This document shows, piece after piece, positions 1 through 64,000 of a DNA stretch of 64,000 nt (the stretch's first letter is position 1; each line of letters starts with the position of its first letter). This DNA comes from Asanoa ferruginea (lineage in GTDB: Bacteria; Actinomycetota; Actinomycetes; Mycobacteriales; Micromonosporaceae), in the NCBI RefSeq assembly GCF_003387075.1, contig NZ_QUMQ01000001.1:3968001-4032000 (forward strand), given 5' to 3'. Position numbers and translations under genes: made by a program. Below the pieces are notes generated by a model, which had not been told where the DNA came from, made no database searches, and saw only the letters and a program-made list of their open reading frames with translations.

Positions 1-1
1 C

Positions 2-736
2 ATCGCACCCGACACCCATCAGGCGTACGTGGGAGCTGCGGCATTCGCTCACAAGGCGGGTCTGCACGCGAGCGCGATCAAAGTGGATCCCCTGCTCTAC
101 AACCACGTCGAGCCCTCGGTTGTCGGCAACGACATGCGGATCCTGGTCACCGAGATGGCCGGCCGGGCCAGCATCGAGCTCAAGAGCCGCGAGCTCGGTA
201 TCGACCTGGCCGGCCATCCCGCCGAACTTTCCCGGGTCACCCAGCGGGTCAAGGACCTCGAGGCCGGCGGCTGGTCGTTCGAGGCGGCCGACGCGAGCTT
301 CGAGTTGCTGGTCCGCGGCGAGCTCGGCGAGGTCACCCGCCCGTTCGCCCTCGAGTCCTACCGGGTGCTGGTCGAGCACCGCGAAGACGGCGCGGTGGTC
401 TCCGAGGCGACCGCCAAGGTCCGCGTGCGCGGCGAGCGGGTGATCGCGACCGCCGAAGGAAACGGCCCGATCAACGCGCTCGACGAGGCCCTGCGGCTGG
501 CGCTCTCGAAGCACTACCCGGAGCTGACCTCCTTCGTGCTGGCCGACTACAAGGTGCGCATCCTGGAGGGCTCACACGGCTCCGGCGCGGTCACCCGCGT
601 GCTGGTCGAGACCAACGACGGCCGCGGCCGCGACTTCACCACCGTGGGTGTGCACGAGAACGTGGTCGAGGCGAGCTGGCACGCCCTCGTCGACGCGCTC
701 ACCTACGGCCTCGACCGGGAGCCCGCCGTCAGCTAG
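2..736 (+). CDS. cimA: Citramalate synthase, C-terminal part (5' end outside window)
   Basis: An open frame enters from the window edge and ends at TAG 734-736, giving 244 visible residues. The opening residues IAPDTHQAYVG and the following HKAGLHASAIKVDP match the end of the TIM-barrel of the 2-isopropylmalate/citramalate synthase family. The last ~140 residues form the LeuA-type C-terminal domain, with the EGNGPINALDEAL and SHGSGAVTRV segments. The phrase FEAADASFELL is characteristic of the citramalate synthase branch rather than LeuA. The enzyme condenses pyruvate with acetyl-CoA to (R)-citramalate, a threonine-independent entry into isoleucine synthesis. Catalytic residues lie upstream of the window and cannot be checked. 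The assignment to CimA over other members is by remembered family resemblance. Confidence 0.9.
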   Translation: MAPDTHQAYVGAAAFAHKAGLHASAIKVDPLLYNHVEPSVVGNDMRILVTEMAGRASIELKSRELGIDLAGHPAELSRVTQRVKDLEAGGWSFEAADASFELLVRGELGEVTRPFALESYRVLVEHREDGAVVSEATAKVRVRGERVIATAEGNGPINALDEALRLALSKHYPELTSFVLADYKVRILEGSHGSGAVTRVLVETNDGRGRDFTTVGVHENVVEASWHALVDALTYGLDREPAVS

Positions 737-1733
737 GCGGCAACGACACTTCGGCGAAGACGGCGCTGTGGTCGCTGCCCGGCAGCGGCCACACCGCGAA
801 CTCGCGCACCGCCACCCGAGGATCGATCAGGATGTGATCGATCGCGATCGGCGGCAGCTTGAAACTACGGTCGATCGGGCGCCAGGTGCCCTTCAGGCCG
901 TGCCCGGTCTTGATTGCCGCGTCGTCATATCCCGTGTCCAGCAAGGCCCGCATCGGCTGGTGGTCCACTGTGGCGTTGAAGTCGCCCATCAACAGCCTGA
1001 TTGGACCGTCTGGTGTGGCCGGTGACTGGCCGCGCAAACCGGCGAACCAGCACGGCACGTCGGCGACGGTCAGCGGTGCGCACGAGTGCACCGACTCGAC
1101 CACCAGCGGGGCGGCGCCGGGCAGCGTGACCGTCGCGTACGCCTGGGTGAATCCCGACCTGTCCTGGTGGATCCCGGCGCCGGTGAGCGGCACCCGGGAG
1201 TAGAGCCCACCGTTGACGTAGATCGTCGGGTCGTTGACGATCCGGTGCGGCAGCAACGTGCCGATGCCGGCCGCGTCGAGCCCCGCGATGACGACGGTGT
1301 TGAGCTCCTGCACCGCGAGCACGTCGATGTGGTGCTCGCGGACCAGCCGCACCAGCGCGGCCGGGTCGGCCTCGCCGTGCTTGACGTTGGCGGTCAGCAC
1401 CCGCAGCCGCGGCCCGCCCGTGTCGGCCGCCCCGGCCGGCAACGCCCGCGGCAGCACCACGCCGGCCAGCGCCGCCAGCGACAGCGCCGCGACCGCCGCC
1501 GCGCGCCAGCGCCGCAGGGCCAGGGCGCCGATCAACGGCACCACCGTCAGGCCAGCCGTGTAGGGCGTATACGCGATCAGTTGCACCAGCGGGCCGCGTT
1601 CCCAGCCGCCGAGCCGGATCGCCGTCCAGGCCACCCCCGGCGCGACGGCGAGCCAACAGGCCACCGCCGCCGCGACCGACCGCCCCCGCTGGTCGGGCGC
1701 GACGTCGCTGGTCTGTTGGCGCGCCGTCCGCAT
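729..1733 (-). CDS. Membrane-anchored endonuclease/exonuclease/phosphatase (EEP) family protein
   Basis: A 334-residue protein read from ATG 1733. Three hydrophobic segments (about residues 19-41, 49-73 and 77-97) are followed by an EEP domain from about residue 108 to the end. The EEP signature residues are visible: the metal-binding Glu in VLAVQELN, the GDFNAT motif, IDHILIDP and the terminal GSDHSAVFAEV with the catalytic Asp-His pair. The domain probably faces outside; the substrate (nucleic acid, phosphoinositide or other phosphodiester) cannot be told from sequence. Its 3' end overlaps the cimA stop by 8 bp on the opposite strand. In-frame extension upstream of 1733 lacks a plausible start with an SD and would run into the next, divergent gene. 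A protein of the same architecture is encoded at 15528-17411. Confidence 0.85.
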   Translation of the reverse strand: MRTARQQTSDVAPDQRGRSVAAAVACWLAVAPGVAWTAIRLGGWERGPLVQLIAYTPYTAGLTVVPLIGALALRRWRAAAVAALSLAALAGVVLPRALPAGAADTGGPRLRVLTANVKHGEADPAALVRLVREHHIDVLAVQELNTVVIAGLDAAGIGTLLPHRIVNDPTIYVNGGLYSRVPLTGAGIHQDRSGFTQAYATVTLPGAAPLVVESVHSCAPLTVADVPCWFAGLRGQSPATPDGPIRLLMGDFNATVDHQPMRALLDTGYDDAAIKTGHGLKGTWRPIDRSFKLPPIAIDHILIDPRVAVREFAVWPLPGSDHSAVFAEVSLPPS

Positions 1734-1808
1734 GAGAAGAACGCTAACCAGGCCGTGTGAAGGATTGGTGGGCTTCCGGCGGAGATCCACCCGACGTATC
1801 GTCGCCCG

Positions 1809-2750
1809 ATGTCCATCGACGCCCGCGCCGTCTGCGCGGCGTTCGGCCTCCCGGAGCGCGGGGCGACGCTGGCGCCGCACGTGCACTCCAGCAGCCGGAC
1901 CTGGCGGCTGACCACCGCCGATGGTGGCCGGTTCATCGTCAAGCACGTGCCGGATGGCCGCGAGACCGAGTTCGCGGCCGGGATGGCGTTCGAACAGGAC
2001 GCGATCGCCGCCGGCATCCCCGCGCCCCGTCCGGTCCGGCCGTCGCATCCCGCGTTCGGGTGCGCCGCCGAGCTGCCCGGCGGCATCCTCGTCCGGGTCT
2101 CCGAGTGGATCGAGGGCCGACCGGTCCGGGCCGGCGACGACCTGGCCGACTGGCTCGGCGCCACGCTCGCCCGGCTCCACACGCTGCGCCCGCTGGCGAC
2201 GGCCGAGCCGGTCGTCTACGGCATCTTCGAGCCCGCGGACTGGGCCCGGTGGCACGCGGAGGCAACAACCCAGGAGCGGCCGTGGGCGGGAGTGCTGGGG
2301 GAGCGGTTGGCCGACGTGGCGGCGGCGACCGCCTGGGTGGCCGGGGCGTTCGCCGGCACGCCCGACTACGTGCTCACCCACCGTGACCTGGAGCCGTGGA
2401 ACGTGCTGGTCACCCCCGCCGGGCCGGTGATCGTCGACTGGGACGGTGCTGGCCCCGACAGCGCCGGCCTGGTCGCCGCGCATGCCGCGTACGCCTTCGG
2501 TGGTGGTCATGGTCCAGGCACGGATCGGGCCCTGGCCGCCTACGTGGCCCACGGCGGGCGGCTGCCGCCCCCGGCGGACCGATACGCCCGGCGCGCGGGC
2601 CTGATGCTCAGCCGCCTCGTCTGGCGGATGCGGGCGACCCTCGGCCAGGACGATCCGGGGCCGTTTCCGCTCGACGAGCTCGACCGGACGGCCGCCGACC
2701 GGCTTCGTGATCTACCGCTGTTCGTCGCTGACCTGCGCGAACCTAGATGA
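1809..2750 (+). CDS. Aminoglycoside phosphotransferase (APH)-family kinase
   Basis: A 313-residue protein with the APH/choline-kinase fold. The catalytic loop HRDLEPWNVL begins near residue 191 (Brenner motif with Asp and Asn), and VDWDGAGPDS supplies the metal-binding Asp about 20 residues later. An N-terminal lobe Lys is visible in RFIVKHVPDG. The second catalytic-loop position is Glu (HRDLEPWN, more usually HxDxxPxN). The family phosphorylates small molecules such as antibiotics or sugars; nothing in the sequence indicates which. It lies alone between two divergent or separate units, 75 bp from the divergent EEP gene. A paralogous family member begins at 63600. Confidence 0.82.
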   Translation: MSIDARAVCAAFGLPERGATLAPHVHSSSRTWRLTTADGGRFIVKHVPDGRETEFAAGMAFEQDAIAAGIPAPRPVRPSHPAFGCAAELPGGILVRVSEWIEGRPVRAGDDLADWLGATLARLHTLRPLATAEPVVYGIFEPADWARWHAEATTQERPWAGVLGERLADVAAATAWVAGAFAGTPDYVLTHRDLEPWNVLVTPAGPVIVDWDGAGPDSAGLVAAHAAYAFGGGHGPGTDRALAAYVAHGGRLPPPADRYARRAGLMLSRLVWRMRATLGQDDPGPFPLDELDRTAADRLRDLPLFVADLREPR

Positions 2751-2774
2751 TCATAAGAATAGTCGCCACAAATT

Positions 2775-2788
2775 GGGCTAAATAGCCC
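2775..2788. promoter_or_regulatory. Short inverted repeat upstream of the MoxR operon
   Basis: Perfect 6-bp arms GGGCTA and TAGCCC separated by AA, set in an unusually AT-rich 70-bp gap between the APH gene and moxR. It could be an operator for the MoxR operon or a weak transcript end for the upstream gene. There is no T-tract. Function is inferred only from position. Confidence 0.3.
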
Positions 2789-2821
2789 CCAATCCCGTGA
2801 CCAACCGGGACGCTCGACATC

Positions 2822-3913
2822 ATGACGCCCAGTTTGCCGCCACCGTCCGAGTTCGACTTCGCGGAGGAAACGCCCGACGAGGCTTACGCGGCGGGCTCGG
2901 ATCCGGCCGCCGCGAGGCGCACCGGTGCGGCCCTCGAGGAAGTGCTCTTCGAGGTCAAACGGGTGATCGTCGGGCAGGACAAGCTGGTCGAACGGCTGGT
3001 CGTCGCCCTGCTCGCCAACGGACACTGCCTGCTGGAGGGCGTGCCCGGCGTGGCCAAGACGCTCGCCGCACAGACCCTCGCCGAGACCGTCGGCGGCAGC
3101 TTCGCCCGGATCCAGTTCACCCCCGACCTCGTGCCGTCCGACATCGTCGGGACCCGGATCTACCGCTCGTCGACCGAGTCGTTCGATGTCGAGCTCGGGC
3201 CGGTGATGGCCAACCTGGTGCTCGCCGACGAGATCAACCGGGCGCCGGCCAAGGTGCAGTCGGCGTTGCTGGAGGCGATGGCCGAGCGCCAGGTCTCGAT
3301 CGGCGGCAAGTCCTGGCCGGTGCCCGAGCCGTTCCTCGTGCTCGCCACCCAGAACCCGATCGAGTCCGAGGGCGTTTACCACCTCCCCGAGGCCCAGCGG
3401 GACCGATTCCTGATGCGGGTCGTGGTCGGCTACCCGACCGACGAGGAGGAGCTGGGCATCCTCTACCGGATGAGCGGCGACCGGCCCAAGCCCAGGCAGG
3501 TGCTGGACCCGGCCCGATTGCGCGAGTTGCAGGAGCTCAACCGCAAGGTCTTCGTGCATCACGCGATCGCCGAGTACGTCGTCCGCCTGGTGCTGGCCAC
3601 CCGCGAGCCGGGCCGGTTCGGACTGGTGGAGGTGGCCAAGCAGCTCGCCTACGGCGCCAGCCCGCGGGCCACCCTCGGCCTGGTCGCCGCCGCGCGCGGG
3701 CTGGCCGTGCTGCGCGGCCGCGACTACGTGGTGCCCGACGACGTCCGGGAACTGGCCACCGAGGTGATCGCACACCGGCTGGTGCTCTCCTTCGACGCGG
3801 TCGCCGACGGGGTGTCCGCCGAGTCCGTCGTCGAGAAGCTCGTCGACGTGGTCCCACCGCCCCACCTGGCGGCGGAGCCGGACGAAGAGCTTCGGGGACT
3901 GGCGGCGGCATGA
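2822..3913 (+). CDS. MoxR-type AAA+ ATPase
   Basis: A 363-residue MoxR-family chaperone ATPase. Walker A GVPGVAKT is at about residues 73-80 and Walker B LVLADEIN near 132-139. ATQNPIE (sensor 1 region), the arginine-finger region AQRDRFLMR and the C-terminal lid follow in the usual order. MoxR ATPases work with DUF58 and VWA-domain partners to mature or insert metal cofactors and to maintain the cell envelope. The next gene overlaps by 4 bp (ATGA), and the one after that also overlaps, so the three form a translationally coupled operon. The N-terminal 25 residues are acidic and variable. Confidence 0.93.
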   Translation: MTPSLPPPSEFDFAEETPDEAYAAGSDPAAARRTGAALEEVLFEVKRVIVGQDKLVERLVVALLANGHCLLEGVPGVAKTLAAQTLAETVGGSFARIQFTPDLVPSDIVGTRIYRSSTESFDVELGPVMANLVLADEINRAPAKVQSALLEAMAERQVSIGGKSWPVPEPFLVLATQNPIESEGVYHLPEAQRDRFLMRVVVGYPTDEEELGILYRMSGDRPKPRQVLDPARLRELQELNRKVFVHHAIAEYVVRLVLATREPGRFGLVEVAKQLAYGASPRATLGLVAAARGLAVLRGRDYVVPDDVRELATEVIAHRLVLSFDAVADGVSAESVVEKLVDVVPPPHLAAEPDEELRGLAAA

Positions 3914-4887
3914 GCCGGCGGGCGCCCGAGGTGACCGTCCGGCAGTTGGCGCCGGAGGAACGCCTGCGCCGGCTGGAGCTGATGGTCACCCGGCGCCTCG
4001 ACGGCATGCTCCAGGGCCAGTATCTCGGCCTGCTGCCCGGCCCCGGGTCCGAGTTCTCCGGCTCCCGCGAATACCGGCCGGGCGAGGACGAGGTGCGCTG
4101 GATGGACTGGGCGGTCACCGCCCGCACCAACGTGCCGCACGTCCGCGAGGTCGACGCCGACCGGGAGCTGACCACCTGGGTGCTGGTCGACGGGTCGGCG
4201 AGCATGGACTTCGGCACCGCCGAGGTGGAGAAGCGCGAGCTGGCGGTGGCCGCGGTCGCCGCCGTCGGTTTCCTCACCGCGGGCGCCGGCAACCGGCTCG
4301 GCGCGCATGTGTTGCGCCAGGACGGCATCCGCAGGGTGCCACCGCGCACCGGCCGGGTGCACCTCCAGGCGCTGCTGCACGAGCTGCTCGGCGCCGATCG
4401 CGACGGGGAGAGCGAGGAGGGCGCCGACCTCGCCACCGCCATCGAGGGATTGCAGCGGTCGGCCGTCCATAGGGGACTGGCCGTGATCGTCTCCGACTTC
4501 CTCGACGACACCGGCGAAGATCGGGAACCGAGCTGGGAGCGGCCGCTCAAGCGGCTGGCGGCCCGGCACCAGGTGCTCGCTGTCGAGGTGACCGACCCGC
4601 GCGAGCTGGAACTGCCGGACGTCGGCCTGATCACCTTCGTCGACCCGGAGACCGGCCGGCGGCGCGAGGTCTCGACCGGAAACCGGAAGCTGCGGGAACG
4701 GTACGCGGACGCGGCCCGCCAACAACGTGAAGCGGTGGGCGACGCCCTGCGCCGGTCGGGCGCCAGCCACCTTCCACTGCGGACGGATCGGGACTGGGTC
4801 GCCGACATCGTGCGCTACGTGCTGCACCAGCGCCGGCGAGCCTCCGCGGCACCGGCCCGGCGGCGACCCATGGGAGGAGCGGGGTGA
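3910..4887 (+). CDS. DUF58 domain protein
   Basis: A 325-residue protein beginning at ATG 3910, which overlaps the moxR stop by 4 bp. The DUF58 signature segment REYRPGEDEVRWMDW lies at about residues 53-67. It is followed by a VWA-like fold with a degenerate MIDAS, LVDGSASMDFG, near residue 95. No membrane segment is evident, unlike many DUF58 proteins. In MoxR operons the DUF58 protein is thought to bind the ATPase and a client; the client is not known here. It is coupled to the VWA gene downstream by GTGA. Confidence 0.9.
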   Translation: MSRRAPEVTVRQLAPEERLRRLELMVTRRLDGMLQGQYLGLLPGPGSEFSGSREYRPGEDEVRWMDWAVTARTNVPHVREVDADRELTTWVLVDGSASMDFGTAEVEKRELAVAAVAAVGFLTAGAGNRLGAHVLRQDGIRRVPPRTGRVHLQALLHELLGADRDGESEEGADLATAIEGLQRSAVHRGLAVIVSDFLDDTGEDREPSWERPLKRLAARHQVLAVEVTDPRELELPDVGLITFVDPETGRRREVSTGNRKLRERYADAARQQREAVGDALRRSGASHLPLRTDRDWVADIVRYVLHQRRRASAAPARRRPMGGAG

Positions 4888-5864
4888 ACGGGACGCCGAA
4901 CGTCGCCTTCCTCAACCCGGGCCGGCTCTGGCTGCTGATCGGCGTCGCGCTGGTGGCGATCGCCTACGTGCTGATGCAGCGGCGACGCAGCCGCTACGCG
5001 GTGCGGTTCACCAACCTGCGCCTGCTCGACAAGGTCGCGCCGAACCGGCCGGCCTGGCGCCGGCACGTGCCGGCCGCGCTGTTCCTGGCGATGCTCGCCC
5101 TGCTGGTGGTCGGCTTCGCCCGGCCGACCGACGAGGTGCGGGTGCCGAAGGAACGGGCGACCGTGATCATCGCGGTCGACGTCTCGGCCTCAATGCTCGC
5201 CACCGACGTGCGCCCGGACCGCCTGCGGGCGGCGAAGGAGGCCGCCCGGGACTTCGCCGACCAGTTGCCCGACCACTTCAACGTCGGCCTGGTCGCGTTC
5301 GCCGGCAACGCCACGGTCGTGGTGCCGCCCGGCACCGACCGCGACGTGCTCAAGGCCGGCGTCGACCGGCTCTCGGAGACGACCGCGGGGCTGGGCGGCA
5401 CGGCGATCGGCGAGGCGATCACCACCTCGCTGGCCGCGATCCGCAGCGTCGACCCGCGGGCCGACAAGGACCCGCCGCCGGCCCGCATCGTGCTGCTCTC
5501 CGACGGCGCAAACACGTCCGGCCGGGATCCCGACGAGGCGGCCGGCGAGGCCAACACGATGAACGTTCCGGTCGACACGATCTCGTTCGGCACCACGGCC
5601 GGGGAGATCGCCCGGCGCGGCGGGGTCGCGATGTCGGTGCCGGTCGACGGCGAGACGCTGCGCGGGGTCGCCGAGAAGACCAACGGCGGCTACCACGAGG
5701 CCGACTCCAAAGAGGAACTCCAAGCGGTGTACGCCGACATCGGCAGCTCCGTCGGCTACGTCAAGGAACGCGCGGATGTCTCGGCGCGCTTCATCGGCCT
5801 GGCTCTGCTCATCGCGGTGGCCGCCGCACTCGCGTCGATGTTCTGGTTCTCCAGGATCCCGTGA
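4884..5864 (+). CDS. BatA-like VWA domain membrane protein
   Basis: A 326-residue protein starting at GTG 4884, overlapping the DUF58 stop by 4 bp. There are N-terminal membrane segments at about residues 12-30 and 58-77, a von Willebrand A domain from about 90 to 280 with the MIDAS motif VDVSASM near residue 98, and a C-terminal membrane helix at about 303-322 (FIGLALLIAVAAALASMFWF). This is the usual topology of BatA/BatB-type partners of MoxR, with the VWA domain outside the membrane. The gene closes the coupled moxR-DUF58-VWA unit. The protease gene follows after 16 bp and is probably co-transcribed. Confidence 0.9.
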   Translation: MNGTPNVAFLNPGRLWLLIGVALVAIAYVLMQRRRSRYAVRFTNLRLLDKVAPNRPAWRRHVPAALFLAMLALLVVGFARPTDEVRVPKERATVIIAVDVSASMLATDVRPDRLRAAKEAARDFADQLPDHFNVGLVAFAGNATVVVPPGTDRDVLKAGVDRLSETTAGLGGTAIGEAITTSLAAIRSVDPRADKDPPPARIVLLSDGANTSGRDPDEAAGEANTMNVPVDTISFGTTAGEIARRGGVAMSVPVDGETLRGVAEKTNGGYHEADSKEELQAVYADIGSSVGYVKERADVSARFIGLALLIAVAAALASMFWFSRIP

Positions 5865-5880
5865 GAAGGGGGACGAGGCG

Positions 5881-6780
5881 ATGACGACCACACCGACGAT
5901 GCCACCGGGTCTCGGCGAGCCGCGCGGTCCCGAGTACGTCTCCCCGGACCTCGACCTGATCGGCGCCGACGGGCGGCCACCGACGGGCCGCAAGCGCCGC
6001 ACGTTCTCCACCGCCGGCTGGCGCCGGGCCGCGCTGGCCGCCGCCGCGGTGGTCGTGGTCGCCGCCATTTCCGGTGGTCTGGCCGGTGGCTACGTGGCCC
6101 GGCAGCAGACCCGGGCGGGCGTGCAGCCGTCCCCGTCGGCGAGCGCTGCGGCCGGCGGGGGCAGCTCGGCCGATCTGATCGCGGCCGCCGGCAACACGCT
6201 TCAGGGCGTGGTCTCGGTCGAGGTGCGCAACGCCGACGGCAGCGCGTCGACCGGCTCCGGTTTCGCGATCGACACCAACCAGAACGTCATCACCAACGAC
6301 CACACGCTGGGCAGCGGCGAACCGCGCGCGGTGTATCTGGAGACGCCCAAGGGGCAGCGGATACCGGCCACATTGGTCGGTCGCGACCCCGACCGCGACA
6401 TCGCCGTGCTCAAGGTGCCGTCGACGACCGGCCTGCGTCCGCTGCCGCTCGCCAAGGCCGGCACCACCCGGGTCGGCGAGCCGGTGCTCGCCGTCGGCAC
6501 CCCGCTCGGGCTCTCCGGCACGGTGACCGCCGGCATCGTCAGCGCGCTCGACCGTGAGGTGCAACTGCCGAAGGGCCGGCGCCAGACCGCGATCCAGACG
6601 GACGCGTCGATCAACCCGGGCAACTCCGGTGGGCCGCTGGTCAACGCCCGCGGCGAGGTGGTCGGCGTCAACACGGCGATCGCGTCGCTGGAGGGCGGCG
6701 GCTCGATCGGGATCGGCTTCGCGATCCCGATCGAGCAGGCCTCCCAGGCGGCCGACCGGATCATCGCCGGCGGCGGCTAG
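5881..6780 (+). CDS. Membrane-anchored trypsin-like (HtrA/DegP-type) serine protease without PDZ domain
   Basis: A 299-residue protein from ATG 5881, preceded by a purine-rich GAGAAGGGGGACGAGG. It has a cytoplasmic N-terminus, one membrane helix at about residues 44-68, a low-complexity linker, then an S1C protease domain. The catalytic triad is visible: His141 in TNDHTLGSG, Asp in GRDPDRDIAVLKV, and Ser249 in INPGNSGGP. The chain ends right after the protease fold (ASQAADRIIAGGG), so the PDZ domain common in HtrA is missing. Its position directly after the MoxR operon suggests envelope quality control linked to that system. Confidence 0.9.
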   Translation: MTTTPTMPPGLGEPRGPEYVSPDLDLIGADGRPPTGRKRRTFSTAGWRRAALAAAAVVVVAAISGGLAGGYVARQQTRAGVQPSPSASAAAGGGSSADLIAAAGNTLQGVVSVEVRNADGSASTGSGFAIDTNQNVITNDHTLGSGEPRAVYLETPKGQRIPATLVGRDPDRDIAVLKVPSTTGLRPLPLAKAGTTRVGEPVLAVGTPLGLSGTVTAGIVSALDREVQLPKGRRQTAIQTDASINPGNSGGPLVNARGEVVGVNTAIASLEGGGSIGIGFAIPIEQASQAADRIIAGGG

Positions 6781-6783
6781 GAC

Positions 6784-7695
6784 CTACCGCAGGTGCGCGG
6801 TGAGCCAGGCCTCGCGGTCGGCGCGGGCGGCCGCGTTGAGTTCGTGGCCGGCGTCGGGGTAGAGGTGGTAGTCCTTGGGCTCCGACGCGAGCGAGACGAG
6901 CGCGCGGCGGGTCGAGTCGGGCACGAAGAAGTCGGGCTCCGCGAACTGGAAGAGCAGCGGCACCCCGCGCCGGTCGGCGACGAAGTGGATCGGGTCGACC
7001 CGCTCGAAGAGCTTCTCGTAGGCGATCGTGGCGTCGCCGGAGAGGCCGAGGAAGAACGTCGCGAACCAGTTGCTGAAGGTGGCGTCGACGTTCATCGCCA
7101 CCGCGGCGCTGACCCGGTTCTGGTCAACGGAGGCGAGCAGCAGGCCATACATGCCGCCGTAGTCGTGGCCGACCACCGCGGCCCGGGAAACGCCGGCGCG
7201 GGCGGTGAGCAGGTCGAGCCCGCGGCGCAGCCGGACCGTCTGGGCCACCACGTTGGCGACGTCGCGCTGATCGCCGACCACGTCGATCGACCACGGGAAG
7301 GTGAGGTCGGGCAGCAGTGCCACGGCACCCTGCCGGGCCCGGGCCACCGCCTCGTCGAGGAACTCCAGGCGGCTGCTGGTCGGGTTGGGCGGCTCGAACC
7401 AGTGCAGGTAGAGGACCGCGGGGTAGTGGCCCTTGCGGGCCGGCTCGACCAGGTAGGCGCGCACCGGGTCGCCGTCGCGGCCGGCATAGGTGATGTCGCG
7501 GACCAGCACGCCGTCGCGATTTTCCACGCTGTGCTGGGTGATGGTGACCGGCCCGCGTTTGTAGGCGAACGGGTCGGTGCCGGCCGATGAGGCCGGCACG
7601 GCAGGGCTACCCAACGGCGCTGCCAGCGCCGCCGATCCCGTCAGTAGAGCCGCCGCGATGAGCCCGGTGGCGGACAGGGTGCGAAGCGGGCGCAT
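6784..7695 (-). CDS. Secreted alpha/beta hydrolase
   Basis: A 303-residue protein starting at ATG 7695 behind a strong SD (AGGAGG, 4 nt spacer). It opens with a signal peptide (residues 1 to about 26, ending ALAAPLGSPA). The hydrolase core resembles the dienelactone-hydrolase/acetyl-xylan-esterase group: YLHWFEPPN near the oxyanion region, a nucleophile elbow GHDYGGMYG and a late catalytic His in DAGHELN. The elbow has Asp where most esterases have Ser, as in haloalkane dehalogenases and some epoxide hydrolases. The substrate is unknown. It converges on the protease gene and is divergent from the CGNR regulator. Confidence 0.82.
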   Translation of the reverse strand: MRPLRTLSATGLIAAALLTGSAALAAPLGSPAVPASSAGTDPFAYKRGPVTITQHSVENRDGVLVRDITYAGRDGDPVRAYLVEPARKGHYPAVLYLHWFEPPNPTSSRLEFLDEAVARARQGAVALLPDLTFPWSIDVVGDQRDVANVVAQTVRLRRGLDLLTARAGVSRAAVVGHDYGGMYGLLLASVDQNRVSAAVAMNVDATFSNWFATFFLGLSGDATIAYEKLFERVDPIHFVADRRGVPLLFQFAEPDFFVPDSTRRALVSLASEPKDYHLYPDAGHELNAAARADREAWLTAHLR

Positions 7696-7770
7696 GGTCC
7701 TCCTAACGAGCGTGATGTCGAATACATGTTAGAGACGGTAGGGCTCGCGCGTTTAACGCGTCAAGGGCCT

Positions 7771-7786
7771 TAGACTCATTAGAGTG
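7771..7786 (+). promoter_or_regulatory. Leaderless promoter (-10) of the CGNR gene in the divergent intergenic region
   Basis: A -10-like hexamer TAGACT (7771-7776) ends 7 nt before the GTG start at 7784, which would place the transcription start at the start codon. No SD precedes the GTG. The 88-bp gap also holds the near-palindrome GCGTTTAACGC (7749-7759) and, on the opposite strand, TAACAT as a possible -10 for the hydrolase gene. The near-palindrome sits where a regulator could act on both promoters. Confidence 0.45.
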
Positions 7787-8401
7787 TTGAGCGTCGAACT
7801 CCGGCCGGCCCGTCCCGTCGCGCATGCCCTCGGCGGCCGGCTGTCGCTGGCCCTGGTCAACAGCGTGCTGTGGCGACGCTCCGCCGAGCCGATCGAGCGG
7901 ATCACCGACTACCCGTCGCTGGCCGGCTATCTCTGCGACGCCGGTGGCATCGACGACGCCGCGCTGGCCGCCCTGGAGGCCGAGGCCGCCGGCGACCCGA
8001 CCGCGGCCCGGGGCGCCCTCGACCGCACGCTGGCCCTCCGCGAGGCGCTGTTCCGGCTGTTCTCCGCGGTCGCGGCCGGCGGCGAGCCCGACGGCGCCGA
8101 CCTGGCCGTGCTCGACCGCGCCTTCCGGGCCGGGATGCGGCAACTGCGGGTCGGCGTGGGCAGCGGGCGCGGCTACCGCCCCGGCTGGACCGGGCTCGAC
8201 GTGCCGGCCTGGGAGGCGGCCGCCGACGCGGTCGCGGTGCTCGGCTCACCCGACGTGCCACCGCTCAAGCAGTGCCCGGGCGAATCCTGCGGCTGGGTGT
8301 TCGTCGACGAGAGCCGCAACCACAGTAGACAGTGGTGCGACAGCCGGATGTGTGGCAACCGGGCCCGGGCCCGCCGCCACTACCAGAAGAAGCGGGCCTA
8401 G
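7784..8401 (+). CDS. CGNR zinc-finger (ABATE domain) putative stress-induced regulator
   Basis: A 205-residue protein. The C-terminal 45 residues carry the CGNR zinc finger, with Cys pairs in QCPGESCGW and WCDSRMCGNRARARRHY. The N-terminal ~150 residues are the helical ABATE domain that accompanies it. The family is thought to be made of DNA-binding stress regulators; direct data on targets are scarce. It is transcribed away from the secreted hydrolase, so regulation of that neighbour is a reasonable guess. The GTG at 7784 is chosen because of the leaderless promoter. The 3' end overlaps the convergent gene by 4 bp. Confidence 0.85.
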   Translation: MLSVELRPARPVAHALGGRLSLALVNSVLWRRSAEPIERITDYPSLAGYLCDAGGIDDAALAALEAEAAGDPTAARGALDRTLALREALFRLFSAVAAGGEPDGADLAVLDRAFRAGMRQLRVGVGSGRGYRPGWTGLDVPAWEAAADAVAVLGSPDVPPLKQCPGESCGWVFVDESRNHSRQWCDSRMCGNRARARRHYQKKRA

Positions 8402-9240
8402 ATCGACGCCAGCAGGCGCTCGCGCAAAGGTGCGGCCCGGTCGGCGAAGTCGCGCTGGGCCGCCGCGTATTCGGCCCGCCCGGGCGCGGTTTCGATCCGC
8501 ACCGGTGGATAGCCGAGCGCCTCGAGGTCGTAGGGGCTGGCCCGCATGTCGAGCGTGCGGATGTCGCGGGCCAGCGCGAAGCAGTCGGCCACGAGCTCGC
8601 TGGGCACCAGCGGAGAGAGCTTGTAGGCCCACTTGTAGAGATCCATGTTGGCGTGCAGGCAGCCGGGCTGCTCGAGCTCGTGCTGCCGCTCCCGGGTCGG
8701 GGTGAGCACGTTGAGCGGGCGGGCCGGCGCGGTGAAGAACCGGTAGGCGTCGAAGTGGCTGCAGCGCACCCCGCGCTCCTCGACCACGGCCGCGGTCTGG
8801 GCCGGGGAGAGCCGCAGCGGCCAGGCGTCGTGCCGTACCTCGTCCTGGGTCTGCCGGTAGACCATCGCCCACTCGTGCATGCCGAAGCAGCCGAGCTGGG
8901 CCGGGCGGCCGGCGGTGCGGGTCAGCAGGGTGCGGATCCAGTCGATCGAGGTGGCCCGGTGGCCGCGGACGACCTCGGCGTCGACGGTGACGCCGGCGGG
9001 CTCGGCGCGGTAGTCGCGCCCCAGCTCCTGCACCGAGGCCCCGGCCAGGACCACCCCGGCGCCCGGGTGCCAGCGGCGTAGCTGGGCGGGCCGGTGGGAG
9101 TAGTAGGTGAACAGGAAGTCTTCGACCGGGTGGCGCTCGCCGGCCCGGCGCCGCCGCAGGTGCGGCTCGACCCAGCCGTCGACCCGCCGCTCGTGCGCGA
9201 GCCGGCGGGCCCGCCAGGCATCGAGCGCGAGAACCGTCAC
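8398..9240 (-). CDS. Conserved actinobacterial protein, annotated in relatives as 3-methyladenine DNA glycosylase
   Basis: A 280-residue protein with the conserved segments HPVEDFLFTYYSHRPAQLRRWHPG near residue 37, GCFGMHEWAMVYR in the middle, and CLHANMDLYKWAYKL near 200. I recall actinobacterial orthologs being labelled 3-methyladenine DNA glycosylase. I see none of the Tag, AlkA (helix-hairpin-helix) or AAG/MPG motifs, so that label looks like annotation transfer. No signal peptide or membrane segment is present. It overlaps the convergent CGNR gene by 4 bp and ends a minus-strand unit. True activity is unknown. Confidence 0.75.
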   Translation of the reverse strand: MTVLALDAWRARRLAHERRVDGWVEPHLRRRRAGERHPVEDFLFTYYSHRPAQLRRWHPGAGVVLAGASVQELGRDYRAEPAGVTVDAEVVRGHRATSIDWIRTLLTRTAGRPAQLGCFGMHEWAMVYRQTQDEVRHDAWPLRLSPAQTAAVVEERGVRCSHFDAYRFFTAPARPLNVLTPTRERQHELEQPGCLHANMDLYKWAYKLSPLVPSELVADCFALARDIRTLDMRASPYDLEALGYPPVRIETAPGRAEYAAAQRDFADRAAPLRERLLASI

Positions 9241-9308
9241 CCCACGAGGGTAGCCAGCGGTGGCGCCACGCCCTCCGTGAAGGTGCGGGCGCCACCGCTG
9301 GCGGGGCC

Positions 9309-9719
9309 TCAGGCGCCCAGCGAGGAACGGATCTTGTTGATCATGGACATCTCGTTGTCACTGACCCCACCCTGAGCCTTCGCGACCTGGTCGCAGGCGC
9401 TCATGATGGTGTTGCGGAAGTTCTGCAGGTCCTGCGGGTTCTTCGACAGGATCTGCTGCGACTGCTGGAGCATCGACATGACGCCGCTTTCCATGTCGGC
9501 CGAGCTGCCCTTGGGCATCTTCGGCATGCCCCCACTGCCCTTGAAGATCTCCTGCATGTCGGGAGACGCGCTCTTGAGGGCCTTCGAGCCCGCGAACATC
9601 TCCTTGATCGTGCCCATGATCCCCGGATCGGACTTCGAGACGAGCATCATCGCGCCCATCGCCGCGTTGCGCAGGGTGTCGCGCTCCTGGTCGGAGTAGC
9701 GCATGGTTTTGTCTGTCAT
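9309..9719 (-). CDS. Small hypothetical helical protein
   Basis: A 136-residue protein read from ATG 9719. It appears all-helical and is rich in Met, Lys and Ser, with a flexible central stretch (KGSGGMPKMPKGSS). The C-terminus (GVSDNEMSMINKIRSSLG) recalls the last helices of TerB-like domains, but this is only a loose resemblance. Its base composition and codon use look slightly less GC-extreme than the neighbours. It follows the methyltransferase gene on the same strand by 52 bp, so the two may be co-transcribed. I cannot name a function. Confidence 0.7.
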   Translation of the reverse strand: MTDKTMRYSDQERDTLRNAAMGAMMLVSKSDPGIMGTIKEMFAGSKALKSASPDMQEIFKGSGGMPKMPKGSSADMESGVMSMLQQSQQILSKNPQDLQNFRNTIMSACDQVAKAQGGVSDNEMSMINKIRSSLGA

Positions 9720-9771
9720 GCCCAGATCCTGGCCCGGCCGGATGCCCGTGGGTGCGGAAACCGAGCAAGGT

Positions 9772-10539
9772 CTATGGCCCGGTTTTCCGCCCCAATCCGG
9801 CGTACCAACCGGCCGGTCGTGGCGTCGCCGGCGGCGGTGCCGATGGCTCCCATCGGCGCGCCGCCACCAGCCCGGGGCCGACCAGCGCGAAGCGGTCGAA
9901 CAGCGCGGCGATCTCGGACCGGCTGCGCGGGCGCAGCGGAATGCCGGCGGCGGCGTAGAGGTCGGCGACCCGGCCCACCCGGTCGGGTGAGTCGTCGGCG
10001 CTGCCGTGGCTGATCGCCAGATAACTGCCCGGGGCGACGTGGTCGTAGATCGATGCCGTGCCACTGGCCGGCTCTTCGGCGTCGGGCACGAAGTGGTAGA
10101 CCGCCAGCGCCAGCACTGCGACCGGCCGGGCGAAGTCGATGTAGTGCCGCACATCCCGGTGGCGCAACACCAACTCCGGGTCGCGCAGGTCGGCCTGCAC
10201 GACGGTCACGTCTGGGTTGCCGATGACGCCGATCCGGTTGTGCAGCACGGCCATCGGGTCGGTGTCGACGTAGACCACCCGGCTGCCGCAGACCATCTGG
10301 TGGGTGTTGCGGGCGGTCGGCAGGCCGGCGCCCAGGTCGAGGAACTGCCGGATGCCGCGGGCCACCAGGTGTTGCAGCACCCGGCCGAGAAAGGCCCGGT
10401 TGGCCCGGGCGGCCTCGGGAAGCTCGGGGCACGCGGTCGTGACCGCGTCGGCCAGCCGCCGATCGGCCGGGCTGGCACGGTCGCCGCCCTGGTGGTAATC
10501 CCACATGCGGGCCACGTTGGGCGCCTCGTCGACGGTCAC
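9772..10539 (-). CDS. SAM-dependent methyltransferase, Methyltransf_19 (DUF574) family
   Basis: A 255-residue protein starting at GTG 10539 with an upstream GGAGG. It has the hallmarks of this actinomycete family: NVARMWDYHQGG at the N-terminus, FLDLGAGLPTARNTHQ as the SAM-binding loop near residue 84, YVDTDPMAVLHNR as the acidic end of strand 2, and DFARPVAVLALAVYHFV in the core. These proteins occur in many paralogs in Streptomyces and Micromonosporaceae; the methyl acceptor is generally not known. It is divergent from the FAH gene, 82 bp away. Confidence 0.9.
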   Translation of the reverse strand: MTVDEAPNVARMWDYHQGGDRASPADRRLADAVTTACPELPEAARANRAFLGRVLQHLVARGIRQFLDLGAGLPTARNTHQMVCGSRVVYVDTDPMAVLHNRIGVIGNPDVTVVQADLRDPELVLRHRDVRHYIDFARPVAVLALAVYHFVPDAEEPASGTASIYDHVAPGSYLAISHGSADDSPDRVGRVADLYAAAGIPLRPRSRSEIAALFDRFALVGPGLVAARRWEPSAPPPATPRPAGWYAGLGRKTGP

Positions 10540-10609
10540 CGCAGACCTCCGTCCTCCAACTCAGCATGTCAACGTGACCGCCCGATCGGGGGACAGGCTG
10601 TGCGACGGC

Positions 10610-10624
10610 TAGATTTGGGGCGTG
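10610..10624 (+). promoter_or_regulatory. Leaderless promoter of the FAH gene
   Basis: A -10 hexamer TAGATT at 10610-10615 with exactly 6 nt to the GTG start at 10622. There is no SD. This geometry is typical of leaderless actinobacterial mRNAs. Confidence 0.5.
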
Positions 10625-11425
10625 CGTATCGCTTTGTTCGCCCATTCCAACGGGCAGTCGTTCGGCGTCGTCGAGGGTGAGACCGGCGCCGGGGCTGACG
10701 CGTTGACCGTCGCCGAAATCGAGGGCCTGCCCTTCGGCGAGATCAAGTTCACCAACCGGCGCTGGGCGCTGGCCGACGTGCGGCTGCTGCCGCCGATGCT
10801 GCCCCGCAAAATCATCGCGGTCGGCCGCAACTACGTCGAGCACGCGTCCGAGCTGGGCAATGAGGTGCCCAAGGAGCCGCTGCTGTTCCTCAAGCCGCCG
10901 TCGTCGGTGATCGGGCCGGGCGACGCGATCGAGCTGCCGATCCAGTCCAAGCAGGTGGAGCACGAGGCCGAGTTGGCCGTCGTGATCGGCCTACAGGGCG
11001 CCCGTCGGGTCGACCGGGCCGGCGCCGAGCGGGCCATCTTCGGCTACACCGCCGCCAACGACGTGACCGCTCGGGATCTCCAGCGCAGCGACGGGCAGTG
11101 GACCCGGGCCAAGGGCTTCGACACCTTCTGCCCGATCGGCCCGTGGATCGTCACCGACCTCGATGTCAGCAACCTCGAGGTGCGCTGCGAGGTCGGCCGC
11201 CCGCCGGAGGAGCTCGAGGTGCGGCAGCTCGGCAACACCCGCGACATGGTCTTCGACATCCCGACGATCGTGTCCTACGTCTCGCACGTGATGACGCTCG
11301 GCCCGGGCGACGTGATCCTGACCGGCACGCCCGCCGGGGTCAGCCCGATTCTGGCCGGCGAGACCGTCTCGGTGCGGATCGAGGGCATCGGTGACCTGGT
11401 CAACCCGGTCACAGCCATCGAGTGA
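10622..11425 (+). CDS. Fumarylacetoacetate hydrolase (FAH) family protein
   Basis: A 267-residue protein with the FAH C-terminal-domain fold. The substrate-loop segment AVGRNYVEHASELGNEVP and FLKPPSSVIGPGD lie at about residues 63-100. The metal ligands sit in HEAELAVVIG and YTAANDVTARDLQ, and VILTGTPAGVSP near the C-terminus is diagnostic. The family includes 2-hydroxyhepta-2,4-diene-1,7-dioate isomerases, acylpyruvases and oxaloacetate decarboxylases, which cannot be separated here. Related actinomycetes carry an FAH gene upstream of gltX and these tRNA genes; no gltX follows here. Confidence 0.88.
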   Translation: MRIALFAHSNGQSFGVVEGETGAGADALTVAEIEGLPFGEIKFTNRRWALADVRLLPPMLPRKIIAVGRNYVEHASELGNEVPKEPLLFLKPPSSVIGPGDAIELPIQSKQVEHEAELAVVIGLQGARRVDRAGAERAIFGYTAANDVTARDLQRSDGQWTRAKGFDTFCPIGPWIVTDLDVSNLEVRCEVGRPPEELEVRQLGNTRDMVFDIPTIVSYVSHVMTLGPGDVILTGTPAGVSPILAGETVSVRIEGIGDLVNPVTAIE

Positions 11426-11448
11426 TGTCCAACCGGGGGGTGGCGGAT

Positions 11449-11477
11449 TTGGTAGCCGACCACCCCTCCGGTAAAGT
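11449..11477 (+). promoter_or_regulatory. Promoter for the tRNA-Gln/tRNA-Glu genes
   Basis: TTGGTA (11449-11454) and TAAAGT (11472-11477) are separated by 17 bp, a good match to a housekeeping -35/-10 pair. Transcription would start about 20 nt before the tRNA-Gln. Confidence 0.6.
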
Positions 11478-11502
11478 TCTCACTCGGCGCTTCAAGCGCC
11501 AT

Positions 11503-11574
11503 TGGGGTATGGGGTAATTGGCAGCCCAACTGATTCTGGTTCAGTTAGTCTAGGTTCGAGTCCTGGTACCCCAG
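11503..11574 (+). tRNA. tRNA-Gln (CTG anticodon)
   Basis: A 72-nt cloverleaf. Acceptor TGGGGTA pairs with TACCCCA, followed by discriminator G. The D arm is GGGT...GCCC. The anticodon stem ACTGA/TCAGT encloses loop TTCTGGT with anticodon CTG, and the T arm contains GGTTCGAGTCC. CCA is not encoded (G then CAA). It reads CAG codons. Confidence 0.93.
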
Positions 11575-11651
11575 CAACGATGCCGAGGCGGCGTCGGAGT
11601 TGGATCTGGTAGAGTTCCGCTCCGTTGTCATCGCGACATCGTGGAAGTCCT

Positions 11652-11724
11652 GGCCCCGTCGTCTAGCGGCCTAGGACGCCGCCCTCTCAAGGCGGTAGCG
11701 TGGGTTCGAATCCCATCGGGGCTA
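11652..11724 (+). tRNA. tRNA-Glu (CTC anticodon)
   Basis: A 73-nt cloverleaf. Acceptor GGCCCCG pairs with CGGGGCT (G-U at the first pair), discriminator A. The anticodon stem CCGCC/GGCGG encloses loop CTCTCAA with anticodon CTC, and the T arm contains GGGTTCGAATCCC. CCA is not fully encoded. The two tRNAs are 77 bp apart and probably share a transcript that ends at the terminator immediately downstream. Confidence 0.93.
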
Positions 11725-11733
11725 CATCGGGCT

Positions 11734-11768
11734 AAACCCCTCGAGATCACTCGGGGGGTTTGCTTTTT
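11734..11768 (+). terminator. Rho-independent terminator after tRNA-Glu
   Basis: A 12-bp stem (11734-11745 with 11750-11761, one T-G wobble) around loop ATCA, followed by GC and five T residues. It ends the tRNA transcript. On the other strand it could also stop ndgR transcripts, whose stop codon is 30 bp away. Confidence 0.85.
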
Positions 11769-11797
11769 GCCCTGGTTCGACCGTCCACTGTGTGGGG

Positions 11798-12484
11798 TCA
11801 GAGACCCGAAAGCCGTTGCCCCGCACGGACTACGGCCATGGCGTGGCGGTCGCCGGGGCGGCGGCCCAGGCGCTCGATGGGGCCCGAGACGCTGATCGAG
11901 GCGATCACCCGGCCGGTGCGGTCGCGGATCGGTGCCGACACGCTGGCCACACCAGGCTCACGCTCGGCGACGCTCTGGGCCCAGCCACGACGCCGGACCT
12001 CGGCCAGCGTGCGGCCGGTAAACTTGCAGCGTGGCAGCAGGGGCATGACCGCCTCCGGCGGCTCCCAGGCGAGCAGGATCTGGGCGGCCGAGCCGGCCGT
12101 CATCGGCAACACCGAGCCGACCGGCACCGTGTCGCGCAGGCCACTGGCGCGTTCCGCGGCGGCGACACAGATCCGTTCGTCGGCACGGCGCAGATAGAGC
12201 TGGGCGCTCTCGCCGGTCGCGTCCCGCAATGCGGACAGCAGCGGCTCGGCGGCGGTGAGCAGCACATCGGGCGCCGCATTGGCCAGCTCGCCCAGGCGTG
12301 GGCCGGGGCGCCAGCGCCCCTGTGTGTCGCGCACCAGCATGCGATGGATCTCTAACGCCTGTGCCAGGCGGTGTGCGGTGGCCCTCGGCAACCGGGTCCG
12401 CTCCACCAATTCGGCCAGGCTGGCGCCGTCGACACAGGCCGCGAGGATCACCACCGCCTTGTCGAGGACGCCGACACCGCTCAT
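11798..12484 (-). CDS. ndgR: IclR-family regulator NdgR
   Basis: A 228-residue protein from ATG 12484 (MSGVGVLDKA). An N-terminal winged helix-turn-helix (about residues 1-60, with LAELVERTRLPRATAHRLAQAL) is followed by the IclR effector domain. Segments such as TGESAQLYLRR, ICVAAAERASGLRDTVPVGS and RRGWAQSVAEREPGVASVSAP closely match actinomycete NdgR/LtbR as I remember them. NdgR controls leuCD and other amino-acid genes and is transcribed divergently from leuC, as here. An in-frame ATG at 12508 would add eight residues inside the likely promoter and is less plausible. Confidence 0.92.
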   Translation of the reverse strand: MSGVGVLDKAVVILAACVDGASLAELVERTRLPRATAHRLAQALEIHRMLVRDTQGRWRPGPRLGELANAAPDVLLTAAEPLLSALRDATGESAQLYLRRADERICVAAAERASGLRDTVPVGSVLPMTAGSAAQILLAWEPPEAVMPLLPRCKFTGRTLAEVRRRGWAQSVAEREPGVASVSAPIRDRTGRVIASISVSGPIERLGRRPGDRHAMAVVRAGQRLSGL

Positions 12485-12536
12485 ACTGTGTCCCACAAGC
12501 CGAAACATACCTCCCAGAATTTAGGATGTCCAGATG
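12485..12536 (+). promoter_or_regulatory. ndgR-leuC divergent control region with leaderless leuC promoter
   Basis: Only 49 bp separate the two start codons. TAGGAT (12522-12527) ends 6 nt before the leuC ATG at 12534, so leuC mRNA is probably leaderless. The interval includes ACTGTGTCCCACAAG next to the ndgR start, a candidate site for autoregulation by NdgR. I could not identify an exact operator. Confidence 0.5.
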
Positions 12537-13988
12537 GTGGGAGTCACTCCGAAGCCAACGTCACCGAGGACCCTGGCCGAGAAGGTCTGGGACGCGCACG
12601 TGGTGCGATCCGCCGAGGGTGAGCCAGATCTGCTCTTCATCGACCTGCACCTGCTGCACGAGGTGACCAGCCCGCAGGCGTTCGACGGGCTGCGTGTCGC
12701 CGGCCGGCCCGTGCGGCGCACCGATCTGACGCTCGCGACCGAGGATCACAACACGCCAACCGGTTACAGCAACCCGGCGTTCAACCTCCGGCGCGGTGAT
12801 CCGCTGACGATCGCCGACCCGACGTCGCGCACCCAGATCGAGACCCTGCGCCGCAACTGCGCCGAGTTCGGCATCCGCCTGCTCCCACTGGGCGACGACA
12901 ACCAGGGCATCGTGCACGTCATCGGCCCGCAGCTCGGTGTCACCCAGCCCGGCCTGACGATCGTGTGCGGCGACTCACACACGGCCACCCACGGCGCTTT
13001 CGGCGCGCTGGCCTTCGGCATCGGCACCAGCGAGGTCGAGCACGTGCTGGCCACCCAGACGCTGCCGCAATCGCGGCCGAAGACCATGGCCGTCAACGTC
13101 GTCGGTGAGCTCGCTCCCGGCGTCACCGCCAAAGACCTGGTTCTGGCGCTCATAGCGCAGGTGGGCACCGGCGGTGGCCGCGGCCACATCGTCGAATACC
13201 GCGGTGAGGCGATCCGCAACCTCTCCATGGAGGGGCGGATGACGATCGCCAACATGTCGATCGAATGGGGCGCCAAGGCCGGCATGATCGCGCCGGACGA
13301 GACGACCTATGCCTACTTGAAGGGCCGGCCCAACGCGCCGCAGGGCGACGCCTGGGACGCCGCGCTGGACTACTGGCGCAGCCTGCCGACCGACGACGGC
13401 GCGGTCTTCGACACCGAGGTGACCCTCGACGCGACGCGGATCAGCCCGTTCGTCACCTGGGGCACCAACCCGGGCCAGGGCGTCGCGCTCGACGGCACGG
13501 TGCCGTCGCCGGATGACTTCGCCCTCGAGGGTGAGCGCACCGCGGCGACGCGGGCACTGGAATACATGGCGCTGACGCCCGGCACCCCGCTGCGCGACAT
13601 CGCGGTCGACGTGGTCTTCGTCGGCTCGTGCACCAACGGCCGGCTGGAAGACCTGCGCGCGGCGGCCGACGTGATCCGCGGCCACCGGGTCGCCGAGGGC
13701 GTGCGGATGCTGGTCGTGCCCGGTTCCGCGGCCGTCCGCGAGGCGGCCGAGATGGAGGGTCTCGACAAGGTCTTCGCCGACGCGGGCGCCGAGTGGCGGT
13801 TCGCCGGCTGCTCCATGTGTCTGGGCATGAACCCCGACACGCTCTCGCCGGGCCAGCGCTGCGCCTCCACCTCCAACCGCAACTTCGAAGGCCGCCAGGG
13901 CCGGGGCGGGCGCACCCACCTCGTCTCGCCGCCCGTCGCCGCCGCCACCGCCGTGCGCGGCCGGCTGGCGTCGCCGGCAGACCTGTGA
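12534..13988 (+). CDS. leuC: 3-isopropylmalate dehydratase large subunit
   Basis: A 484-residue protein of normal length for LeuC. It isomerises 2-isopropylmalate to 3-isopropylmalate in leucine synthesis, together with LeuD. The aconitase-fold landmarks are present: [36 protein letters not shown] near residue 142, the [4Fe-4S] ligands in FVGSCTNGR and [11 protein letters not shown], and [10 protein letters not shown] near the C-terminus. The start ATG 12534 agrees with the leaderless -10. leuD follows after 29 bp behind a good SD. Confidence 0.97.
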
Positions 13989-14017
13989 CGTCGGCGACAC
14001 CAGGGAGAGAAGGAACG

Positions 14018-14605
14018 ATGGACAAGTTCACCGTGCACACCGGCACCGCCGTCCCGCTGCGGCGGTCCAACGTGGATACCGACCAGATCATCCCCGCGGT
14101 GTACCTCAAGAGGGTGACCCGCACCGGCTTCCAGGACGGCCTGTTCAGCGCCTGGCGCGAAGACCCGTCGTTCGTGCTCAACGACCCGAGCTTCAGCGGG
14201 GCGTCGGTGCTCGTGGCCGGTCCCGAGTTCGGCACCGGGTCATCGCGCGAGCACGCCGTGTGGGCCTTGCGCGACTACGGTTTCCGCGCCGTCGTCTCGC
14301 CGCGGTTCGGCGACATCTTCCGTGGCAACGCTCTCAAGGAGGGCCTGCTGCCGGTCGAGCTCGAACTGCCGGCTGTGGAAGAGCTGTGGGCGTTGGTCGA
14401 GGGTGACCCCACCACTCGGGTGACAGTCGACCTGGAAGCACGGCAACTCCGTGCGGGTGACCACGTCTGGGCGTTCCCGCTCGACGACTTCAGCCGTTGG
14501 CGGCTGCTCGAAGGGCTTGACGACATCGGCCTGACCTTGCGGCATGAGGCGGAAATCACGGAGTATGAGCAGCACCGGGCGGCTTTCCTGCCCGCCATCA
14601 GCTAG
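14018..14605 (+). CDS. leuD: 3-isopropylmalate dehydratase small subunit
   Basis: A 195-residue swivelling-domain subunit of isopropylmalate isomerase. The conserved segments [16 protein letters not shown] near residue 18, [17 protein letters not shown] near 68 and [20 protein letters not shown] near 94 are all present. The ATG at 14018 follows GGGAGAGAAGGA. It forms a two-gene operon with leuC, closed by a strong hairpin at 14642. Confidence 0.97.
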
Positions 14606-14641
14606 CCCTTTTCCCGGCCACACGGCCGATGCCAGCGGCCA

Positions 14642-14677
14642 ATTCGCCCCCTCCGGGTTCCACCGGAGGGGGCGAAT
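14642..14677 (+). terminator. Hairpin terminator of leuCD
   Basis: A perfect 15-bp stem (14642-14656 with 14663-14677) around loop GTTCCA. No T-tract follows, so it resembles the I-shaped terminators common in actinomycetes. Confidence 0.65.
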
Positions 14678-14790
14678 CCGTTACGACACAACGACTTATT
14701 TCCGCGATATGTTTGTGTACCGATGACAATGGGCATACGGTGCGCGCAGAATGGCACGCGTTGAGGCCATGCAAACATCGGAGGGAAGTT

Positions 14791-15369
14791 GTGAACAAAG
14801 CCGAGCTCATCGAGGCGCTCGCCGCTCGCCTGGGGGACCGGAAGACGGCGACGGCGGCGCTCGACGCGGTCCTCACTGAGGTCCAGCAAGCGGTCACCAA
14901 GGGCGACCGCGTAGCCATCACCGGCTTCGGTGTCTTCGAAAAGCGCGTGCGCGGCGCCCGAACAGCCCGCAACCCGCGCACCGGCGAAGCGGTGAAGGTC
15001 AAGAAGACGTCCGTCCCGGCGTTCCGCGCTGGCGCGGGCTTCCGGGAGATGGTCGCCAGCGGTCGCGTGCCGAAGGTCGCCGCCGCTAAGAAGACCACCG
15101 CCAAGGCGACCACCGCCAAGGCCACCGCGGCCAAGGCCACCACCGCCACGAAGGCGGCGGCCGCCAAGAAGACCGCCACCGCGACGAAGAAGGCCGCTCC
15201 CGCCAAGACGGCTGCCAAGTCGACCGCGGCGAAGACCACCACCGCCCGCAAGGCGGCCGTTGCCAAGAAGACCAGCAGCGCGGCTGCCAAGAAGACCACC
15301 ACGGCACGCACCACCGCCGCGGCCAAGAAGGCTCCCGCCCGGAAGGCGCCCGCCAAGAAGGCACGCTGA
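14791..15369 (+). CDS. hup: Histone-like HU protein with lysine/alanine-rich C-terminal tail (HupB/HupS type)
   Basis: A 192-residue protein from GTG 14791 ([13 protein letters not shown]), with SD GGAGGGAAG nearby. Residues 1 to about 92 are a canonical HU fold ending in the DNA-binding arm with [23 protein letters not shown]. Residues ~100-192 are a basic tail of [11 protein letters not shown] and PARKAPAKK repeats, resembling eukaryotic H1 and mycobacterial HupB. It compacts the nucleoid; the tail adds non-specific DNA binding and is a known acetylation target in HupB. The upstream in-frame extension lacks coding character. A long hairpin follows the stop. Confidence 0.95.
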
Positions 15370-15380
15370 CCTGACGAGAC

Positions 15381-15420
15381 GCCGAAGGCGCCCACCGGTT
15401 CTCCGGTGGGCGCCTTCGGC
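15381..15420. terminator. Long perfect hairpin after hup
   Basis: An 18-bp perfect stem (15381-15398 with 15403-15420) around TTCT. There is no T-tract, so it is probably an I-shaped terminator protecting the hup mRNA 3' end. Confidence 0.7.
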
Positions 15421-15527
15421 CGTCAAGGTCCGCTGTGGACCGCCGGGAAGCCGGTGGACCTCACGGTCAGCGCTGTCGAGCCAACTGAACGTAGACGGGC
15501 CGCCCCAGGCTCGCGAGAATCTCTCAG

Positions 15528-17411
15528 GTGCGCCGCACCTATCTGACCGCCGCCGGGATCGCGCTCGGTGTCGCCCTGCTGACCGACGTGCTCCGCGTCT
15601 GGTTGCCTTCGATCATCACCATCTTCGGGCAGGCCGCGTCGACACCGGCCGAGCTGATGGGCGGTTTCGCGCTGCTCTGGTTCGTCGGCGCGTTCGCCGT
15701 CGTGCCGTTGCTGCGGCCGCTCGGGCCGCGCGGTGTGGCGTTGGTCGCTGGGATCGCGCTTGCCGCTTGCCGGCTCGGCCTGCTCGCCACCGATGGCGGG
15801 CAGGCACAGCTCTACCTCGCCAGCGCCGGTCTGCTCGCCGGGCTGATCTGGCTCGCCGCGACCGCCGTCACCGGCGTGGAACCCGTGCCCGGCCTGGTTC
15901 TCGGCCTCGCGCTGGGCACCGCAACGCACGCCGCGGTGGGCACATTCGACCTGACTTGGCGCGGCAATGCGATCGCGTGGACGGTGACAGCGGTGCTGTG
16001 CCTGGCATTCGTCGCGCTGCTGCCCGCCGTGACCAACCACACAACCGAATCCACGCCCGGCCCCGCGGCGTGGTTCGTCGCCGGGCCGGTGTTGCTGTTG
16101 TGGACGATGGTCGCGGGTTCGCCCGCACTCGCCAACACCGCCGTCTCCTACGCGCGCGGCGAGGAGACCGGGATCGCCGGTCCCGGCCCGGGTTCGGCGT
16201 TGCCGGCGGTGCTGACGGCGGTGTCGGTCGGGTTGTTGGCGGCCGGCGCCCTGCTGCTCCGGCCGACCGCGGCGGTGGCCGTCGCGGGTCTGGTGACGAT
16301 GGTCGCCGGCACGGTCGCGTTCACGCTGTCGTGGGGTTCCGGCCTGATCCTGGCCATCCCGGCTACCGCACTGGGCCTCGGGTTGGTGTTGTGCGCGACC
16401 GGGTTCCGCACCGACCGGGGTGATCCGGCGGCCGGCGGACGCAGGCGCGGCTTCGCGGCGGTCGGCGGGATGACCGTGTTCGCGGTCGCCGCGGTGCTCT
16501 ACTACGCCTCATATGACATCGGCTACCCCAACGAGTGGGTGCCACCCGCGGTCGCGGCCGTCGTCGCGTTTGTGGCCGGGCGGCCGCCGTACCCCCGAAT
16601 GGATGTCGGTCGTTCCTGGTCCTGGACCGCTGTTCCGCTGGCCGTTGTCGCCACGTTCGGGGCGGGGTTGTTGATGCCGGGGTCGGTGCCGGCCGGTGGG
16701 CGCGCGCCGGCGCCCGGCGTGGTGCGGGTGGTGGCCTACAACATCCGGATGGGCTTCGGCCTCGACGGGCGGCTCGACCTGGCCGGGCTGACGGCGGCGA
16801 TCGCCGCGCAGCGCCCCGACGTCGTGTTGCTCAGCGAGGTCGACCGGGCCTGGTTGCTCAACGGCGGCCATGACACGCTCGCGCTGCTCGCCGAGCGGCT
16901 CGGGATGCCCTACCGGTTCGCCCCGGCGGCCGACGCGGTCTGGGGCGACGCGGTGCTGACCCGGCTGCCGGTGGTCTACACGGCGACGGTCCGGTTGCGC
17001 GCGGTCGGCGCACCGACGGGTGCACAGGCGCTCGGTGTCGTGCTCGACGCCGACGGGGCCGAGGTCGCCGTCGTCTCCACCCACCTTCAGCCGCCACCGG
17101 ACGGCGGGCCGGTGAGCCAGGCGCACGAGGTCGCCACGTTCGCGCGCGGGTTCGCCGCCGGGCGACCGCTGGTCGTCGGTGGCGACCTCAACACCCAGCC
17201 GGGCGACGCGGCGTTCGCCGCCTTCACCGATGCCGGGTTGCTCGACGGCTTCGCCGCCAACCGGCCGCTGCCGACGTCGCCGGCCGACGCGCCCAACGAG
17301 CAGATCGACCACCTGCTGGTGTCGCCGGAGATCAGCGTGACCGAGGTGGTCGCACCCCGCACCGAGGCATCCGACCACCTGCCGGTCGCGGCGACCCTGA
17401 CGGTGTCGTGA
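15528..17411 (+). CDS. Polytopic membrane protein with C-terminal endonuclease/exonuclease/phosphatase domain
   Basis: A 627-residue protein. The first ~390 residues contain about ten hydrophobic segments, starting at TYLTAAGIALGVALL. Residues ~395-627 form an EEP domain with AYNIRMGFG, DVVLLSEVDRAW (metal Glu), VVSTHLQPP, VGGDLNTQPGD, EQIDHLLVSP and EASDHLPVAATL, so all catalytic motifs are intact. The domain should lie outside the membrane, acting on a phosphodiester or phospholipid-type substrate that I cannot specify. It has the same domain plan as the smaller protein at 729-1733, with a larger membrane part. Start GTG 15528 has no strong SD. Confidence 0.85.
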   Translation: MRRTYLTAAGIALGVALLTDVLRVWLPSIITIFGQAASTPAELMGGFALLWFVGAFAVVPLLRPLGPRGVALVAGIALAACRLGLLATDGGQAQLYLASAGLLAGLIWLAATAVTGVEPVPGLVLGLALGTATHAAVGTFDLTWRGNAIAWTVTAVLCLAFVALLPAVTNHTTESTPGPAAWFVAGPVLLLWTMVAGSPALANTAVSYARGEETGIAGPGPGSALPAVLTAVSVGLLAAGALLLRPTAAVAVAGLVTMVAGTVAFTLSWGSGLILAIPATALGLGLVLCATGFRTDRGDPAAGGRRRGFAAVGGMTVFAVAAVLYYASYDIGYPNEWVPPAVAAVVAFVAGRPPYPRMDVGRSWSWTAVPLAVVATFGAGLLMPGSVPAGGRAPAPGVVRVVAYNIRMGFGLDGRLDLAGLTAAIAAQRPDVVLLSEVDRAWLLNGGHDTLALLAERLGMPYRFAPAADAVWGDAVLTRLPVVYTATVRLRAVGAPTGAQALGVVLDADGAEVAVVSTHLQPPPDGGPVSQAHEVATFARGFAAGRPLVVGGDLNTQPGDAAFAAFTDAGLLDGFAANRPLPTSPADAPNEQIDHLLVSPEISVTEVVAPRTEASDHLPVAATLTVS

Positions 17412-17481
17412 GACCCCCGGCGCGGCCGCTCAGATCGATCAGGAGACGACGATCACCGCGGCGGGGTAGTCGAGCTAGGGC

Positions 17482-18366
17482 TCAGAGCCGGTCGGCCGCG
17501 ACGGCGCGCTCGCCGGAGAACGCCACCAGCCAGCCGCCGCCCTTCGCGGTGCGATAGTCGTCGGGCGTCTCGCTGCCCAGCAGCCGGGCCAACGCGGCCG
17601 GCATCACCTTGCCCTGGCTACAGGCGACGAAGTCGGCGCCGGCGGCGGCCAGTTCGGCCAGCCGGCCGGCCGCGGACAGCGCGTTCTCCTCCGGGTCCTG
17701 GCCGGGCTTGGGCTCGTCGAGCGCGGAGTCGCCGACGATCGCCAGGTCGAGCAGCGCGGCCAGCGGTTCGAGGGTCTGCACGCAGCGCCGCGGCGTCGCC
17801 GACACCAGGTGGGCGGGGCGGGTGAGCGCGAGCAGCGGGGCGAGTTCCTTGGCCCGGGCCCGGCCGGGCTTGTCGAGCGGGCGGGCGGTGTCGGGGCCGG
17901 ACCAGTTGCCCCGCTTGCCGGCGTGGGCGTGCCGGGCCAGCCCGCAGACGGCGGTGACCGCCGGCAGGGCGGTGAAGTCGCGCACGACCTGGACGTCGTG
18001 TGAGTAGCTGAGCAGGCCCGACGCCTCGTCGACCGGAAGCCAGCGGACCGCGTTGACCTCGTCGGACTCGGCCACCAGGCGCGGATCGTCGCTGACGTAG
18101 CGCATCGACCAGTAGTCGACCGTCTTCGGGAAGCCCTCGCGCACCGTGTAACTGACGCCGGGCAGCCGCACCTGTGGCACGGCGGTGACGCCGGTCTCCT
18201 CGGAGACCTCGCGCACCGCCGCGGCCAGCGGGTGTTCGCCGGCCTCGAGCTTGCCCTTGGGCAGCGACCAGTCGTCGTAACGCTCGCGGTGCACGAGACA
18301 GATCTCCACGCCGTCGCCGGCCGGCCGCCACACCACGCCGCCGGCGGCGCGGATCAGGGTAGCCAT
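17482..18366 (-). CDS. mutT1: MutT1-type Nudix hydrolase with C-terminal histidine phosphatase domain
   Basis: A 294-residue two-domain protein from ATG 18366. The Nudix box is visible at about residues 38-60 (GKLEAGEHPLAAAVREVSEETGV). The histidine-phosphatase-like domain begins near residue 140 with LARHAHAGKRGNW (the RH catalytic pair) and includes SATPRRCVQTLEPLA. Mycobacterial MutT1 has the same architecture and sits next to ppk, as here. It converts 8-oxo-(d)GTP to the diphosphate and cleaves diadenosine polyphosphates. The start overlaps the CYTH-CHAD stop by 13 bp, so the two are coupled. Confidence 0.93.
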   Translation of the reverse strand: MATLIRAAGGVVWRPAGDGVEICLVHRERYDDWSLPKGKLEAGEHPLAAAVREVSEETGVTAVPQVRLPGVSYTVREGFPKTVDYWSMRYVSDDPRLVAESDEVNAVRWLPVDEASGLLSYSHDVQVVRDFTALPAVTAVCGLARHAHAGKRGNWSGPDTARPLDKPGRARAKELAPLLALTRPAHLVSATPRRCVQTLEPLAALLDLAIVGDSALDEPKPGQDPEENALSAAGRLAELAAAGADFVACSQGKVMPAALARLLGSETPDDYRTAKGGGWLVAFSGERAVAADRL

Positions 18367-19883
18367 CGCGTCCTTGTCGGCTCGGCGGCGACCGCCCACG
18401 CCTCGGGGAAGGCGGCCCGGACGGCCCGGATCGCGCTGCGTTCCCGCTCGAAGAGCCGGCCGGCGACCACCGCGAGCGCGGTGTCGTCGGGCGACTCGGC
18501 CGCCAGCGCCAGCCAGGTGTCGGCGGCGATAGCGGCGTCCTGGTGCTCGCCGAGCAGGTCCTGCACCCGGGCGAGGGCCTTGGCCAGCTTGGCCGCCGGG
18601 CCGCCGGTGACGGAGGCGACCGCGTCGACGGCGTAGCGCGCCCGCTTGCCGTTGATCCGCACCGCGTGCCAGCGGTCGTCGGCGGCCAGCGGGTCGAGGT
18701 CGGCGGCGCCGTCGACGCCCTTGGCGCCGTAGGCCAACCGGCGCCAGGGCCGGGCCACCAGCCGCGGGAGCAGCCGATGGGCCGGCTGTCTGGCGGTCGC
18801 CAGGACCTTCGGGTCGCGGGCCGCGTCGACCAGCAGGTCGAGCAGTGCGTGGTAGCGCGGGCTGCGCAGCGCCTTGTCGACGGTCGCGAGCGCCTGCTGC
18901 TGGCGGGCGTCGAGCGCCGCGTCGAGCCGGTCCACCGCGGCGCTGTCGACCGGGCAGAGCGGGTCGGCGTTGGCGGTGTGCTGGAGGCGTTCGCGGAGCA
19001 CCTCGGCGTCGCGCGCCTCGCCCAGCACACCGGCGATCCAGCGCAACTCGTCGCGCAGCCGGCCGATCCAGTCCTTGTCGAGCAGCGCGGCGAAGGTGCG
19101 CAGGTCGCTGCGCAGGCGGCGGCAGCCGACCCGCATCTGGTGCACGGCGGTGTCGCCGTCTTCGAGCGGCTGGCCGAGCCGGACCAGCGGGTCGTGGGCG
19201 AAGATCCGGGCGATCCCGGCACGCACCGCCGCGGTCACCACCTCGGCCGCCGACGGTTGCTCGGGCAGGTTGCCCGGCGGGGTCAGGTCGGGCGGCTGGG
19301 CGGCCGCCGCACCCAGGGCCCGCACGTGCTTCGGCGTGAACTCGCCCTCGACCGCGCCCGCCTCGGTCAGCGCGCCGGCCACCGCACCGAGCAGCGCGCG
19401 GTCGCCGGCCTTGCGCTCCACCTCGATCTCGCGGAACGCCATCCGCACCGCCTTGCCGTCGAACACGGTGACGGCGTCGTCGGCGACCTCGGCGAGCACG
19501 GTGCCGTCGGCGTCGTGCAACTCGTAGGCGTGCCGCACGCTGCGGATCCGCGCCGCCGGCGCCAGCGCCGCGCCCCGCGACCAGGCGGTGACCAGCGCGA
19601 CCAGGTCGGCCGGCGGGGTGCCCTGCCGGCCCTTGCGGGAGATCTCGTGGCGCAGCCCGGGAACGGCCGCGGGCAGCTTCACCGTCCACGGCAGGGCGTC
19701 GCCCTTGCGGTGCCGCAGCGACACCCCCGACCGGGCCAGCCGCAGGTCAGGGGTGTCGTAGTAGGTCGCCGTGAGGGTCACCGGCGGTGCCTCGACCACG
19801 GTGCCGCCGGCCGGGAGCCGGTCGGTCAGGTCGGGCAGCCGGAACGCGTCGTCGGCCCCGAGCTTGCGTTCCTCTTCAAGCAT
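18354..19883 (-). CDS. CYTH-CHAD domain protein (polyphosphate-associated)
   Basis: A 509-residue protein from ATG 19883 (MLEEERKLGA). Residues 1 to ~195 are a CYTH domain: an E-E-R-K type opening at 3-7, then YYDTPDLRLARSGVSLRHRKG and FREIEVERKAGD as tunnel-lining charged strands. Residues ~225-505 are a CHAD domain, with the conserved His/Arg motifs in DTAVHQMRVGCRRLRSDLRTF and LRDELRWIAGVLGEARDAEV. CHAD domains bind inorganic polyphosphate, and CYTH enzymes cleave triphosphates. The neighbours ppk upstream and mutT1 downstream on the same strand support a polyphosphate-related role. Confidence 0.93.
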   Translation of the reverse strand: MLEEERKLGADDAFRLPDLTDRLPAGGTVVEAPPVTLTATYYDTPDLRLARSGVSLRHRKGDALPWTVKLPAAVPGLRHEISRKGRQGTPPADLVALVTAWSRGAALAPAARIRSVRHAYELHDADGTVLAEVADDAVTVFDGKAVRMAFREIEVERKAGDRALLGAVAGALTEAGAVEGEFTPKHVRALGAAAAQPPDLTPPGNLPEQPSAAEVVTAAVRAGIARIFAHDPLVRLGQPLEDGDTAVHQMRVGCRRLRSDLRTFAALLDKDWIGRLRDELRWIAGVLGEARDAEVLRERLQHTANADPLCPVDSAAVDRLDAALDARQQQALATVDKALRSPRYHALLDLLVDAARDPKVLATARQPAHRLLPRLVARPWRRLAYGAKGVDGAADLDPLAADDRWHAVRINGKRARYAVDAVASVTGGPAAKLAKALARVQDLLGEHQDAAIAADTWLALAAESPDDTALAVVAGRLFERERSAIRAVRAAFPEAWAVAAEPTRTRWLP

Positions 19884-19909
19884 GGCGCCCACCCTAGTGC
19901 CGAGCCGGC

Positions 19910-22273
19910 TCAGCCGGCGCTGCCGACGAAGCGGCGGAGCAGCCGATTCTGCACGTGCTCCAGTGGCCGGTCCAAAGTGGATGCCCGGCGGACCCAGCTG
20001 CCGTCGCCCTGTAGCACGAACGTGTCTATGTCGTCGCTCATCGAGTCGGTCAGCACGCAGTCGAGCTCGGCCCGGGCGACCGGGTCGGTGACCAGCACCA
20101 GCGCCTCGACCCGGCGGTCGAGGTTGCGGTGCATCATGTCGGCCGACCCGATCCAGAACTCGGTGTTGGGGTCGTTGCCGTCGACGCCGAACCGGAAGAC
20201 CCGCGAGTGCTCCAGGAACCGGCCCAGGATCGAGTGCACCCGGATGTTGTCGGAGAGCCCGGGCACGCCCGGCCGCAGCGTGCACATGCCGCGGATGATC
20301 AGGTCGATGTTGACGCCGGCCTGCGAGGCCCGGTAGAGCGCGTCGATGATCTCCTCGTCGACCAGGCCGTTGGCCTTCATCTGGACCAGGCCCTGGCCAC
20401 CCAGCCGGACCTTGTCGATCTCGCGGTCGATCCGCTCGATCAGCCCGCTGCGGATGCCGTGCGGTGCCACCAGCAGCCGGCGGTAGGCGGTCTGCCGGCT
20501 GTAGCCGGTCAACACGTTGAACAGGTCGGTCAGGTCGGCGCCGACCTCCGGATCGGCGGTCAGCATGCCGAAGTCCTCGTACAACCGGGCGGTCTTCGGG
20601 TGGTAGTTGCCGGTGCCGATGTGGCAGTAGCGGCGGATCTGGTTGCCCTCCTGGCGCACCACCAACGCGGTCTTGCAGTGCGTCTTGAGCCCGACCAGCC
20701 CGTAGACCACGTGGCAGCCGGCGCGTTCGAGCATCCGGGCCCAGCCGATGTTGGCGACCTCGTCGAACCGGGCCTTGACCTCGACCAGCACCACGACCTG
20801 CTTGCCGGCGCTCGCGGCGTCGATCAGCGCGTCGACGATCGGCGAGTCGCCGCTGGTGCGGTAGAGCGTCTGCTTGATGGCCAGCACGTTGGGATCGGCC
20901 GCGGCCTGCTCGATGAAGCGCTGCACGCTGGTCGAGAACGAGTGGTAGGGGTGGTGCACCAGCACGTCGCCGTCGCGCAGCACCGAGAACACGCTGCGCG
21001 GCACCTCACCCTCGACCAGCCGCGGGTGGGTGGCCGGCACGAACGGCTTGTCCTTGAGGTCGGGGCGGTCGACGTCGCCGTAGACCTGCCACAGCGAGGC
21101 CAGGTCGAGCAGGCCGCGCACCCGCAGCACGTCGCTGGCCTCCATGTCGAGCTCGCGGACCAGCAGGTCGAGCACGTGGTCCGAGATGGACGCGGCGACC
21201 TCGAGCCGCACCGGCGGGCCGAACCGGCGCCGGGCCAGCTCCCGCTCGAGGGCTTGCAGCAGGTCTTCGTCGCGGTCTTCGTCGACCTCGACGTCGGCGT
21301 TGCGGGTCACCCGGAACAGGTGGCACTCGACCACCTGCATGCCGGAGAAGAGCTGGCTGAGGTGGGTCGAGATGAGCTCCTCGACCGGCAGGAACCGGTT
21401 GGTGCGGCCGATCCGGACGAACCGCGGCACGTTGTTGGGCACCTTGACCCGGGCGAACAGCACCTGGCCGCCGTCGGGGTCACGGACGGAGACGGCCAGG
21501 CTCAGCGAGCGGTTGGAGATGTAGGGGAACGGGTGCGCCGGGTCGACCGCGAGCGGGGTCAGCACTGGGAAGACGTGGTCGCGGAAGTAGGTGCGCATCT
21601 GCTCGCGCTCGTCGGCGGCCAGGTCTTCCCACTCGAGCAGCTCGATGCCCTCGGCGCTCAGCTTGGGCAGCACCTCGTCGACGAAGCAGGCGGCCTGCCG
21701 GGCGACCAGGTCGGCGGTGCGCTCGGCGACCAGCTCGAGCTGGGTGCGCAGCGGCATCTGGTCGCCGCCGCGGACCGGCAGCCCGGCCTGCAACCGGCGC
21801 TTGAGGCCGGCGACCCGCACCATGTAGAACTCGTCGAGGTTGCTGGCGAAGATCGCGAGGAACTTGGCCCGCTCGAGCAGCGGCGTCGACGGGTCTTCGG
21901 CCAGCGCGAGCACCCGGGCGTTGAAGTCGAGCCAGGACAGCTCGCGGTTGAGGAAGCGGTCCTCCGGCAGCGGATCCGAGCCCAGCGGCGGCACGTCGTC
22001 GGGCGGCGGCGTGTCGGCGTGGTCGTTGGCGGTCGGCGGCGCGGGGTTTTCCGGCGCGGGACCGTGCCCGGGCGGCGGGTTGCGCCGGCCACGCGGTGCC
22101 TGCGGGCTGCGGGTCTCGGTCGGCCCAGCGACCGTCTCGGCCGATCCGCCGACCGGCAAGGGCATTTCGGACACCGCGGACAGCAGCTCGCCATGATCGT
22201 CGGGCGTCGACGGGAGGAACCGCCCATCGGTTCCGCGCGGGCGGGGCAGGTGTCGGCCGGGTGTCTCGGTCAC
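19910..22273 (-). CDS. ppk: Polyphosphate kinase 1
   Basis: A 787-residue protein, longer than usual because of a ~100-residue Pro-rich N-terminal extension before [18 protein letters not shown]. The phosphohistidine is in [13 protein letters not shown] at about residue 532, with the second conserved His in [11 protein letters not shown]. The closing segments [19 protein letters not shown] and [16 protein letters not shown] are typical. It transfers the gamma phosphate of ATP to growing polyphosphate. It is the first gene of the unit ppk, CYTH-CHAD, mutT1, with a 26-bp gap to the next gene. Start GTG 22273; the extension makes exact start choice uncertain. Confidence 0.96.
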
Positions 22274-22333
22274 CCCATCATCATTACCCGCCCGAGCTGA
22301 ACGTGAAATGCACTTGGGTCGACTGGCGGCGGC

Positions 22334-23152
22334 TCAGGTGAAGGTGGGGATGGTGAGACGGGTCACCGTGCCGGCGGCGTCGCGGTCGATCCGCACCCGC
22401 TGGCCGAGCCGGAGCAGCCGCAGCCCCGAGGCGTCGAACGCCTCCGCCGGGTAGGCCAGCTCGGTGCCGTCGTCGAGCAGCACGGTGCCCGACCGGCTCG
22501 CCGGGTCGTAGGTCGCCACGGTGCCCTGCATCCCAGCACCGTAGCCCACCAGGCGCGCGGTGTGCGGTCCCAGACCGAGCGCGGCCGCCGCGGCGAGATC
22601 GGCCGCCGTGTCCACGTCGCGGCGCAGGGTGGGCCAGCTCCCGTCCAGCGGCACGGCACCCGACGCGGCGTGCGCCGCCGCCGAACCAACACCAAAACGC
22701 GGCTCCAGGGGTACGCCCGGCGGCGCGGTCAACAGCACGGTGCCGGTCCCGGGCGTGTCGGCGGCGAACCGGCGTACCCCCGTCGTCGTGGCGATTTTCA
22801 GCGCGGCCGCCAGTTCGGAGCTGTCCAGCGCCGGCAGGTCGGCTTGTAACGCGGCGACCGCCCGGCCCCGCGCAGCCGCGGCGCCCCGCTCGAACGCCGG
22901 GTTGAGACCCCCTCCGGCCGGCTCCGGCACCGGCCGCGCCCCCAGCGTGGCCAGCGCGGCGGCGGCACCCGGATCGTCGGTGACCGCTATCACCTCGGCG
23001 ACGTCGGTGCAGGCCAGGGCCGCTGTGGCGGTGTCGAGGGCCAGGGCGAGGGCGAGCCGCTCGTGCGCCACCCCGGGCAGCGCGCCACGCAGCCGGCTCT
23101 TGCCGTTGGCGGGCGGCTTGACCGGCAGCACGACCACCCAGTTCCCACGCAC
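22334..23152 (-). CDS. cofC: 2-phospho-L-lactate (or phosphoenolpyruvate) guanylyltransferase with C-terminal cold-shock-like domain
   Basis: A 272-residue protein from GTG 23152 (VRGNWVVVLPVKPP). The nucleotidyltransferase part (residues 1 to ~203) shows LPVKPPANGKSRLRGAL, VIAVTDDPGAA, ALQADLPAL and RFAADTPGTGTVLL, all typical of CofC/FbiD, the guanylyltransferase of coenzyme F420 synthesis. From residue ~208 the frame continues without a stop into a ~65-residue OB-fold-like module starting MQGTVATYD, with GTVLLDDGTELAYP and LGQRVRIDRD. In relatives I recall this module as a separate cold-shock-like protein. ATG 22531 inside the frame could allow independent translation. Confidence 0.87.
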   Translation of the reverse strand: MRGNWVVVLPVKPPANGKSRLRGALPGVAHERLALALALDTATAALACTDVAEVIAVTDDPGAAAALATLGARPVPEPAGGGLNPAFERGAAAARGRAVAALQADLPALDSSELAAALKIATTTGVRRFAADTPGTGTVLLTAPPGVPLEPRFGVGSAAAHAASGAVPLDGSWPTLRRDVDTAADLAAAAALGLGPHTARLVGYGAGMQGTVATYDPASRSGTVLLDDGTELAYPAEAFDASGLRLLRLGQRVRIDRDAAGTVTRLTIPTFT

Positions 23153-23272
23153 CCGCTCATGGTGCCAGGGTCCGGCCCGGTCCCTGGGTGGCCCTCCACC
23201 TGCCGGAGCAGGCATGATTTCGCTGCGGGCCGCGCTGGCGGGCGCGGTTGGCCGGTGGTTGGAGGAGGCAGG

Positions 23273-24016
23273 GTGGCACGGCGGAGGCTGGGTTTCTGGC
23301 GGCGGTTCGTGGTCGTCCTCGTCAAGCCGGTCCTGACCGGCTGGACCAAGCGCGCCTGGACCGGGATGGAGCACATCCCGGCGACCGGCGGCGCGATCAT
23401 CGTGGCCAACCACCTGTCCCACGCCGACCCCGTGGTCGTCGGGCACTACGTCTACGACGCCGGCCGGTGGCCGAGCTTCCTGGCCAAGGCCAGCGTGTTC
23501 CGGGTCCCGGTGATCGGCTACATCATCGCGCGCTGCCAGCAGATCCCGGTCGAGCGCGGCACGGTCGACGCCGCGCGGTCGCTCGACTCACTGGTCACAG
23601 CCGTCAAAGACGGCAGCTCGGTGATCATCTACCCCGAGGGCACCACCACCAAGGAACCGGGCCTGTGGCCGATGAAGGGCAAGACCGGCGCCGCCCGGCT
23701 GGCCCTGACCACCGGCGCGCCGGTGATCCCGATCGTGATGGACGGCCCGCAGGCGATGTTCGACCCGCGCACCGGCAAGGTCGGCCTGCGGCCGCGGATC
23801 CCGGTGCGGGTCACCGCCGGCCCGCCCATCGACCTGGCCAAGTGGGCCGGCTCGGCGCCGACCCGGCCGACGCTCGACGCGATGACCGAGGAGATCATGC
23901 TGCGGCTGCGCGACATGCTGGCCGAGCTGCGTGGCGAGACCGACCCGCCGCCGCTCTGGTCGCCGCCGCGCAAGGCCGGCGGTGCGCCCGTCACGCCCAG
24001 CGGTGACCCGGCATGA
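23273..24016 (+). CDS. plsC: 1-acyl-sn-glycerol-3-phosphate acyltransferase
   Basis: A 247-residue protein from GTG 23273 after GGAGGAGGCAGG. It has the PlsC/AGPAT motifs: NHLSHADP (catalytic NHX4D) near residue 45, [24 protein letters not shown] near 118 and [11 protein letters not shown] near 150. It acylates lysophosphatidic acid to phosphatidic acid at the membrane. It overlaps gpsA by 4 bp (ATGA). GpsA supplies the glycerol-3-phosphate backbone, so the pair feeds phospholipid synthesis. Confidence 0.93.
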
Positions 24017-25008
24017 CGCACGTCGCCGTTCTCGGCGCGGGCTCCTGGGGCACGGCGTTCGCCAAGGTGCTCGGCGAAGCTGGCCGCGACGTGACGATCT
24101 GGTCCCGCCGCGAAGCGGTGGCCACCGGCATCCGGGAGACCGGCCGCAACCCCGACTACTTCCCCGACGTGCGCCTGCCCGAGCGGGTAACCGCCACCGC
24201 TGACGCCGGCAAGGCACTCGCCGGCGCCGAGATCGTGGTGCTCGCCGTGCCGTCGCAGACGTTGCGCGGCAACCTCGCCGACTGGCGGGCCGCCATCGAA
24301 CCCGACGCGACCCTGGTGTCGCTGATGAAGGGCATCGAACTCGGCACCACCAAGCGGATGAGCGAAGTGGTGATGGAGGCCGCCCAGGTGCCGGCCGACC
24401 GGGTGGTGGTGGTCTCCGGGCCCAACCTGGCACCGGAGATCGCCCTCGGGCAGCCGGCCGCGACGGTGGTGGCCGGCACCGACATCCGGCGCGCGACGCT
24501 GGTGCAGGACGCGATCACCACGCCCTACATGCGGCCCTACACCAACGACGACGTGGTCGGCGCCGAACTCGGCGGCGCGGTGAAGAACGTGATCGCGCTG
24601 GCCTACGGCATCGCCGAGGCGATGCGGCTCGGCGACAACATCAAGGCCACCCTGATCACCCGCGGCCTGGCCGAGACCGCCCGGCTGGGCGTCGCGCTCG
24701 GCGCCGACCCGCTCACCTTCGCCGGCCTCTCCGGGCTAGGCGACCTGGTCGGCACCTGCCACTCGCCGTTCTCCCGCAACCGCACGTTCGGCGAGCGGCT
24801 CGGCCGGGGCGAGACGCTCGAACAGGCGCAGGCGGCGGTCGGGCAGACCGCCGAAGGCGTGAAGAGCTGCCTCGCGATCCGCGACCTCGCCCGCAAGAAC
24901 AACGTGGAGATGCCGATCACCGAACAGGTCGAGCGGGTCTGCCACGAGGGCGCCGACCCGCGCGAGGCGCTGACGATCCTGATGACCCGCACCACGAAAG
25001 CTGAATGA
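24013..25008 (+). CDS. gpsA: Glycerol-3-phosphate dehydrogenase [NAD(P)+]
   Basis: A 331-residue protein of standard length. The N-terminal Rossmann motif is [27 protein letters not shown] and [16 protein letters not shown] line the active site, with catalytic Lys at about 191 in [34 protein letters not shown] is diagnostic near residue 240. It reduces dihydroxyacetone phosphate to sn-glycerol-3-phosphate. Coupled to plsC by ATGA. The next gene begins immediately after its TGA. Confidence 0.97.
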
Positions 25009-26118
25009 ATGAGCGAGTACGGCGACGGCACCCGGTCGGCACACGCGGGTCTGCCGCCCGCGGTTCCGGGTGAGCCCTTCCTGCCCGGCCCGGTGTTCGC
25101 GGCTCCCTACCACCTCGATCCGGCCGCCGGCCCGGCCGCCGCGGCCAACGGTTACGGGCGGCCCGACAACCAGACCCGGCGGCTGCTGGAGTCGGCGATC
25201 GGTGAACTGGAGGGCGGTTCGGCGCTGGCGTTCGCGAGCGGTCAGGCGGCCGTCACCGCGGTGCTGCTTTCGCTCCTGCGGCCCGGCGACAGTGTGGTGC
25301 TGCCGACCGACGGCTACTACCCGGTGCGCGGCTTCGCGACGTCGCTGCTGTCGGAACTCGGCGTCAAGGTCACGTTCGCGCCCACCGGCGGCCCGCACCC
25401 CGACTACACCGGCGTGCGGCTGGTGCTGCTGGAGACGCCGGCCAACCCCGGGCTCGACGTGTGCGACATCGCGGTGCTCGCCGATCGCGCGCACGCGGCC
25501 GGTGCGCTGGTCGCGGTCGACAACACCACCGCCACGCCGCTCGGGCAGCGCCCGCTCGACCTCGGCGCCGACATCTCGCTGGCGTCCGGAACCAAGGCGT
25601 TGACCGGACATTCAGACCTCTTGCTGGGGTACGTCACGACGCGCTCGCCGGAACTGCTGGAGTCGCTGAAGGCGTGGCGCAACACGACCGGCTCGATTCC
25701 GGGTGCGTTCGACGCCTGGCTGGCGCACCGTTCGCTGCTGACGCTCGACCTGCGGTTGGCCCGGCAGTCGGCGAACGCGGCCGCGGTGGTCACGGCGCTT
25801 GCCTCGCGCGCTGATGTCACCGGGCTGCGCTGGCCCGGCCGCCCCGGCGATCCGTCCTACGCGGTGGCGTCCGCGCAGATGCGCCGGATTCCCGGCGTCG
25901 TCGCGTTCGACCTGGGCTCCGCCGAGCGGGTGGCGCGGTTCCTGTCGGCGTCGCGCCTGGTGGCGGCGGCGACGTCGTTCGGCGGCGTGCACACCAGTGC
26001 CGACCGGCGGGAGCAGTGGGGCGACGACACGGCGCCGGGCTTCGTGCGGCTCTCGTGCGGCATCGAGGACGCGGCGGACCTGGTCGCCGACATCACCGGT
26101 GCGTTGGACGCTTCCTGA
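25009..26118 (+). CDS. Cystathionine gamma-lyase/synthase-like PLP enzyme
   Basis: A 369-residue protein of the Cys/Met-metabolism PLP family. The PLP lysine is in LASGTKALTGHSDLL at about residue 196. FASGQAAVTAVLL binds the cofactor phosphate, DGYYPVRGF replaces the usual YGGT segment, and VDNTTATPLGQRPLDLGAD supplies the Asp that contacts the pyridine. The chain is somewhat shorter than E. coli MetB. It probably acts in transsulfuration; lyase versus synthase cannot be decided. The ATG directly abuts the gpsA stop. Confidence 0.86.
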   Translation: MSEYGDGTRSAHAGLPPAVPGEPFLPGPVFAAPYHLDPAAGPAAAANGYGRPDNQTRRLLESAIGELEGGSALAFASGQAAVTAVLLSLLRPGDSVVLPTDGYYPVRGFATSLLSELGVKVTFAPTGGPHPDYTGVRLVLLETPANPGLDVCDIAVLADRAHAAGALVAVDNTTATPLGQRPLDLGADISLASGTKALTGHSDLLLGYVTTRSPELLESLKAWRNTTGSIPGAFDAWLAHRSLLTLDLRLARQSANAAAVVTALASRADVTGLRWPGRPGDPSYAVASAQMRRIPGVVAFDLGSAERVARFLSASRLVAAATSFGGVHTSADRREQWGDDTAPGFVRLSCGIEDAADLVADITGALDAS

Positions 26119-26430
26119 TCATTCCCTCGGGCGGCGCACGCCGCGCCCGCCGCCGAGGCGCTGGCGTTGGGCGGGGACCGCGATCGGGCGTTTCAGGTGG
26201 TATCGGTGCAGCTCGTTGATGCCCTCCATGCTCGGGTCCTCGCTCACCGACACCAGGTCCCAGCCCTCGCGACCGGCGTTGTTGAGGTGGGTCAGCGCGG
26301 TGTCGCCCAGCGGGGTGACGTCGAGCATCGAACCGTCCGGCCCATACCAGTGGAAGGTGACCTCCCAGCCGGCCGCCCCGATCGCTGCCGCACGCCGGCG
26401 GATCAGCAGCGCGTACTCCCACATCGTCAT
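26119..26430 (-). CDS. Small conserved protein, DUF4177-like
   Basis: A 103-residue protein from ATG 26430 (MTMWEYALLIRRR). The segment LNNAGREGWDLVSVSED resembles the GWELVSV core of DUF4177 proteins. The last ~20 residues are Arg-rich and probably disordered. It is divergent from ddl and converges on the PLP enzyme, with no overlap. Function unknown. Confidence 0.65.
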   Translation of the reverse strand: MTMWEYALLIRRRAAAIGAAGWEVTFHWYGPDGSMLDVTPLGDTALTHLNNAGREGWDLVSVSEDPSMEGINELHRYHLKRPIAVPAQRQRLGGGRGVRRPRE

Positions 26431-26533
26431 GCGCCAAACGTTCCCCACCGTGCGCTCAGGAAAACGGTGCACACGCAGCGTGATCGGCGGAGCAGCCAGT
26501 CTCGCGTGCTCGGGCAGAGTAGGGTCCTGACCT

Positions 26534-27637
26534 GTGACGAGACCTAACAAGATCCGCGTCGCGGTCGTGTTTGGCGGCCGCAGCACCGAGCACGCGATTT
26601 CGGCCGTCAGCGCCGGAAGCATTTTGCGCGTCCTGGACCCCGACCAATACGAGGTGATCCCGGTCGGGATCACCCGTGAAGGTCAGTGGGTGCTCACCGA
26701 CGGTGATCCCAGCGCGCTCGCGATCGAAGGCGCGCGGCTCCCCGAGGTCACGGCGAGCGCCGGCACCGCGGTCGTGCTGCCCGGCGACCCGACCTCACAT
26801 GGGCTGATGGTGGTCGAGCCGTCCCGGGGGCTCAGCGCACTCGGCGACGTCGACGTGGTCTTCCCGGCGCTGCACGGCGCCTACGGCGAAGACGGCACCA
26901 TCCAGGGGTTGCTGGAGATGGCCGGCATTCCCTATGTGGGCGCCAACGTGTTCGCCAGCGCCGCGGCCATGGACAAGGAGTTCACCAAGAAGCTGGCGGC
27001 GGCCGAGGGCATTCCTACCGGCCCCTACGTCGTGCTGCGCAACGGGGTCTCGCTGAGCGAGGCCGACAAGGAGCGGCTCGGCCTGCCGGTGTTCGTCAAG
27101 CCGTCGCGCGCCGGTTCGTCCTACGGCATCACGAAGGTCGCCGACTGGGCCGACCTCGACGCGGCGATCGCGACCGCCCGCCAGATCGACCCGAAGGTGC
27201 TGATCGAGGCGGCGATCGTGGGCCGCGAGATCGAGTGCGGCGTGCTGGAGGCCGAGGCCGGCGGCACCGCGGAGGCGTCGCTGCTCGCGGAGATCCGGGT
27301 GACCGGCGCGGGGCACGACTTCTACGACTTCGAGGCCAAATACCTCGGCGAAGACTGCGAATACGACATCCCGGCCGGCCTGCCGGAGAGCGTGACCCGC
27401 ACGGTCCAGGACTACGCGGTGCGCACCTTCGCCGCCCTCGACTGCGCGGGCCTGGCCCGGGTCGACTTCTTCGTCACCGACGCCGGCGAGGTCCTGCTCA
27501 ACGAGATCAACACGATGCCCGGCTTCACCGCGACGTCGATGTTCCCGCGCATGTGGGCGGCCAGCGGCCTGGAATACCCGAAGCTGGTCGACCGCCTGAT
27601 CCGCACCGCGCTACGTCGCGGCAGCGGCCTGCACTAG
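26534..27637 (+). CDS. ddl: D-alanine--D-alanine ligase
   Basis: A 367-residue ATP-grasp ligase. N-terminal [23 protein letters not shown], the middle motif [41 protein letters not shown] (ATP-binding loop), and the C-terminal [21 protein letters not shown] are all standard. It makes the D-Ala-D-Ala dipeptide for peptidoglycan. Start GTG 26534 has no SD. TAGGGT (26520-26525) lies 8 nt upstream, so translation may be leaderless. I do not see the F/Y substitution pattern that would mark a D-Ala-D-Lac ligase with certainty, so ordinary Ddl is assumed. Confidence 0.96.
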
Positions 27638-27655
27638 CCCTTGGCCGCCATGAAG

Positions 27656-27817
27656 GTCGGCGCGGAGGCTGCGAACTGAGGCCCGCGATGTGGCGGGCCG
27701 GGTCGCCGCCTGTCGGCGGGCCTGAACCTTGGTGAAGTCGGCGCGGAGGCTGCGAACTGAGGCCCGCGATGTGGCGGGCCGGGGCGGCGCCCGTCGGCGG
27801 GCCTAAACCGCGGTGAA
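27656..27817. repeat. Two tandem 81-bp repeats between ddl and the HIT gene
   Basis: Copy 1 is 27656-27736 and copy 2 is 27737-27817, nearly identical over their first ~52 bp (GTCGGCGCGGAGG start). Each contains the hairpin GGCCCGC-GATGTG-GCGGGCC. A diverged partial copy begins at 27818 and coincides with the 3' end of the HIT coding sequence, including its last codons. The array therefore looks like duplication of the gene end plus its 3' flank. The hairpins could serve as terminators between the convergent ddl and HIT transcripts. Confidence 0.85.
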
Positions 27818-28243
27818 GTAGGTGCGGAGGCGGGCGACGAGGGCGGCGATCTCCGGGTCGCCGCCGCGCGGCGCCTCCGCCCAGCCGGTGCTGGCATACC
27901 AGGGCGTTTCCGCGGGGGTGCCCCGGTAGCGCGGGAACACGTGCTGGTGGAAATGCGGCACAGCGGCGCCGATCACGGCGGAGAAGACGTGCTCGGCGTC
28001 GACTTCGGCGCGCAGCCCGATCGCCGCGCGCCGGGCGGCGCTGCCGACCGCGGAAGCCTCCACATCGGTCAGGTCGTCGAGGTGGGGCGCGTGCCGCAAC
28101 GGCTCGATGAACAGATAGCCGAGCAGCACCGGGCCCTCGCGGGCCGGCAGGTGGGAAACCGCGACGATGTCGTCGCGCCAGATCTCCGGACCGACCAGCG
28201 GCCCTTCGCCACGATGCTTCGCGCAGATGGGGCACTCATCCAT
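27803..28243 (-). CDS. HIT-family hydrolase
   Basis: A 146-residue histidine-triad protein. The catalytic motif HFHQHVFPRY is near residue 97, and an N-terminal Cys pair (MDECPICAKH) with downstream His is typical of zinc-binding HIT proteins. It hydrolyses nucleoside phosphoramidates or dinucleoside polyphosphates; the exact substrate is unknown. It lies 23 bp downstream of recG on the same strand. Its last codons overlap the second 81-bp repeat. Confidence 0.88.
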   Translation of the reverse strand: MDECPICAKHRGEGPLVGPEIWRDDIVAVSHLPAREGPVLLGYLFIEPLRHAPHLDDLTDVEASAVGSAARRAAIGLRAEVDAEHVFSAVIGAAVPHFHQHVFPRYRGTPAETPWYASTGWAEAPRGGDPEIAALVARLRTYFTAV

Positions 28244-28266
28244 GCCCTCGGAGCCTAGGCCCGCCG

Positions 28267-30447
28267 CTAGCCCTTCTCCAGATATTCAGCGCGCTCTTCG
28301 TCGACCAGCAGGGCGATCGATTGCGCCAGCGCGGGATGCGCGGTCAGTTCCGGGTCGTCGTCGGTCAGGGCGATCGCCTCCAGGCGGGCCTCGCCGATCA
28401 GCTGCGCGTCTTTGCGGAGCGAGAGCAGGCGCAGGTGGGAACGGCGACCGGACTGCGTCGCGCCGAGGACGTCGCCCTCGTGGCGTTGCTCCAGGTCGAG
28501 CTCGGCGAGCTTGAAACCGTCGGTCGTCGAGGCCACCGCGTCGAGGCGTTCGCGCGCGGGGGAGCCTTCCGGTGCCTCGGTCACCAGCAGGCAGAGGCCG
28601 GCCGCCGAGCCCCGGCCGACCCGGCCGCGGAGCTGGTGTAGCTGGGAGACGCCGAACCGGTCGGCGTCGAGCACGATCATCACGGTGGCGTTGGGCACGT
28701 CAACGCCGACCTCGACCACCGTGGTGGCCACCAGCACGTCGAGGTCGCCGGCCGCGTAGGAGCGCATCACCGCGTCTTTCTCGTCGGCCGGCAGGCGGCC
28801 GTGCAGCACGCCGATGCGCAGCCCGTGCAGCGGCCCGTCGGCCAGCAGCGGTGCCACCTCGGTCACCGCCAGCGGCGGGCGGCGGGCGGAACCGTCGTCG
28901 TCGGGTGGCGGCTCCTCGCTGTCGGTGGCGGAGCCGTCGCCGATCCGAGGGCAGACCACATAGGCCTGATGGCCGGCCTCGACCTCTTCGCGCAGGCGCC
29001 GCCAGGCGCGGTCGAGGAACGCCGGCTTGTCGGACGCCGGCACCACATGGGAGGCGATCGGGGAGCGGCCGCCGGGTAGCTGCGACAGCGTCGACACCTC
29101 GAGGTCGCCGTAGACCGTCATCGCCACCGTGCGCGGGATCGGTGTCGCGGTCATCACCAGCGTGTGCGGTGGCTGGTCGGCCTTGGCACGCAACGCGTCG
29201 CGCTGCTCGACGCCGAAGCGGTGCTGCTCGTCGACCACCACCAGCCCCAGGTCGTTGAACTCGACACCCTCGTAAAGCAGTGCGTGGGTGCCGATCACCA
29301 GGCCGGCACTGCCGGTAGAGACCTCGGCCGCCGCCGCCCGGCGGGCCGCCGCGCCCTGCGAACCGGTCACCAGCGCGACCCGGGTGCCGGCCGGGTCGCC
29401 GTCGAGCTCGCCCGCGCGGCCCAGCGGGCCGAGCAGTGCCGAGATGCCGCGGAAGTGTTGCGCGGCGAGCACTTCGGTCGGCGCCAGGAGCGCCGCCTGC
29501 CCGCCGGCGTCGACCACCTGGAGCATGGCCCGCAGCGCGCACACGGTCTTGCCGGAGCCGACCTCGCCCTGCAACAGCCGGTGCATCGGGTGTGGCGTGG
29601 CCAGGTCGGCGGCGATCTCGACACCGACCCGCCGCTGTCCCTCGGTTAGCTCGTAGGGCAGCCGGGTGTCGAACGTCGACAGCAGCCCGTCGGCGGTCGC
29701 CGGGCGCGGCCGGGCCGGCAGCGCGCTCGACCGGCGCTTGCGCTGCACCAGGGTGAGCTGCACGGCGAACGCCTCGTCCCACTTGAGCCGGTGGCGGGCG
29801 CGGTGGAGGTCTTCGCGGGAGCCGGGGCGGTGGATCTCGCGCAGCGCGGTGTCGAGGGGCGACAGGTGGCGGGTCGCCCGCACCGTTGCCGGCAGCGGGT
29901 CCTCGACCGGTGCGAGCGTGTCGAGCACCACCCGGACGCAGCGGGCGATCGTCCACGTGGGCACCGCGCCGGCCGCCGGGTAGACCGGGATCAGTGCACC
30001 GGCGAACTCTTCGATCTCGTCGGACACCTCGCCCTCGTCGCCGAGCAGCATGTAGTCGGGGCCGTTGAGCTGTCGTTTGCCCCGGAACTCGGTCACCTTG
30101 CCGGCGAACAGCCCCCACCGGCCGGGCCGCAGGTCGCGCTCGCGCCACGCCTGGTTGAAGAAGGTCAGCGTGAGCACGCCCCCGGCGCCGTCTTCGACCA
30201 GCACCTCGAGCAGCTTGCCGCTGCGCTGCCGCATCGGCCGCGTGGTCGCCCGGCGCACCTGGCCGAGCACCGTCACGTCTTCGCCGACCGACAGCGAGCG
30301 GATGTCGGTGTGCTCGCCCCGCTCGTCGTAGCGGCGCGGGAAGTGGTAGATCAGGTCGCCCACGGTGCGCAGGTCGAGGTGCTTGTCGAGGGCCTTGGCG
30401 GTCTTGTCGCCAAGCAGCTTCTTCAGCGGATCGTCCAGTGTGGTCAT
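28267..30447 (-). CDS. recG: ATP-dependent DNA helicase RecG
   Basis: A 726-residue protein. It has an N-terminal wedge/OB domain (TDIRSLSVGEDVTVLGQVRR near residue 50) and a DEAD-like helicase core with Walker A GEVGSGKTVCALRA near residue 296 and DEQHRFGVEQR. Motifs TATPIPRT and LHGRLPADEKDAVM follow, then motif VI QLRGRVGRGSAAGLC and the TRG-type C-terminal region. It remodels stalled forks and Holliday junctions. ATG 30447 overlaps the DAK2 stop by 4 bp, so the two are coupled. An internal acidic insertion lies near 490 (EEPPPDDDGS). Confidence 0.96.
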   Translation of the reverse strand: MTTLDDPLKKLLGDKTAKALDKHLDLRTVGDLIYHFPRRYDERGEHTDIRSLSVGEDVTVLGQVRRATTRPMRQRSGKLLEVLVEDGAGGVLTLTFFNQAWRERDLRPGRWGLFAGKVTEFRGKRQLNGPDYMLLGDEGEVSDEIEEFAGALIPVYPAAGAVPTWTIARCVRVVLDTLAPVEDPLPATVRATRHLSPLDTALREIHRPGSREDLHRARHRLKWDEAFAVQLTLVQRKRRSSALPARPRPATADGLLSTFDTRLPYELTEGQRRVGVEIAADLATPHPMHRLLQGEVGSGKTVCALRAMLQVVDAGGQAALLAPTEVLAAQHFRGISALLGPLGRAGELDGDPAGTRVALVTGSQGAAARRAAAAEVSTGSAGLVIGTHALLYEGVEFNDLGLVVVDEQHRFGVEQRDALRAKADQPPHTLVMTATPIPRTVAMTVYGDLEVSTLSQLPGGRSPIASHVVPASDKPAFLDRAWRRLREEVEAGHQAYVVCPRIGDGSATDSEEPPPDDDGSARRPPLAVTEVAPLLADGPLHGLRIGVLHGRLPADEKDAVMRSYAAGDLDVLVATTVVEVGVDVPNATVMIVLDADRFGVSQLHQLRGRVGRGSAAGLCLLVTEAPEGSPARERLDAVASTTDGFKLAELDLEQRHEGDVLGATQSGRRSHLRLLSLRKDAQLIGEARLEAIALTDDDPELTAHPALAQSIALLVDEERAEYLEKG

Positions 30448-32438
30448 TCGACGCCTACCAGCAGCGGATAGTGCGGGTGCCCACCGGAGTAGGTGTGCAC
30501 CTCGACGAACGGCCAGTGCGCGGCCGCGTGCGCGCGCAGCCCGTCGGCCAGCCCGGCCGGCGCGTCGGCGCCGGTGACCAGGGTGACCAGCTCGCCACCG
30601 CCGCCGAGCAGGCGGTCGAGCAGCTCACGGCAGGTCTCGGCCAGGTCGACGCCGATCAGGTGGACCTCGCCCTCGACGAGCGCCAGCACGTCGCCGCGCC
30701 GGCACGGGCCCGCGACGGTCAGCGCGTCGCGGCTGGCGTAGCAGACCTCGGCGTAGCGGCAGGCGCCCGCGGCCTTGGCCATCTCGATCACGTCGTCGTC
30801 GAACTCGCGGGCCGGATCACGCACCGCGAGCGCGGCCAGCGCCTGCACGGGGGAGCGGGTCGCCACCACCCGGACCGCCGCGGTCGCCTCCCGCGCCGCC
30901 GCGGCGGCCACCGGCTGGGTGTTGGGGTCGTTGGGCAGCACCACGACGTGTGCGGCGCCGGTGGCGGTGATCGCCGCGAGCAACTCGCGGGTCGACGGGT
31001 TGGCGGGCACCACGGCCGCGCCCTCGCCGGCGAAGATCGCGGCGATGCCCTCGCCTGCGGCGACCACCACGACGGCCCGGTCGGGGCCGTCGGGGATCAC
31101 CTGGTCGGCGAAGCGGGTGACCGAGATGCGGTGTGGCCGGCCGGCCTCGACACCGGCCTCCAGGGTGGCGCCGACGTCGTTGACGTGGACGTGCACGTTC
31201 CAGGTGGACTCGTCGCCCTCACCGGTGCCGACCACGACGAGCGAGTCGCCAAGCTCGGCGAGCCGGGACCGCAACTTTTCCACGGCCGGCTCGGCGGCGT
31301 CGAGCAGGAACTGCACCTCATACCCGAACTCGGCCGAGCCGGTCTCCCGCGCGGCGACCAGCGCCCGGTTGGCACGCGGCCGCGGCACCGGCTGCGGCTC
31401 GACGGGTGACTCGCCGGTGACCACCTCGACGAGCGCGTCGAGCAGCACGCAAAGGCCACGCCCGCCGGCGTCGACCACACCCGCCCGGGCCAGCGCGGGA
31501 AGCTGCTCCGGCGTCTTGGCCAGCGCCCCGGCCGCCGCACGGGCGGCGGCCTGTGCCACCTCGGCCAGCGATCCAGCCCCGGCCCGCCCTGCGGCGGCGC
31601 CTTGGGCCAGGTCGGCTGGCCAGCCGGCGCCGGCCCGACCGGCATGCGTCGCGCCGGGTTCTGGAGCGCTAGTGGCCGGGGGCTCGGCGGTGGTGGCGGT
31701 GTCCGTCCCGCTGGTGGCCGGGGGCTCGGCGGTGGTGGCGGTGTCCGTGCCGCTGGTGGCCGGGGGCTCGGCGGTGGTGGGGGTGTCCGTGCCGCTGGTG
31801 GCCGGGGGCTCGGCGGTGGTGGGGGTGTCCGTGCCGCTGGTTGTGGCCGGGGGCTCGGCGGTGGTGGGGGTGTCCGTGCCGCTGGTGGCCGGGGGCTCGG
31901 CGGTGGTGGCGGTGTCCGTGCCGCTAGTGGCCGGGGGCTCGGCGGTGGTGGCGGTGTTCGTGCCGCGCTCTGGAGGGCCGGTGGCCGCGCGCTCGGCGGC
32001 GGTCGCGGCCGCGGCGGCCACTGTCAGGACCGTGCCCTCGACCGGGTTCGCGACCGCGCCGTAGGCGGCGTCGGCTCCGGCGCGCAGGCCGCGGGCCAGT
32101 GCCGGCCCGTCGACCACCGGCACCGCCGAGGTGGCGTCGGCCAGGCCGCGCAGCACCTGGGAGATGATCACGCCGGAGTTGCCGCGGGCGCCGAGCAGGG
32201 CGCCGCGGGCCATCAGGCGCAGCACCTGGCCGTGTGGGGTCGGGTCGCCCTCGGCGGCCGGGTCGAAGAACAGCGCCTCGTGGGCCGAGGTCAGCGTCAG
32301 CACGAGGTTGGTGCCGGTGTCGCCGTCGGGCACCGGGTAGACGTTGAGCGCGTCGATCTCGCCCTGATGGCGGCGCAGGGCCGCCAACGCACCCGCGCAC
32401 CAGCGGCGCAGCGCCGTGGCGTCGAGGCTCTCCAACAC
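30444..32438 (-). CDS. DAK2/FakA-like kinase-phosphatase family protein with internal repeat linker
   Basis: A 664-residue protein. An N-terminal DhaL (Dak2) domain has ALNVYPVPDGDTGTNL (Mg-ATP binding) at about 31-46, GARGNSGVIISQVLRG near 87 and GVVDAGGRGLCVLLDAL near 315. A C-terminal DegV-like domain includes NVHVHVNDVGATLEAG and FADQVIPDGPD. FakA homologs phosphorylate fatty acids with FakB; actinobacterial members are uncharacterised. Between residues ~158 and 262 the DhaL domain is interrupted by seven 14-residue repeats (core TTAEPPATSGTD). In most homologs this loop is short. It is co-transcribed with recG. Confidence 0.9.
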   Translation of the reverse strand: MLESLDATALRRWCAGALAALRRHQGEIDALNVYPVPDGDTGTNLVLTLTSAHEALFFDPAAEGDPTPHGQVLRLMARGALLGARGNSGVIISQVLRGLADATSAVPVVDGPALARGLRAGADAAYGAVANPVEGTVLTVAAAAATAAERAATGPPERGTNTATTAEPPATSGTDTATTAEPPATSGTDTPTTAEPPATTSGTDTPTTAEPPATSGTDTPTTAEPPATSGTDTATTAEPPATSGTDTATTAEPPATSAPEPGATHAGRAGAGWPADLAQGAAAGRAGAGSLAEVAQAAARAAAGALAKTPEQLPALARAGVVDAGGRGLCVLLDALVEVVTGESPVEPQPVPRPRANRALVAARETGSAEFGYEVQFLLDAAEPAVEKLRSRLAELGDSLVVVGTGEGDESTWNVHVHVNDVGATLEAGVEAGRPHRISVTRFADQVIPDGPDRAVVVVAAGEGIAAIFAGEGAAVVPANPSTRELLAAITATGAAHVVVLPNDPNTQPVAAAAAREATAAVRVVATRSPVQALAALAVRDPAREFDDDVIEMAKAAGACRYAEVCYASRDALTVAGPCRRGDVLALVEGEVHLIGVDLAETCRELLDRLLGGGGELVTLVTGADAPAGLADGLRAHAAAHWPFVEVHTYSGGHPHYPLLVGVE
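31668..31975. repeat. 42-bp minisatellite inside the DAK2 gene
   Basis: Seven tandem units, with GGCTCGGCGG at 31681, 31723, 31765, 31807, 31852, 31894 and 31936. The period is 42 bp except one 45-bp unit that adds a Thr codon. All changes keep the frame. Units differ mainly at one Ala/Pro codon. Confidence 0.92.
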
Positions 32439-32572
32439 GTACCGAGCCTATCGGTTGCCCCCGACAACTCCCTCGATCCCGGCAGCGGCATCGAGCACTG
32501 GCGGTTCGGGGGACATCACGCATGGTGGCCAAGACCTACCATGTCGATGGATCTCCCAGCGGAGGCGACACC

Positions 32573-33151
32573 ATGACCGGTTTCGAGCCCTACCCAGGCA
32601 GCAGATCGACGCAACCGGCCCCGCGACGGATCCCCGATGATCAACCGTTCCTGGTCCGGCTCAACCTTTCGCGGCTCAGCCTCGCCTGGGTCGTGGCGTG
32701 GATCGTGATCCTCGGGCCGCAGGTGCTGCTGATCGCTGATTTCTGGGTGCCGGCGGCCATCAGCACCGCGTTGGCCCTGATCGTCCTGGTCATCTACCTG
32801 GCGACCAACGCCCGGCGTGGTCCGATCCTGGGCGTCGGCCCGCCGGGCGTCTGGGTCAGCCGGCGGGTGCGGGGCTTCATCCGGGTCGGTCCGCAGTTCG
32901 AGGCCACCTTCCTGCCGTGGTCGTCGATCGAGCGGATCTACCTGCGCCGGATCCTGGTCGACAAACGCGTCTGCGTGCGGGAAACCGGTTGGCGGCCGCG
33001 GCTGGGGGCGCGCCCCGACGTCTTCGAAGTCGTCGATTACGCCTATCGGACGCCGTTCAACGCGTCGCTGACGTTCGCCGACCGGCCCGCCGACGAGATC
33101 ACCGCGGCGATCACCCAGCACGGCCTCGGCAAGACAAAAATCGACTTCTGA
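32573..33151 (+). CDS. Two-helix membrane protein with PH-like domain, paralog A
   Basis: A 192-residue protein from ATG 32573 behind GGAGG. Two adjacent membrane helices (about residues 38-60 and 63-83) are followed by a ~110-residue soluble domain. That domain has GVGPPGVWVSRR, FLPWSSIERIYLRR and a terminal KTKIDF. The pattern resembles membrane proteins with a bacterial PH-like domain (bPH family). An in-frame GTG at 32522 is possible but lacks an SD. Its closest visible relative is the next gene. Function unknown. Confidence 0.72.
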   Translation: MTGFEPYPGSRSTQPAPRRIPDDQPFLVRLNLSRLSLAWVVAWIVILGPQVLLIADFWVPAAISTALALIVLVIYLATNARRGPILGVGPPGVWVSRRVRGFIRVGPQFEATFLPWSSIERIYLRRILVDKRVCVRETGWRPRLGARPDVFEVVDYAYRTPFNASLTFADRPADEITAAITQHGLGKTKIDF

Positions 33152-33165
33152 CCACGGAGGTGCCA

Positions 33166-33675
33166 ATGACCCCCGCCCAGACGCTCGCGGTGCGCAAGCG
33201 GATCCCGGCCGCGCAGTCGTTCGTCCTGCGGCCGAGCCTCGTCGGTCACAGCCTCTCCGCGGGCGTCGGGCTCGCCGCGTCCTTGGTGGTCCTGTTCGTG
33301 CTGGTCGGCTACGTCCCGCCGCTGTCGGACGCCCCGGTCGGGCTCATCGCGGCCCTGCTCGCCCTGGGCGCCGTCGCCAGCGTCGTGGCGACCATGTGGG
33401 GTGGCCCGGTGCTGGCCGTCAACCCGGAGGGCGTCTGGCTCCGCGTACGCCGGAAGTCCGTGTTCCTGCCCTGGTCGTCGATCGAGCAGATCTACGTGCG
33501 CCGGCTCTGGTTCGACGACCGCGTCTGCGTCGTACAGCGGGGCACCGTCGAGGCCGAGATCGACCGCTACACGACCCCGTTCACCGCCTCGCTGACCTAC
33601 GGCAACCAGCCGGAGCCCGACGTGCTGGAGGCCATCCGCAAGCACGGCGCCGGCCGCACGCGGATCGACTTCTGA
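33166..33675 (+). CDS. Two-helix membrane protein with PH-like domain, paralog B
   Basis: A 169-residue protein from ATG 33166 after ACGGAGG, 14 bp downstream of paralog A. It has the same plan: two membrane helices (about 27-49 and 54-75), then AVNPEGVWLRVRR, FLPWSSIEQIYVRRLWFDDRVCV and a terminal RTRIDF. The near-identical landmarks show that the pair arose by tandem duplication. The two probably work together or as a heteromer, but nothing reveals the partner or ligand. Confidence 0.75.
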   Translation: MTPAQTLAVRKRIPAAQSFVLRPSLVGHSLSAGVGLAASLVVLFVLVGYVPPLSDAPVGLIAALLALGAVASVVATMWGGPVLAVNPEGVWLRVRRKSVFLPWSSIEQIYVRRLWFDDRVCVVQRGTVEAEIDRYTTPFTASLTYGNQPEPDVLEAIRKHGAGRTRIDF

Positions 33676-33685
33676 AAGAAGGCAG

Positions 33686-34615
33686 TCAGGCCGTGGCCAG
33701 CATCCGCAGGCCCTGCTTGTAGTCGACGACCGCCGGCGTCCAGCCCAGGTCGTGCTGGGCCCGCTCGTTGGAGACCCGCATCGAGGTGGTCATCGCCGTG
33801 TAGCCGTAGGGCGCCGCGTAGCGGAGCACCTGGGGCGGCAGCCGCAGCGGCGGCTTGGCGTCGACCAGCGTGGCCATCTCGTCGAGCAGCTCACCCCAGG
33901 TAACCGGCACGCCGTCGACGATGTTGTAGGCGCTGCCAGGAGTGCCGCGTTCCAGCGCGGCCACGGTGGCGGCCGCGGCGTCGTCGAGGTGGATCAGGCT
34001 CACCTCGCCACCGCCACCCTTGATCACCGGCATGCGGCGCTTGCGTACCGCGTCGATCATCCGTTTTGTCCCTGGATCGCCGCCGTAGAACAGGCCGTAG
34101 CGCAGCGCCACGCCCTCCAGCCCGTCGGTCTCGCACGCCTGGGCCTCGGTCTCGTGGAACGCGTCCATGATCGGCCCGACCGGGCCGTCGGCCGGGACGC
34201 CGAACGGGTCGCTCTCGGTCAGCACCCGGGTGCCGTGGTCGCCGAAGCCATACCCGTACACGATCGACTGGGTCAGGAAGCGGTGCGCGCCCATCTGCTT
34301 CGCCGCCGCGACGAGGTTGGCGGTGCCCAGGTTGCGCAACTCGTTGGTTTTGTCCATGTCGTGGAAGCGCAACGGCGGCCTGGTGAGCGAAGTGCACTCC
34401 TGGATCACCGCGTCGGCCTTCTTGCCGGAGACCGCCCGGAGCAGTCCGTCGCGGTCGAGCACGTCGGCTACCAGCGGCTCGGCGCCGAACGCCTCCAGCC
34501 GCCGGGCGTTGGCCACCAGCCGGGTGATGCCGATGACCTCGTGGTTGAAGGCGACCAGCCGCTGGATCAACGGCGTACCGATGGCACCCGTGGCACCCGC
34601 GAGCAGTACTCTCAT
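33686..34615 (-). CDS. NAD-dependent epimerase/dehydratase (atypical SDR)
   Basis: A 309-residue protein from ATG 34615. The N-terminal nucleotide-binding motif is MRVLLAGATGAIGTPLIQRL (GxxGxxG). The active-site region SIVYGYGFGDHG has Tyr, but the usual YxxxK spacing is not evident, so this is an atypical or extended SDR. AYNIVDGVPVTWGELLDEMA is typical of UDP-sugar-epimerase-like proteins. The substrate is unknown. It lies opposite to rpmB, which starts 139 bp away. Confidence 0.85.
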   Translation of the reverse strand: MRVLLAGATGAIGTPLIQRLVAFNHEVIGITRLVANARRLEAFGAEPLVADVLDRDGLLRAVSGKKADAVIQECTSLTRPPLRFHDMDKTNELRNLGTANLVAAAKQMGAHRFLTQSIVYGYGFGDHGTRVLTESDPFGVPADGPVGPIMDAFHETEAQACETDGLEGVALRYGLFYGGDPGTKRMIDAVRKRRMPVIKGGGGEVSLIHLDDAAAATVAALERGTPGSAYNIVDGVPVTWGELLDEMATLVDAKPPLRLPPQVLRYAAPYGYTAMTTSMRVSNERAQHDLGWTPAVVDYKQGLRMLATA

Positions 34616-34754
34616 ACCGTCCAGTGAACCCCGCCGGGCGCTGCGGCGGGAGGCGATTCGGCGGCTGCGTGTGTCGTCGGGTAACCTAGTCAGGTTGCCT
34701 GGTCGGCATGGTCCCATCGGCAACCCCCAAAGCAATCAATCCCAGGAGTAACCC

Positions 34755-34946
34755 GTGGCTAGCGTGTGCGACGTCTGTGGCAAGGGGCCGGGCTTCGGCC
34801 ACAACGTGTCCCACTCGCACCGGCGGACCAACCGCCGCTGGAACCCCAACATCCAGACGGTGCGCACCCCGGCCGGTGGTGGCAACACCCGCAAGATGCA
34901 GGTTTGCACCTCATGCATCAAGGCGGGCAAGGTCACCCGCGCCTAA
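34755..34946 (+). CDS. rpmB: 50S ribosomal protein L28 (zinc-binding C+ type)
   Basis: A 63-residue protein, complete for L28. [23 protein letters not shown] at the N-terminus and [13 protein letters not shown] at the C-terminus supply two CxxC pairs, the zinc-ribbon (C+) form. SD CAGGAG precedes GTG 34755. No Zur-like box is evident upstream. A hairpin follows the stop. Confidence 0.97.
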
Positions 34947-34973
34947 GGGCGCGACCGAGACGAGTTTTTCTTC

Positions 34974-35001
34974 AGCCGCCGGGTCCGTGGACCCGGCGGC
35001 T
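34974..35001. terminator. Terminator hairpin between rpmB and the GNAT gene
   Basis: A perfect 13-bp stem (34974-34986 with 34989-35001) with only GT between the arms (effective loop larger). It is preceded by TTTTTC at 34965-34970, which acts as a T-tract for the minus strand. It probably ends both convergent transcripts. Confidence 0.7.
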
Positions 35002-35009
35002 TCTCGCGT

Positions 35010-35483
35010 TCACAACGTACGGCCGAAGGACCGCACGTCCGGGTAACCCTTGTAATAGCCGAAGTCCGGGATCCGCTCGTAGCCGTTGGCGGTGTAGAAG
35101 GCGATCGCCTCGGGCTGCTTCACGCCGCACTCCAGGATCAGCCGCTTGCGGCCGGCCTCCCGGGCCGAGTCCTCGACGGCCCGCAGCACCGCCCGCGCCA
35201 CACCCTTCCGCCGTCCGGCCGGGGCGGTATACATCCGCTTGAGCTCGGCCTCCTCGCCGTCGGTGCCGTGGCTGCGCCAGCCGGCGCAACCGACCGGCTC
35301 GCCATCGAGGAACGCGACCAGGAACGCGCCGTTGGGCGGGTCGAACTCGCTGGCGTCGACGGGGGTGTCGTCGCCCGAGCTGTTGTAGCGGGCGCCGAGG
35401 TCGGCCAGCAGGTCGGTGACGAGCGACACCGACTCAGGGGCGGTAAACGGCAACTGCCGGATCTCCAGATGCTCCACGGACAC
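35010..35483 (-). CDS. GNAT-family N-acetyltransferase
   Basis: A 157-residue GNAT protein. The acetyl-CoA motif A is AELKRMYTAPAGRRKGVARAVLRAVED (R-x-x-G-x-A near residue 90), and motif B is FYTANGYERIPDFGYYKGYP. The N-terminal half carries VAFLDGEPVGCAGWRSH. The acceptor is unknown; close relatives act on amino acids or small amines. Start is GTG 35483. Confidence 0.85.
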   Translation of the reverse strand: MSVEHLEIRQLPFTAPESVSLVTDLLADLGARYNSSGDDTPVDASEFDPPNGAFLVAFLDGEPVGCAGWRSHGTDGEEAELKRMYTAPAGRRKGVARAVLRAVEDSAREAGRKRLILECGVKQPEAIAFYTANGYERIPDFGYYKGYPDVRSFGRTL

Positions 35484-35541
35484 GACGGTACGGCGGCGAC
35501 CGGTGTCGAACCGGCCGCCGCCGCTGTCGCGACGATCACTC

Positions 35542-35588
35542 CTAGCGTTCGCCGGCCTTGCCGACTAGCGTTCGCCGGCCTTGCCGAC
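35542..35588. repeat. 23-bp tandem duplication spanning a stop codon
   Basis: CTAGCGTTCGCCGGCCTTGC begins at 35542 and again at 35565. The second copy encodes the last codons (GKAGER and TAG) of the CU044_5270-family gene, and the first copy duplicates them just beyond the stop. It looks like a recent slippage event without effect on the protein. Confidence 0.85.
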
Positions 35589-36596
35589 GACCTTGTGGGT
35601 CCAGAGCACCTGGTAGCTGATCGTGTCGCCGATGCCGTTGGCCCGCCCGACGGCCCGCCCCGTGGTCGGGTCGAAGAGCAACTCGTCGAACCGGCCCTGC
35701 TCGGTCTGCCGGATCGCCCAGACCCGCTTGCCGTCGAAGACCGTCTCGCGGGCCGACAACCCCTTCCAGGTCTTGATCGACTTGAGCATCGCCACCCGGA
35801 CGTCGGCGGGCAGCAGGCTCTCGGAGCTGACCAGCAGCTCACCGATCTCCTTGGCCAGCAGGTGGTCGTCGCTCCACTTGTCGTTGTCGCCGATTCCTTC
35901 CAACAACGCCGCCTTCAACGCCGCGGGCTGGGTCGGCAGCCCGGCGAGCCACTCCGGCGTCGGCTGCCAGATGTAGGGGTGGTCGACCGGACCGGTCGGG
36001 GCGGCGGCGCCCTGGTCGGGCACGCCGTTGCGGGTGATCGCGGCGGCCGTCATGCCCTCCGGCGTGAACCAGAACTCGATCTCGTCGCGGGCCATCTTCC
36101 CCGGTGCGGCGTCGCCGATGTTGTCGCTCGACGTCACGCCCCACATCCGGGTGTAGATGAACTGTGCCGGCTGGACCGTGTCCGTCGGCGAGCCGGCCGC
36201 CTTCGCGGCGAGCCGGTCGAGCGACTGCCGAGCGTTGATCGACTTGCTCGAACCCAGCGTGAGCGGTGGGCCGAGCGGCGGCGCTGAATTCAGCGCCCCG
36301 CCCCCGCTAGGCCCGCCCTTAGGGTTGGTCGGCGAGGTGGGCGCGCTGGGTGCGCTGCCGACGCCGACCCCCGGGTCGGCGCCGCCGTCCGGGATCAGCA
36401 CCACGCCGGTCGCGGCCAGACCGGCGACCACCAGCGCGGCGGCGGCCGGCACCCAGCGGCGGTAGCGGGACCGGGGCCGCGGCGTCTGGAGGCGGGTCAA
36501 GGTGTGCCAGGTGCGGGAAACCGACTCGTCGGTCGGCTCGATCGGGCCCGGCGGCAGGTCGCGCACGGCGACGATGTCGGGGTCAGCGCGGTTCAC
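35565..36596 (-). CDS. CU044_5270-family membrane protein (sigma-factor partner)
   Basis: A 343-residue protein from GTG 36596, overlapping the sigma-factor stop by 4 bp. It has an N-terminal cytoplasmic segment (about 1-46), one membrane helix (about 48-67), a Gly/Pro/Ser-rich linker, then an extracellular domain. The opening NRADPDIVAVRDLPPGPIEP and the layout match the family found beside ECF sigma factors in actinomycetes. It may act as an anti-sigma or signal protein, but no zinc-binding anti-sigma motif (HxxxCxxC) is visible, so this is inference from context. Confidence 0.82.
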   Translation of the reverse strand: MNRADPDIVAVRDLPPGPIEPTDESVSRTWHTLTRLQTPRPRSRYRRWVPAAAALVVAGLAATGVVLIPDGGADPGVGVGSAPSAPTSPTNPKGGPSGGGALNSAPPLGPPLTLGSSKSINARQSLDRLAAKAAGSPTDTVQPAQFIYTRMWGVTSSDNIGDAAPGKMARDEIEFWFTPEGMTAAAITRNGVPDQGAAAPTGPVDHPYIWQPTPEWLAGLPTQPAALKAALLEGIGDNDKWSDDHLLAKEIGELLVSSESLLPADVRVAMLKSIKTWKGLSARETVFDGKRVWAIRQTEQGRFDELLFDPTTGRAVGRANGIGDTISYQVLWTHKVVGKAGER

Positions 36597-37123
36597 GGTG
36601 TCTCTCCTTCAGGGGTGAGGGCGGCACGCACCTTCGCGCGCGCCCGGTGCAGGGCCGACCGGACCGTCCCGGGTGGAATGTCGAGGGCCATGGCGATCTC
36701 GGCGTAGTCGAGTTCCGCCACCGCGAAGAGCAGCAGCACGTCGCGCTGCCGCCGGGGTAGCCCGGCGAGCACGGCGGCGAGCTTGCGCACGGTGCGCTGG
36801 GCGTCGATCCGATCCCCGGCCGCGTCGGCGCCCGGGTCGGTGTCGGCGAGTGCCCGCAGCGCGCGGACCTCCTGACGGCGATGTCGCCGCAGCAGGTTGG
36901 TGGCGATGCCGTAGAGCCAGGGCAACACCCCACCCCGGGTGGGGTCATAGCGAAAACGTTGCTCGTACGCGACGAGAAACGTCTCCGCCACGACGTCTTC
37001 GGCGACCTGCTCGCCGACTCGGCGGGTGCAGTAGCGCAGCAGCTCCCGCCCGTAGGCGGTGAACATGCCAGCCAGATCCGCCGGGTCGGCGCCGGTGTCG
37101 GCTTCCGTGGTCGTCGTGGTCAT
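36593..37123 (-). CDS. ECF-type RNA polymerase sigma factor
   Basis: A 176-residue protein from ATG 37123 (MTTTTTEADTG). Region 2 (YGRELLRYCTRRVGEQVAEDVVAETFLVAYEQ... with PWLYGIATNLLRRH) is followed by region 4 (LPRRQRDVLLLFAVAELDYAEIAMALDIPPGTVRSALHRARAKVR). No region 3 or 1 is present. It is coupled to the downstream membrane partner by a GTGA overlap. It lies 38 bp after thiL on the same strand. ECF targets are unknown. Confidence 0.92.
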   Translation of the reverse strand: MTTTTTEADTGADPADLAGMFTAYGRELLRYCTRRVGEQVAEDVVAETFLVAYEQRFRYDPTRGGVLPWLYGIATNLLRRHRRQEVRALRALADTDPGADAAGDRIDAQRTVRKLAAVLAGLPRRQRDVLLLFAVAELDYAEIAMALDIPPGTVRSALHRARAKVRAALTPEGETP

Positions 37124-37161
37124 ACCCCTACTTGCCACGACGCCCCATCGAGGTTCCCCTC

Positions 37162-38103
37162 TTAGCTCGAGAAGTGGTCCCAGCCGAGCGGTCCCTTGGG
37201 TGCCTTGCCGTCGACCGTCACACCCGTACCCTCGCTGACCCGACCGATTTCGCGCCAGCCCTCCGGGAGTGTCCGATCCCGCGGGAAGGTGGCGGCCAGG
37301 GCGTGGTCGTCGCCGCCCGCGAGCACCCAGTGATAGGGGTCGACGCCCAACGCCTGTGCCGCGTCGCGCATCTGCGGCGGCACCTCGAACGCGCTGCGGT
37401 CGATGTCGATGGCCACCTTGCTGGCCTTCGCGACGTGCCCGAGGTCTTGCAACAGCCCGTCGGAGACGTCGAGCATCGCGGTGGCGCCGGCCCGCGCGGC
37501 CGCCGGCCCGGCGGCGTAGGGCACCCGCGGCCGCCGGTAGGCGTCGACCAGCAGCACCGGGGTCCGGAAGCCGCGGCTGAGCACGGTGTAGCCGGCCGCC
37601 GCGTAGCCCACCCGGCCGCAGAGCGCGACGATGTCACCGGCCCGGGCCCCGTCGCGGGTCACCGGCCGCCGGCCGCCCAGGTCGCCCAAGGCGGTCACCG
37701 CGATGGTCAGGGTCGGGCTGCCGGCCATGTCGCCGCCGACCACGGCGGCGCCGACGGTGGCCGCCTCGGCGGCCATCCCGTCGGCCAGGTCTTCGGCCCA
37801 GCGTGCGTCCAGCCCCGGCGGTGCGCAGAGGGCCACCAGCAGCGCCGTCGGGGTCGCGCCCATCGCGGCGATGTCGGCCAGGTTGGCCGCCGCGGCCCGA
37901 TGCCCGATCTCGACGCCGCTGGCCCAGTCACGCCTGAAATGCCGGCCTTCGACCAAGGCGTCGGTAGAAGCGACCACCCGACCGTCCGGCGCGGAGACGA
38001 TCGCGGCGTCGTCGCCGGGGCCCAGCAGGGTGCTGGCCCCGGGCTGAAGCCGGGCGGTGACCCGGGCGATCAGCCCGAACTCGCCCGTGCGCGCCACACT
38101 CAC
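37162..38103 (-). CDS. thiL: Thiamine-monophosphate kinase
   Basis: A 313-residue protein from GTG 38103, chosen because GGAGG stands at a good distance and the conserved TGEFGLIARV follows at once. ThiL motifs: LGPGDDAAIV, STDALVEGRHFRRDW, ANLADIAAMGATPTALLVAL, GGDMAGSP, and LDVSDGLLQDLGHVAKAS. It phosphorylates thiamine monophosphate to thiamine diphosphate. It is divergent from the Lrp-type gene with a 79-bp gap. Confidence 0.95.
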   Translation of the reverse strand: MSVARTGEFGLIARVTARLQPGASTLLGPGDDAAIVSAPDGRVVASTDALVEGRHFRRDWASGVEIGHRAAAANLADIAAMGATPTALLVALCAPPGLDARWAEDLADGMAAEAATVGAAVVGGDMAGSPTLTIAVTALGDLGGRRPVTRDGARAGDIVALCGRVGYAAAGYTVLSRGFRTPVLLVDAYRRPRVPYAAGPAAARAGATAMLDVSDGLLQDLGHVAKASKVAIDIDRSAFEVPPQMRDAAQALGVDPYHWVLAGGDDHALAATFPRDRTLPEGWREIGRVSEGTGVTVDGKAPKGPLGWDHFSS

Positions 38104-38182
38104 CAGTAACCTCCGGGTTCGGTACCTGCTCCGTTGCGGTAGTTTCACTTCTCGTGCCGTTGGCGGCGATTGGAGACGGGTC

Positions 38183-38416
38183 GTGGTCCAGGCGTACATC
38201 CTCATCCAGACCGAGGTCGGAAAGGCGCGTGACGTGGCCGCGTCAATCTCGGATATTCCGGGCGTAGTCCGGGTGGACGCCGTCACCGGTCCCTACGAGG
38301 TGATCGCCCTGACCGAGGCGCACACCCTTGACGAGCTCGGGAAAATGATCGTTTCCCGGGTGCAGCTCGTGCCCGGCATTACCCGCACGATCACCTGTTC
38401 GGTGGTGCATCTCTGA
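38183..38416 (+). CDS. Small Lrp/AsnC ligand-binding (RAM) domain protein
   Basis: A 77-residue protein from GTG 38183 with upstream GGAGAC. It consists only of a RAM-type alpha/beta fold (VQAYILIQTEVGKARDVAASI, VTGPYEVIALTEA, GITRTITCSVVHL) and lacks a helix-turn-helix. Such stand-alone domains may bind amino acids or modulate Lrp regulators. The DUF3515 gene starts at the base after its stop. Conserved beside thiL in actinobacteria. Confidence 0.88.
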   Translation: MVQAYILIQTEVGKARDVAASISDIPGVVRVDAVTGPYEVIALTEAHTLDELGKMIVSRVQLVPGITRTITCSVVHL

Positions 38417-38980
38417 GTGGACCGTTCGACCCGTCAGGCCGCGCTCATCGCGACCGCGGTGGCCCTGCCCCTCGCCCTGATCATCGTGTTGGTGTCGTTC
38501 TGGCGATTCTCGCCCGACGACCCGAAGGCCGCGCCGGCGACCCCCAGTCCGGCGGTGCAGGCCACGACCCCGGTGCCGATGGCCGCGCCGGCCCTGTCGC
38601 CGCGGGCGACGACCCTGTGCCGCGCCCTGCTCTCGCAACTGCCGCAGACGATCCGCGACCGGGCGCAGCGCCCGGTGACCGCCGGCCAGGAGCAGAACGC
38701 CGCCTACGGTGACCCGGCGATCACCCTGGCGTGCGGCATCCCGGCGCCCAGCTTCCCGCCGACCGACCTGGTCAACCTGCTCGACAAGGTCTGCTGGCAC
38801 TCGGCCGACACCGACGCGGGCACGGTGCTGACCACCGTCGACCGCGAGGTGCCGATCCAGGTCACGGTGCCGAAGTCCTACGAGGCGGCCGGCCAGTGGG
38901 CGATCGTGTTCTCCAACCCGGTGATCGAAACCGTTCCGAAGATGGCCACACCACCGGCCGGCTGCGCCGGCTCGCGCTGA
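38417..38980 (+). CDS. DUF3515 membrane-anchored protein
   Basis: A 187-residue protein with one N-terminal membrane helix (about residues 8-28), a Pro/Ala-rich linker and an extracellular domain. Three Cys residues (LCRALLSQL, LACGIPAP, VCWHSADT) and a final AGC could form disulfides. The GTG abuts the preceding TGA. It belongs to a family conserved next to thiL and ddl in actinobacteria; function unknown. Confidence 0.88.
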   Translation: MDRSTRQAALIATAVALPLALIIVLVSFWRFSPDDPKAAPATPSPAVQATTPVPMAAPALSPRATTLCRALLSQLPQTIRDRAQRPVTAGQEQNAAYGDPAITLACGIPAPSFPPTDLVNLLDKVCWHSADTDAGTVLTTVDREVPIQVTVPKSYEAAGQWAIVFSNPVIETVPKMATPPAGCAGSR

Positions 38981-39073
38981 CGGATCGAAATACGTCAGTT
39001 ACAAAGCAAGGCCGCTGAGGAAATCTGACCCTTACAGACTGCGCGTCATGATGATCTTCCCGAAGGGGGACGC

Positions 39074-40669
39074 ATGACGCAGCAGCCCATCTCGCCCGCC
39101 GTCAGCCGCCGTGGATTCCTTCGTGCCGTCGGTCTCAGCGGCGGAGCCGGCGCGATGTTCGCGACCATGGGTGCCCTCGGACTCGCACCGACCGCCGCCG
39201 CGGCGGCGCCGGCCTACCGGGCACCCACCCCGGCCGACTTCCACCTGACCGGCCGGGGCCGGGCGAGCGTGGTGATTCTCGGTGGCGGCATCGCCGGCCT
39301 GGCCACCGCCTACGAGCTGGGCAAGGCCGGCTACGACTGCACCGTGCTCGAGGCCCGCGACATCGTCGGCGGCCGCAACTTCACCGTGCGCGGCGGCACC
39401 ACCCAGACCGACCTCGACGGCAACACCCAGAAATCGCGCTTCGGCGAAGGCGTCTATCTCAACGCGGGACCCGGCCGGCTGGCCCAGTGGATGGTCACCC
39501 TCGACTACTGCCGCGAGCTCGGCGTGCCGATCGAGGTGTTCACCAACGCCAATGCCGACGCGCTGATCTTCAACGAGTCGGCCGGAATGACCGCGCCGGT
39601 GCGCTATCGCGCGGCCAAGGCCGACGTCTTCGGCTATGTCTCGGAACTGCTGGCCAAGGCCACCAACCAGGGCGCCCTCGACGCGGCGCTGACCGCGGCC
39701 GACAAGGACCGGCTGACCACGTTCCTGCGGAGTTTCGGATCCCTCGGCTCGACACTGGGTTACACCGGCGGCAGCCGGCGCGGTTTCGCGAGCTATCCAG
39801 GAGCCGGAACCGACGAGGGTACGCCGCTCGGCGCGCCGCCGGCCCTGTCCGACGTGTTCGCCAGCAACGTCGGCCGCTACTTCTCCTTCGAGCTCGGCTA
39901 CGACCAGGCGATGCTGATGTTCCAGCCGGTCGGCGGGATGGACCAGATCCCGAAGGCGTTGGCGAAGGCCGTCGGCCACCACCGGATCAAGGTCGGTGCC
40001 GAAGTGACCGACGTGACCGACACCGGCTCCGGTGTCGCGGTGACCTACCGGCAGGGCAAGGCCACCCGGGTGCTGCGGGCCGACTACTGCGTGGCGACGC
40101 TGCCGCCACACCTGATGGCGCGGATCCCGCACAACCTCGGCACGCCGGTGACCGCGGCGCTCTCGGAGTTCGGGGTCACGGCTGCCGGCAAGATCGGGCT
40201 GGAATACCAGCGCCGCTGGTGGGAGGAGGACGACCGGATCTACGGCGGGATCACCGAGACCGACCTCGACCTCCAGCACATCTGGTATCCGTCGTACGGC
40301 TTCCACGGCCGGCGCGGCCTGGTGGTCGGCTACTACAACACCGGCGCCGCGGCCCGCACGTACAGCGCGCTGCCGCACGCCGAGCGGGAGGCCCGCGCGC
40401 TGGCACAGGGCGTCAAGATCCACGGCGAGAAATACCGAAGCGAGCTGGTGTCGTCGTGGTCGCAGGCCTGGGACCGCACCAGATACCTGGAGGGCGCCTG
40501 GACCTCACCCCGCTACACCTCGCCGGGCTATCAACTCCTCCTCCAGCCGGCAGGCCGCGTCTACTTCGCCGGCGACTGGCTGAGTCACGAGGTGGCCTGG
40601 CAACACGGCGCCTTCGTCTCGGCCCGCTCGGTGGTGACCGCCCTCCACCAGCGCGTGCTCACGGCCTAG
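39074..40669 (+). CDS. Tat-exported flavin monoamine oxidase
   Basis: A 531-residue protein. The N-terminus carries a twin-arginine signal (SRRGFLRAVG, then a hydrophobic stretch ending PTAAAAAPA). The FAD-binding ADP fold is VVILGGGIAGLATAYELGKAGYDCTVLEARD at about 57-87, followed by VGGRNFTVRGG. The C-terminal FAD segment is VYFAGDWLSHEVAWQHGAFVSAR. It oxidises a primary amine or amino acid outside the membrane, releasing peroxide; the substrate is unknown. Its stop overlaps the YceI stop (CTAG). Confidence 0.9.
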   Translation: MTQQPISPAVSRRGFLRAVGLSGGAGAMFATMGALGLAPTAAAAAPAYRAPTPADFHLTGRGRASVVILGGGIAGLATAYELGKAGYDCTVLEARDIVGGRNFTVRGGTTQTDLDGNTQKSRFGEGVYLNAGPGRLAQWMVTLDYCRELGVPIEVFTNANADALIFNESAGMTAPVRYRAAKADVFGYVSELLAKATNQGALDAALTAADKDRLTTFLRSFGSLGSTLGYTGGSRRGFASYPGAGTDEGTPLGAPPALSDVFASNVGRYFSFELGYDQAMLMFQPVGGMDQIPKALAKAVGHHRIKVGAEVTDVTDTGSGVAVTYRQGKATRVLRADYCVATLPPHLMARIPHNLGTPVTAALSEFGVTAAGKIGLEYQRRWWEEDDRIYGGITETDLDLQHIWYPSYGFHGRRGLVVGYYNTGAAARTYSALPHAEREARALAQGVKIHGEKYRSELVSSWSQAWDRTRYLEGAWTSPRYTSPGYQLLLQPAGRVYFAGDWLSHEVAWQHGAFVSARSVVTALHQRVLTA

Positions 40670-41310
40670 GCGCGCAGGGCCTCGCCGGCGATCTCGATGT
40701 GCACGGTCTTGCCGACCAGAACGCCGCCGCTTTCCAGGGTGACGTTCCAGAGCAGGCCGTAGTCTTCGCGCTCGATCTCGGCGCTCGCGCTGAAGCCGAA
40801 GATGTCCTGGCCGTAGGGGTCGCGGCGGGCACCGCCGAAGTCGACCTGTAGGTCGACGGGGCGGGTGACGTCGCGGACCGTCAAGTGGCCGTGCAGGACG
40901 AAGCGGACCGGCCCGCGCGCCGGCTCGGGCACCGTGGCCCGGCGGTTGAGCTTGTTGTTGCGTAGTCGGGCCCACTGGAAGATCGGGTCGTCGGCGCCCT
41001 TCCAGGTCATTCCGTTGCTGCGGTATTCCATCGTCGGGAAGCGGACCACGTCGAGGAAGTCGGGGCTGGTCAGGTGGACGTCCCGGTCGGGGTTGTGGGT
41101 CGTCAGGCTGGCCGTGTGGATGGTCGCGCTGACCGACGACGCGAGCGGGTCGTCGGCGACGACGATCTGCGCGCTGGCCTCGCGGAACTCGCCGCGGACC
41201 GGGCTGACCATCATGTGCCGGGCGAGGAAACCGACCCGCTTGTGTGCCTGGTCGAGCCGATAGACCCCAGGGCTCGGGATGGTCATGCCTTCCCAGGTCC
41301 TGGTTGGCAT
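40666..41310 (-). CDS. YceI-family lipid-binding protein
   Basis: A 214-residue protein from ATG 41310 (MPTRTWEGMTIPSPGVYRLD). It has the YceI lipocalin-like barrel: DQAHKRVGFLARHMMVSPVRGEF, SVSATIHTASLTTHNPDRDVHLTSPDFLDV, TVRDVTRPVDLQVDFGG, and ALLW-type closing strands. No signal peptide is seen, so it is probably cytoplasmic. The family binds isoprenoid or other amphiphilic molecules. The 3' end overlaps the amine oxidase by 4 bp. Confidence 0.9.
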   Translation of the reverse strand: MPTRTWEGMTIPSPGVYRLDQAHKRVGFLARHMMVSPVRGEFREASAQIVVADDPLASSVSATIHTASLTTHNPDRDVHLTSPDFLDVVRFPTMEYRSNGMTWKGADDPIFQWARLRNNKLNRRATVPEPARGPVRFVLHGHLTVRDVTRPVDLQVDFGGARRDPYGQDIFGFSASAEIEREDYGLLWNVTLESGGVLVGKTVHIEIAGEALRA

Positions 41311-41408
41311 TGTGGACACCTGTTCGCTCCCCCCGGTCGAGGCGGCCAGCATAGGAAATGTGGCTGGTGGGGAAGCTGTGAGCCGAGGTCAACGTGTCAG
41401 CCAACACA

Positions 41409-41448
41409 AAAAGACGCGCCACCCCGGTCACGGGGTGGCGCGTCTTTT
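41409..41448 (-). terminator. Strong terminator downstream of the LPXTG gene
   Basis: An 18-bp perfect stem (41409-41426 with 41431-41448) around GTCA. The arms end in AAAA/TTTT, giving a T-run (five T residues with the next base) on the minus strand, 13 bp after the LPXTG stop codon. It can also work for the plus strand. Confidence 0.88.
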
Positions 41449-41461
41449 CAGCTAGCGGCGA

Positions 41462-42529
41462 TCAGGCGGTGAACCGGAGTCGACGACGGCGGGCGATGAA
41501 GAACAGGCCCGCGCCGATGACCAGCAGGCCACCCGCGCCACCGGCGATCGCACCGGTGTTGGCGCCGGTCTTCGGCAGGGTCGGGGTGTCTTCGCAGCCG
41601 TCCGGCTGCGTCCAGGCGATCGGCTCGAGCTTCTCCTCGCCGACGCTCGGCGTGACGACCAGGCCCTCGGAGGCCTCGAAGGTGACCTTCGAGGTCTTGC
41701 CCTTCTCGACCTTCATGGTCTGCGCCGCACCGGTGTTGGGCGTGAAGACCAGGTCGAACTCCAGGCCGTTCGGCGGGTTGGTCACCGTGATGCTCAGCTC
41801 GTCACAGGTCTGCTCGATGGCGATGTCGGGGACACAGCCGCCCTCGGGCTCGGTCCACGTGTGCGACGCGATTTCCTTGCCGCGGCTGACCACGGAGATC
41901 TTCGGCGGGTTGTCACCCTCGCCGGCCGGCACCACGATCGGCTCGGACGACTTGCCGATCTCGACGACGCCACTGGCGATCGGCTTCTCGCTGCCCTCGA
42001 CGAGGATCTCGTAGCGCAGCTTCTTGGTCGCCTCGGCGCCGTTGGAGACCACCACGGTGACGTCGCCGGTGCAGTCGTCGGTGAAGGTCACCGCCGGCTT
42101 CGAGGTCTTGCAGCCGCCCCGGGGAACCGTGACGGTCGCCGACTTCGTGGCGTTGATGTTCTTGCCGTTGCGCAGCCAGTGCGCGTCGACCGACAGGGTG
42201 GCCGACGTGGTGGCGATGTCGAGCGTCTGGGTGGTCTTCAGGACCGCGTCGTTGCCGGTGTAGGCCGGAAGCACGGCGCCCACCTTGACGGTGTCGCTCG
42301 TGGCGGTCGGCGTGAAGGTCACACCCGTGATGTCGCCGGCGAGGTCCTTCTCGCTGTTGGCGACCGTCCAGTCGACCTGCCACTTGCCCTCGACACACGA
42401 GGCGGTGCCGGAAACCACTGGGTGGTGTGCGCTGGCCGGCGAGCCGAGGACGACCGCCGCGGCGAGGCCGACGACTGCGGCCCCAGCGACGGCGAGCGGT
42501 CGCCGCAGCGCGGTTGGAATGTGGAACAC
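41462..42529 (-). CDS. LPXTG-anchored cell-wall surface protein
   Basis: A 355-residue secreted protein from GTG 42529 after CAGGAG. It has a signal peptide (residues 1 to ~34, ending GSPASAHH) and three or four Ig-like/beta-sandwich modules with spaced Cys residues (GGCKTSKPAVTFTDDC, GGCVPDIAIEQTC). A sortase signal follows at the end: LPKTGANTG, a membrane helix, and an RRRRLRF tail. A sortase would attach it to peptidoglycan; no sortase gene is in this window. The modules suggest adhesion or surface-structure roles; no known Pfam adhesin is evident. Confidence 0.87.
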   Translation of the reverse strand: MFHIPTALRRPLAVAGAAVVGLAAAVVLGSPASAHHPVVSGTASCVEGKWQVDWTVANSEKDLAGDITGVTFTPTATSDTVKVGAVLPAYTGNDAVLKTTQTLDIATTSATLSVDAHWLRNGKNINATKSATVTVPRGGCKTSKPAVTFTDDCTGDVTVVVSNGAEATKKLRYEILVEGSEKPIASGVVEIGKSSEPIVVPAGEGDNPPKISVVSRGKEIASHTWTEPEGGCVPDIAIEQTCDELSITVTNPPNGLEFDLVFTPNTGAAQTMKVEKGKTSKVTFEASEGLVVTPSVGEEKLEPIAWTQPDGCEDTPTLPKTGANTGAIAGGAGGLLVIGAGLFFIARRRRLRFTA

Positions 42530-42820
42530 GCGTACTCCTGACAGGAAGGGGCGTTTTCAGGGCACAGCCGAAGCACCCGTGGTCACTGTCGACTTAGGTC
42601 GGTCGCGACTCGGAGAGGGGCTTCGCCACGTTTTGCGCCGGCTGGGCGGCAGCCGGCATAGGCGCAGACCTTAGTGGTTTCTGAATGAAACACGCCGTTA
42701 TCAGCCAGACCTAAGAATGGTGATATCAATTCGAGACCGTTGATATACGGCTCGTCACTAAGCGCTCCCCGGCGGTGAATCGGCCCGGCAGGTAGCGTTC
42801 ACCCTCATGGGTAGGCAGTC
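42530..42820. other. Divergent intergenic region between the LPXTG gene and rsmD
   Basis: A 291-bp gap that is more AT-rich at its rsmD side than its surroundings. It contains an inverted repeat ATATCAA (42723-42729) and TTGATAT (42740-42746) with a 10-bp spacer, a plausible regulator site. The SD of the LPXTG gene lies at 42530-42540. I see no gene or RNA structure in the rest. Confidence 0.5.
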
Positions 42821-43384
42821 ATGACCCGGATCGTCGCCGGGTCGCTCGGCGGTCGCCGGCTCGCCGCGCCGCCCGGCGCGGGCACCAGACCAACCTCCGA
42901 CCGGGTACGCGAGGCGCTGTTCAGCAGCATCGAGTCGACGCTGGACCTCGACGGGGCGCGCTTCGCCGATCTCTACGCCGGCTCCGGCGCGGTCGGCATC
43001 GAGGCGCTGTCGCGGGGCGCCGCGCACGTGCTGCTCGTCGAGTCCGACCAGCGGGCCGCCCGCATCATCCGGGCCAACCTCGACGCCCTCGACACCGGCC
43101 CGGCCGCCCGGCTGGTCACCGACCGGGTCGCCGCCGTCCTCGGGCGAGGGCCGGAGGGCGCGCCCTACGACGTCGTGTTCGCGGACCCCCCGTACGCCAT
43201 CGACAACGAAGAGATCGCCGCGACGGTGGCCGCGCTCGTCCGCGGCGGGTGGCTCGCGACGGACGCCCTGGTGATCGTCGAGCGTGCCACCCGGGGCGGG
43301 GCGATCCCGCAGGTGGAAGGGGTCACGTCGGAGCGCAGTCGCCGCTACGGGGAGACGACGCTTTGGTACGGTCGCCGATCATGA
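42821..43384 (+). CDS. rsmD: 16S rRNA (guanine(966)-N2)-methyltransferase
   Basis: A 187-residue protein with TRIVAGSLGGRRLAAPPG at the start, RPTSDRVREALFSSI, the SAM motif FADLYAGSGAVGIEALSRGA near residue 47, and the catalytic FADPPYAI near 124. It methylates G966 of 16S rRNA. It is coupled to coaD by ATGA. Confidence 0.95.
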   Translation: MTRIVAGSLGGRRLAAPPGAGTRPTSDRVREALFSSIESTLDLDGARFADLYAGSGAVGIEALSRGAAHVLLVESDQRAARIIRANLDALDTGPAARLVTDRVAAVLGRGPEGAPYDVVFADPPYAIDNEEIAATVAALVRGGWLATDALVIVERATRGGAIPQVEGVTSERSRRYGETTLWYGRRS

Positions 43385-43869
43385 GGCGTGCGGTGTGTCC
43401 CGGGTCGTTCGACCCGGTCACCAATGGTCACCTTGACGTCATCGGCCGGGCCAGCCGGCTGTTCGACGAGGTGATCGTCGGGGTGCTGATCAACCAGTCG
43501 AAGACCGGGCTGTTCAGCATCGACGAGCGGATCGCGATGTTGGGCGAGGCGACCAGCGGCTACGGCAACGTGCGGATCCAGTCGTTCCAGGGCCTGCTGG
43601 TCGATTTCTGCAAGACCGTGCACGCGCCGGTGGTGGTCAAGGGCCTGCGGGCGGTCAGCGACTTCGACTACGAGCTCAAGATGGCGCAGATGAACATCGG
43701 GCTGGCCGGCGTCGAGACGTTGTTCATGCCGACCAACCCGCTCTACTCATACCTGTCGTCGAGCCTGGTCAAAGAGGTCGCGAAATGGGGCGGCGACGTG
43801 TCGGCCCATGTTCCCGACCACGTGCTGGCCGCGCTGCGCCAGCGGCTGGCCGGCAACGGGGCAATCTGA
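43381..43869 (+). CDS. coaD: Phosphopantetheine adenylyltransferase
   Basis: A 162-residue protein of normal length from ATG 43381, overlapping rsmD by 4 bp. The nucleotidyltransferase T/HxGH motif appears as VTNGHLDVI near residue 14, and YSYLSSSLVKEVA supplies the C-terminal SSS-x-V-x-E motif. VVKGLRAVSDFDYELKMAQMN is typical. It makes dephospho-CoA. Confidence 0.97.
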   Translation: MRRAVCPGSFDPVTNGHLDVIGRASRLFDEVIVGVLINQSKTGLFSIDERIAMLGEATSGYGNVRIQSFQGLLVDFCKTVHAPVVVKGLRAVSDFDYELKMAQMNIGLAGVETLFMPTNPLYSYLSSSLVKEVAKWGGDVSAHVPDHVLAALRQRLAGNGAI

Positions 43870-44037
43870 CCTTTCGGTTGGTCGATCCCCGACCTATCGT
43901 CATGGTTCTATACCGGGTGCGTGGCCGCCGATACGCTGGGCGACGCGCCGACCCGGATTGGCCTGGGTGTCGCTTCCTGGCCGCATCATGGATGGAGCAG
44001 CAGACCGGCTGCCGGTCGACGATGACAGGAGAGTGCG

Positions 44038-44535
44038 GTGGATCCGTTCGAGCAGATCGACGAGATCATCGCGATGGTGGAAAACGCCCGCGCCGTTCCG
44101 ATGTCGCGGGCCAACGCCATGATCGATCGTGGCCCGATGATCGCCAAGCTCGACGAGCTCCGCGCCGACCTGCCCAGCGAGCTGCGGCGGGCAGCGGCGC
44201 TGCTCGACGAGCGCGACAAGATCATGGACGCGGGCAAGCGCGAGGCCGACCGGATCATCAGCGAGGGTGAGGCCGAACACGCCCGCCTGGTCTCGGTCAA
44301 CGAGATCACCGTGAGCGCCGAGCACGAGGGCGCCCGGATCATCTCCGAGGCCCGCGCCGAGGCGCAGCGACTCCGGGAAGAGGTCGACGACTACGTCGAC
44401 ACCGCGCTGGCCAACTTCGAGCAGTTCCTGACCCGGGCGCTAGCCTCGATCGAGCGGGGGCGCGACAAGATGCACGCCCTGCGCGAGATCGGCACCTTCG
44501 TGGGTGAGGAAAACGAACGCCCGCTGCCGTTCTGA
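44038..44535 (+). CDS. DivIVA/SepIVA-like coiled-coil protein
   Basis: A 165-residue, strongly helical protein, rich in Ala, Glu and Arg, with long coiled-coil stretches (about residues 45-150). The N-terminal FEQIDEIIAMVENARAVPMSR is well conserved in the actinobacterial family. Its position between coaD and DUF177 matches the place of mycobacterial SepIVA (Rv2927c), a DivIVA-domain septation factor. This protein is shorter than SepIVA. A role in septation or envelope growth is inferred from synteny. Start GTG 44038. Confidence 0.8.
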   Translation: MDPFEQIDEIIAMVENARAVPMSRANAMIDRGPMIAKLDELRADLPSELRRAAALLDERDKIMDAGKREADRIISEGEAEHARLVSVNEITVSAEHEGARIISEARAEAQRLREEVDDYVDTALANFEQFLTRALASIERGRDKMHALREIGTFVGEENERPLPF

Positions 44536-44622
44536 CCGGTTCACCAGCGACGGGCCGGTTCGACGCCGCCGGGGCGCCTCGGGTAACCTGGCGTGTCGGC
44601 CTCGCTAGGCCGGAGTCTGACT

Positions 44623-45186
44623 ATGCCAAAAAACACGCAAAGCTTCCTCGACGCCCGGTCGCCGCTGGTCCTCGATACCCGAGAGCTGCCACGGCGCCCT
44701 GGTGCCATGCGCACAATCGAACGCGTCGTCCCGGCACCGTCCGACCTCGGCCTCGAGCTGATCGGGGTGCCGGAAGGCGCCGACCTGCGTCTTGACCTTC
44801 GACTCGAGTCGGTGTCCGAGGGCGTGCTCGTCTCCGGGACGGTCAGCGTGCCGATCTCCGGCGAGTGCGGCCGTTGCCTGCGCCCGATCGACGACTCGGT
44901 CGATGTCAACATCCAGGAGCTGTATGCCTACGAGCACAGCACCACGGACGAGACGACCGAAGAAGACGAGATCGGTCGGCTGCACGGCGACCTGATCGAC
45001 CTGGAGCCGGCGGTCCGGGACGCGGTGGTGCTCGAGTTGCCACCCAACCCGGTGTGCCGTGCCGACTGCCCCGGGCTGTGCCCCGAATGCGGGGGGCTGC
45101 TCGACGACCTGCCCGCTGATCACCATCATGACGAGGTCGACCCGCGGTGGGCGGCGCTGTCGCAACTTAACAAAGAAGGAGAGTGA
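44623..45186 (+). CDS. DUF177 (YceD-like) protein
   Basis: A 187-residue protein from ATG 44623. [15 protein letters not shown] at the start, a Cys pair in [11 protein letters not shown] and zinc-ribbon-like [16 protein letters not shown] near the C-terminus. DUF177 proteins are linked with 23S rRNA maturation or L32 assembly and almost always precede rpmF, as here. A longer reading from GTG 44593 is possible. Confidence 0.92.
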
Positions 45187-45191
45187 CTACC

Positions 45192-45365
45192 GTGGCTGTT
45201 CCCAAGCGCAAGATGTCGCGGAGCAACACCCGGTCCCGTCGGGCCAACTGGAAGAGCACGGCCGTCGCGACCGTGGCCTGCCCGCAGTGCAAGTCGCCGA
45301 AGCTGCCGCACGCCGCGTGCAGTGTCTGCGGCACCTACAACGGCCGTCAGGTCATCGAGGTCTGA
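45192..45365 (+). CDS. rpmF: 50S ribosomal protein L32
   Basis: A 57-residue protein from GTG 45192 ([17 protein letters not shown]), preceded by AAAGAAGGAGAG. Zinc-ribbon Cys pairs CPQCKSPK and [11 protein letters not shown] are intact. The earlier GTG at 45183 would add three non-conserved residues. Confidence 0.97.
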
Positions 45366-45372
45366 CCTCGGC

Positions 45373-46389
45373 GTGACGCTACCGACCTTCGGTCGGGCAG
45401 TGTCGACGCCCGGCGCGCCGGTTCCCGCACCACTCACGGAACCGGTCGCCGTGCGGATCGCCGTTGACCTCCTCGGCGGGGACGGAGCTCCCGCCGTCGT
45501 GGTTGACGGCGCTCTGCGAGCGTTCGAGGCTGACCCCGACGTGCGCCTTCTGCTCGTTGGCCCGAATGAAGTGGCCGACGAGCTGATCGCTGCCCTGCCA
45601 CCCACCGAACGCCACCGCGCGTCGGTCCGGCCGCTGCTCGGCGCCGTCAGCATGGCTGACCCGCCACAGCGCGGCGGCCGCTTCGACACCACGGTCCGCG
45701 GCGCCGCCCTGGCCGTCGCCGAGGGCGCCGCCGACGCGCTGGTCTCGGCCGGCTCCACCGGCGCCACCGTCACCGCGGCCGTGCTCAGCCTGGGCCGCTG
45801 GCCCGGCATCCGCCGACCCGCCCTGCTCGCCACCATTCCGGCCGTCGCCGGCCCGGTGGCGCTGCTCGACGTGGGCGGCTCGCTGGAGGCCCGGCCGATC
45901 ACGCTGGCCGGCCACGCCCTGCTCGGCGCCGCCTACGCCACCGTCGTGCACGACATCGCCCGCCCCCGGGTCGGGCTCCTCTCCATCGGTGCCGAGCCGG
46001 GCAAGGGCGACCGCGCCCGGCGGACCACCGACCCCATGCTCGCCGACCTGAAGCTCGGCGGCGACGCGCACTACGTGGGCTTCGTCGAGGGCTACGACGT
46101 GTCGTCCGGTGAGCGGGCCGATGTCGTGGTGACCGACGGCTTCACCGGAAACATCCTGCTCAAAGGCATCGAGGGCGCCTACGCCATGGCGGGCGGCCCA
46201 CCGCCCGGCGGCGCCGCACCGCGGGCCGCCGCGCTGCTCGGCGTGGCCGGCACCGTCGTGGTCTGTCACGGCGGCGCGACCGGCGACGACATCGCGTCGG
46301 GCATCGCCCTCGCCACCCACCTGCACCGAAACCGCGCGATCGCCCGCATCGCGACGGCGCTCGCCGACCTGATCGAGGTGTCCACATGA
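45373..46389 (+). CDS. plsX: Phosphate acyltransferase PlsX
   Basis: A 338-residue protein. [66 protein letters not shown] and [15 protein letters not shown] are the usual PlsX landmarks. It makes acyl-phosphate from acyl-ACP for phospholipid synthesis. GTG 45373 lies 8 bp after the rpmF stop. GTG 45451, just before the conserved core, is an alternative. The C-terminal region ([14 protein letters not shown]) is somewhat divergent from E. coli PlsX. It overlaps rnc by ATGA. Confidence 0.93.
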
Positions 46390-47132
46390 CCAACGACAAG
46401 CGACGGCGACCGCCGGTCGCCCACCTGGAGGCCGCGTTCGGCATCGGCTTCGACGTCGACCTCCTCGAGCGGGCGTTGACCCACCGGTCCTACGCCTACG
46501 AGAACGGCGGCCTGCCGACCAACGAGCGGCTCGAGTTCCTCGGCGACTCGGTGCTCGGGGTGGTGATCACCACGGCGCTCTTCAACAACCACCCCGACCT
46601 GCCCGAGGGGCAGCTCGCCAAGCTGCGCGCCAGCGTGGTCAACATGCGCGCGCTGGCTGACGTCGCCCGCCGCCTCGGCCCGGGCGGCCTCGGGCCCTAC
46701 CTGCTGCTCGGCAAGGGCGAGGAGACCACTGGCGGCCGCGACAAGAACAGCATCCTGGCCGACACCCTCGAGGCCCTGCTCGGCGCGCTCTACCTGCAAT
46801 ACGGCCTGGACACCACGGCGGTGGTGATCCACCGCCTGTTCGACCCGCTGATGGAGGAGTCCGCCGGCCGCGGCGCCGCGCTCGACTGGAAGACCAGCCT
46901 CCAGGAGCTGACCGCGACGCTGAGCCTGGGCGTCCCGGAATACCGCATCGACGAGGCCGGCCCCGACCACGCCAAGACGTTCACCGCGTGGGTCGTGGTG
47001 GCCGGCAAGCGCTACGGCGGTGCCGACGGGCGGAGCAAGAAAGAGGCCGAGCAGCGGGCCGCCGAGACCGCGTGGCGGGAGCTGTCCGATCGGGTGACGG
47101 AGAAGGTGGCCGCGCCGAGCGCCGCCGAATAG
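46386..47132 (+). CDS. rnc: Ribonuclease III
   Basis: A 248-residue protein. The RNase III signature [15 protein letters not shown] is near residue 47, the second acidic motif [18 protein letters not shown] near 119, and a dsRNA-binding domain fills about 163-240 ([11 protein letters not shown]... [15 protein letters not shown]). It cuts rRNA precursors and structured mRNA. ATG 46386 overlaps plsX by 4 bp. mutM follows after 9 bp. Confidence 0.96.
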
Positions 47133-47141
47133 GTTTACCCC

Positions 47142-47990
47142 GTGCCCGAGCTACCCGAGGTCGAGACCGTTCGCGCCGGCCTGGCTAAGCATGTCGCCCA
47201 CCGCCGGATCGCCTCGGTGGAGGTGTCCCACCCCCGCGCAGTGCGCCGCCACCTGCCCGGTCCGCTCGACTTCGCCGGCCAGCTCGCCGGCCGCCAGGTC
47301 GTCGACGTGCGCCGCCGCGGCAAATACCTGTGGCTGCCGCTCGACAGCGGCGACGCGATCATCGGTCACCTGGGCATGTCGGGCCAGATGCTGCTCCAGC
47401 CGGCCGCCGCGCCCGACGAGACCCACCTGCGGATCCGGTTCCGGTTCGACGACGGCGACCCCGAGCTGCGCTTCGTCGACCAGCGCACGTTCGGCGGCCT
47501 GTCGGTCTCCGCGGGCGGCGCCGACCTGCCGGCCGAGATCGCACACATCGCCCGCGACCCGATCGACCCGGAGTTTTCCGACGACGCGTTCGTGGCCAAC
47601 CTGCGCCGCCGCCGCACCGAGGTCAAGCGCGCCCTGCTCGACCAGAGCCTGATCTCCGGGGTCGGCAACATCTACGCCGACGAGGCGCTCTGGCGGGCCC
47701 AGCTGCACGGCACCCGGCAGACCGACCGGCTGACCAAACCGGCGGCGCTGCGGCTGCTCGGCCACGTGCGCGACGTGCTCGGTGAGGCGATCGATGCGGG
47801 CGGCACGAGCTTCGACGCGCTCTATGTCGACGTCAACGGCGAGAGCGGATATTTCGAGCGGGGCCTCAACGCGTACGGGCGGGAAGGCCTGCCCTGCAAC
47901 CGCTGCGGGACCCCGATGCGCCGCGAGGCGTTCATGAACCGCTCGTCGTTCTCCTGCCCGAAGTGTCAGCCGCGCCCGCGGGCTCGGTGA
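47142..47990 (+). CDS. mutM: Formamidopyrimidine-DNA glycosylase
   Basis: A 282-residue protein starting [13 protein letters not shown] (catalytic Pro and Glu). It has GRRGKYLWL-type lysine region ([12 protein letters not shown]), the H2TH region [16 protein letters not shown], and a C-terminal zinc finger CNRCGTPM...CPKCQ. It removes 8-oxoguanine and formamidopyrimidines from DNA. Its last 59 bp, which encode the second zinc-ligand Cys pair, overlap the 3' end of the convergent TetR gene. Confidence 0.96.
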
Positions 47991-48576
47991 TCATCGTCGC
48001 GAGAGCCGGCGCGACCAGCGCGAAGGCGTCGTCGGTCAGCTCCGGCAGCGGCCGGGCGCCCTCCTGGTCGACCCAGGCCGACACCGCGGTGTCGAGGGCG
48101 TCGAGCGCGAGCCCGGCGGCCAGCCGCGCCCGCATGTCGCGCGGCGCCAACCCGTGCCGGGCGACCAGCTCCAGGGCCAGCGCTTCCTGCCACATCGCCC
48201 GGCGCTCGAGATAGCGGCCGAGCAGCGCCGGCGTGCGTAACGTCAGCCGCGCGATGGCCAATGCCTTGGTCTGGTCCTCGTCGTATTTGTCGGTGAAGAC
48301 GCCGACCGCCGCCCGCAGCGCGACCGCCGGCGGCTCGCCCGGCGGCCGGGCGGCCAGGGTGTCGCTCACTGCCATGCCGAGCCCGCCGATGAACTCGACG
48401 ATCACGTCTTCCTTCGACCGGTAGTAGCGGAAGAACGTGCGCCGGGAGACGCCGGCCGCCTCGGTGATCGCCTCGATCGTGGTCTCTTCGTAGCCGCGGA
48501 AGGCGAACAGCCGCATCGCCGCTTCGTTGAGCTCGTCACGGACGAGCTGTCGCTTCCGCTCGGCCATCGACTCCAC
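47932..48576 (-). CDS. TetR-family transcriptional regulator
   Basis: A 214-residue protein. The N-terminal helix-turn-helix is [32 protein letters not shown] at about residues 26-57; the rest is a ligand-binding helical domain. GTG 48576 is chosen because TATAGT (48589-48584 on the minus strand) ends 7 nt upstream, giving a leaderless mRNA; ATG 48567 is an alternative. It is divergent from the SDR gene, which has a palindromic operator. The last ~20 residues are encoded opposite the mutM zinc finger. Confidence 0.88.
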
Positions 48577-48583
48577 GCTGCAC

Positions 48584-48589
48584 ACTATA
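48584..48589 (-). promoter_or_regulatory. Leaderless -10 of the tetR gene
   Basis: TATAGT on the minus strand, 7 nt before the GTG at 48576. It is the best -10 match in the divergent region. Confidence 0.5.
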
Positions 48590-48615
48590 CCGATCTCGCC
48601 ACCGCACGTCATGGT

Positions 48616-48630
48616 TGACACTGAGTGTCA
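48616..48630. promoter_or_regulatory. TetR operator palindrome TGACACT-G-AGTGTCA
   Basis: A perfect 15-bp inverted repeat (7-bp arms, 1-bp centre) in the tetR-SDR divergent region. It overlaps TTGACA at 48615-48620, a likely -35 of the SDR gene, so binding of the neighbouring TetR would repress it. Assignment to this regulator is from position. Confidence 0.75.
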
Positions 48631-48649
48631 TGCGCGGCATGCTGGGAAC

Positions 48650-49618
48650 ATGACCGCTTCTCGCTGGACCGCCGCCGACATCCCCGACCAGACCGGCCGC
48701 ACCTTCGTGATCACCGGTGCCAACAGCGGCCTCGGCCTGGCCATGACCCGCGAACTCGCCCGCCGCGGTGCCTCGGTGGTGATGGCCGTCCGCGACCTGG
48801 CCAAGGGGGAGCGGGCCCGTGCCGAGATCGCCGCGGCGGTGCCCGGCGCCACGCTCGACCTCCGCGCGCTCGACCTGGCCGACCTCGACTCGGTGCGGTC
48901 CTTCGCCGCGTCGCTCGACCCGTTCGACGTTCTGGTCAACAACGCCGGCGTGATGATGCCGCCGCGCCGGCTCAGCCCGCAGGGCCACGAGAGCCAGTTC
49001 GCGTGCAACCACCTCGGCCACTTCGCGCTCACCGGCTTGCTCTTCCCGATGATCCGCGCCCGCGTGGTCACCGTCAGCTCGACGATGCACAAGCGCGGCT
49101 CGATCCACTTCGACGACCTGACCGGCGCCCGCCGCTACTCACCGACCGCGTTCTACGCGCAGTCGAAGTTCGCCAACGTGCTGTTCGGTCTCGAACTCGA
49201 CCGCCGCCTGCGCGCCGCCGCGAATCCCGTCCGCAGCCTGCTCGCGCACCCCGGCTATTCGGCGACCAACCTCCAGACCTCCGGCCCGACCGGGCTCGCC
49301 CGCGGCTTTATGCGGCTCGGCAACCGGGTCATGGCGCAACACGTCGACCAGGGCGTGCTCCCGCAGCTCTACGCGGCGACGGCGACGGCCGCCGAGGGCG
49401 GGCAGTTCATCGGTCCGGACGGGTTCGCCGAGAGCCGCGGCTACCCGACGGTGGTGCGGCCGGTGCGCCCGGCCCAGGATCCGGAGGTCGCCCGTCGCCT
49501 GTGGACGCTGTCCGAAGAGCTGACCGGCGTGCGGTTCGTTATCCCGGCACAACCGCCAGCGGACGCGGCGAATCCGACGGCAGACCATGCCACGGGTTCG
49601 GCATCCAACGGTCGGTGA
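48650..49618 (+). CDS. Short-chain dehydrogenase/reductase
   Basis: A 322-residue classical SDR of the retinol-dehydrogenase/WWOX-like group. TGANSGLGLAMTRELARRGA binds the nucleotide, NNAGVMMPP follows, and the catalytic residues are Ser in TVSSTMHKRG and Tyr/Lys in YAQSKFANVLF. ATG 48650 is the leaderless-type start after the operator. A low-complexity C-terminal tail (~25 residues) is encoded over the 80-bp overlap with the convergent spherulin-4 gene. Probably controlled by the adjacent TetR. Confidence 0.9.
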   Translation: MTASRWTAADIPDQTGRTFVITGANSGLGLAMTRELARRGASVVMAVRDLAKGERARAEIAAAVPGATLDLRALDLADLDSVRSFAASLDPFDVLVNNAGVMMPPRRLSPQGHESQFACNHLGHFALTGLLFPMIRARVVTVSSTMHKRGSIHFDDLTGARRYSPTAFYAQSKFANVLFGLELDRRLRAAANPVRSLLAHPGYSATNLQTSGPTGLARGFMRLGNRVMAQHVDQGVLPQLYAATATAAEGGQFIGPDGFAESRGYPTVVRPVRPAQDPEVARRLWTLSEELTGVRFVIPAQPPADAANPTADHATGSASNGR

Positions 49619-50234
49619 CCACGCCGAAACCCGCGCCACGCCAGGCCATCACGCGGCGGGCGTGCTCGAGCTGCCACGGCGGGACACTGTGGATCAGGTG
49701 GCCGTCGCCGGGCAGCGCGCCCTCGCCGTCCCACTCCTGATACTCGTCCCAGCCGCCCTCGAACACGCAGATCGGCACGCCCAACTCGCGGTAGACCGGG
49801 TCGGTCGGGGTGCCGGGGTTGAGCACGGTCGCGAACAGCCCCGCTCGTCGGGCGACCCGCACCGCGAGCGCCACCGGGCCCAGCCCATAGGCGCCGGTCG
49901 GTGACTGATCCAGGAACACACCCGACATCGGGTACGCGGCCCAGCGGTTGACGTCGTCGAGGATGTCGGCGATCGGCCGGGCCGAGTAGCCCAGGTCGAC
50001 GTAGCCCAGCATCGGCACGCCGGCGGCCGCCAGGCGCGAGGTCGCCAGCACGTAGTCCTCGTCGACGACCGCACCGGGTCCATCGTGGACGTTGACGATC
50101 ACGGTGGCGCCGTCGAGCGCGTCCGGGTCCCAGGCGTGCGGATCCTCGGCCGGGTGCACGTAGAGCGGCACGAGCCGGGTCGGTGCCGGCACGGCAGTGG
50201 TGGCGCCGGGAATCCGGCGCGGCAGCTCGGTCAT
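49539..50234 (-). CDS. Spherulation-specific family 4 (spherulin-4-like) protein
   Basis: A 231-residue protein from ATG 50234, overlapping the upstream stop by ATGA. LVPLYVHPAEDPHAWD at the start, ATVIVNVHDGPG, AGVPMLGYVDLGYSARP and VFLDQSP are typical of this TIM-barrel family, which is related to GH114-type galactosaminidases. Family members occur in exopolysaccharide clusters. No signal peptide is visible, which is unusual for a polysaccharide hydrolase. It is the last gene of the glycosyltransferase operon. Confidence 0.85.
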   Translation of the reverse strand: MTELPRRIPGATTAVPAPTRLVPLYVHPAEDPHAWDPDALDGATVIVNVHDGPGAVVDEDYVLATSRLAAAGVPMLGYVDLGYSARPIADILDDVNRWAAYPMSGVFLDQSPTGAYGLGPVALAVRVARRAGLFATVLNPGTPTDPVYRELGVPICVFEGGWDEYQEWDGEGALPGDGHLIHSVPPWQLEHARRVMAWRGAGFGVVTDRWMPNPWHGLPSDSPRPLAVVPG

Positions 50235-51679
50235 CGGTAGCTCCCGGGATGGAAGACGGTGTGTGCGGTGGCGGCGAGGCCGAGCACCGAAGTCGCGGCC
50301 AGGCCGGCCACCGTCGCGGGCAACAACACCTGGATCAACGAGTCGACGCCGCCGCCCGGCACGGCCACCAGCCAACCGGCGACGGGTACCACCGCGAAGG
50401 CGACCGGCGCGAGCGCCAGGAACGCGGCGAGCAACAGCCGGCCCCGCGTGGCGAGCAGCAGCGTCGCCGCCCAGCCACCGGCCAGCAGCACGCCGGCCGC
50501 GACCGCCAGCACCAACGCCCGCGCGTCCGGGTGGCGGGACAGCTCGTATGGCAGCCGGAACGCGGCCACCACGAGCGCCGCGCCGATCGCGAGCGGCGGC
50601 AGCAGCGCCGCGAGCGTCACCGTGCCCAGGCCGCGCAGGTGTCGGCGGTAGGCGGCCACGTCGTCGTAGGTGTCCAGGCCGCCGGCGACACTGGCCGCGT
50701 GCCAACCGATGAACACCTCGATCAGGGGTACGGCCAGCAGCAGCGGGAGGGTCGCCGGCGGCGGGGTGCCGCCCTCGCCCGGCACCAGCCGCCAGACCAG
50801 CAGGAACGCGCCCGCCTGGCCGGCACCGATCGCCAGGTAGGCGAACACAGCGGCGACCGGGGTGCGGGCCGGTACCCGGGACCGGTCGCGGCGCAGCGCC
50901 GGCACGAACGCCCGGGCGGCGGCGAGCCCGACAGCGGCGCCGAGCACCCAGCCGTAGCGGGCCGGCAGCAGGCCCGCCAGCATCGCCAGGCTGACCAGCC
51001 AGGCCGGCACCGACCAGCGCAGCACCGCGGCCACCCGGTCGCCGACCAGCGCGGCGGCGGTGCCCGCGAAGGCGAGAAGTTCTACACCGCAGACGGCGTA
51101 CGCCACCGTCCGCTCGCCGACCAGGTCGGCCGGGCCGAACGCGATCGCCGCCGCGCACCCGCCCGCGCCGAGCAGCAGTCCGGCGATCACCCGGCGCACG
51201 GCCGCACCGGTCGCGCCGTGCCCGGCCCGGGCATACCCGGCGCAGGCCAGCGCCTGACCGCCGGACCAGCCGAGCAGCAGCGTCGCGGCGAGCAGCGGCC
51301 AGCCGACCCGGGCCAGCGTCGCGTCCGCGGCGAGCGCGGCCAGGGCCGGTGTGAGGAACAGCGCCGCCCGGGCCAGCGCGGCGCGGGCGAACGGCGGCGC
51401 GGCCGGCCGGGCCGGTGCGGCACCCGGCCGGTGCCGCTGCGCCCACAGCCGGGCCAGCACCGCCTCGCCGAGCGCGAACACCGTCGGCACGCCGTACTTG
51501 ACCTGCGCCTGCCGATCGCTGATGCCGGCGGCTTCGATCGCCGCGACCAGCTCGTCGACGTCGACCACGACCGCGCTCCCGGCGGCGAACCGCTCGACCA
51601 GATCGGCGACGGACCGCGGCGCCGGCCCTCCCGGTGGAAACGGCCCGACCCGCTGCGGCCCCACCGTCGGAGCGCTCAT
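50231..51679 (-). CDS. Polytopic membrane protein of the exopolysaccharide operon
   Basis: A 482-residue protein from ATG 51679 (MSAPTVGPQRVG). A ~70-residue soluble N-terminus (VVVDVDELVAAIEAAGISDRQAQVKYG) is followed by about 11-12 membrane helices from residue ~95. It is flanked by a PelF-like glycosyltransferase and a spherulin-4 protein and is coupled to both by ATGA junctions, so it is likely the polysaccharide export or polymerising membrane partner. I see no certain match to PelG or other flippases, so function is inferred from context only. Confidence 0.8.
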   Translation of the reverse strand: MSAPTVGPQRVGPFPPGGPAPRSVADLVERFAAGSAVVVDVDELVAAIEAAGISDRQAQVKYGVPTVFALGEAVLARLWAQRHRPGAAPARPAAPPFARAALARAALFLTPALAALAADATLARVGWPLLAATLLLGWSGGQALACAGYARAGHGATGAAVRRVIAGLLLGAGGCAAAIAFGPADLVGERTVAYAVCGVELLAFAGTAAALVGDRVAAVLRWSVPAWLVSLAMLAGLLPARYGWVLGAAVGLAAARAFVPALRRDRSRVPARTPVAAVFAYLAIGAGQAGAFLLVWRLVPGEGGTPPPATLPLLLAVPLIEVFIGWHAASVAGGLDTYDDVAAYRRHLRGLGTVTLAALLPPLAIGAALVVAAFRLPYELSRHPDARALVLAVAAGVLLAGGWAATLLLATRGRLLLAAFLALAPVAFAVVPVAGWLVAVPGGGVDSLIQVLLPATVAGLAATSVLGLAATAHTVFHPGSYR

Positions 51680-52064
51680 GCGGGTGCCTCGCTGCGCTCG
51701 GCGGGGCCTGACCGCAATGCACTGAGCTGGCTGGTTCGCTCGCTGCGCTCGCTCATGCGGGTGCCTCGCTGCGCTGGGCGGGGCCTGACCGCGATGCACT
51801 GAGCTGGCTGGTTCGCTCGCTGCGCTCGCTCATGCGGGTGCCTCGCTGCGCTGGGCGGGGCCTGACCGCGATGCACTGAGCTGGCTGGTTCGCTCGCTGC
51901 GCTCGCTCATGCGGGTGCCTCGCTGCGCTGGGCGGGGCCTGACCGCGATGCACTGAGCTGGCTGGTTCGCTCGCTGCGCTCGCTCATGCGGGTGCCTCGC
52001 TGCGCTGGGCGGGGCCTGACCGCGATGCACTGAGCTGGCTGGTTCGCTCGCTGCGCTCGCTCAT
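51676..52064 (-). other. Chain of five ATGA-coupled 26-codon minigenes
   Basis: Reading the minus strand, ORFs lie at 52064-51984, 51987-51907, 51910-51830, 51833-51753 and 51756-51676. Each is 81 nt, encodes a peptide starting MSERSERTSQ and ending RSEAPA, and shares ATGA with the next. The first ATG overlaps the glycosyltransferase TGA, and the last TGA overlaps the membrane-protein ATG. Whether the peptides are made is not known. The arrangement would let ribosomes pass from stop to start along the whole operon. Confidence 0.6.
51677..52061 (-). repeat. Five tandem 77-bp units between glycosyltransferase and membrane protein genes
   Basis: Units begin at 51677, 51754, 51831, 51908 and 51985. 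Four are identical; the one at 51677 differs at two bases (giving Leu for Ser and Glu for Gln in the encoded peptide). On the minus strand every unit starts ATGAGCGAGCGCAGCGAGCG and ends CGAGGCACCCGC, so it carries its own GAGG-type SD, 7 nt ahead of the next ATG. This fills the 381-bp gap between the two genes. Confidence 0.97.
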
Positions 52065-53503
52065 GCCGCGACCGTCCCGGCGGCGGATCGGACGTCGGCG
52101 TAGAGCTGGCGGTAGGCCGCGAGCATCCGGTCGACGGTGAAGTGGGCCAGCGCGCGTTCCCGGCCGAGCGCGCCGAGCGTGCGCCGCCGTTCCGGGTCGG
52201 CGAGCAGCGCCAGGCAGGCCTGGCCGAGGGCGACCGGGTCACCCGGCGGCACGATCAGGCCGGCCGGGCCGACCACCTCGGAGACGCCGCCGACGTCGGT
52301 GCTGACCGTCGGCCGGCCGCACATCATCGCCTCGATGATCGTGTAGGGCAGGCCCTCGGAGATGCTCGACAGGGCGACCACGTGGCCGTCCGCGTACGCC
52401 TGGCGGCTGCTGGTCACCGGCCCCGACAGGTCGACCGCCGCGCGCAGGCCGAGCCGCTCGATCAGGGCGAGGCAGCTCGCCGCGTAGTCGCGGCCGGTCT
52501 CCGGCACCGGGCCGGCCAGCCGCAGCCGGGCCAGCGGCTCGGCGTCGCGGATCGTGCGCATCGCCCGGATCAGCGTGTGCAGGTCCTTGAGCGGGTCGAT
52601 CCGGCCGACCCAGGCGATCGTCGGCACCGTCGGCTCGGTCGCCAGCGGCGGGTAGCGCAGCGGCTCGACCCCGTTGGGCACCACGACGACCTTGGCCGGG
52701 TGGGCGCCGTGCCGCAGCTCCCAGCGCTGGTTGAAGCGGCTGACCGCGGCCACCAACTCGGCCTCGGCATACCCGAGGCGGGCCAGCGCACGGTAGAACC
52801 GCAGCAGCACGGTCTTGACCGCGACGGGCAGCGCGGCGCCATATTCCAGATAGCGTTCGCGCAGGTAGACGCCGTGTTCGGTGAGCAGGAACGGTGTTCC
52901 GGCGCGCCACTTGGCGGCCAGCGCGACGAGCACCGGCAGGCCCGCGGCGGCCGGGTGGCACAGATCCACCCGCGGGGTGCGATAGGCGAGCGGGCGCACC
53001 GCGTGCTCGATCAGCGACGCGGCCGCGCGGGCGTCGCGCAGCGAGAGCCGGGGCAGGGGTGGCCGGCCGGCCGACGGTCCCGCCGACGCCTGCCAGGCGT
53101 CGAGCAGCACTTCGGGGAGCTCCGTACCGAACAAGGGGTGTGATCCGTCGCCACACAGTTCGGTGAGCCGGCGCAGCCCGTCGGCGAACATGCCGGCGCT
53201 GTGCGGGTCGTCACCGAGCAGTCCGCGACAGAGCAGCACGGCCGCGGCCGACGCGGCGCGGCGACGCCGGTGCCGCGCGACCCGCCCGGAGACACTGACC
53301 GGGCGATCCCAGACGGGGTAGGTGTCGACGGCGGTGACCGACGGCGGAACCGGATAGACCGGCGCCCGTGAGCCTCCGTGCCCGGTCAGCGCGACGACGT
53401 GGAACGCGTGGCCGTCGAGCCCGTTCAGAATCTGGTGGCACCAGGTGCCGACGCCTCCGGGCGCGTACGGGTAGGTGCCTTCGTTGATCAGTGCGACGCG
53501 CAC
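52061..53503 (-). CDS. PelF-like family 4 glycosyltransferase (DUF3492)
   Basis: A 480-residue protein from GTG 53503. The opening VALINEGTYPYAPGGVGTWCHQIL is the PelF/DUF3492 signature. LLTEHGVYLRERYLEY and VSRFNQRWELRHGA follow in the N-domain. GT4 donor-site motifs are VPNGVEPLRY, WVGRIDPLKDLHTLI and SISEGLPYTIIEAMMCGRPTVSTDVGGVSEVVG. PelF uses UDP-sugars in synthesis of Pel-type polysaccharide. It is the first gene of the operon with the membrane and spherulin-4 proteins. The other pel genes are not in this window. Confidence 0.88.
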   Translation of the reverse strand: MRVALINEGTYPYAPGGVGTWCHQILNGLDGHAFHVVALTGHGGSRAPVYPVPPSVTAVDTYPVWDRPVSVSGRVARHRRRRAASAAAVLLCRGLLGDDPHSAGMFADGLRRLTELCGDGSHPLFGTELPEVLLDAWQASAGPSAGRPPLPRLSLRDARAAASLIEHAVRPLAYRTPRVDLCHPAAAGLPVLVALAAKWRAGTPFLLTEHGVYLRERYLEYGAALPVAVKTVLLRFYRALARLGYAEAELVAAVSRFNQRWELRHGAHPAKVVVVPNGVEPLRYPPLATEPTVPTIAWVGRIDPLKDLHTLIRAMRTIRDAEPLARLRLAGPVPETGRDYAASCLALIERLGLRAAVDLSGPVTSSRQAYADGHVVALSSISEGLPYTIIEAMMCGRPTVSTDVGGVSEVVGPAGLIVPPGDPVALGQACLALLADPERRRTLGALGRERALAHFTVDRMLAAYRQLYADVRSAAGTVAA

Positions 53504-53589
53504 GATGGGACTCCGTGCGCCGCGGCGGCGGCGGTCTGGGTCATGCAGAAGGCAACGACCCAGCGCCGCGCCGACGCGCTACATGTCGA

Positions 53590-54399
53590 CTACGCGACAG
53601 ACCCGAACATCTGGGTCCAATACGGACTCCCGTCCGAGGATTTCGCGAGCCCGACTCCGATTGCCTTCGCATCGCAGTTCAGGATGTTGGCCCGGTGGCC
53701 GGGGCTGTTCATCCAGCCGTCCATCACGGCTGCGGCGTCGCGGTAGCCCATCGCGACGTTCTCGCCGATGGCGTTGTTGTAGCCGGCGGCCTTCGAGCGG
53801 TCCCACGGCGTGCTGCCGTTGCTGCCGTCGTGCGACATCGTGTTGTGCTCGGCCTGGTCGACGCTGTGCAGCTGGGCGGCCTTGGTCAGCTTCGCGTTGA
53901 CCGTCACCGGGCCGCAGCCGTTCATCGCCCGCTGCCGGTTGGTCTCGGCGACCACCTTGGCCTGCTCGCTGCCACCGGCGCCGCTGGTCGAGACCGTGTT
54001 GCCGCCGCTGCTGCTGTTGGACCGCTTGGTCGGCGACGACGTGGTCTTCTTCGGCGCCGGGGTGGTCTTGCGCGCGGTCGGCTTCGGCGCCGGCGTGGTG
54101 GTCGGTGCGGCGACCGGCGGCGTTGGCGACGGCTCGGACAGCGTCTCGTCGGGGTAGCCGTCGCTGTCCGGGCCGTCTTCGACGCCGCTCGTGTCGGCGC
54201 CGAAAGCACCGTCGCCCGGGCCGGCGATGGCGCCCTGTGTGGAGCTCTTGGAGGTGCCGATGAAGCTGGAGGGCAGGAATGCCGCGCCGGCGCCCAGGCC
54301 ACCTAGAATGATCATGACCACGAACGCCAGGCCCAGGGGCCCGAACGTACGCCGCGGGTCGCGGTGCTTTCCCGTGCCGGCGTGCTCGGTGTCCTGCAC
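53590..54399 (-). CDS. CAP-domain (SCP/PR-1) protein with membrane anchor
   Basis: A 269-residue protein from GTG 54399 after GGAGGG. It has a short cytoplasmic N-terminus, a membrane helix (about 25-45), a ~100-residue Thr/Pro/Ser/Lys-rich linker, and a C-terminal CAP domain. CAP motifs: ETNRQRAMNGCGPV, HSVDQAEHNTMSHDG, IGENVAMGY and GWMNSPGHRANILN. The family is extracellular; roles in actinomycetes are unclear. It lies 86 bp upstream of the glycosyltransferase on the same strand. Confidence 0.9.
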   Translation of the reverse strand: MQDTEHAGTGKHRDPRRTFGPLGLAFVVMIILGGLGAGAAFLPSSFIGTSKSSTQGAIAGPGDGAFGADTSGVEDGPDSDGYPDETLSEPSPTPPVAAPTTTPAPKPTARKTTPAPKKTTSSPTKRSNSSSGGNTVSTSGAGGSEQAKVVAETNRQRAMNGCGPVTVNAKLTKAAQLHSVDQAEHNTMSHDGSNGSTPWDRSKAAGYNNAIGENVAMGYRDAAAVMDGWMNSPGHRANILNCDAKAIGVGLAKSSDGSPYWTQMFGSVA

Positions 54400-54665
54400 C
54401 CGGTCCCTCCTAACGCGACCCCTTTGGGTCGAACCTGTTGCATCAAGCCGCACGGGACGCTATACGTGACCTGCTGAATCGGGCAATCTGCCTAAGGAAT
54501 TCCTAAGGCTTTCTTGTTGCGCTTGACGAACGCGGGTCGCAGGCGGAACATGGAGGTGTCGCCAGTCGCGCCCGATCGTGCCCACTTGTGCCCGTGGGCA
54601 GACGTCGCGAGGCATTGGGCGCGCGTTGGCCGGCCATTTCCGGCTGCGCATTACAAGGAGACGAT
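54400..54665. other. Divergent intergenic region between the CAP gene and the small coiled-coil gene
   Basis: The gap holds a direct repeat CCTAAGG-AATT-CCTAAGG (54491-54508) and TTGACG (54523-54528) with a weak -10 GAACAT (54546-54551, 17-bp spacing) reading to the right. No gene is supported here. Confidence 0.45.
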
Positions 54666-54860
54666 ATGGCGAAGGCCCTCTACGGCCACGTGGGTGCGGC
54701 GCCAGACCGGCGCCTGCTCGACGAGGTCACCCGATTGCGTGCCCGGGTTCAGGCACTTGAGTTCGAGATCACGAGGTTGCGTGCCGAAAACGACCGGCTC
54801 GCGGCGGCGGCGGCTGAGGCAGATGGTTTGCTCCGGCTCCCGGAACCCGCACTGACCTGA
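54666..54860 (+). CDS. Small leucine-zipper-like coiled-coil protein
   Basis: A 64-residue protein from ATG 54666 after AAGGAGACG. Residues ~16-50 have heptad-spaced Leu (LLDEVTRLRARVQALEFE, ITRLRAENDRLA), predicting a parallel coiled coil. There is no membrane segment. Relatives of this size occur upstream of smc-containing regions in actinomycetes as I recall, without known function. The strong SD and following terminator support it as a real gene. Confidence 0.72.
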   Translation: MAKALYGHVGAAPDRRLLDEVTRLRARVQALEFEITRLRAENDRLAAAAAEADGLLRLPEPALT

Positions 54861-54911
54861 TCTTGACGGCCGGAAGACATCCGGCTCGCTGACCCACACG
54901 CACCATCAGAA

Positions 54912-54947
54912 GCGCGCCGCCACTCAGGTGTCGGCGCGCAGCTTTTT
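54912..54947 (+). terminator. Rho-independent terminator after the coiled-coil gene
   Basis: An 8-bp GC stem GCGCGCCG/CGGCGCGC, one mismatch, then CAC/GTG around TCAG, followed by AGC and five T residues. Confidence 0.82.
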
Positions 54948-55101
54948 GCCCTTTCGGCGTGTCGCCCCCATCACCACCCGGTCGCACCCATACTGCCGGG
55001 AAGCCCTCGCTGCCAGTTGGCTGTGTGCTGCCGGGATAGGCTTCAGGCTGGACACCACCACGTGAGCCCCGGCGGCGGGCCGTCGGACGAGGATCGATTA
55101 G

Positions 55102-58100
55102 GTGCATCTCAAGAGCTTGACCGTGAAGGGCTTCAAGTCCTTCGCATCCGCGACAACGTTGCGGCTGGAGCCGGGCATCACCTGTGTCGTGGGGCCCAAC
55201 GGCTCTGGCAAGTCCAACGTGGTCGACGCCATCTCCTGGGTGCTCGGCGAGCAGGGCGCAAAGGCGCTGCGCGGCGGCAAGATGGAAGACGTGATCTTCG
55301 CCGGCACCGCCGGCCGGGCGCCATTGGGTCGCGCCGAAGTCACTCTCACGATCGACAACCAAGACGGCGCGTTGCCGATCGACTACACCGAAGTGTCGAT
55401 CACCCGTCGGATGTTCCGGTCCGGCGAAAGCGAATATGAGATCAACGGCAACTCCTGCCGGCTGCTCGATATTCAAGAACTGCTGAGCGATTCCGGCATC
55501 GGTCGCGAAATGCACGTGATCGTCGGTCAAGGTCAACTCGACGCCGTTCTGCACGCGAAACCGGAAGATCGCCGGGCGTTCATCGAAGAGGCCGCCGGCG
55601 TTCTCAAGCACCGCAAGCGCAAGGAAAAGGCGCTGCGCAAGCTCGACGCGATGCAGACCAACCTCAACCGGCTCACCGACCTCACCGCCGAGCTGCGCCG
55701 CCAGCTCAAGCCGCTGGGCAAGCAGGCCGAGGTGGCCCGGCGCGCCGCGGGCATCCAGTCCGACCTGCGCGACGCCCGGCTCCGGCTGCTCGCCGACGAC
55801 CTCTTCACTCTGCGCACCACGCTCGACAAGGAGATCGCCGACGAGGCGGCCCTGCGCGAGCGGCGCGAATACGTCGAAGACGAGCACGAGCACGTGCAGC
55901 GCCGCCTGGCCCAACTGGAGGCCGGGCTGGCCGAAGACGCGCCGCTGCTGGCCGCCGCCCAGGACGCCTGGTACAAACTCTCGGCCCTCCAGGAGCGCTT
56001 TCGATCGACCGAGCAGCTCGCCAGCGAGCGGCTGCGGCACCTGAGCGCCACCCCCGACGACGAGCGCCCCGGCCGCGACCCTGACGAGCTGGCCGCCGAG
56101 TCGGAGCGGGTCCGCGAGCAGGAAGACCGGCTGCGCGCCGCTCTCAAAGACGATCAGGCCCACCTGGCCGAGGCGGTCGAGTCCCGGCAGGGCCTGGAGC
56201 GCCAGCTCGCCGCGGCCGAGCAGGCGCTGCGCGCCGCAGCCAAGGCGATCGCCGATCGGCGCGAAGGACTGGCCAAGCTCACCGGCCAGGTCAACGCCGC
56301 CCGCGCCCGCAGCACCAGCGGCAGCGAAGAGATCGCCCGGCTGGCCGCCGCACACTCCGACGCGCAGGCCCGGGCCCAGCGGGCCCAGGCCGAGGTCGAC
56401 GCCGTCGCCGCCGAGTCGTCGGAGGCCGACCTGGCCGACGCCGACCTCGACGCCCGGCACGACGAGGCGGTCGCCGCACACGAGGCGGCCGCGGCCGAGG
56501 TCCGCGAGCTGACCAGCCGCGAGCGGGTTGCCGAGAAAGACGCGGCGAGCTGGAAGGCCCGCGAGGAGGCGCTTTCCCTCGGCCTGCGCCGCAAAGACGG
56601 TGCCGGCGCGCTGCTGGCCCGGGCCGATCAGGTGCCCGGCCTGCTGGGCAGCCTGGCCGCCCTGCTGACCGTCGAGCCCGGCCACGAGGCCGCGCTGGCC
56701 GCCGCCCTCGGTGTGCTGGCCGACGCGGTCGCGGTCGCGGGCGTCGACGAGGCCGCCGAGGCGATGCGCTACCTCAAGATCCAGGACGCCGGCCGGGCCG
56801 CGCTGCTGGTCGGCACGCCCGCCGGCCCCGGCATGATCGGCTCGCCCGACGCGCTGCGCCCGGCGCTGCCCGACGGCGCCCGCTGGGCGCCCGACGTGGT
56901 GCGCTGCGACGAGCGGATCCGTCCCGCCGTCCACTACGCGCTGCGCGACGTGATCCTCACCGACAGCCTGGCCTCGGCGACCCAGGCGGTGACCGCCAAC
57001 CCGCAGCTCCGCGCCGTCACGCCCGACGGCGACGTGGTCGGCGCCTACACCGCCGCCGGCGGGTCGGCCAAGGCGCAGAGCTTCATCGAGCTGCAGGCCG
57101 CGGTCGACGAGGCCGCCGCCAACCGGGCCCGCGCCGAGGAACTGATCGAGCAGCTCCGCACCCAGCTCACCGCCGGCCGGGCCGCGGTCGCCAGCCGCAA
57201 AGAGGTCGTGCAGGTCACCGAGCGGGAGAAGCGCGCGGCCGAGGGGCAGCGCAACGCCGCCGCCCGCCGCCTCGCCGAACTCGGTGCCGCCGCCCGCTCC
57301 GCCACCGCCGAGACCGAGCGGCTGGGCGCCTCCCGGGCCCGCGCCGAGGAGGCGCGCGACCGCGACCTGACCGCGCTCGCCGAGCTCGAAGAGCGGCTGT
57401 CGCTGGCCGAGACCACCCCGATCGACGAGGAGCCGTCGACCGAGGAGCGCGACCAGTTCGCCGCGATGGTGCCGCAGGCACGGCAAAACGAGATGGAGGT
57501 GCGGCTCGCCGTCCGCACCGCCGAGGAACGGGTCGCGTCGATCGCCGGCCGGGCCGAGTCGCTGGCCCGCCAGGCCGCCGCCGAGCGCGCCACCCGCGAG
57601 CGGGCCGCCGCCCGCCGGGCCGCCCGGGTCCGCGGCGCCGGGATCGCCCGCGCGGTCGAGGTCGGCGCCCGCGAGGCGCTCGCCCGCGTCGCCGTCTCGC
57701 TCGCGGCCGCTGAGGAGACCCGCGACGCCGTCGCCAAGGCGCGGTCGGCCCGCGAGGCCGAGTTCCAGGAGGTCCGCGCGGCGGCCAAGCGGCTGTCCGC
57801 CGACCTGGAGCGGCTGACCAGCGCGGTGCACCGCGACGAGGTGGCCCGGGCCGAGCAGCGGATGCGGATCGAGCAGCTCGAGGTCAAGGCCGCGGAAGAC
57901 TTCTCGCTCGACGTCGAGACGCTGGTGGCCGAATATGGCCCGGCGCAGCCCGTACCCCCGACGCAGGTTGCTCTGACCGCGGCCGCCGCGGCGGGTGAAC
58001 CGGAGCCCGAGCCCCTGCCCTATGACCGGCCGACCCAGGAGAAGCGTGCGGCGAAGGCCGAGCGCGAACTGGCCCTGCTCGGCAAGGTCAACCCGTTGGC

Positions 58101-58680
58101 GCTGGAGGAGTTCGCGGCTCTCGAAGAGCGCTTCAAGTTCCTTTCCGACCAGCTCGAAGACCTGAAGAACACCCGGCGTGACCTGCTCACCGTGGTCAAG
58201 GACGTCGACGACCGGATCCTCGAGGTGTTCGCGAGCGCCTACCACGACACGGCGCGCGAGTTCGAGAAGGTCTTCACCGTGCTGTTCCCGGGCGGCGAGG
58301 GTCGCCTGGTGCTCACCGACCCGGAAGACATGCTCACCACCGGCGTCGAGGTCGAGGCCCGCCCGCCGGGCAAGAAGATCAAGCGGCTCTCGCTGCTCTC
58401 CGGCGGCGAGCGCTCGCTGACCGCGGTGGCGATGCTGGTCGCGATCTTCCGCGCCCGCCCCAGCCCGTTCTACATCATGGACGAGGTCGAGGCGGCGCTC
58501 GACGACGTCAACCTCGGCCGGCTCATCACGCTGATGGCCCAGCTCCGGGAGAAGAGCCAGCTGATCATCATCACGCACCAGAAGCGCACGATGGAGGTCG
58601 CCGACGCGCTCTACGGCGTGACCATGCGCAACGGCGTCACCGAAGTGATCAGCCAGCGGCTCGGCAGCGAGGAAGACTGA
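55102..58680 (+). CDS. smc: Chromosome segregation protein SMC
   Basis: A 1192-residue SMC. The N-terminal ATPase half has Walker A GPNGSGKSN at about residues 31-39. Coiled coils run to a hinge domain near 510-660 (GLLGSLAALLTVEPGHEAALAAALG), then return. The C-terminal half has the signature LSGGERSLTA near 1099 and Walker B FYIMDEVEAALDD near 1127. It organises and segregates chromosomes with ScpAB, which are not in this window. Start GTG 55102 (VHLKSLTVKGFKSFA) agrees with the family. Confidence 0.97.
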   Translation: MHLKSLTVKGFKSFASATTLRLEPGITCVVGPNGSGKSNVVDAISWVLGEQGAKALRGGKMEDVIFAGTAGRAPLGRAEVTLTIDNQDGALPIDYTEVSITRRMFRSGESEYEINGNSCRLLDIQELLSDSGIGREMHVIVGQGQLDAVLHAKPEDRRAFIEEAAGVLKHRKRKEKALRKLDAMQTNLNRLTDLTAELRRQLKPLGKQAEVARRAAGIQSDLRDARLRLLADDLFTLRTTLDKEIADEAALRERREYVEDEHEHVQRRLAQLEAGLAEDAPLLAAAQDAWYKLSALQERFRSTEQLASERLRHLSATPDDERPGRDPDELAAESERVREQEDRLRAALKDDQAHLAEAVESRQGLERQLAAAEQALRAAAKAIADRREGLAKLTGQVNAARARSTSGSEEIARLAAAHSDAQARAQRAQAEVDAVAAESSEADLADADLDARHDEAVAAHEAAAAEVRELTSRERVAEKDAASWKAREEALSLGLRRKDGAGALLARADQVPGLLGSLAALLTVEPGHEAALAAALGVLADAVAVAGVDEAAEAMRYLKIQDAGRAALLVGTPAGPGMIGSPDALRPALPDGARWAPDVVRCDERIRPAVHYALRDVILTDSLASATQAVTANPQLRAVTPDGDVVGAYTAAGGSAKAQSFIELQAAVDEAAANRARAEELIEQLRTQLTAGRAAVASRKEVVQVTEREKRAAEGQRNAAARRLAELGAAARSATAETERLGASRARAEEARDRDLTALAELEERLSLAETTPIDEEPSTEERDQFAAMVPQARQNEMEVRLAVRTAEERVASIAGRAESLARQAAAERATRERAAARRAARVRGAGIARAVEVGAREALARVAVSLAAAEETRDAVAKARSAREAEFQEVRAAAKRLSADLERLTSAVHRDEVARAEQRMRIEQLEVKAAEDFSLDVETLVAEYGPAQPVPPTQVALTAAAAAGEPEPEPLPYDRPTQEKRAAKAERELALLGKVNPLALEEFAALEERFKFLSDQLEDLKNTRRDLLTVVKDVDDRILEVFASAYHDTAREFEKVFTVLFPGGEGRLVLTDPEDMLTTGVEVEARPPGKKIKRLSLLSGGERSLTAVAMLVAIFRARPSPFYIMDEVEAALDDVNLGRLITLMAQLREKSQLIIITHQKRTMEVADALYGVTMRNGVTEVISQRLGSEED

Positions 58681-59297
58681 TGCGCCCGAAGCCCACCGCC
58701 CTGCTGGTCGACCTCGACGGCACCCTGCGCCGCTGGGACCCGGCCGTGATCCACGGCATCGAGGTCACCCATGGCCTCCAGCCCGGCACGCTGCACGCCG
58801 CGGCGATCGACTGGTCCCGGTTGATGCCGGTGATCATCGGCGACCTCACCCACGACGAGTGGGCCGAAGTGATCATCGCCGACCTGACCGACCAGACCGG
58901 CGACGAGGAACGCGCCCGGGCCGCCGTCAAAGAGTGGGAGAGCTACCGCGGCAGCGTCGAGCAGGGCCTGCTCGACCTGATCCGCGACGCCCGCGCCGCC
59001 GGCGTCAAGGTCGGCCTGGCGACCAACGGCACCGACCTGCTCCCGGCCGATCTACGCACGCTGGGCCTGACCGACGAGTTCGACGCCGTGATCAACTCGT
59101 CGGTCCTGCACATCCCGAAGCCGGCCCCCGAATACTTCGGCGCGGCCTGTCTGGCCCTGGACACCCAACCCGAGCGGGTGCTGTTCGTCGACGACAGCGA
59201 ACGCTTCGTCCGCGGCGCCCGCGCGGTAGGTATGGCGGCCTACCGCTGGACCGGCCCCGACGACCTCCCCTACATCCGGGCCGCGCTCGGCCTCTGA
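58680..59297 (+). CDS. HAD-family phosphatase
   Basis: A 205-residue HAD hydrolase whose ATG overlaps the smc stop by one base (TGATG). Motif I VDLDGTLRRWD, motif II LATNGTD, the Lys in IPKPAPEYF and motif IV VLFVDDSERFVRGARAVGM are intact. The substrate is unknown. It is probably co-transcribed with smc. Confidence 0.88.
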   Translation: MRPKPTALLVDLDGTLRRWDPAVIHGIEVTHGLQPGTLHAAAIDWSRLMPVIIGDLTHDEWAEVIIADLTDQTGDEERARAAVKEWESYRGSVEQGLLDLIRDARAAGVKVGLATNGTDLLPADLRTLGLTDEFDAVINSSVLHIPKPAPEYFGAACLALDTQPERVLFVDDSERFVRGARAVGMAAYRWTGPDDLPYIRAALGL

Positions 59298-59312
59298 CCC
59301 TCATGCGATCGG

Positions 59313-59343
59313 GCATGCCCGTGGGCATGCTCTTCGCTATGCT
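59313..59343 (+). promoter_or_regulatory. Toxin-antitoxin promoter with palindromic operator
   Basis: GCATGCCC-GT-GGGCATGC (59313-59330) is a perfect 8+2+8 inverted repeat. TATGCT (59338-59343) follows as -10, ending 7 nt before the antitoxin ATG. The operator lies in the -35 region, as expected for autoregulation by the antitoxin. Confidence 0.65.
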
Positions 59344-59350
59344 TGCCGCT

Positions 59351-59632
59351 ATGGGCAAGACAACGATCAGCGTCGAGTCCAGGATCCGCGACCGGCTGGC
59401 CGCATGGGCGGCCGCACATGGTCGACCGATGGGTGAGGAGATCGACGTGCTGCTCGACATCGCCGAGCGCAACGAGTTCTGGGAGCGGGTGTCCGTTGGC
59501 TATGCCCACGGCCATGTCGCGACGCCGGCCGAGGAAGAGTTCCCCGAATACGCTGACCTGCCGGCCGCGGGGCCGTTCCCCACGCCACCGGACATGGTCG
59601 ATGACATCCCGCAGACCGTGCACGACCGGTGA
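59351..59632 (+). CDS. Antitoxin of a MazEF-like module
   Basis: A 93-residue protein from ATG 59351 (MGKTTISVESRIRDRL). Residues 1 to ~45 look like a ribbon-helix-helix DNA-binding domain. The C-terminal half is acidic and Pro-rich (ATPAEEEFPEYADLP, FPTPPDMVDDIP), as expected for the toxin-binding tail. Overlaps the toxin start by GTGA. I choose the short form because the promoter and RHH start agree. Confidence 0.82.
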   Translation: MGKTTISVESRIRDRLAAWAAAHGRPMGEEIDVLLDIAERNEFWERVSVGYAHGHVATPAEEEFPEYADLPAAGPFPTPPDMVDDIPQTVHDR

Positions 59633-59973
59633 AGGCGGGCACTCTCTACGTCGCCGATCTCGGTGTGCCCGCGGTGCGCGGCGTGGAGCAGGCGGGCCGG
59701 CGACCTGTGCTGGTCGTGCACGGTGACGACTTCGTGCGCATCCCCAATCTCGCCCTGGTCTGCCCGTTGACCACCACCGACCGCGGGGTGCCCAACCACG
59801 TCGCCGTGCGTCCAGACGCCGGCAACGGCCTGCGTGCGCCCTGTTTTGTGATGACCGAGCAGCTACGCGCCATCGACACCCGGTTCTTTCTGAAGCAGGT
59901 GGGCACGGTCAGCCACGAGGCGCTGGGCGAGGTGCTGACGATTCTCACCCAGCGGCTGCTCGCCCGCCCCTGA
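59629..59973 (+). CDS. MazF/PemK-family toxin (endoribonuclease)
   Basis: A 114-residue protein from GTG 59629. The fold begins GTLYVADLGVPAVRGVEQAGRRPVLVV (cf. MazF GDVWWVDLG...GHEQAGRRP). It continues with LALVCPLTTTDRGVPNHVAV and CFVMTEQLRAID, with catalytic-type Arg and Thr/Ser in place. Such toxins cleave mRNA at short sequences and are neutralised by the antitoxin encoded just upstream. Confidence 0.9.
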   Translation: MKAGTLYVADLGVPAVRGVEQAGRRPVLVVHGDDFVRIPNLALVCPLTTTDRGVPNHVAVRPDAGNGLRAPCFVMTEQLRAIDTRFFLKQVGTVSHEALGEVLTILTQRLLARP

Positions 59974-59977
59974 AAGC

Positions 59978-60493
59978 TCAGTCGCCGGTTACGCCGTCCA
60001 GGCGTTCGCGGATCAGGTCGGCGTGGCCGTTGTGGCGGGCGTATTCCTCGATCATGTGGTTGTAGACCCAGCGGACGCTGATCTGGTTGCCGCGGCTGCT
60101 GATGAACGTGGCGTCGAGTGTCAGGTCGGCGAGCACCGCGTCGGCCTTGTCGCACTCGGCCTTGAACGTCGCGAAGTCGGCCTCGGCCGTCTCGGGCCGC
60201 CCGTCGTGCAGGTCGCCGTCGCGGTTGTCGTCTGTGTAGAAGATGCCCTCGAACGCGATGCCCGCGGCCCGGTGTGACCAGCTCCGCTCGACGTCGGCCA
60301 TGTGCCGGACCAGGCCGAGCAGGCTCAGCGTGGCCGGCTCGACGGTGGTCTTGACGAGCTGATCGCCGGTCAGGCCCTGGCACTTCCAGAGCAGGGTGTC
60401 GCGGTGCCAGTCGAGCCAGCCCTGCAACATCTCGCGCTCGCCGGCCACGAACGGCTCGCTTCGCCGTGTGATTTCAGGTGCAACCCAGGTCAT
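59978..60493 (-). CDS. DinB-like (DUF664) protein
   Basis: A 171-residue four-helix protein of the DinB/YfiT superfamily. His residues in LGLVRHMADVERSW, WVYNHMIEEYARHNGHADLIRE would form the metal site. The family includes mycothiol- or bacillithiol-dependent enzymes and stress proteins; the exact role is unknown. It is convergent with the toxin gene (4-bp gap) and lies 7 bp downstream of the PhoD gene on the same strand. Confidence 0.87.
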   Translation of the reverse strand: MTWVAPEITRRSEPFVAGEREMLQGWLDWHRDTLLWKCQGLTGDQLVKTTVEPATLSLLGLVRHMADVERSWSHRAAGIAFEGIFYTDDNRDGDLHDGRPETAEADFATFKAECDKADAVLADLTLDATFISSRGNQISVRWVYNHMIEEYARHNGHADLIRERLDGVTGD

Positions 60494-60500
60494 GCCGGCA

Positions 60501-62282
60501 TCATGCCGGTTCGGTCGCGCGCACGCCGCCCGGATTCGGCTGGGTCGGGGTGGGCGGGGCCGCCGCCGCGGGCTCGGTCAGCGGGAGCGAGACGACCCGG
60601 GTCAGGGTGCCGTCGGGCTGGGTGCCCTCGATCGCCACGGCGGCCATCGGGCCCGACAGCGACAGCGTGCTGACCGCGTTGCCGAAGTAGGGGCCGGCCA
60701 GCTTGCGCCAGCGGATGCCGGGCTTGCGTACCCCGGCCGCTTTGGCCATCGCCCTGATCAGCGACGACGGGCCGCGCCACCAGCCGAGTGTCATCACCGG
60801 GCGCATCACGGCCGGCACCGCGTTGTGGATCGGTGAGCAGGTGAGCTGGTGCACGGGTGTGGTCACCGCCGGGTCGCGGAAGCGCACCCGAGCCACATAC
60901 GAATGGTGTACGTCGCCCGACAGCACGCTGATCGACGCCGGAGCGGGGTAGGCGGGGCCGGCGCCGACGCGTTCGTCGCCGGCGGTGCGGGGGCCCGAAC
61001 CGAGCCGGGCGAAGAGGGTGCCCAGGTCTTCGAACGAGCGCTGGAACGCCGCCCAGTGCTCCAGGTCGACGGCGCGCCGGATCTTCTCGGCGAAAGCGGA
61101 TACCGGGCCGCGCGGTGACGCCGCCAGCCGCTCGTTCCACGCCTCGAGGTGGTGGATGCCGTGCGGCAGCAGCCAGGGCAGCGACGAGCCGACCACCAGA
61201 TGGTCGTAGTCGCCGTGCGCCTGGTCGAGGAACCACGCCCACTCGCCGGGCGGCAGCATCGCCCGGTGTGCCGGGTCGAGCACCCGGCTGCACCGGTTGT
61301 CGAGCACGACCAGCCGGGTCCGGCCGATGTCGAGCCGGTAGGACCACTGGTATTGGGTGGCCCGCCAGCGCTCGGTGTCGTGCGCGGCGTCGGCCTCGAG
61401 GTCGACCCGCTGGCCGAACTCGCGCAGGATCTCGGTCGCGTCGTCGACGCCGGTCACCTTCGGGTAGAGCGCGTCGGCCGCGAGCTCGTCGGGGTGCAGA
61501 TTGCCGAGGTGCTGGTAGACCCAGTAGGAGGCGAGCCCGCTGGTGATCCGCTCGCTCCACCACGACTGTTCCTTGGCGGCGACCCGCCACGACGCCGACG
61601 AGTTCCAGTCGTCGATGATCTCGTGGTCATCAAAGATCATCACACTGGGCACGGTCGACAGCAGCCAGCGGATCTCCGGGTCGCGCCACGACTCCAGGTA
61701 GAGCTTGGTGTATTCGTGGAACGAGACAACCTGGTGCGGCGGGGCGTCGGTCAGCTTGGCCTTGCGCCGCTTGCGGTGCTTGCGCAGGAACCGGCGTACC
61801 TCCTGCGAGGTCATGTCGGCGTAGACCTGGTCGCCGAGCAGCACCATCAGGTCGGGCCGGGCACCCTCGTCGTTCATCAGCCGGCGGGCGAACGCGTCGA
61901 GCGCGTCGGGCGGCAGCTTGTGCCCCATCGACTTCGGCGTCGCCTCGCGGCACGATCCGAAGATCAGCTTGACCGGCTGGCCGCCGTCGTCGCTCAGCCG
62001 GGTGCGGATCACACTCCGGGGGTACGCCGAGTCGGGCTCGGGCCAGACCTTCTCGTCATCGACGAACACCTCATATGGGGTGATCGCGTCGGCCGGCAAC
62101 CCTTCGACGACGACCAGGGCATAGTGATGGTCGTACGCGGAGAAGGTGCGCGACTTACCTTCCGCGCCTCCCTCGGCACGCACGGTGACCACCGCGGGCC
62201 CCGCCGTCTCGACCCAGATAGTCGCCCGGGTGTCGACGACCCGGCGTAGCACCGGACCGATCAGCAGACGTGCGCCCGACAT
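60501..62282 (-). CDS. PhoD-like alkaline phosphatase/phosphodiesterase
   Basis: A 593-residue protein. Metallophosphatase motifs are LIFGSCRE, VLLGDQVYADM, MIFDDHEIIDDWN, VVGSSLPWLLPHGIHHLEAW and SVLSGDVHHSYVARV. The N-terminal ~90 residues form a beta domain typical of PhoD-like proteins. No Tat or Sec signal is visible, so it is probably cytoplasmic, unlike classic PhoD. The C-terminal region is Pro/Ala-rich. It is divergent from ftsY. Confidence 0.9.
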   Translation of the reverse strand: MSGARLLIGPVLRRVVDTRATIWVETAGPAVVTVRAEGGAEGKSRTFSAYDHHYALVVVEGLPADAITPYEVFVDDEKVWPEPDSAYPRSVIRTRLSDDGGQPVKLIFGSCREATPKSMGHKLPPDALDAFARRLMNDEGARPDLMVLLGDQVYADMTSQEVRRFLRKHRKRRKAKLTDAPPHQVVSFHEYTKLYLESWRDPEIRWLLSTVPSVMIFDDHEIIDDWNSSASWRVAAKEQSWWSERITSGLASYWVYQHLGNLHPDELAADALYPKVTGVDDATEILREFGQRVDLEADAAHDTERWRATQYQWSYRLDIGRTRLVVLDNRCSRVLDPAHRAMLPPGEWAWFLDQAHGDYDHLVVGSSLPWLLPHGIHHLEAWNERLAASPRGPVSAFAEKIRRAVDLEHWAAFQRSFEDLGTLFARLGSGPRTAGDERVGAGPAYPAPASISVLSGDVHHSYVARVRFRDPAVTTPVHQLTCSPIHNAVPAVMRPVMTLGWWRGPSSLIRAMAKAAGVRKPGIRWRKLAGPYFGNAVSTLSLSGPMAAVAIEGTQPDGTLTRVVSLPLTEPAAAAPPTPTQPNPGGVRATEPA

Positions 62283-62417
62283 GCGTTTTCAACCTCCAGG
62301 ACGGCAAACGAACGGGACCATCCTTTCTACCCAGGCGGCCCGGCGCCATAGTCGTCCGGCGCGACACCTCACACCGGCCGCCGCGTGAGTCTCCGGCGGG
62401 CATGTCAGGATTTCGGT

Positions 62418-63551
62418 ATGGAATTTGTGATCCTCGGAATCGTCCTGGCCGGCGTGCTGCTGCTGGCTGGGGTCGGCCTGCTCGTGCCCCGGATCCGCCG
62501 CCGGGCCGTGCCGCCGGCCCCGCCGCGCCCGACCGGCCCGTCCGAGGAGCCCGGCGAGGAGGCCGGGGTAGGGATTCTCGCCCCGGAACGGCCGGCAGAG
62601 GCGCCACCCACCCCAGTCATCGAGACGCCGGCGCCCACCGCCGGGCGGCTGATCCGGCTGCGCGGGCGGCTGTCCCGCTCGCAGAACGTGTTCGGCAAGG
62701 GCCTGCTCGCGGTGCTCGCCCGGGACCGGCTCGACGAAGATGCCTGGGAAGAGATCGAAGACAGCCTGATCGGCGCCGACGTCGGCGTCGAGGCGACCCG
62801 GGAGATCGTCGACCGGCTCCGCGAGCGCACCAAGGTGCTCGGCACCCGCAGCCCGTCGGAGCTGCGCGGGCTGCTCACCGCCGAGCTCGTCGAGGCGCTC
62901 GACCCGGCCATGGACCGCTCGCTCAAGGTCACCGGCAAGCCGTCGGTGCTGCTGGTGGTCGGCGTGAACGGTTCCGGCAAGACCACCACCTGCGGCAAGA
63001 TCGCCCGGGTGCTGATCGCCGATGGGCACACGGTGCTGCTCGGCGCCGCCGACACGTTCCGCGCCGCCGCGGCCGAGCAGTTGAGCACCTGGGCGGGCCG
63101 GGTGGGCGCCGAGGTGGTCCGCGGCCCCGAGGGCGCCGACCCGGCCAGCGTCGCGTTCGACGCGGTCAAGAAGGGCGTCGACACCGGCGTCGACACCGTG
63201 CTGATCGACACCGCCGGCCGGCTGCAGAACAAGGTCGGCCTGATGGACGAACTCAGCAAGGTCAAGCGGGTGGTGGAGAAGCACGGCCCGGTCGACGAGA
63301 CGCTGCTCGTGCTCGACGCCACCACCGGCCAGAACGGCCTGGAGCAGGCGCGGGTGTTCACCGAAGTGGTCGATGTGACGGGTGTGGTGCTGACCAAGCT
63401 CGACGGGACCGCGAAGGGCGGCATCGTGATCGCCGTACAGCGGAAACTGGGTATTCCGGTCAAGCTCGTGGGTCTCGGCGAGGGGCCCGACGACCTGGCG
63501 CCGTTCGAACCGGCGGCGTTCGTCGACGCGCTTGTTGGCACGGACGCGTAA
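62418..63551 (+). CDS. ftsY: Signal recognition particle receptor FtsY
   Basis: A 377-residue protein from ATG 62418. It has an N-terminal membrane helix (about 3-24), an acidic/Pro-rich linker to ~75, then the N domain and G domain. GTPase motifs: GVNGSGKTTT at ~182 (P loop), DTFRAAAAEQL, DTAGR at ~264, TKLDGTAKGG at ~326, and GLGEGPDDLAPF at the end. It docks the SRP-ribosome complex at the membrane. CAGGAT ends 6 nt before the ATG, suggesting leaderless start. Confidence 0.97.
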   Translation: MEFVILGIVLAGVLLLAGVGLLVPRIRRRAVPPAPPRPTGPSEEPGEEAGVGILAPERPAEAPPTPVIETPAPTAGRLIRLRGRLSRSQNVFGKGLLAVLARDRLDEDAWEEIEDSLIGADVGVEATREIVDRLRERTKVLGTRSPSELRGLLTAELVEALDPAMDRSLKVTGKPSVLLVVGVNGSGKTTTCGKIARVLIADGHTVLLGAADTFRAAAAEQLSTWAGRVGAEVVRGPEGADPASVAFDAVKKGVDTGVDTVLIDTAGRLQNKVGLMDELSKVKRVVEKHGPVDETLLVLDATTGQNGLEQARVFTEVVDVTGVVLTKLDGTAKGGIVIAVQRKLGIPVKLVGLGEGPDDLAPFEPAAFVDALVGTDA

Positions 63552-63599
63552 CCTCGGGTGACCTACCAGCCGCAGGCCTCCGGACTCGGGAGACCGTAC

Positions 63600-64000
63600 G
63601 TGACGCAACAGGAAGTTCCGCTGCGCGGAGGCAACGTCAGCACGGTCGTCCGTGTCGGCGACACCGTGCGGCGCAACGCCGGGCCGTGGACGCCGTCCGT
63701 GCACGCCCTGTTGCGCCATCTGGAATATGTCGGGTTCACCGGCTCACCCAGGGTGCTCGGGATGGACGAGCGCAACCGTGAGGTGCTCTCCTACCTCGAA
63801 GGCGAGTGCGGTGAATATCCGCTGGCCCCGCACTGGGTCACCGACGAGGCGCTGGTCACCGTCGCCACGATGTTGCGGATGTTCCACGACGCGCAATACG
63901 GCTTCGCGCCCCCGCCGACCGCCGTCTGGCGCTCGTTCGGGCCGCCCCCGCCGGACACCGAGGTGGTCTGCCACCACGACGCGGCGCCGCACAACGTGAT
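63600..64000 (+). CDS. Phosphotransferase (APH family), N-terminal part, cut by window end
   Basis: An open frame from GTG 63600 (VTQQEVPLRGGNVSTVV), preceded by CGGGAG, runs off the window. The last visible residues CHHDAAPHNV are the APH catalytic loop (H-D-x-x-x-x-N). MDERNREVLSYLEGE is typical of the family. About 133 residues are visible. GTG 63558 would add 14 residues but lacks an SD. The substrate is unknown. Confidence 0.85.
   Translation, partial: MTQQEVPLRGGNVSTVVRVGDTVRRNAGPWTPSVHALLRHLEYVGFTGSPRVLGMDERNREVLSYLEGECGEYPLAPHWVTDEALVTVATMLRMFHDAQYGFAPPPTAVWRSFGPPPPDTEVVCHHDAAPHNV

Follow-up and report, generated by a model that had tools for sequence, protein, structure and literature searches.

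A chain of stop/start-overlapping mini-ORFs in Asanoa ferruginea belongs to a dispersed, MIRU-like family of repeats at gene overlaps

The window analysed here is a stretch of 64,000 nucleotides of Asanoa ferruginea (contig NZ_QUMQ01000001.1, positions 3,968,001 to 4,032,000). Between a glycosyltransferase gene and a gene for a probable membrane protein it holds, on the minus strand at 51676-52064, five 77-bp units that form five 26-codon ORFs joined via ATGA overlaps. This chain, running from the glycosyltransferase stop to the membrane-protein start, had been put forward in the original prediction and is confirmed by direct reading and by TRF (77 bp x 5.1, 99% matches). The features are listed below.

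52061..53503, minus strand: upstream gene, GT4-type glycosyltransferase with DUF3492 (Pfam PF11997 8e-44, PF13692 1e-28; start codon uncertain)
51984..52064, minus strand: mini-ORF of unit 1, whose ATG overlaps the glycosyltransferase stop as ATGA (direct reading, TRF)
51907..51987, minus strand: mini-ORF of unit 2 (direct reading, TRF)
51830..51910, minus strand: mini-ORF of unit 3 (direct reading, TRF)
51753..51833, minus strand: mini-ORF of unit 4 (direct reading, TRF)
51676..51756, minus strand: mini-ORF of unit 5, with two substitutions; its TGA overlaps the membrane-protein ATG (direct reading, TRF)
51995..51998, minus strand: Shine-Dalgarno-like GAGG in unit 1, placed 7 nt ahead of the ATG that follows (direct reading)
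51918-51921, 51841-51844, 51764-51767 and 51687-51690, minus strand: GAGG of the further units, at 77-bp spacing (direct reading)
50231..51679, minus strand: downstream gene, encoding a hydrophobic protein of 482 aa, probably a membrane protein (nothing in Pfam at E 0.001)

Each mini-ORF spans 81 nt (26 codons plus TGA), and every TGA lies within an ATGA shared with the following ATG; the first link of the chain is the glycosyltransferase TGA (52063-52061) and the last is the membrane-protein ATG (51679). The unit had also been predicted to supply GAGG 7 nt before each ATG. This holds for units 2-5 and for the membrane gene and fails for the first mini-ORF, in front of which the glycosyltransferase gene comes to its end. 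Elsewhere in the window there are 623 RTGA sites, 40 of which open an ORF of 24-30 codons, and because only 8 of those 40 end on RTGA we conclude that the fivefold chain is not due to chance; for ORFs of any length the figure is 173/623 (28%). Units 1-4 are identical and unit 5, adjoining the membrane gene, carries two base differences. The four identical units indicate that the window array itself probably grew locally and recently, presumably by slippage. The window holds two other tandem repeats, one at 31667-31966 with a 42-bp unit (about 7 copies, 95% matches) that is a multiple of three and perhaps coding, and one at 27651-27831 with an 81-bp unit (2.2 copies, 91% matches).

A dispersed family of the 77-bp unit, as the original prediction had suspected, was found both in the A. 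ferruginea genome and in its relatives. Searching the genome (9.07 Mb, single contig) with the model R1 (E up to 0.01, 150 candidates scored) identified 25 units at what we group as 18 loci, comprising the five of the window array, three at C1:2902600, two at C1:5809322, two separate units near C1:7934000 and 13 single units; Asanoa congeners carry 10 to 26 R1 units each. Protein starts of the MSERSER type, mentioned in the original prediction, are likewise present among the family copies.

Unit lengths in the A. ferruginea genome are mostly 74-80 bp and range from 56 to 101 bp, the odd-length units (one of 101 bp, one of 56 bp and some of 71 bp) all being 2 mod 3. Lengths have drifted (56-101 bp, together with fused arrays), yet 17/17 copies that were read still end on NTGA. 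A separate nhmmer set was gathered with the 77-bp unit, a query that includes the left TGA and leaves the right-hand RTGA outside. Excluded from it are L009 and L010, which belong to the array of L008, as well as L013 (read separately) and one match with E above 5. A right-hand RTGA, sought solely at lengths of 2 mod 3, was present in 33 of the 36 entries of this set, two of which are window units, at 74 bp (17), 77 bp (15) or 80 bp (1). The three exceptions are two 78-bp units of the C1:2902600 array and L018. Unit lengths that break the overlap, which the original prediction had held to speak against it, thus do occur as the two 78-bp units (C1:2902599 onward), but a single frame of 79 codons reads through all three units of that array and still ends on the next gene's ATGA. 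At L018 (G003, 1500-2300) the element has lost its 3' part, and the mini-ORF continues in frame into an ABC-type ATPase (Pfam PF00005), giving the latter the N-terminal extension MSERSERGQLS; L060 (G004, another species), with the same left flank, has a full unit. This ortholog pair exemplifies decay to an MSERSER-start extension. Together, the unit lengths and the changed arrays support the proposed rule that lengths of 2 mod 3 let copy number change while the overlap is kept.

The family extends well beyond Asanoa. Within the host's family, R1 matched (E up to 0.01) at least 92 of 150 genomes and at least 28 of 44 genera, counts that are lower bounds with 31 candidates scored per genome. In the order, 95/348 genomes matched at E up to 0.01, a threshold at which a few single matches are expected by chance; 42 of these lie outside the family, and 19 of the outside-family genomes were searched again, all 19 with a match. 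Thirty of the 44 outside-family matches were read, and 26 of them show NTGA, an ORF of 25-30 codons and NTGA. Among the other four, L120 fits the pattern, L124 stops early on GTGA (24 codons), L139 consists of two fused units and L130 is without an element-like end. Genus g63, a member of the family that includes Mycobacterium (genus g51, identified by the abundance of PE genes), is among the matching outside-family genomes. Over the phylum, 8/396 genomes matched at E up to 0.001, four of them outside the order.

Across 85 model matches in 80 loci, all 85 have a left NTGA and an ORF ending on NTGA, figures that are biased upward because R1 includes the NTGA ends. The ORFs are 25-27 codons long in 78 cases, four more are fused tandem units from three arrays, and the outliers are L124 (24 codons), L127 (30) and L130 (232, doubtful). 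An earlier in-frame stop occurs in 1/85 matches (L124), a comparison biased for the mini-ORF frame by the selection of units on ORF length. Loci outside the order were counted neither for nor against the family, because 28% of RTGA ORFs end on RTGA anyway; two of these matches (L210 and L211) have no such NTGA start. In L213, TTGA repeats accompany three ORFs, 20, 64 and 27 codons long, that end on NTGA, and L210 and L213, from other orders, share a TTGAGCGAGCGCAGCGAG-type motif that is repeated in L213. L208 (1501 onward; G1188, outside the host's class) has the left half of the element, ATGA, a 41-codon ORF and ATGA, behind an upstream frame of 298 codons; this may represent either the most distant member of the family or a motif in common. 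Carriage on plasmids or viral contigs was dropped as a route, since 1 of 72,556 plasmid records matched the two-unit query (a Streptomyces plasmid, E 3e-3) and viral contigs gave 0 exact matches to one 24-base element pattern. Rfam at gathering scores, applied to five sources, returned only two tRNAs, at 11.5-11.7 kb of the window.

Comparison of orthologous sites supports the suggestion of a dispersed element that has been inserted where stop and start overlap as RTGA. In A. siamensis, A. iriomotensis, A. hainanensis and A. ishikariensis the window site has no insert, and the upstream stop runs straight into the downstream start as ATGA. The window glycosyltransferase has its nearest named relatives in four Asanoa species (90-91% identity). 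For ten of the 18 A. ferruginea sites, among them that of the window, the joined flanks were sought in five congeners, which may in part be identical with the named species. All ten were contiguous in at least one congener, and five (L007, L043, L001, L013 and the window) were contiguous in all five. Aligned base by base, 30 loci over nine sites comprised 28 empty and 2 filled at the same place. Every empty junction has RTGA (27 ATGA, 1 GTGA), and in 27/28 the TGA ends an upstream open frame, of at least 230 codons in 26 and of 47 codons in one; at the remaining empty site, L186, the upstream frame ends elsewhere than at the junction TGA. In A. ferruginea itself, 17/18 loci have an open frame of at least 230 codons that terminates on the left NTGA; at L012 a 19-codon leader takes its place. 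From these comparisons we infer gain in the A. ferruginea lineage rather than loss in the others.

The flanking genes had Pfam matches on both sides at 11/18 loci, on one side at six, and on neither of the scanned sides at L250b. We take the pairs to include rRNA methyltransferase and NAD kinase, PafB/PafC-type regulators, SbcD/SbcC-type proteins, methylmalonyl-CoA mutase and MeaB, two permeases, a cobalt transporter and its ATPase, and FAD and molybdopterin subunits.

Copy number differs between species, one genome per species being compared. Upstream of an RNase Y-like gene 0, 1 or 2 units occur: none in G003, one each in G000 and G001, a 56-bp version in G002, and in G005 two units, the first of them shortened; the junctions have the NTGA form. 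At the L012 site (G000 C1:4210485; orthologs L256 and L257) a short leader ORF (MTGRHR...) precedes the RNase Y-like gene in several Asanoa; the leader overlaps the next start as ATGA where read (G000, G005), and the element lies between leader and RNase Y-like gene. At an FtsX-permease site, the decayed insert of G005 reads as a single ORF of 36 codons, once more closed by ATGA. Duplication of some 15 bp of the target was considered and rejected, as it is absent from the window and from most other copies read. About 15 bp are common to the left flank and the right end of the element (GAGG...RTGA) in L049, L072 and L105 at one orthologous site and in L138, resembling a target-site duplication or a conversion tract.

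A hairpin inside the mini-ORF extends to the next start codon and covaries. In A2 (33 copies) the named structure had 51 cells with two-sided change vs 19.4 in shuffled and at most 17 in slid controls; by pairs, 10/20 changed on both sides, hardly above the best slid control (9). RNAalifold on its own recovered the inner part only (11 pairs, 4 with two-sided change). A second, ungapped set comprised 80-bp units, 31 of the 39 found, from which 8 from outside the family were omitted: 93.3% of cells pair, 9/14 pairs change on both sides, and 44 cells show two-sided change vs 10.9 shuffled and at most 10 slid. These covariation figures lean towards the hairpin, the 80-bp units having been found with the hairpin-containing model R1 and related copies inflating covariation. 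The pair of the first start-codon base is UA in 20 of the 31, CG in 9 and neither in 2, with a compensatory C in most GTG-start units where ATG-start units carry U; the GTG-start units may be one subfamily. In the 77-bp class the start-codon pair is poor.

The computed cost of opening the downstream start averaged 16.6 kcal/mol for 77 units, compared with 9.5 for 52 left junctions; shuffling the upstream part base by base (385 sequences) gave 9.6. In the window array the computed cost came to 9.5 kcal/mol at four of the unit ends and to 3.8 for the membrane-protein start; the folding energy of the window units was no better than that of shuffles (z 0.32 and 0.33). By these computed energies the hairpin lock appears weak or decayed in the window's own array. 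The four empty orthologs of the window site had opening costs of 7.4 to 23.1 kcal/mol (mean 15.9), as high as in locked units, so that a plain gene junction can be no more open than they are.

Taken together, we consider it very probable that the window array is an amplified copy of a dispersed, non-autonomous mobile element that sits at RTGA overlaps and whose mini-ORF would let ribosomes pass. The element would insert at the RTGA stop/start overlap of two co-oriented genes, its mini-ORF being joined by -4 (NTGA) overlaps to the upstream stop at one end and to the downstream start at the other. A ribosome terminating on the upstream gene would reinitiate on the mini-ORF, move along the chain by repeated termination and reinitiation, and reinitiate on the downstream gene. 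The cost to the operon would then be low, and changes in length or copy number would be tolerated if the total stays 2 mod 3; for the host, the insert would be nearly neutral or would tune expression. In many copies the hairpin would hold the next start codon, along with some of its Shine-Dalgarno sequence, in base pairs, leaving the downstream gene to be opened mainly by a ribosome translating the mini-ORF.

A broader version, to which we give somewhat less than even weight, is that these are order-wide elements of 'translational stealth' that recognise the RTGA overlap, insert in one orientation and bring a start-burying hairpin along with the mini-ORF, with the mycobacterial MIRUs as one branch or a parallel invention. 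Insertion would be silent while the upstream gene is translated, expression of the downstream gene would become strictly dependent on that translation, and decay could leave MSERSER N-terminal extensions. The family also accounts for a number of small ORFs, and for protein starts of the MSERSER type, in the genomes of actinomycetes.

The element may instead be adaptive, the hairpin and mini-ORF being kept to set the ratio of downstream to upstream protein with copy number as the dial, as proposed for the M. tuberculosis repeats. The covarying start-codon hairpin is in keeping with such tuning, as is the correlation of repeat length with fpg1 mRNA level reported in PMC2734929. Against it, all five congeners are empty at five of the ten probed sites, so those gene pairs do not need an element, and the hairpin is decayed in the window array. 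We regard adaptive tuning as unlikely.

A DNA-level repeat of the MITE or REP type, served by a transposase in trans, would make RTGA the transposase target and the mini-ORF a by-product. REP/RAYT, IS200/IS605-type and MITE repeats are short, dispersed, hairpin-bearing and site-specific like the Asanoa element, which differs from them in that its insertions lie at stop/start overlaps with the reading frame kept. Presence or absence precisely at RTGA, the single orientation and the strongly conserved left end all fit a DNA-level origin, whereas the array contains no inverted repeat of 12 or more bases, and a DNA-only element has no need for drifted lengths to remain 2 mod 3 or for fused arrays to end on NTGA. 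We think it rather improbable; it and the coupling element can both be true together.

That the MSERSER peptide of 25-27 residues is a functional microprotein is very doubtful, and this candidate was dropped. Over three length classes the pN/pS of the mini-ORF is 0.29-0.45 in codons 2-9, which would suit a selected peptide, but it is near 1 further on (0.87-1.05 in codons 10-16 and 0.89-0.97 beyond codon 16), and the first codons lie at the end of the element, where they are conserved as DNA. Five mini-ORF peptides had no NCBIfam match and three single-unit peptides no Pfam match; the fused 79-aa ORF gave two sub-threshold Pfam matches. The reading frame is kept and the peptide sequence mostly is not, in line with the earlier suggestion that the peptide is incidental. 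A local minisatellite grown by slippage, with no mobile family behind it, would account for the four identical units but is contradicted by the dispersed copies in this and other genomes and by the empty sites elsewhere, and we give it almost no credence.

MIRUs are widely used for typing tuberculosis strains, and their movement and translational effect are poorly understood. A 2025 review (PMC12548453, citing Supply et al. 1997) describes them as apparently mobile, inserting at start codons, with an ORF coupled to the gene at -4 nt, and by the accounts of this review and PMC2734929 their insertion affects expression little. Reported figures are MIRUs of 40-100 bp at 41 locations in H37Rv (PMC2734929) and five 77-bp units plus one of 53 bp in the M. 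tuberculosis reference strain (PMC2453075). The design principle that the original prediction arrived at is thus a rediscovery, already published for mycobacterial MIRUs. The likeness covers the 40-100-bp units (77 bp in senX3-regX3), scattered and partly tandem in these accounts, next to 25 units at 18 loci in Asanoa; the -4 overlap between mini-ORF and gene; and mobility at start codons, for which the Asanoa family offers filled and empty orthologous sites that point to gain. The Asanoa family differs in having its host outside Mycobacterium and is alike by design, the known MIRUs being compared by description. To the published MIRUs our results add the occurrence outside Mycobacterium, insertion as seen from orthologous sites with and without the element, and a hairpin that covaries and encloses the start codon of the downstream gene.

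According to PMC4213456 the senX3-regX3 spacer repeats are confined to M. leprae and the M. tuberculosis complex and reportedly drive senX3-independent expression of regX3; because of this report, arrays of such a kind may act by transcription. In coupled gene pairs with a hairpin over the start, such as MS2 coat-lysis, the 2025 review has the start buried and opened by upstream translation in an RNA unfolding model (PMC12548453); in the Asanoa element, by contrast, hairpin and coupling ORF travel together as a repeated insert. A literature search listed no such elements outside mycobacteria among its matches, and one with element letters and 'MSERSER' returned botanical papers only. With its design common in soil actinomycetes and many filled and empty sites at hand, the family offers a safe test system for insertion, coupling and copy-number tuning.

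In 17 Mycobacterium genomes R1 gave only chance-level matches (best E 0.044), and most of the 20 weak matches that were read are one recurring stretch inside an apparent gene. The M. tuberculosis-complex array was not found among the genomes searched. A scan for NTGA-ORF-NTGA repeats over 400 kb each of Mycobacterium G397 and G405 returned 53 and 46 candidates. Nine were examined (other than G397_51, with 55 matches, and G405_18, 19 and 20), of which seven had only short or weak partial matches and revealed no such family, and two lie in a run of repeats in G405 that is probably coding. At an apparent murG-murC boundary in Mycobacterium, L148 (G258 C82:42093-42178) carries a short stretch that is duplicated in tandem and contains GCGAGCGAAGCGAGG; its motif is similar, but the repeat is a different one.
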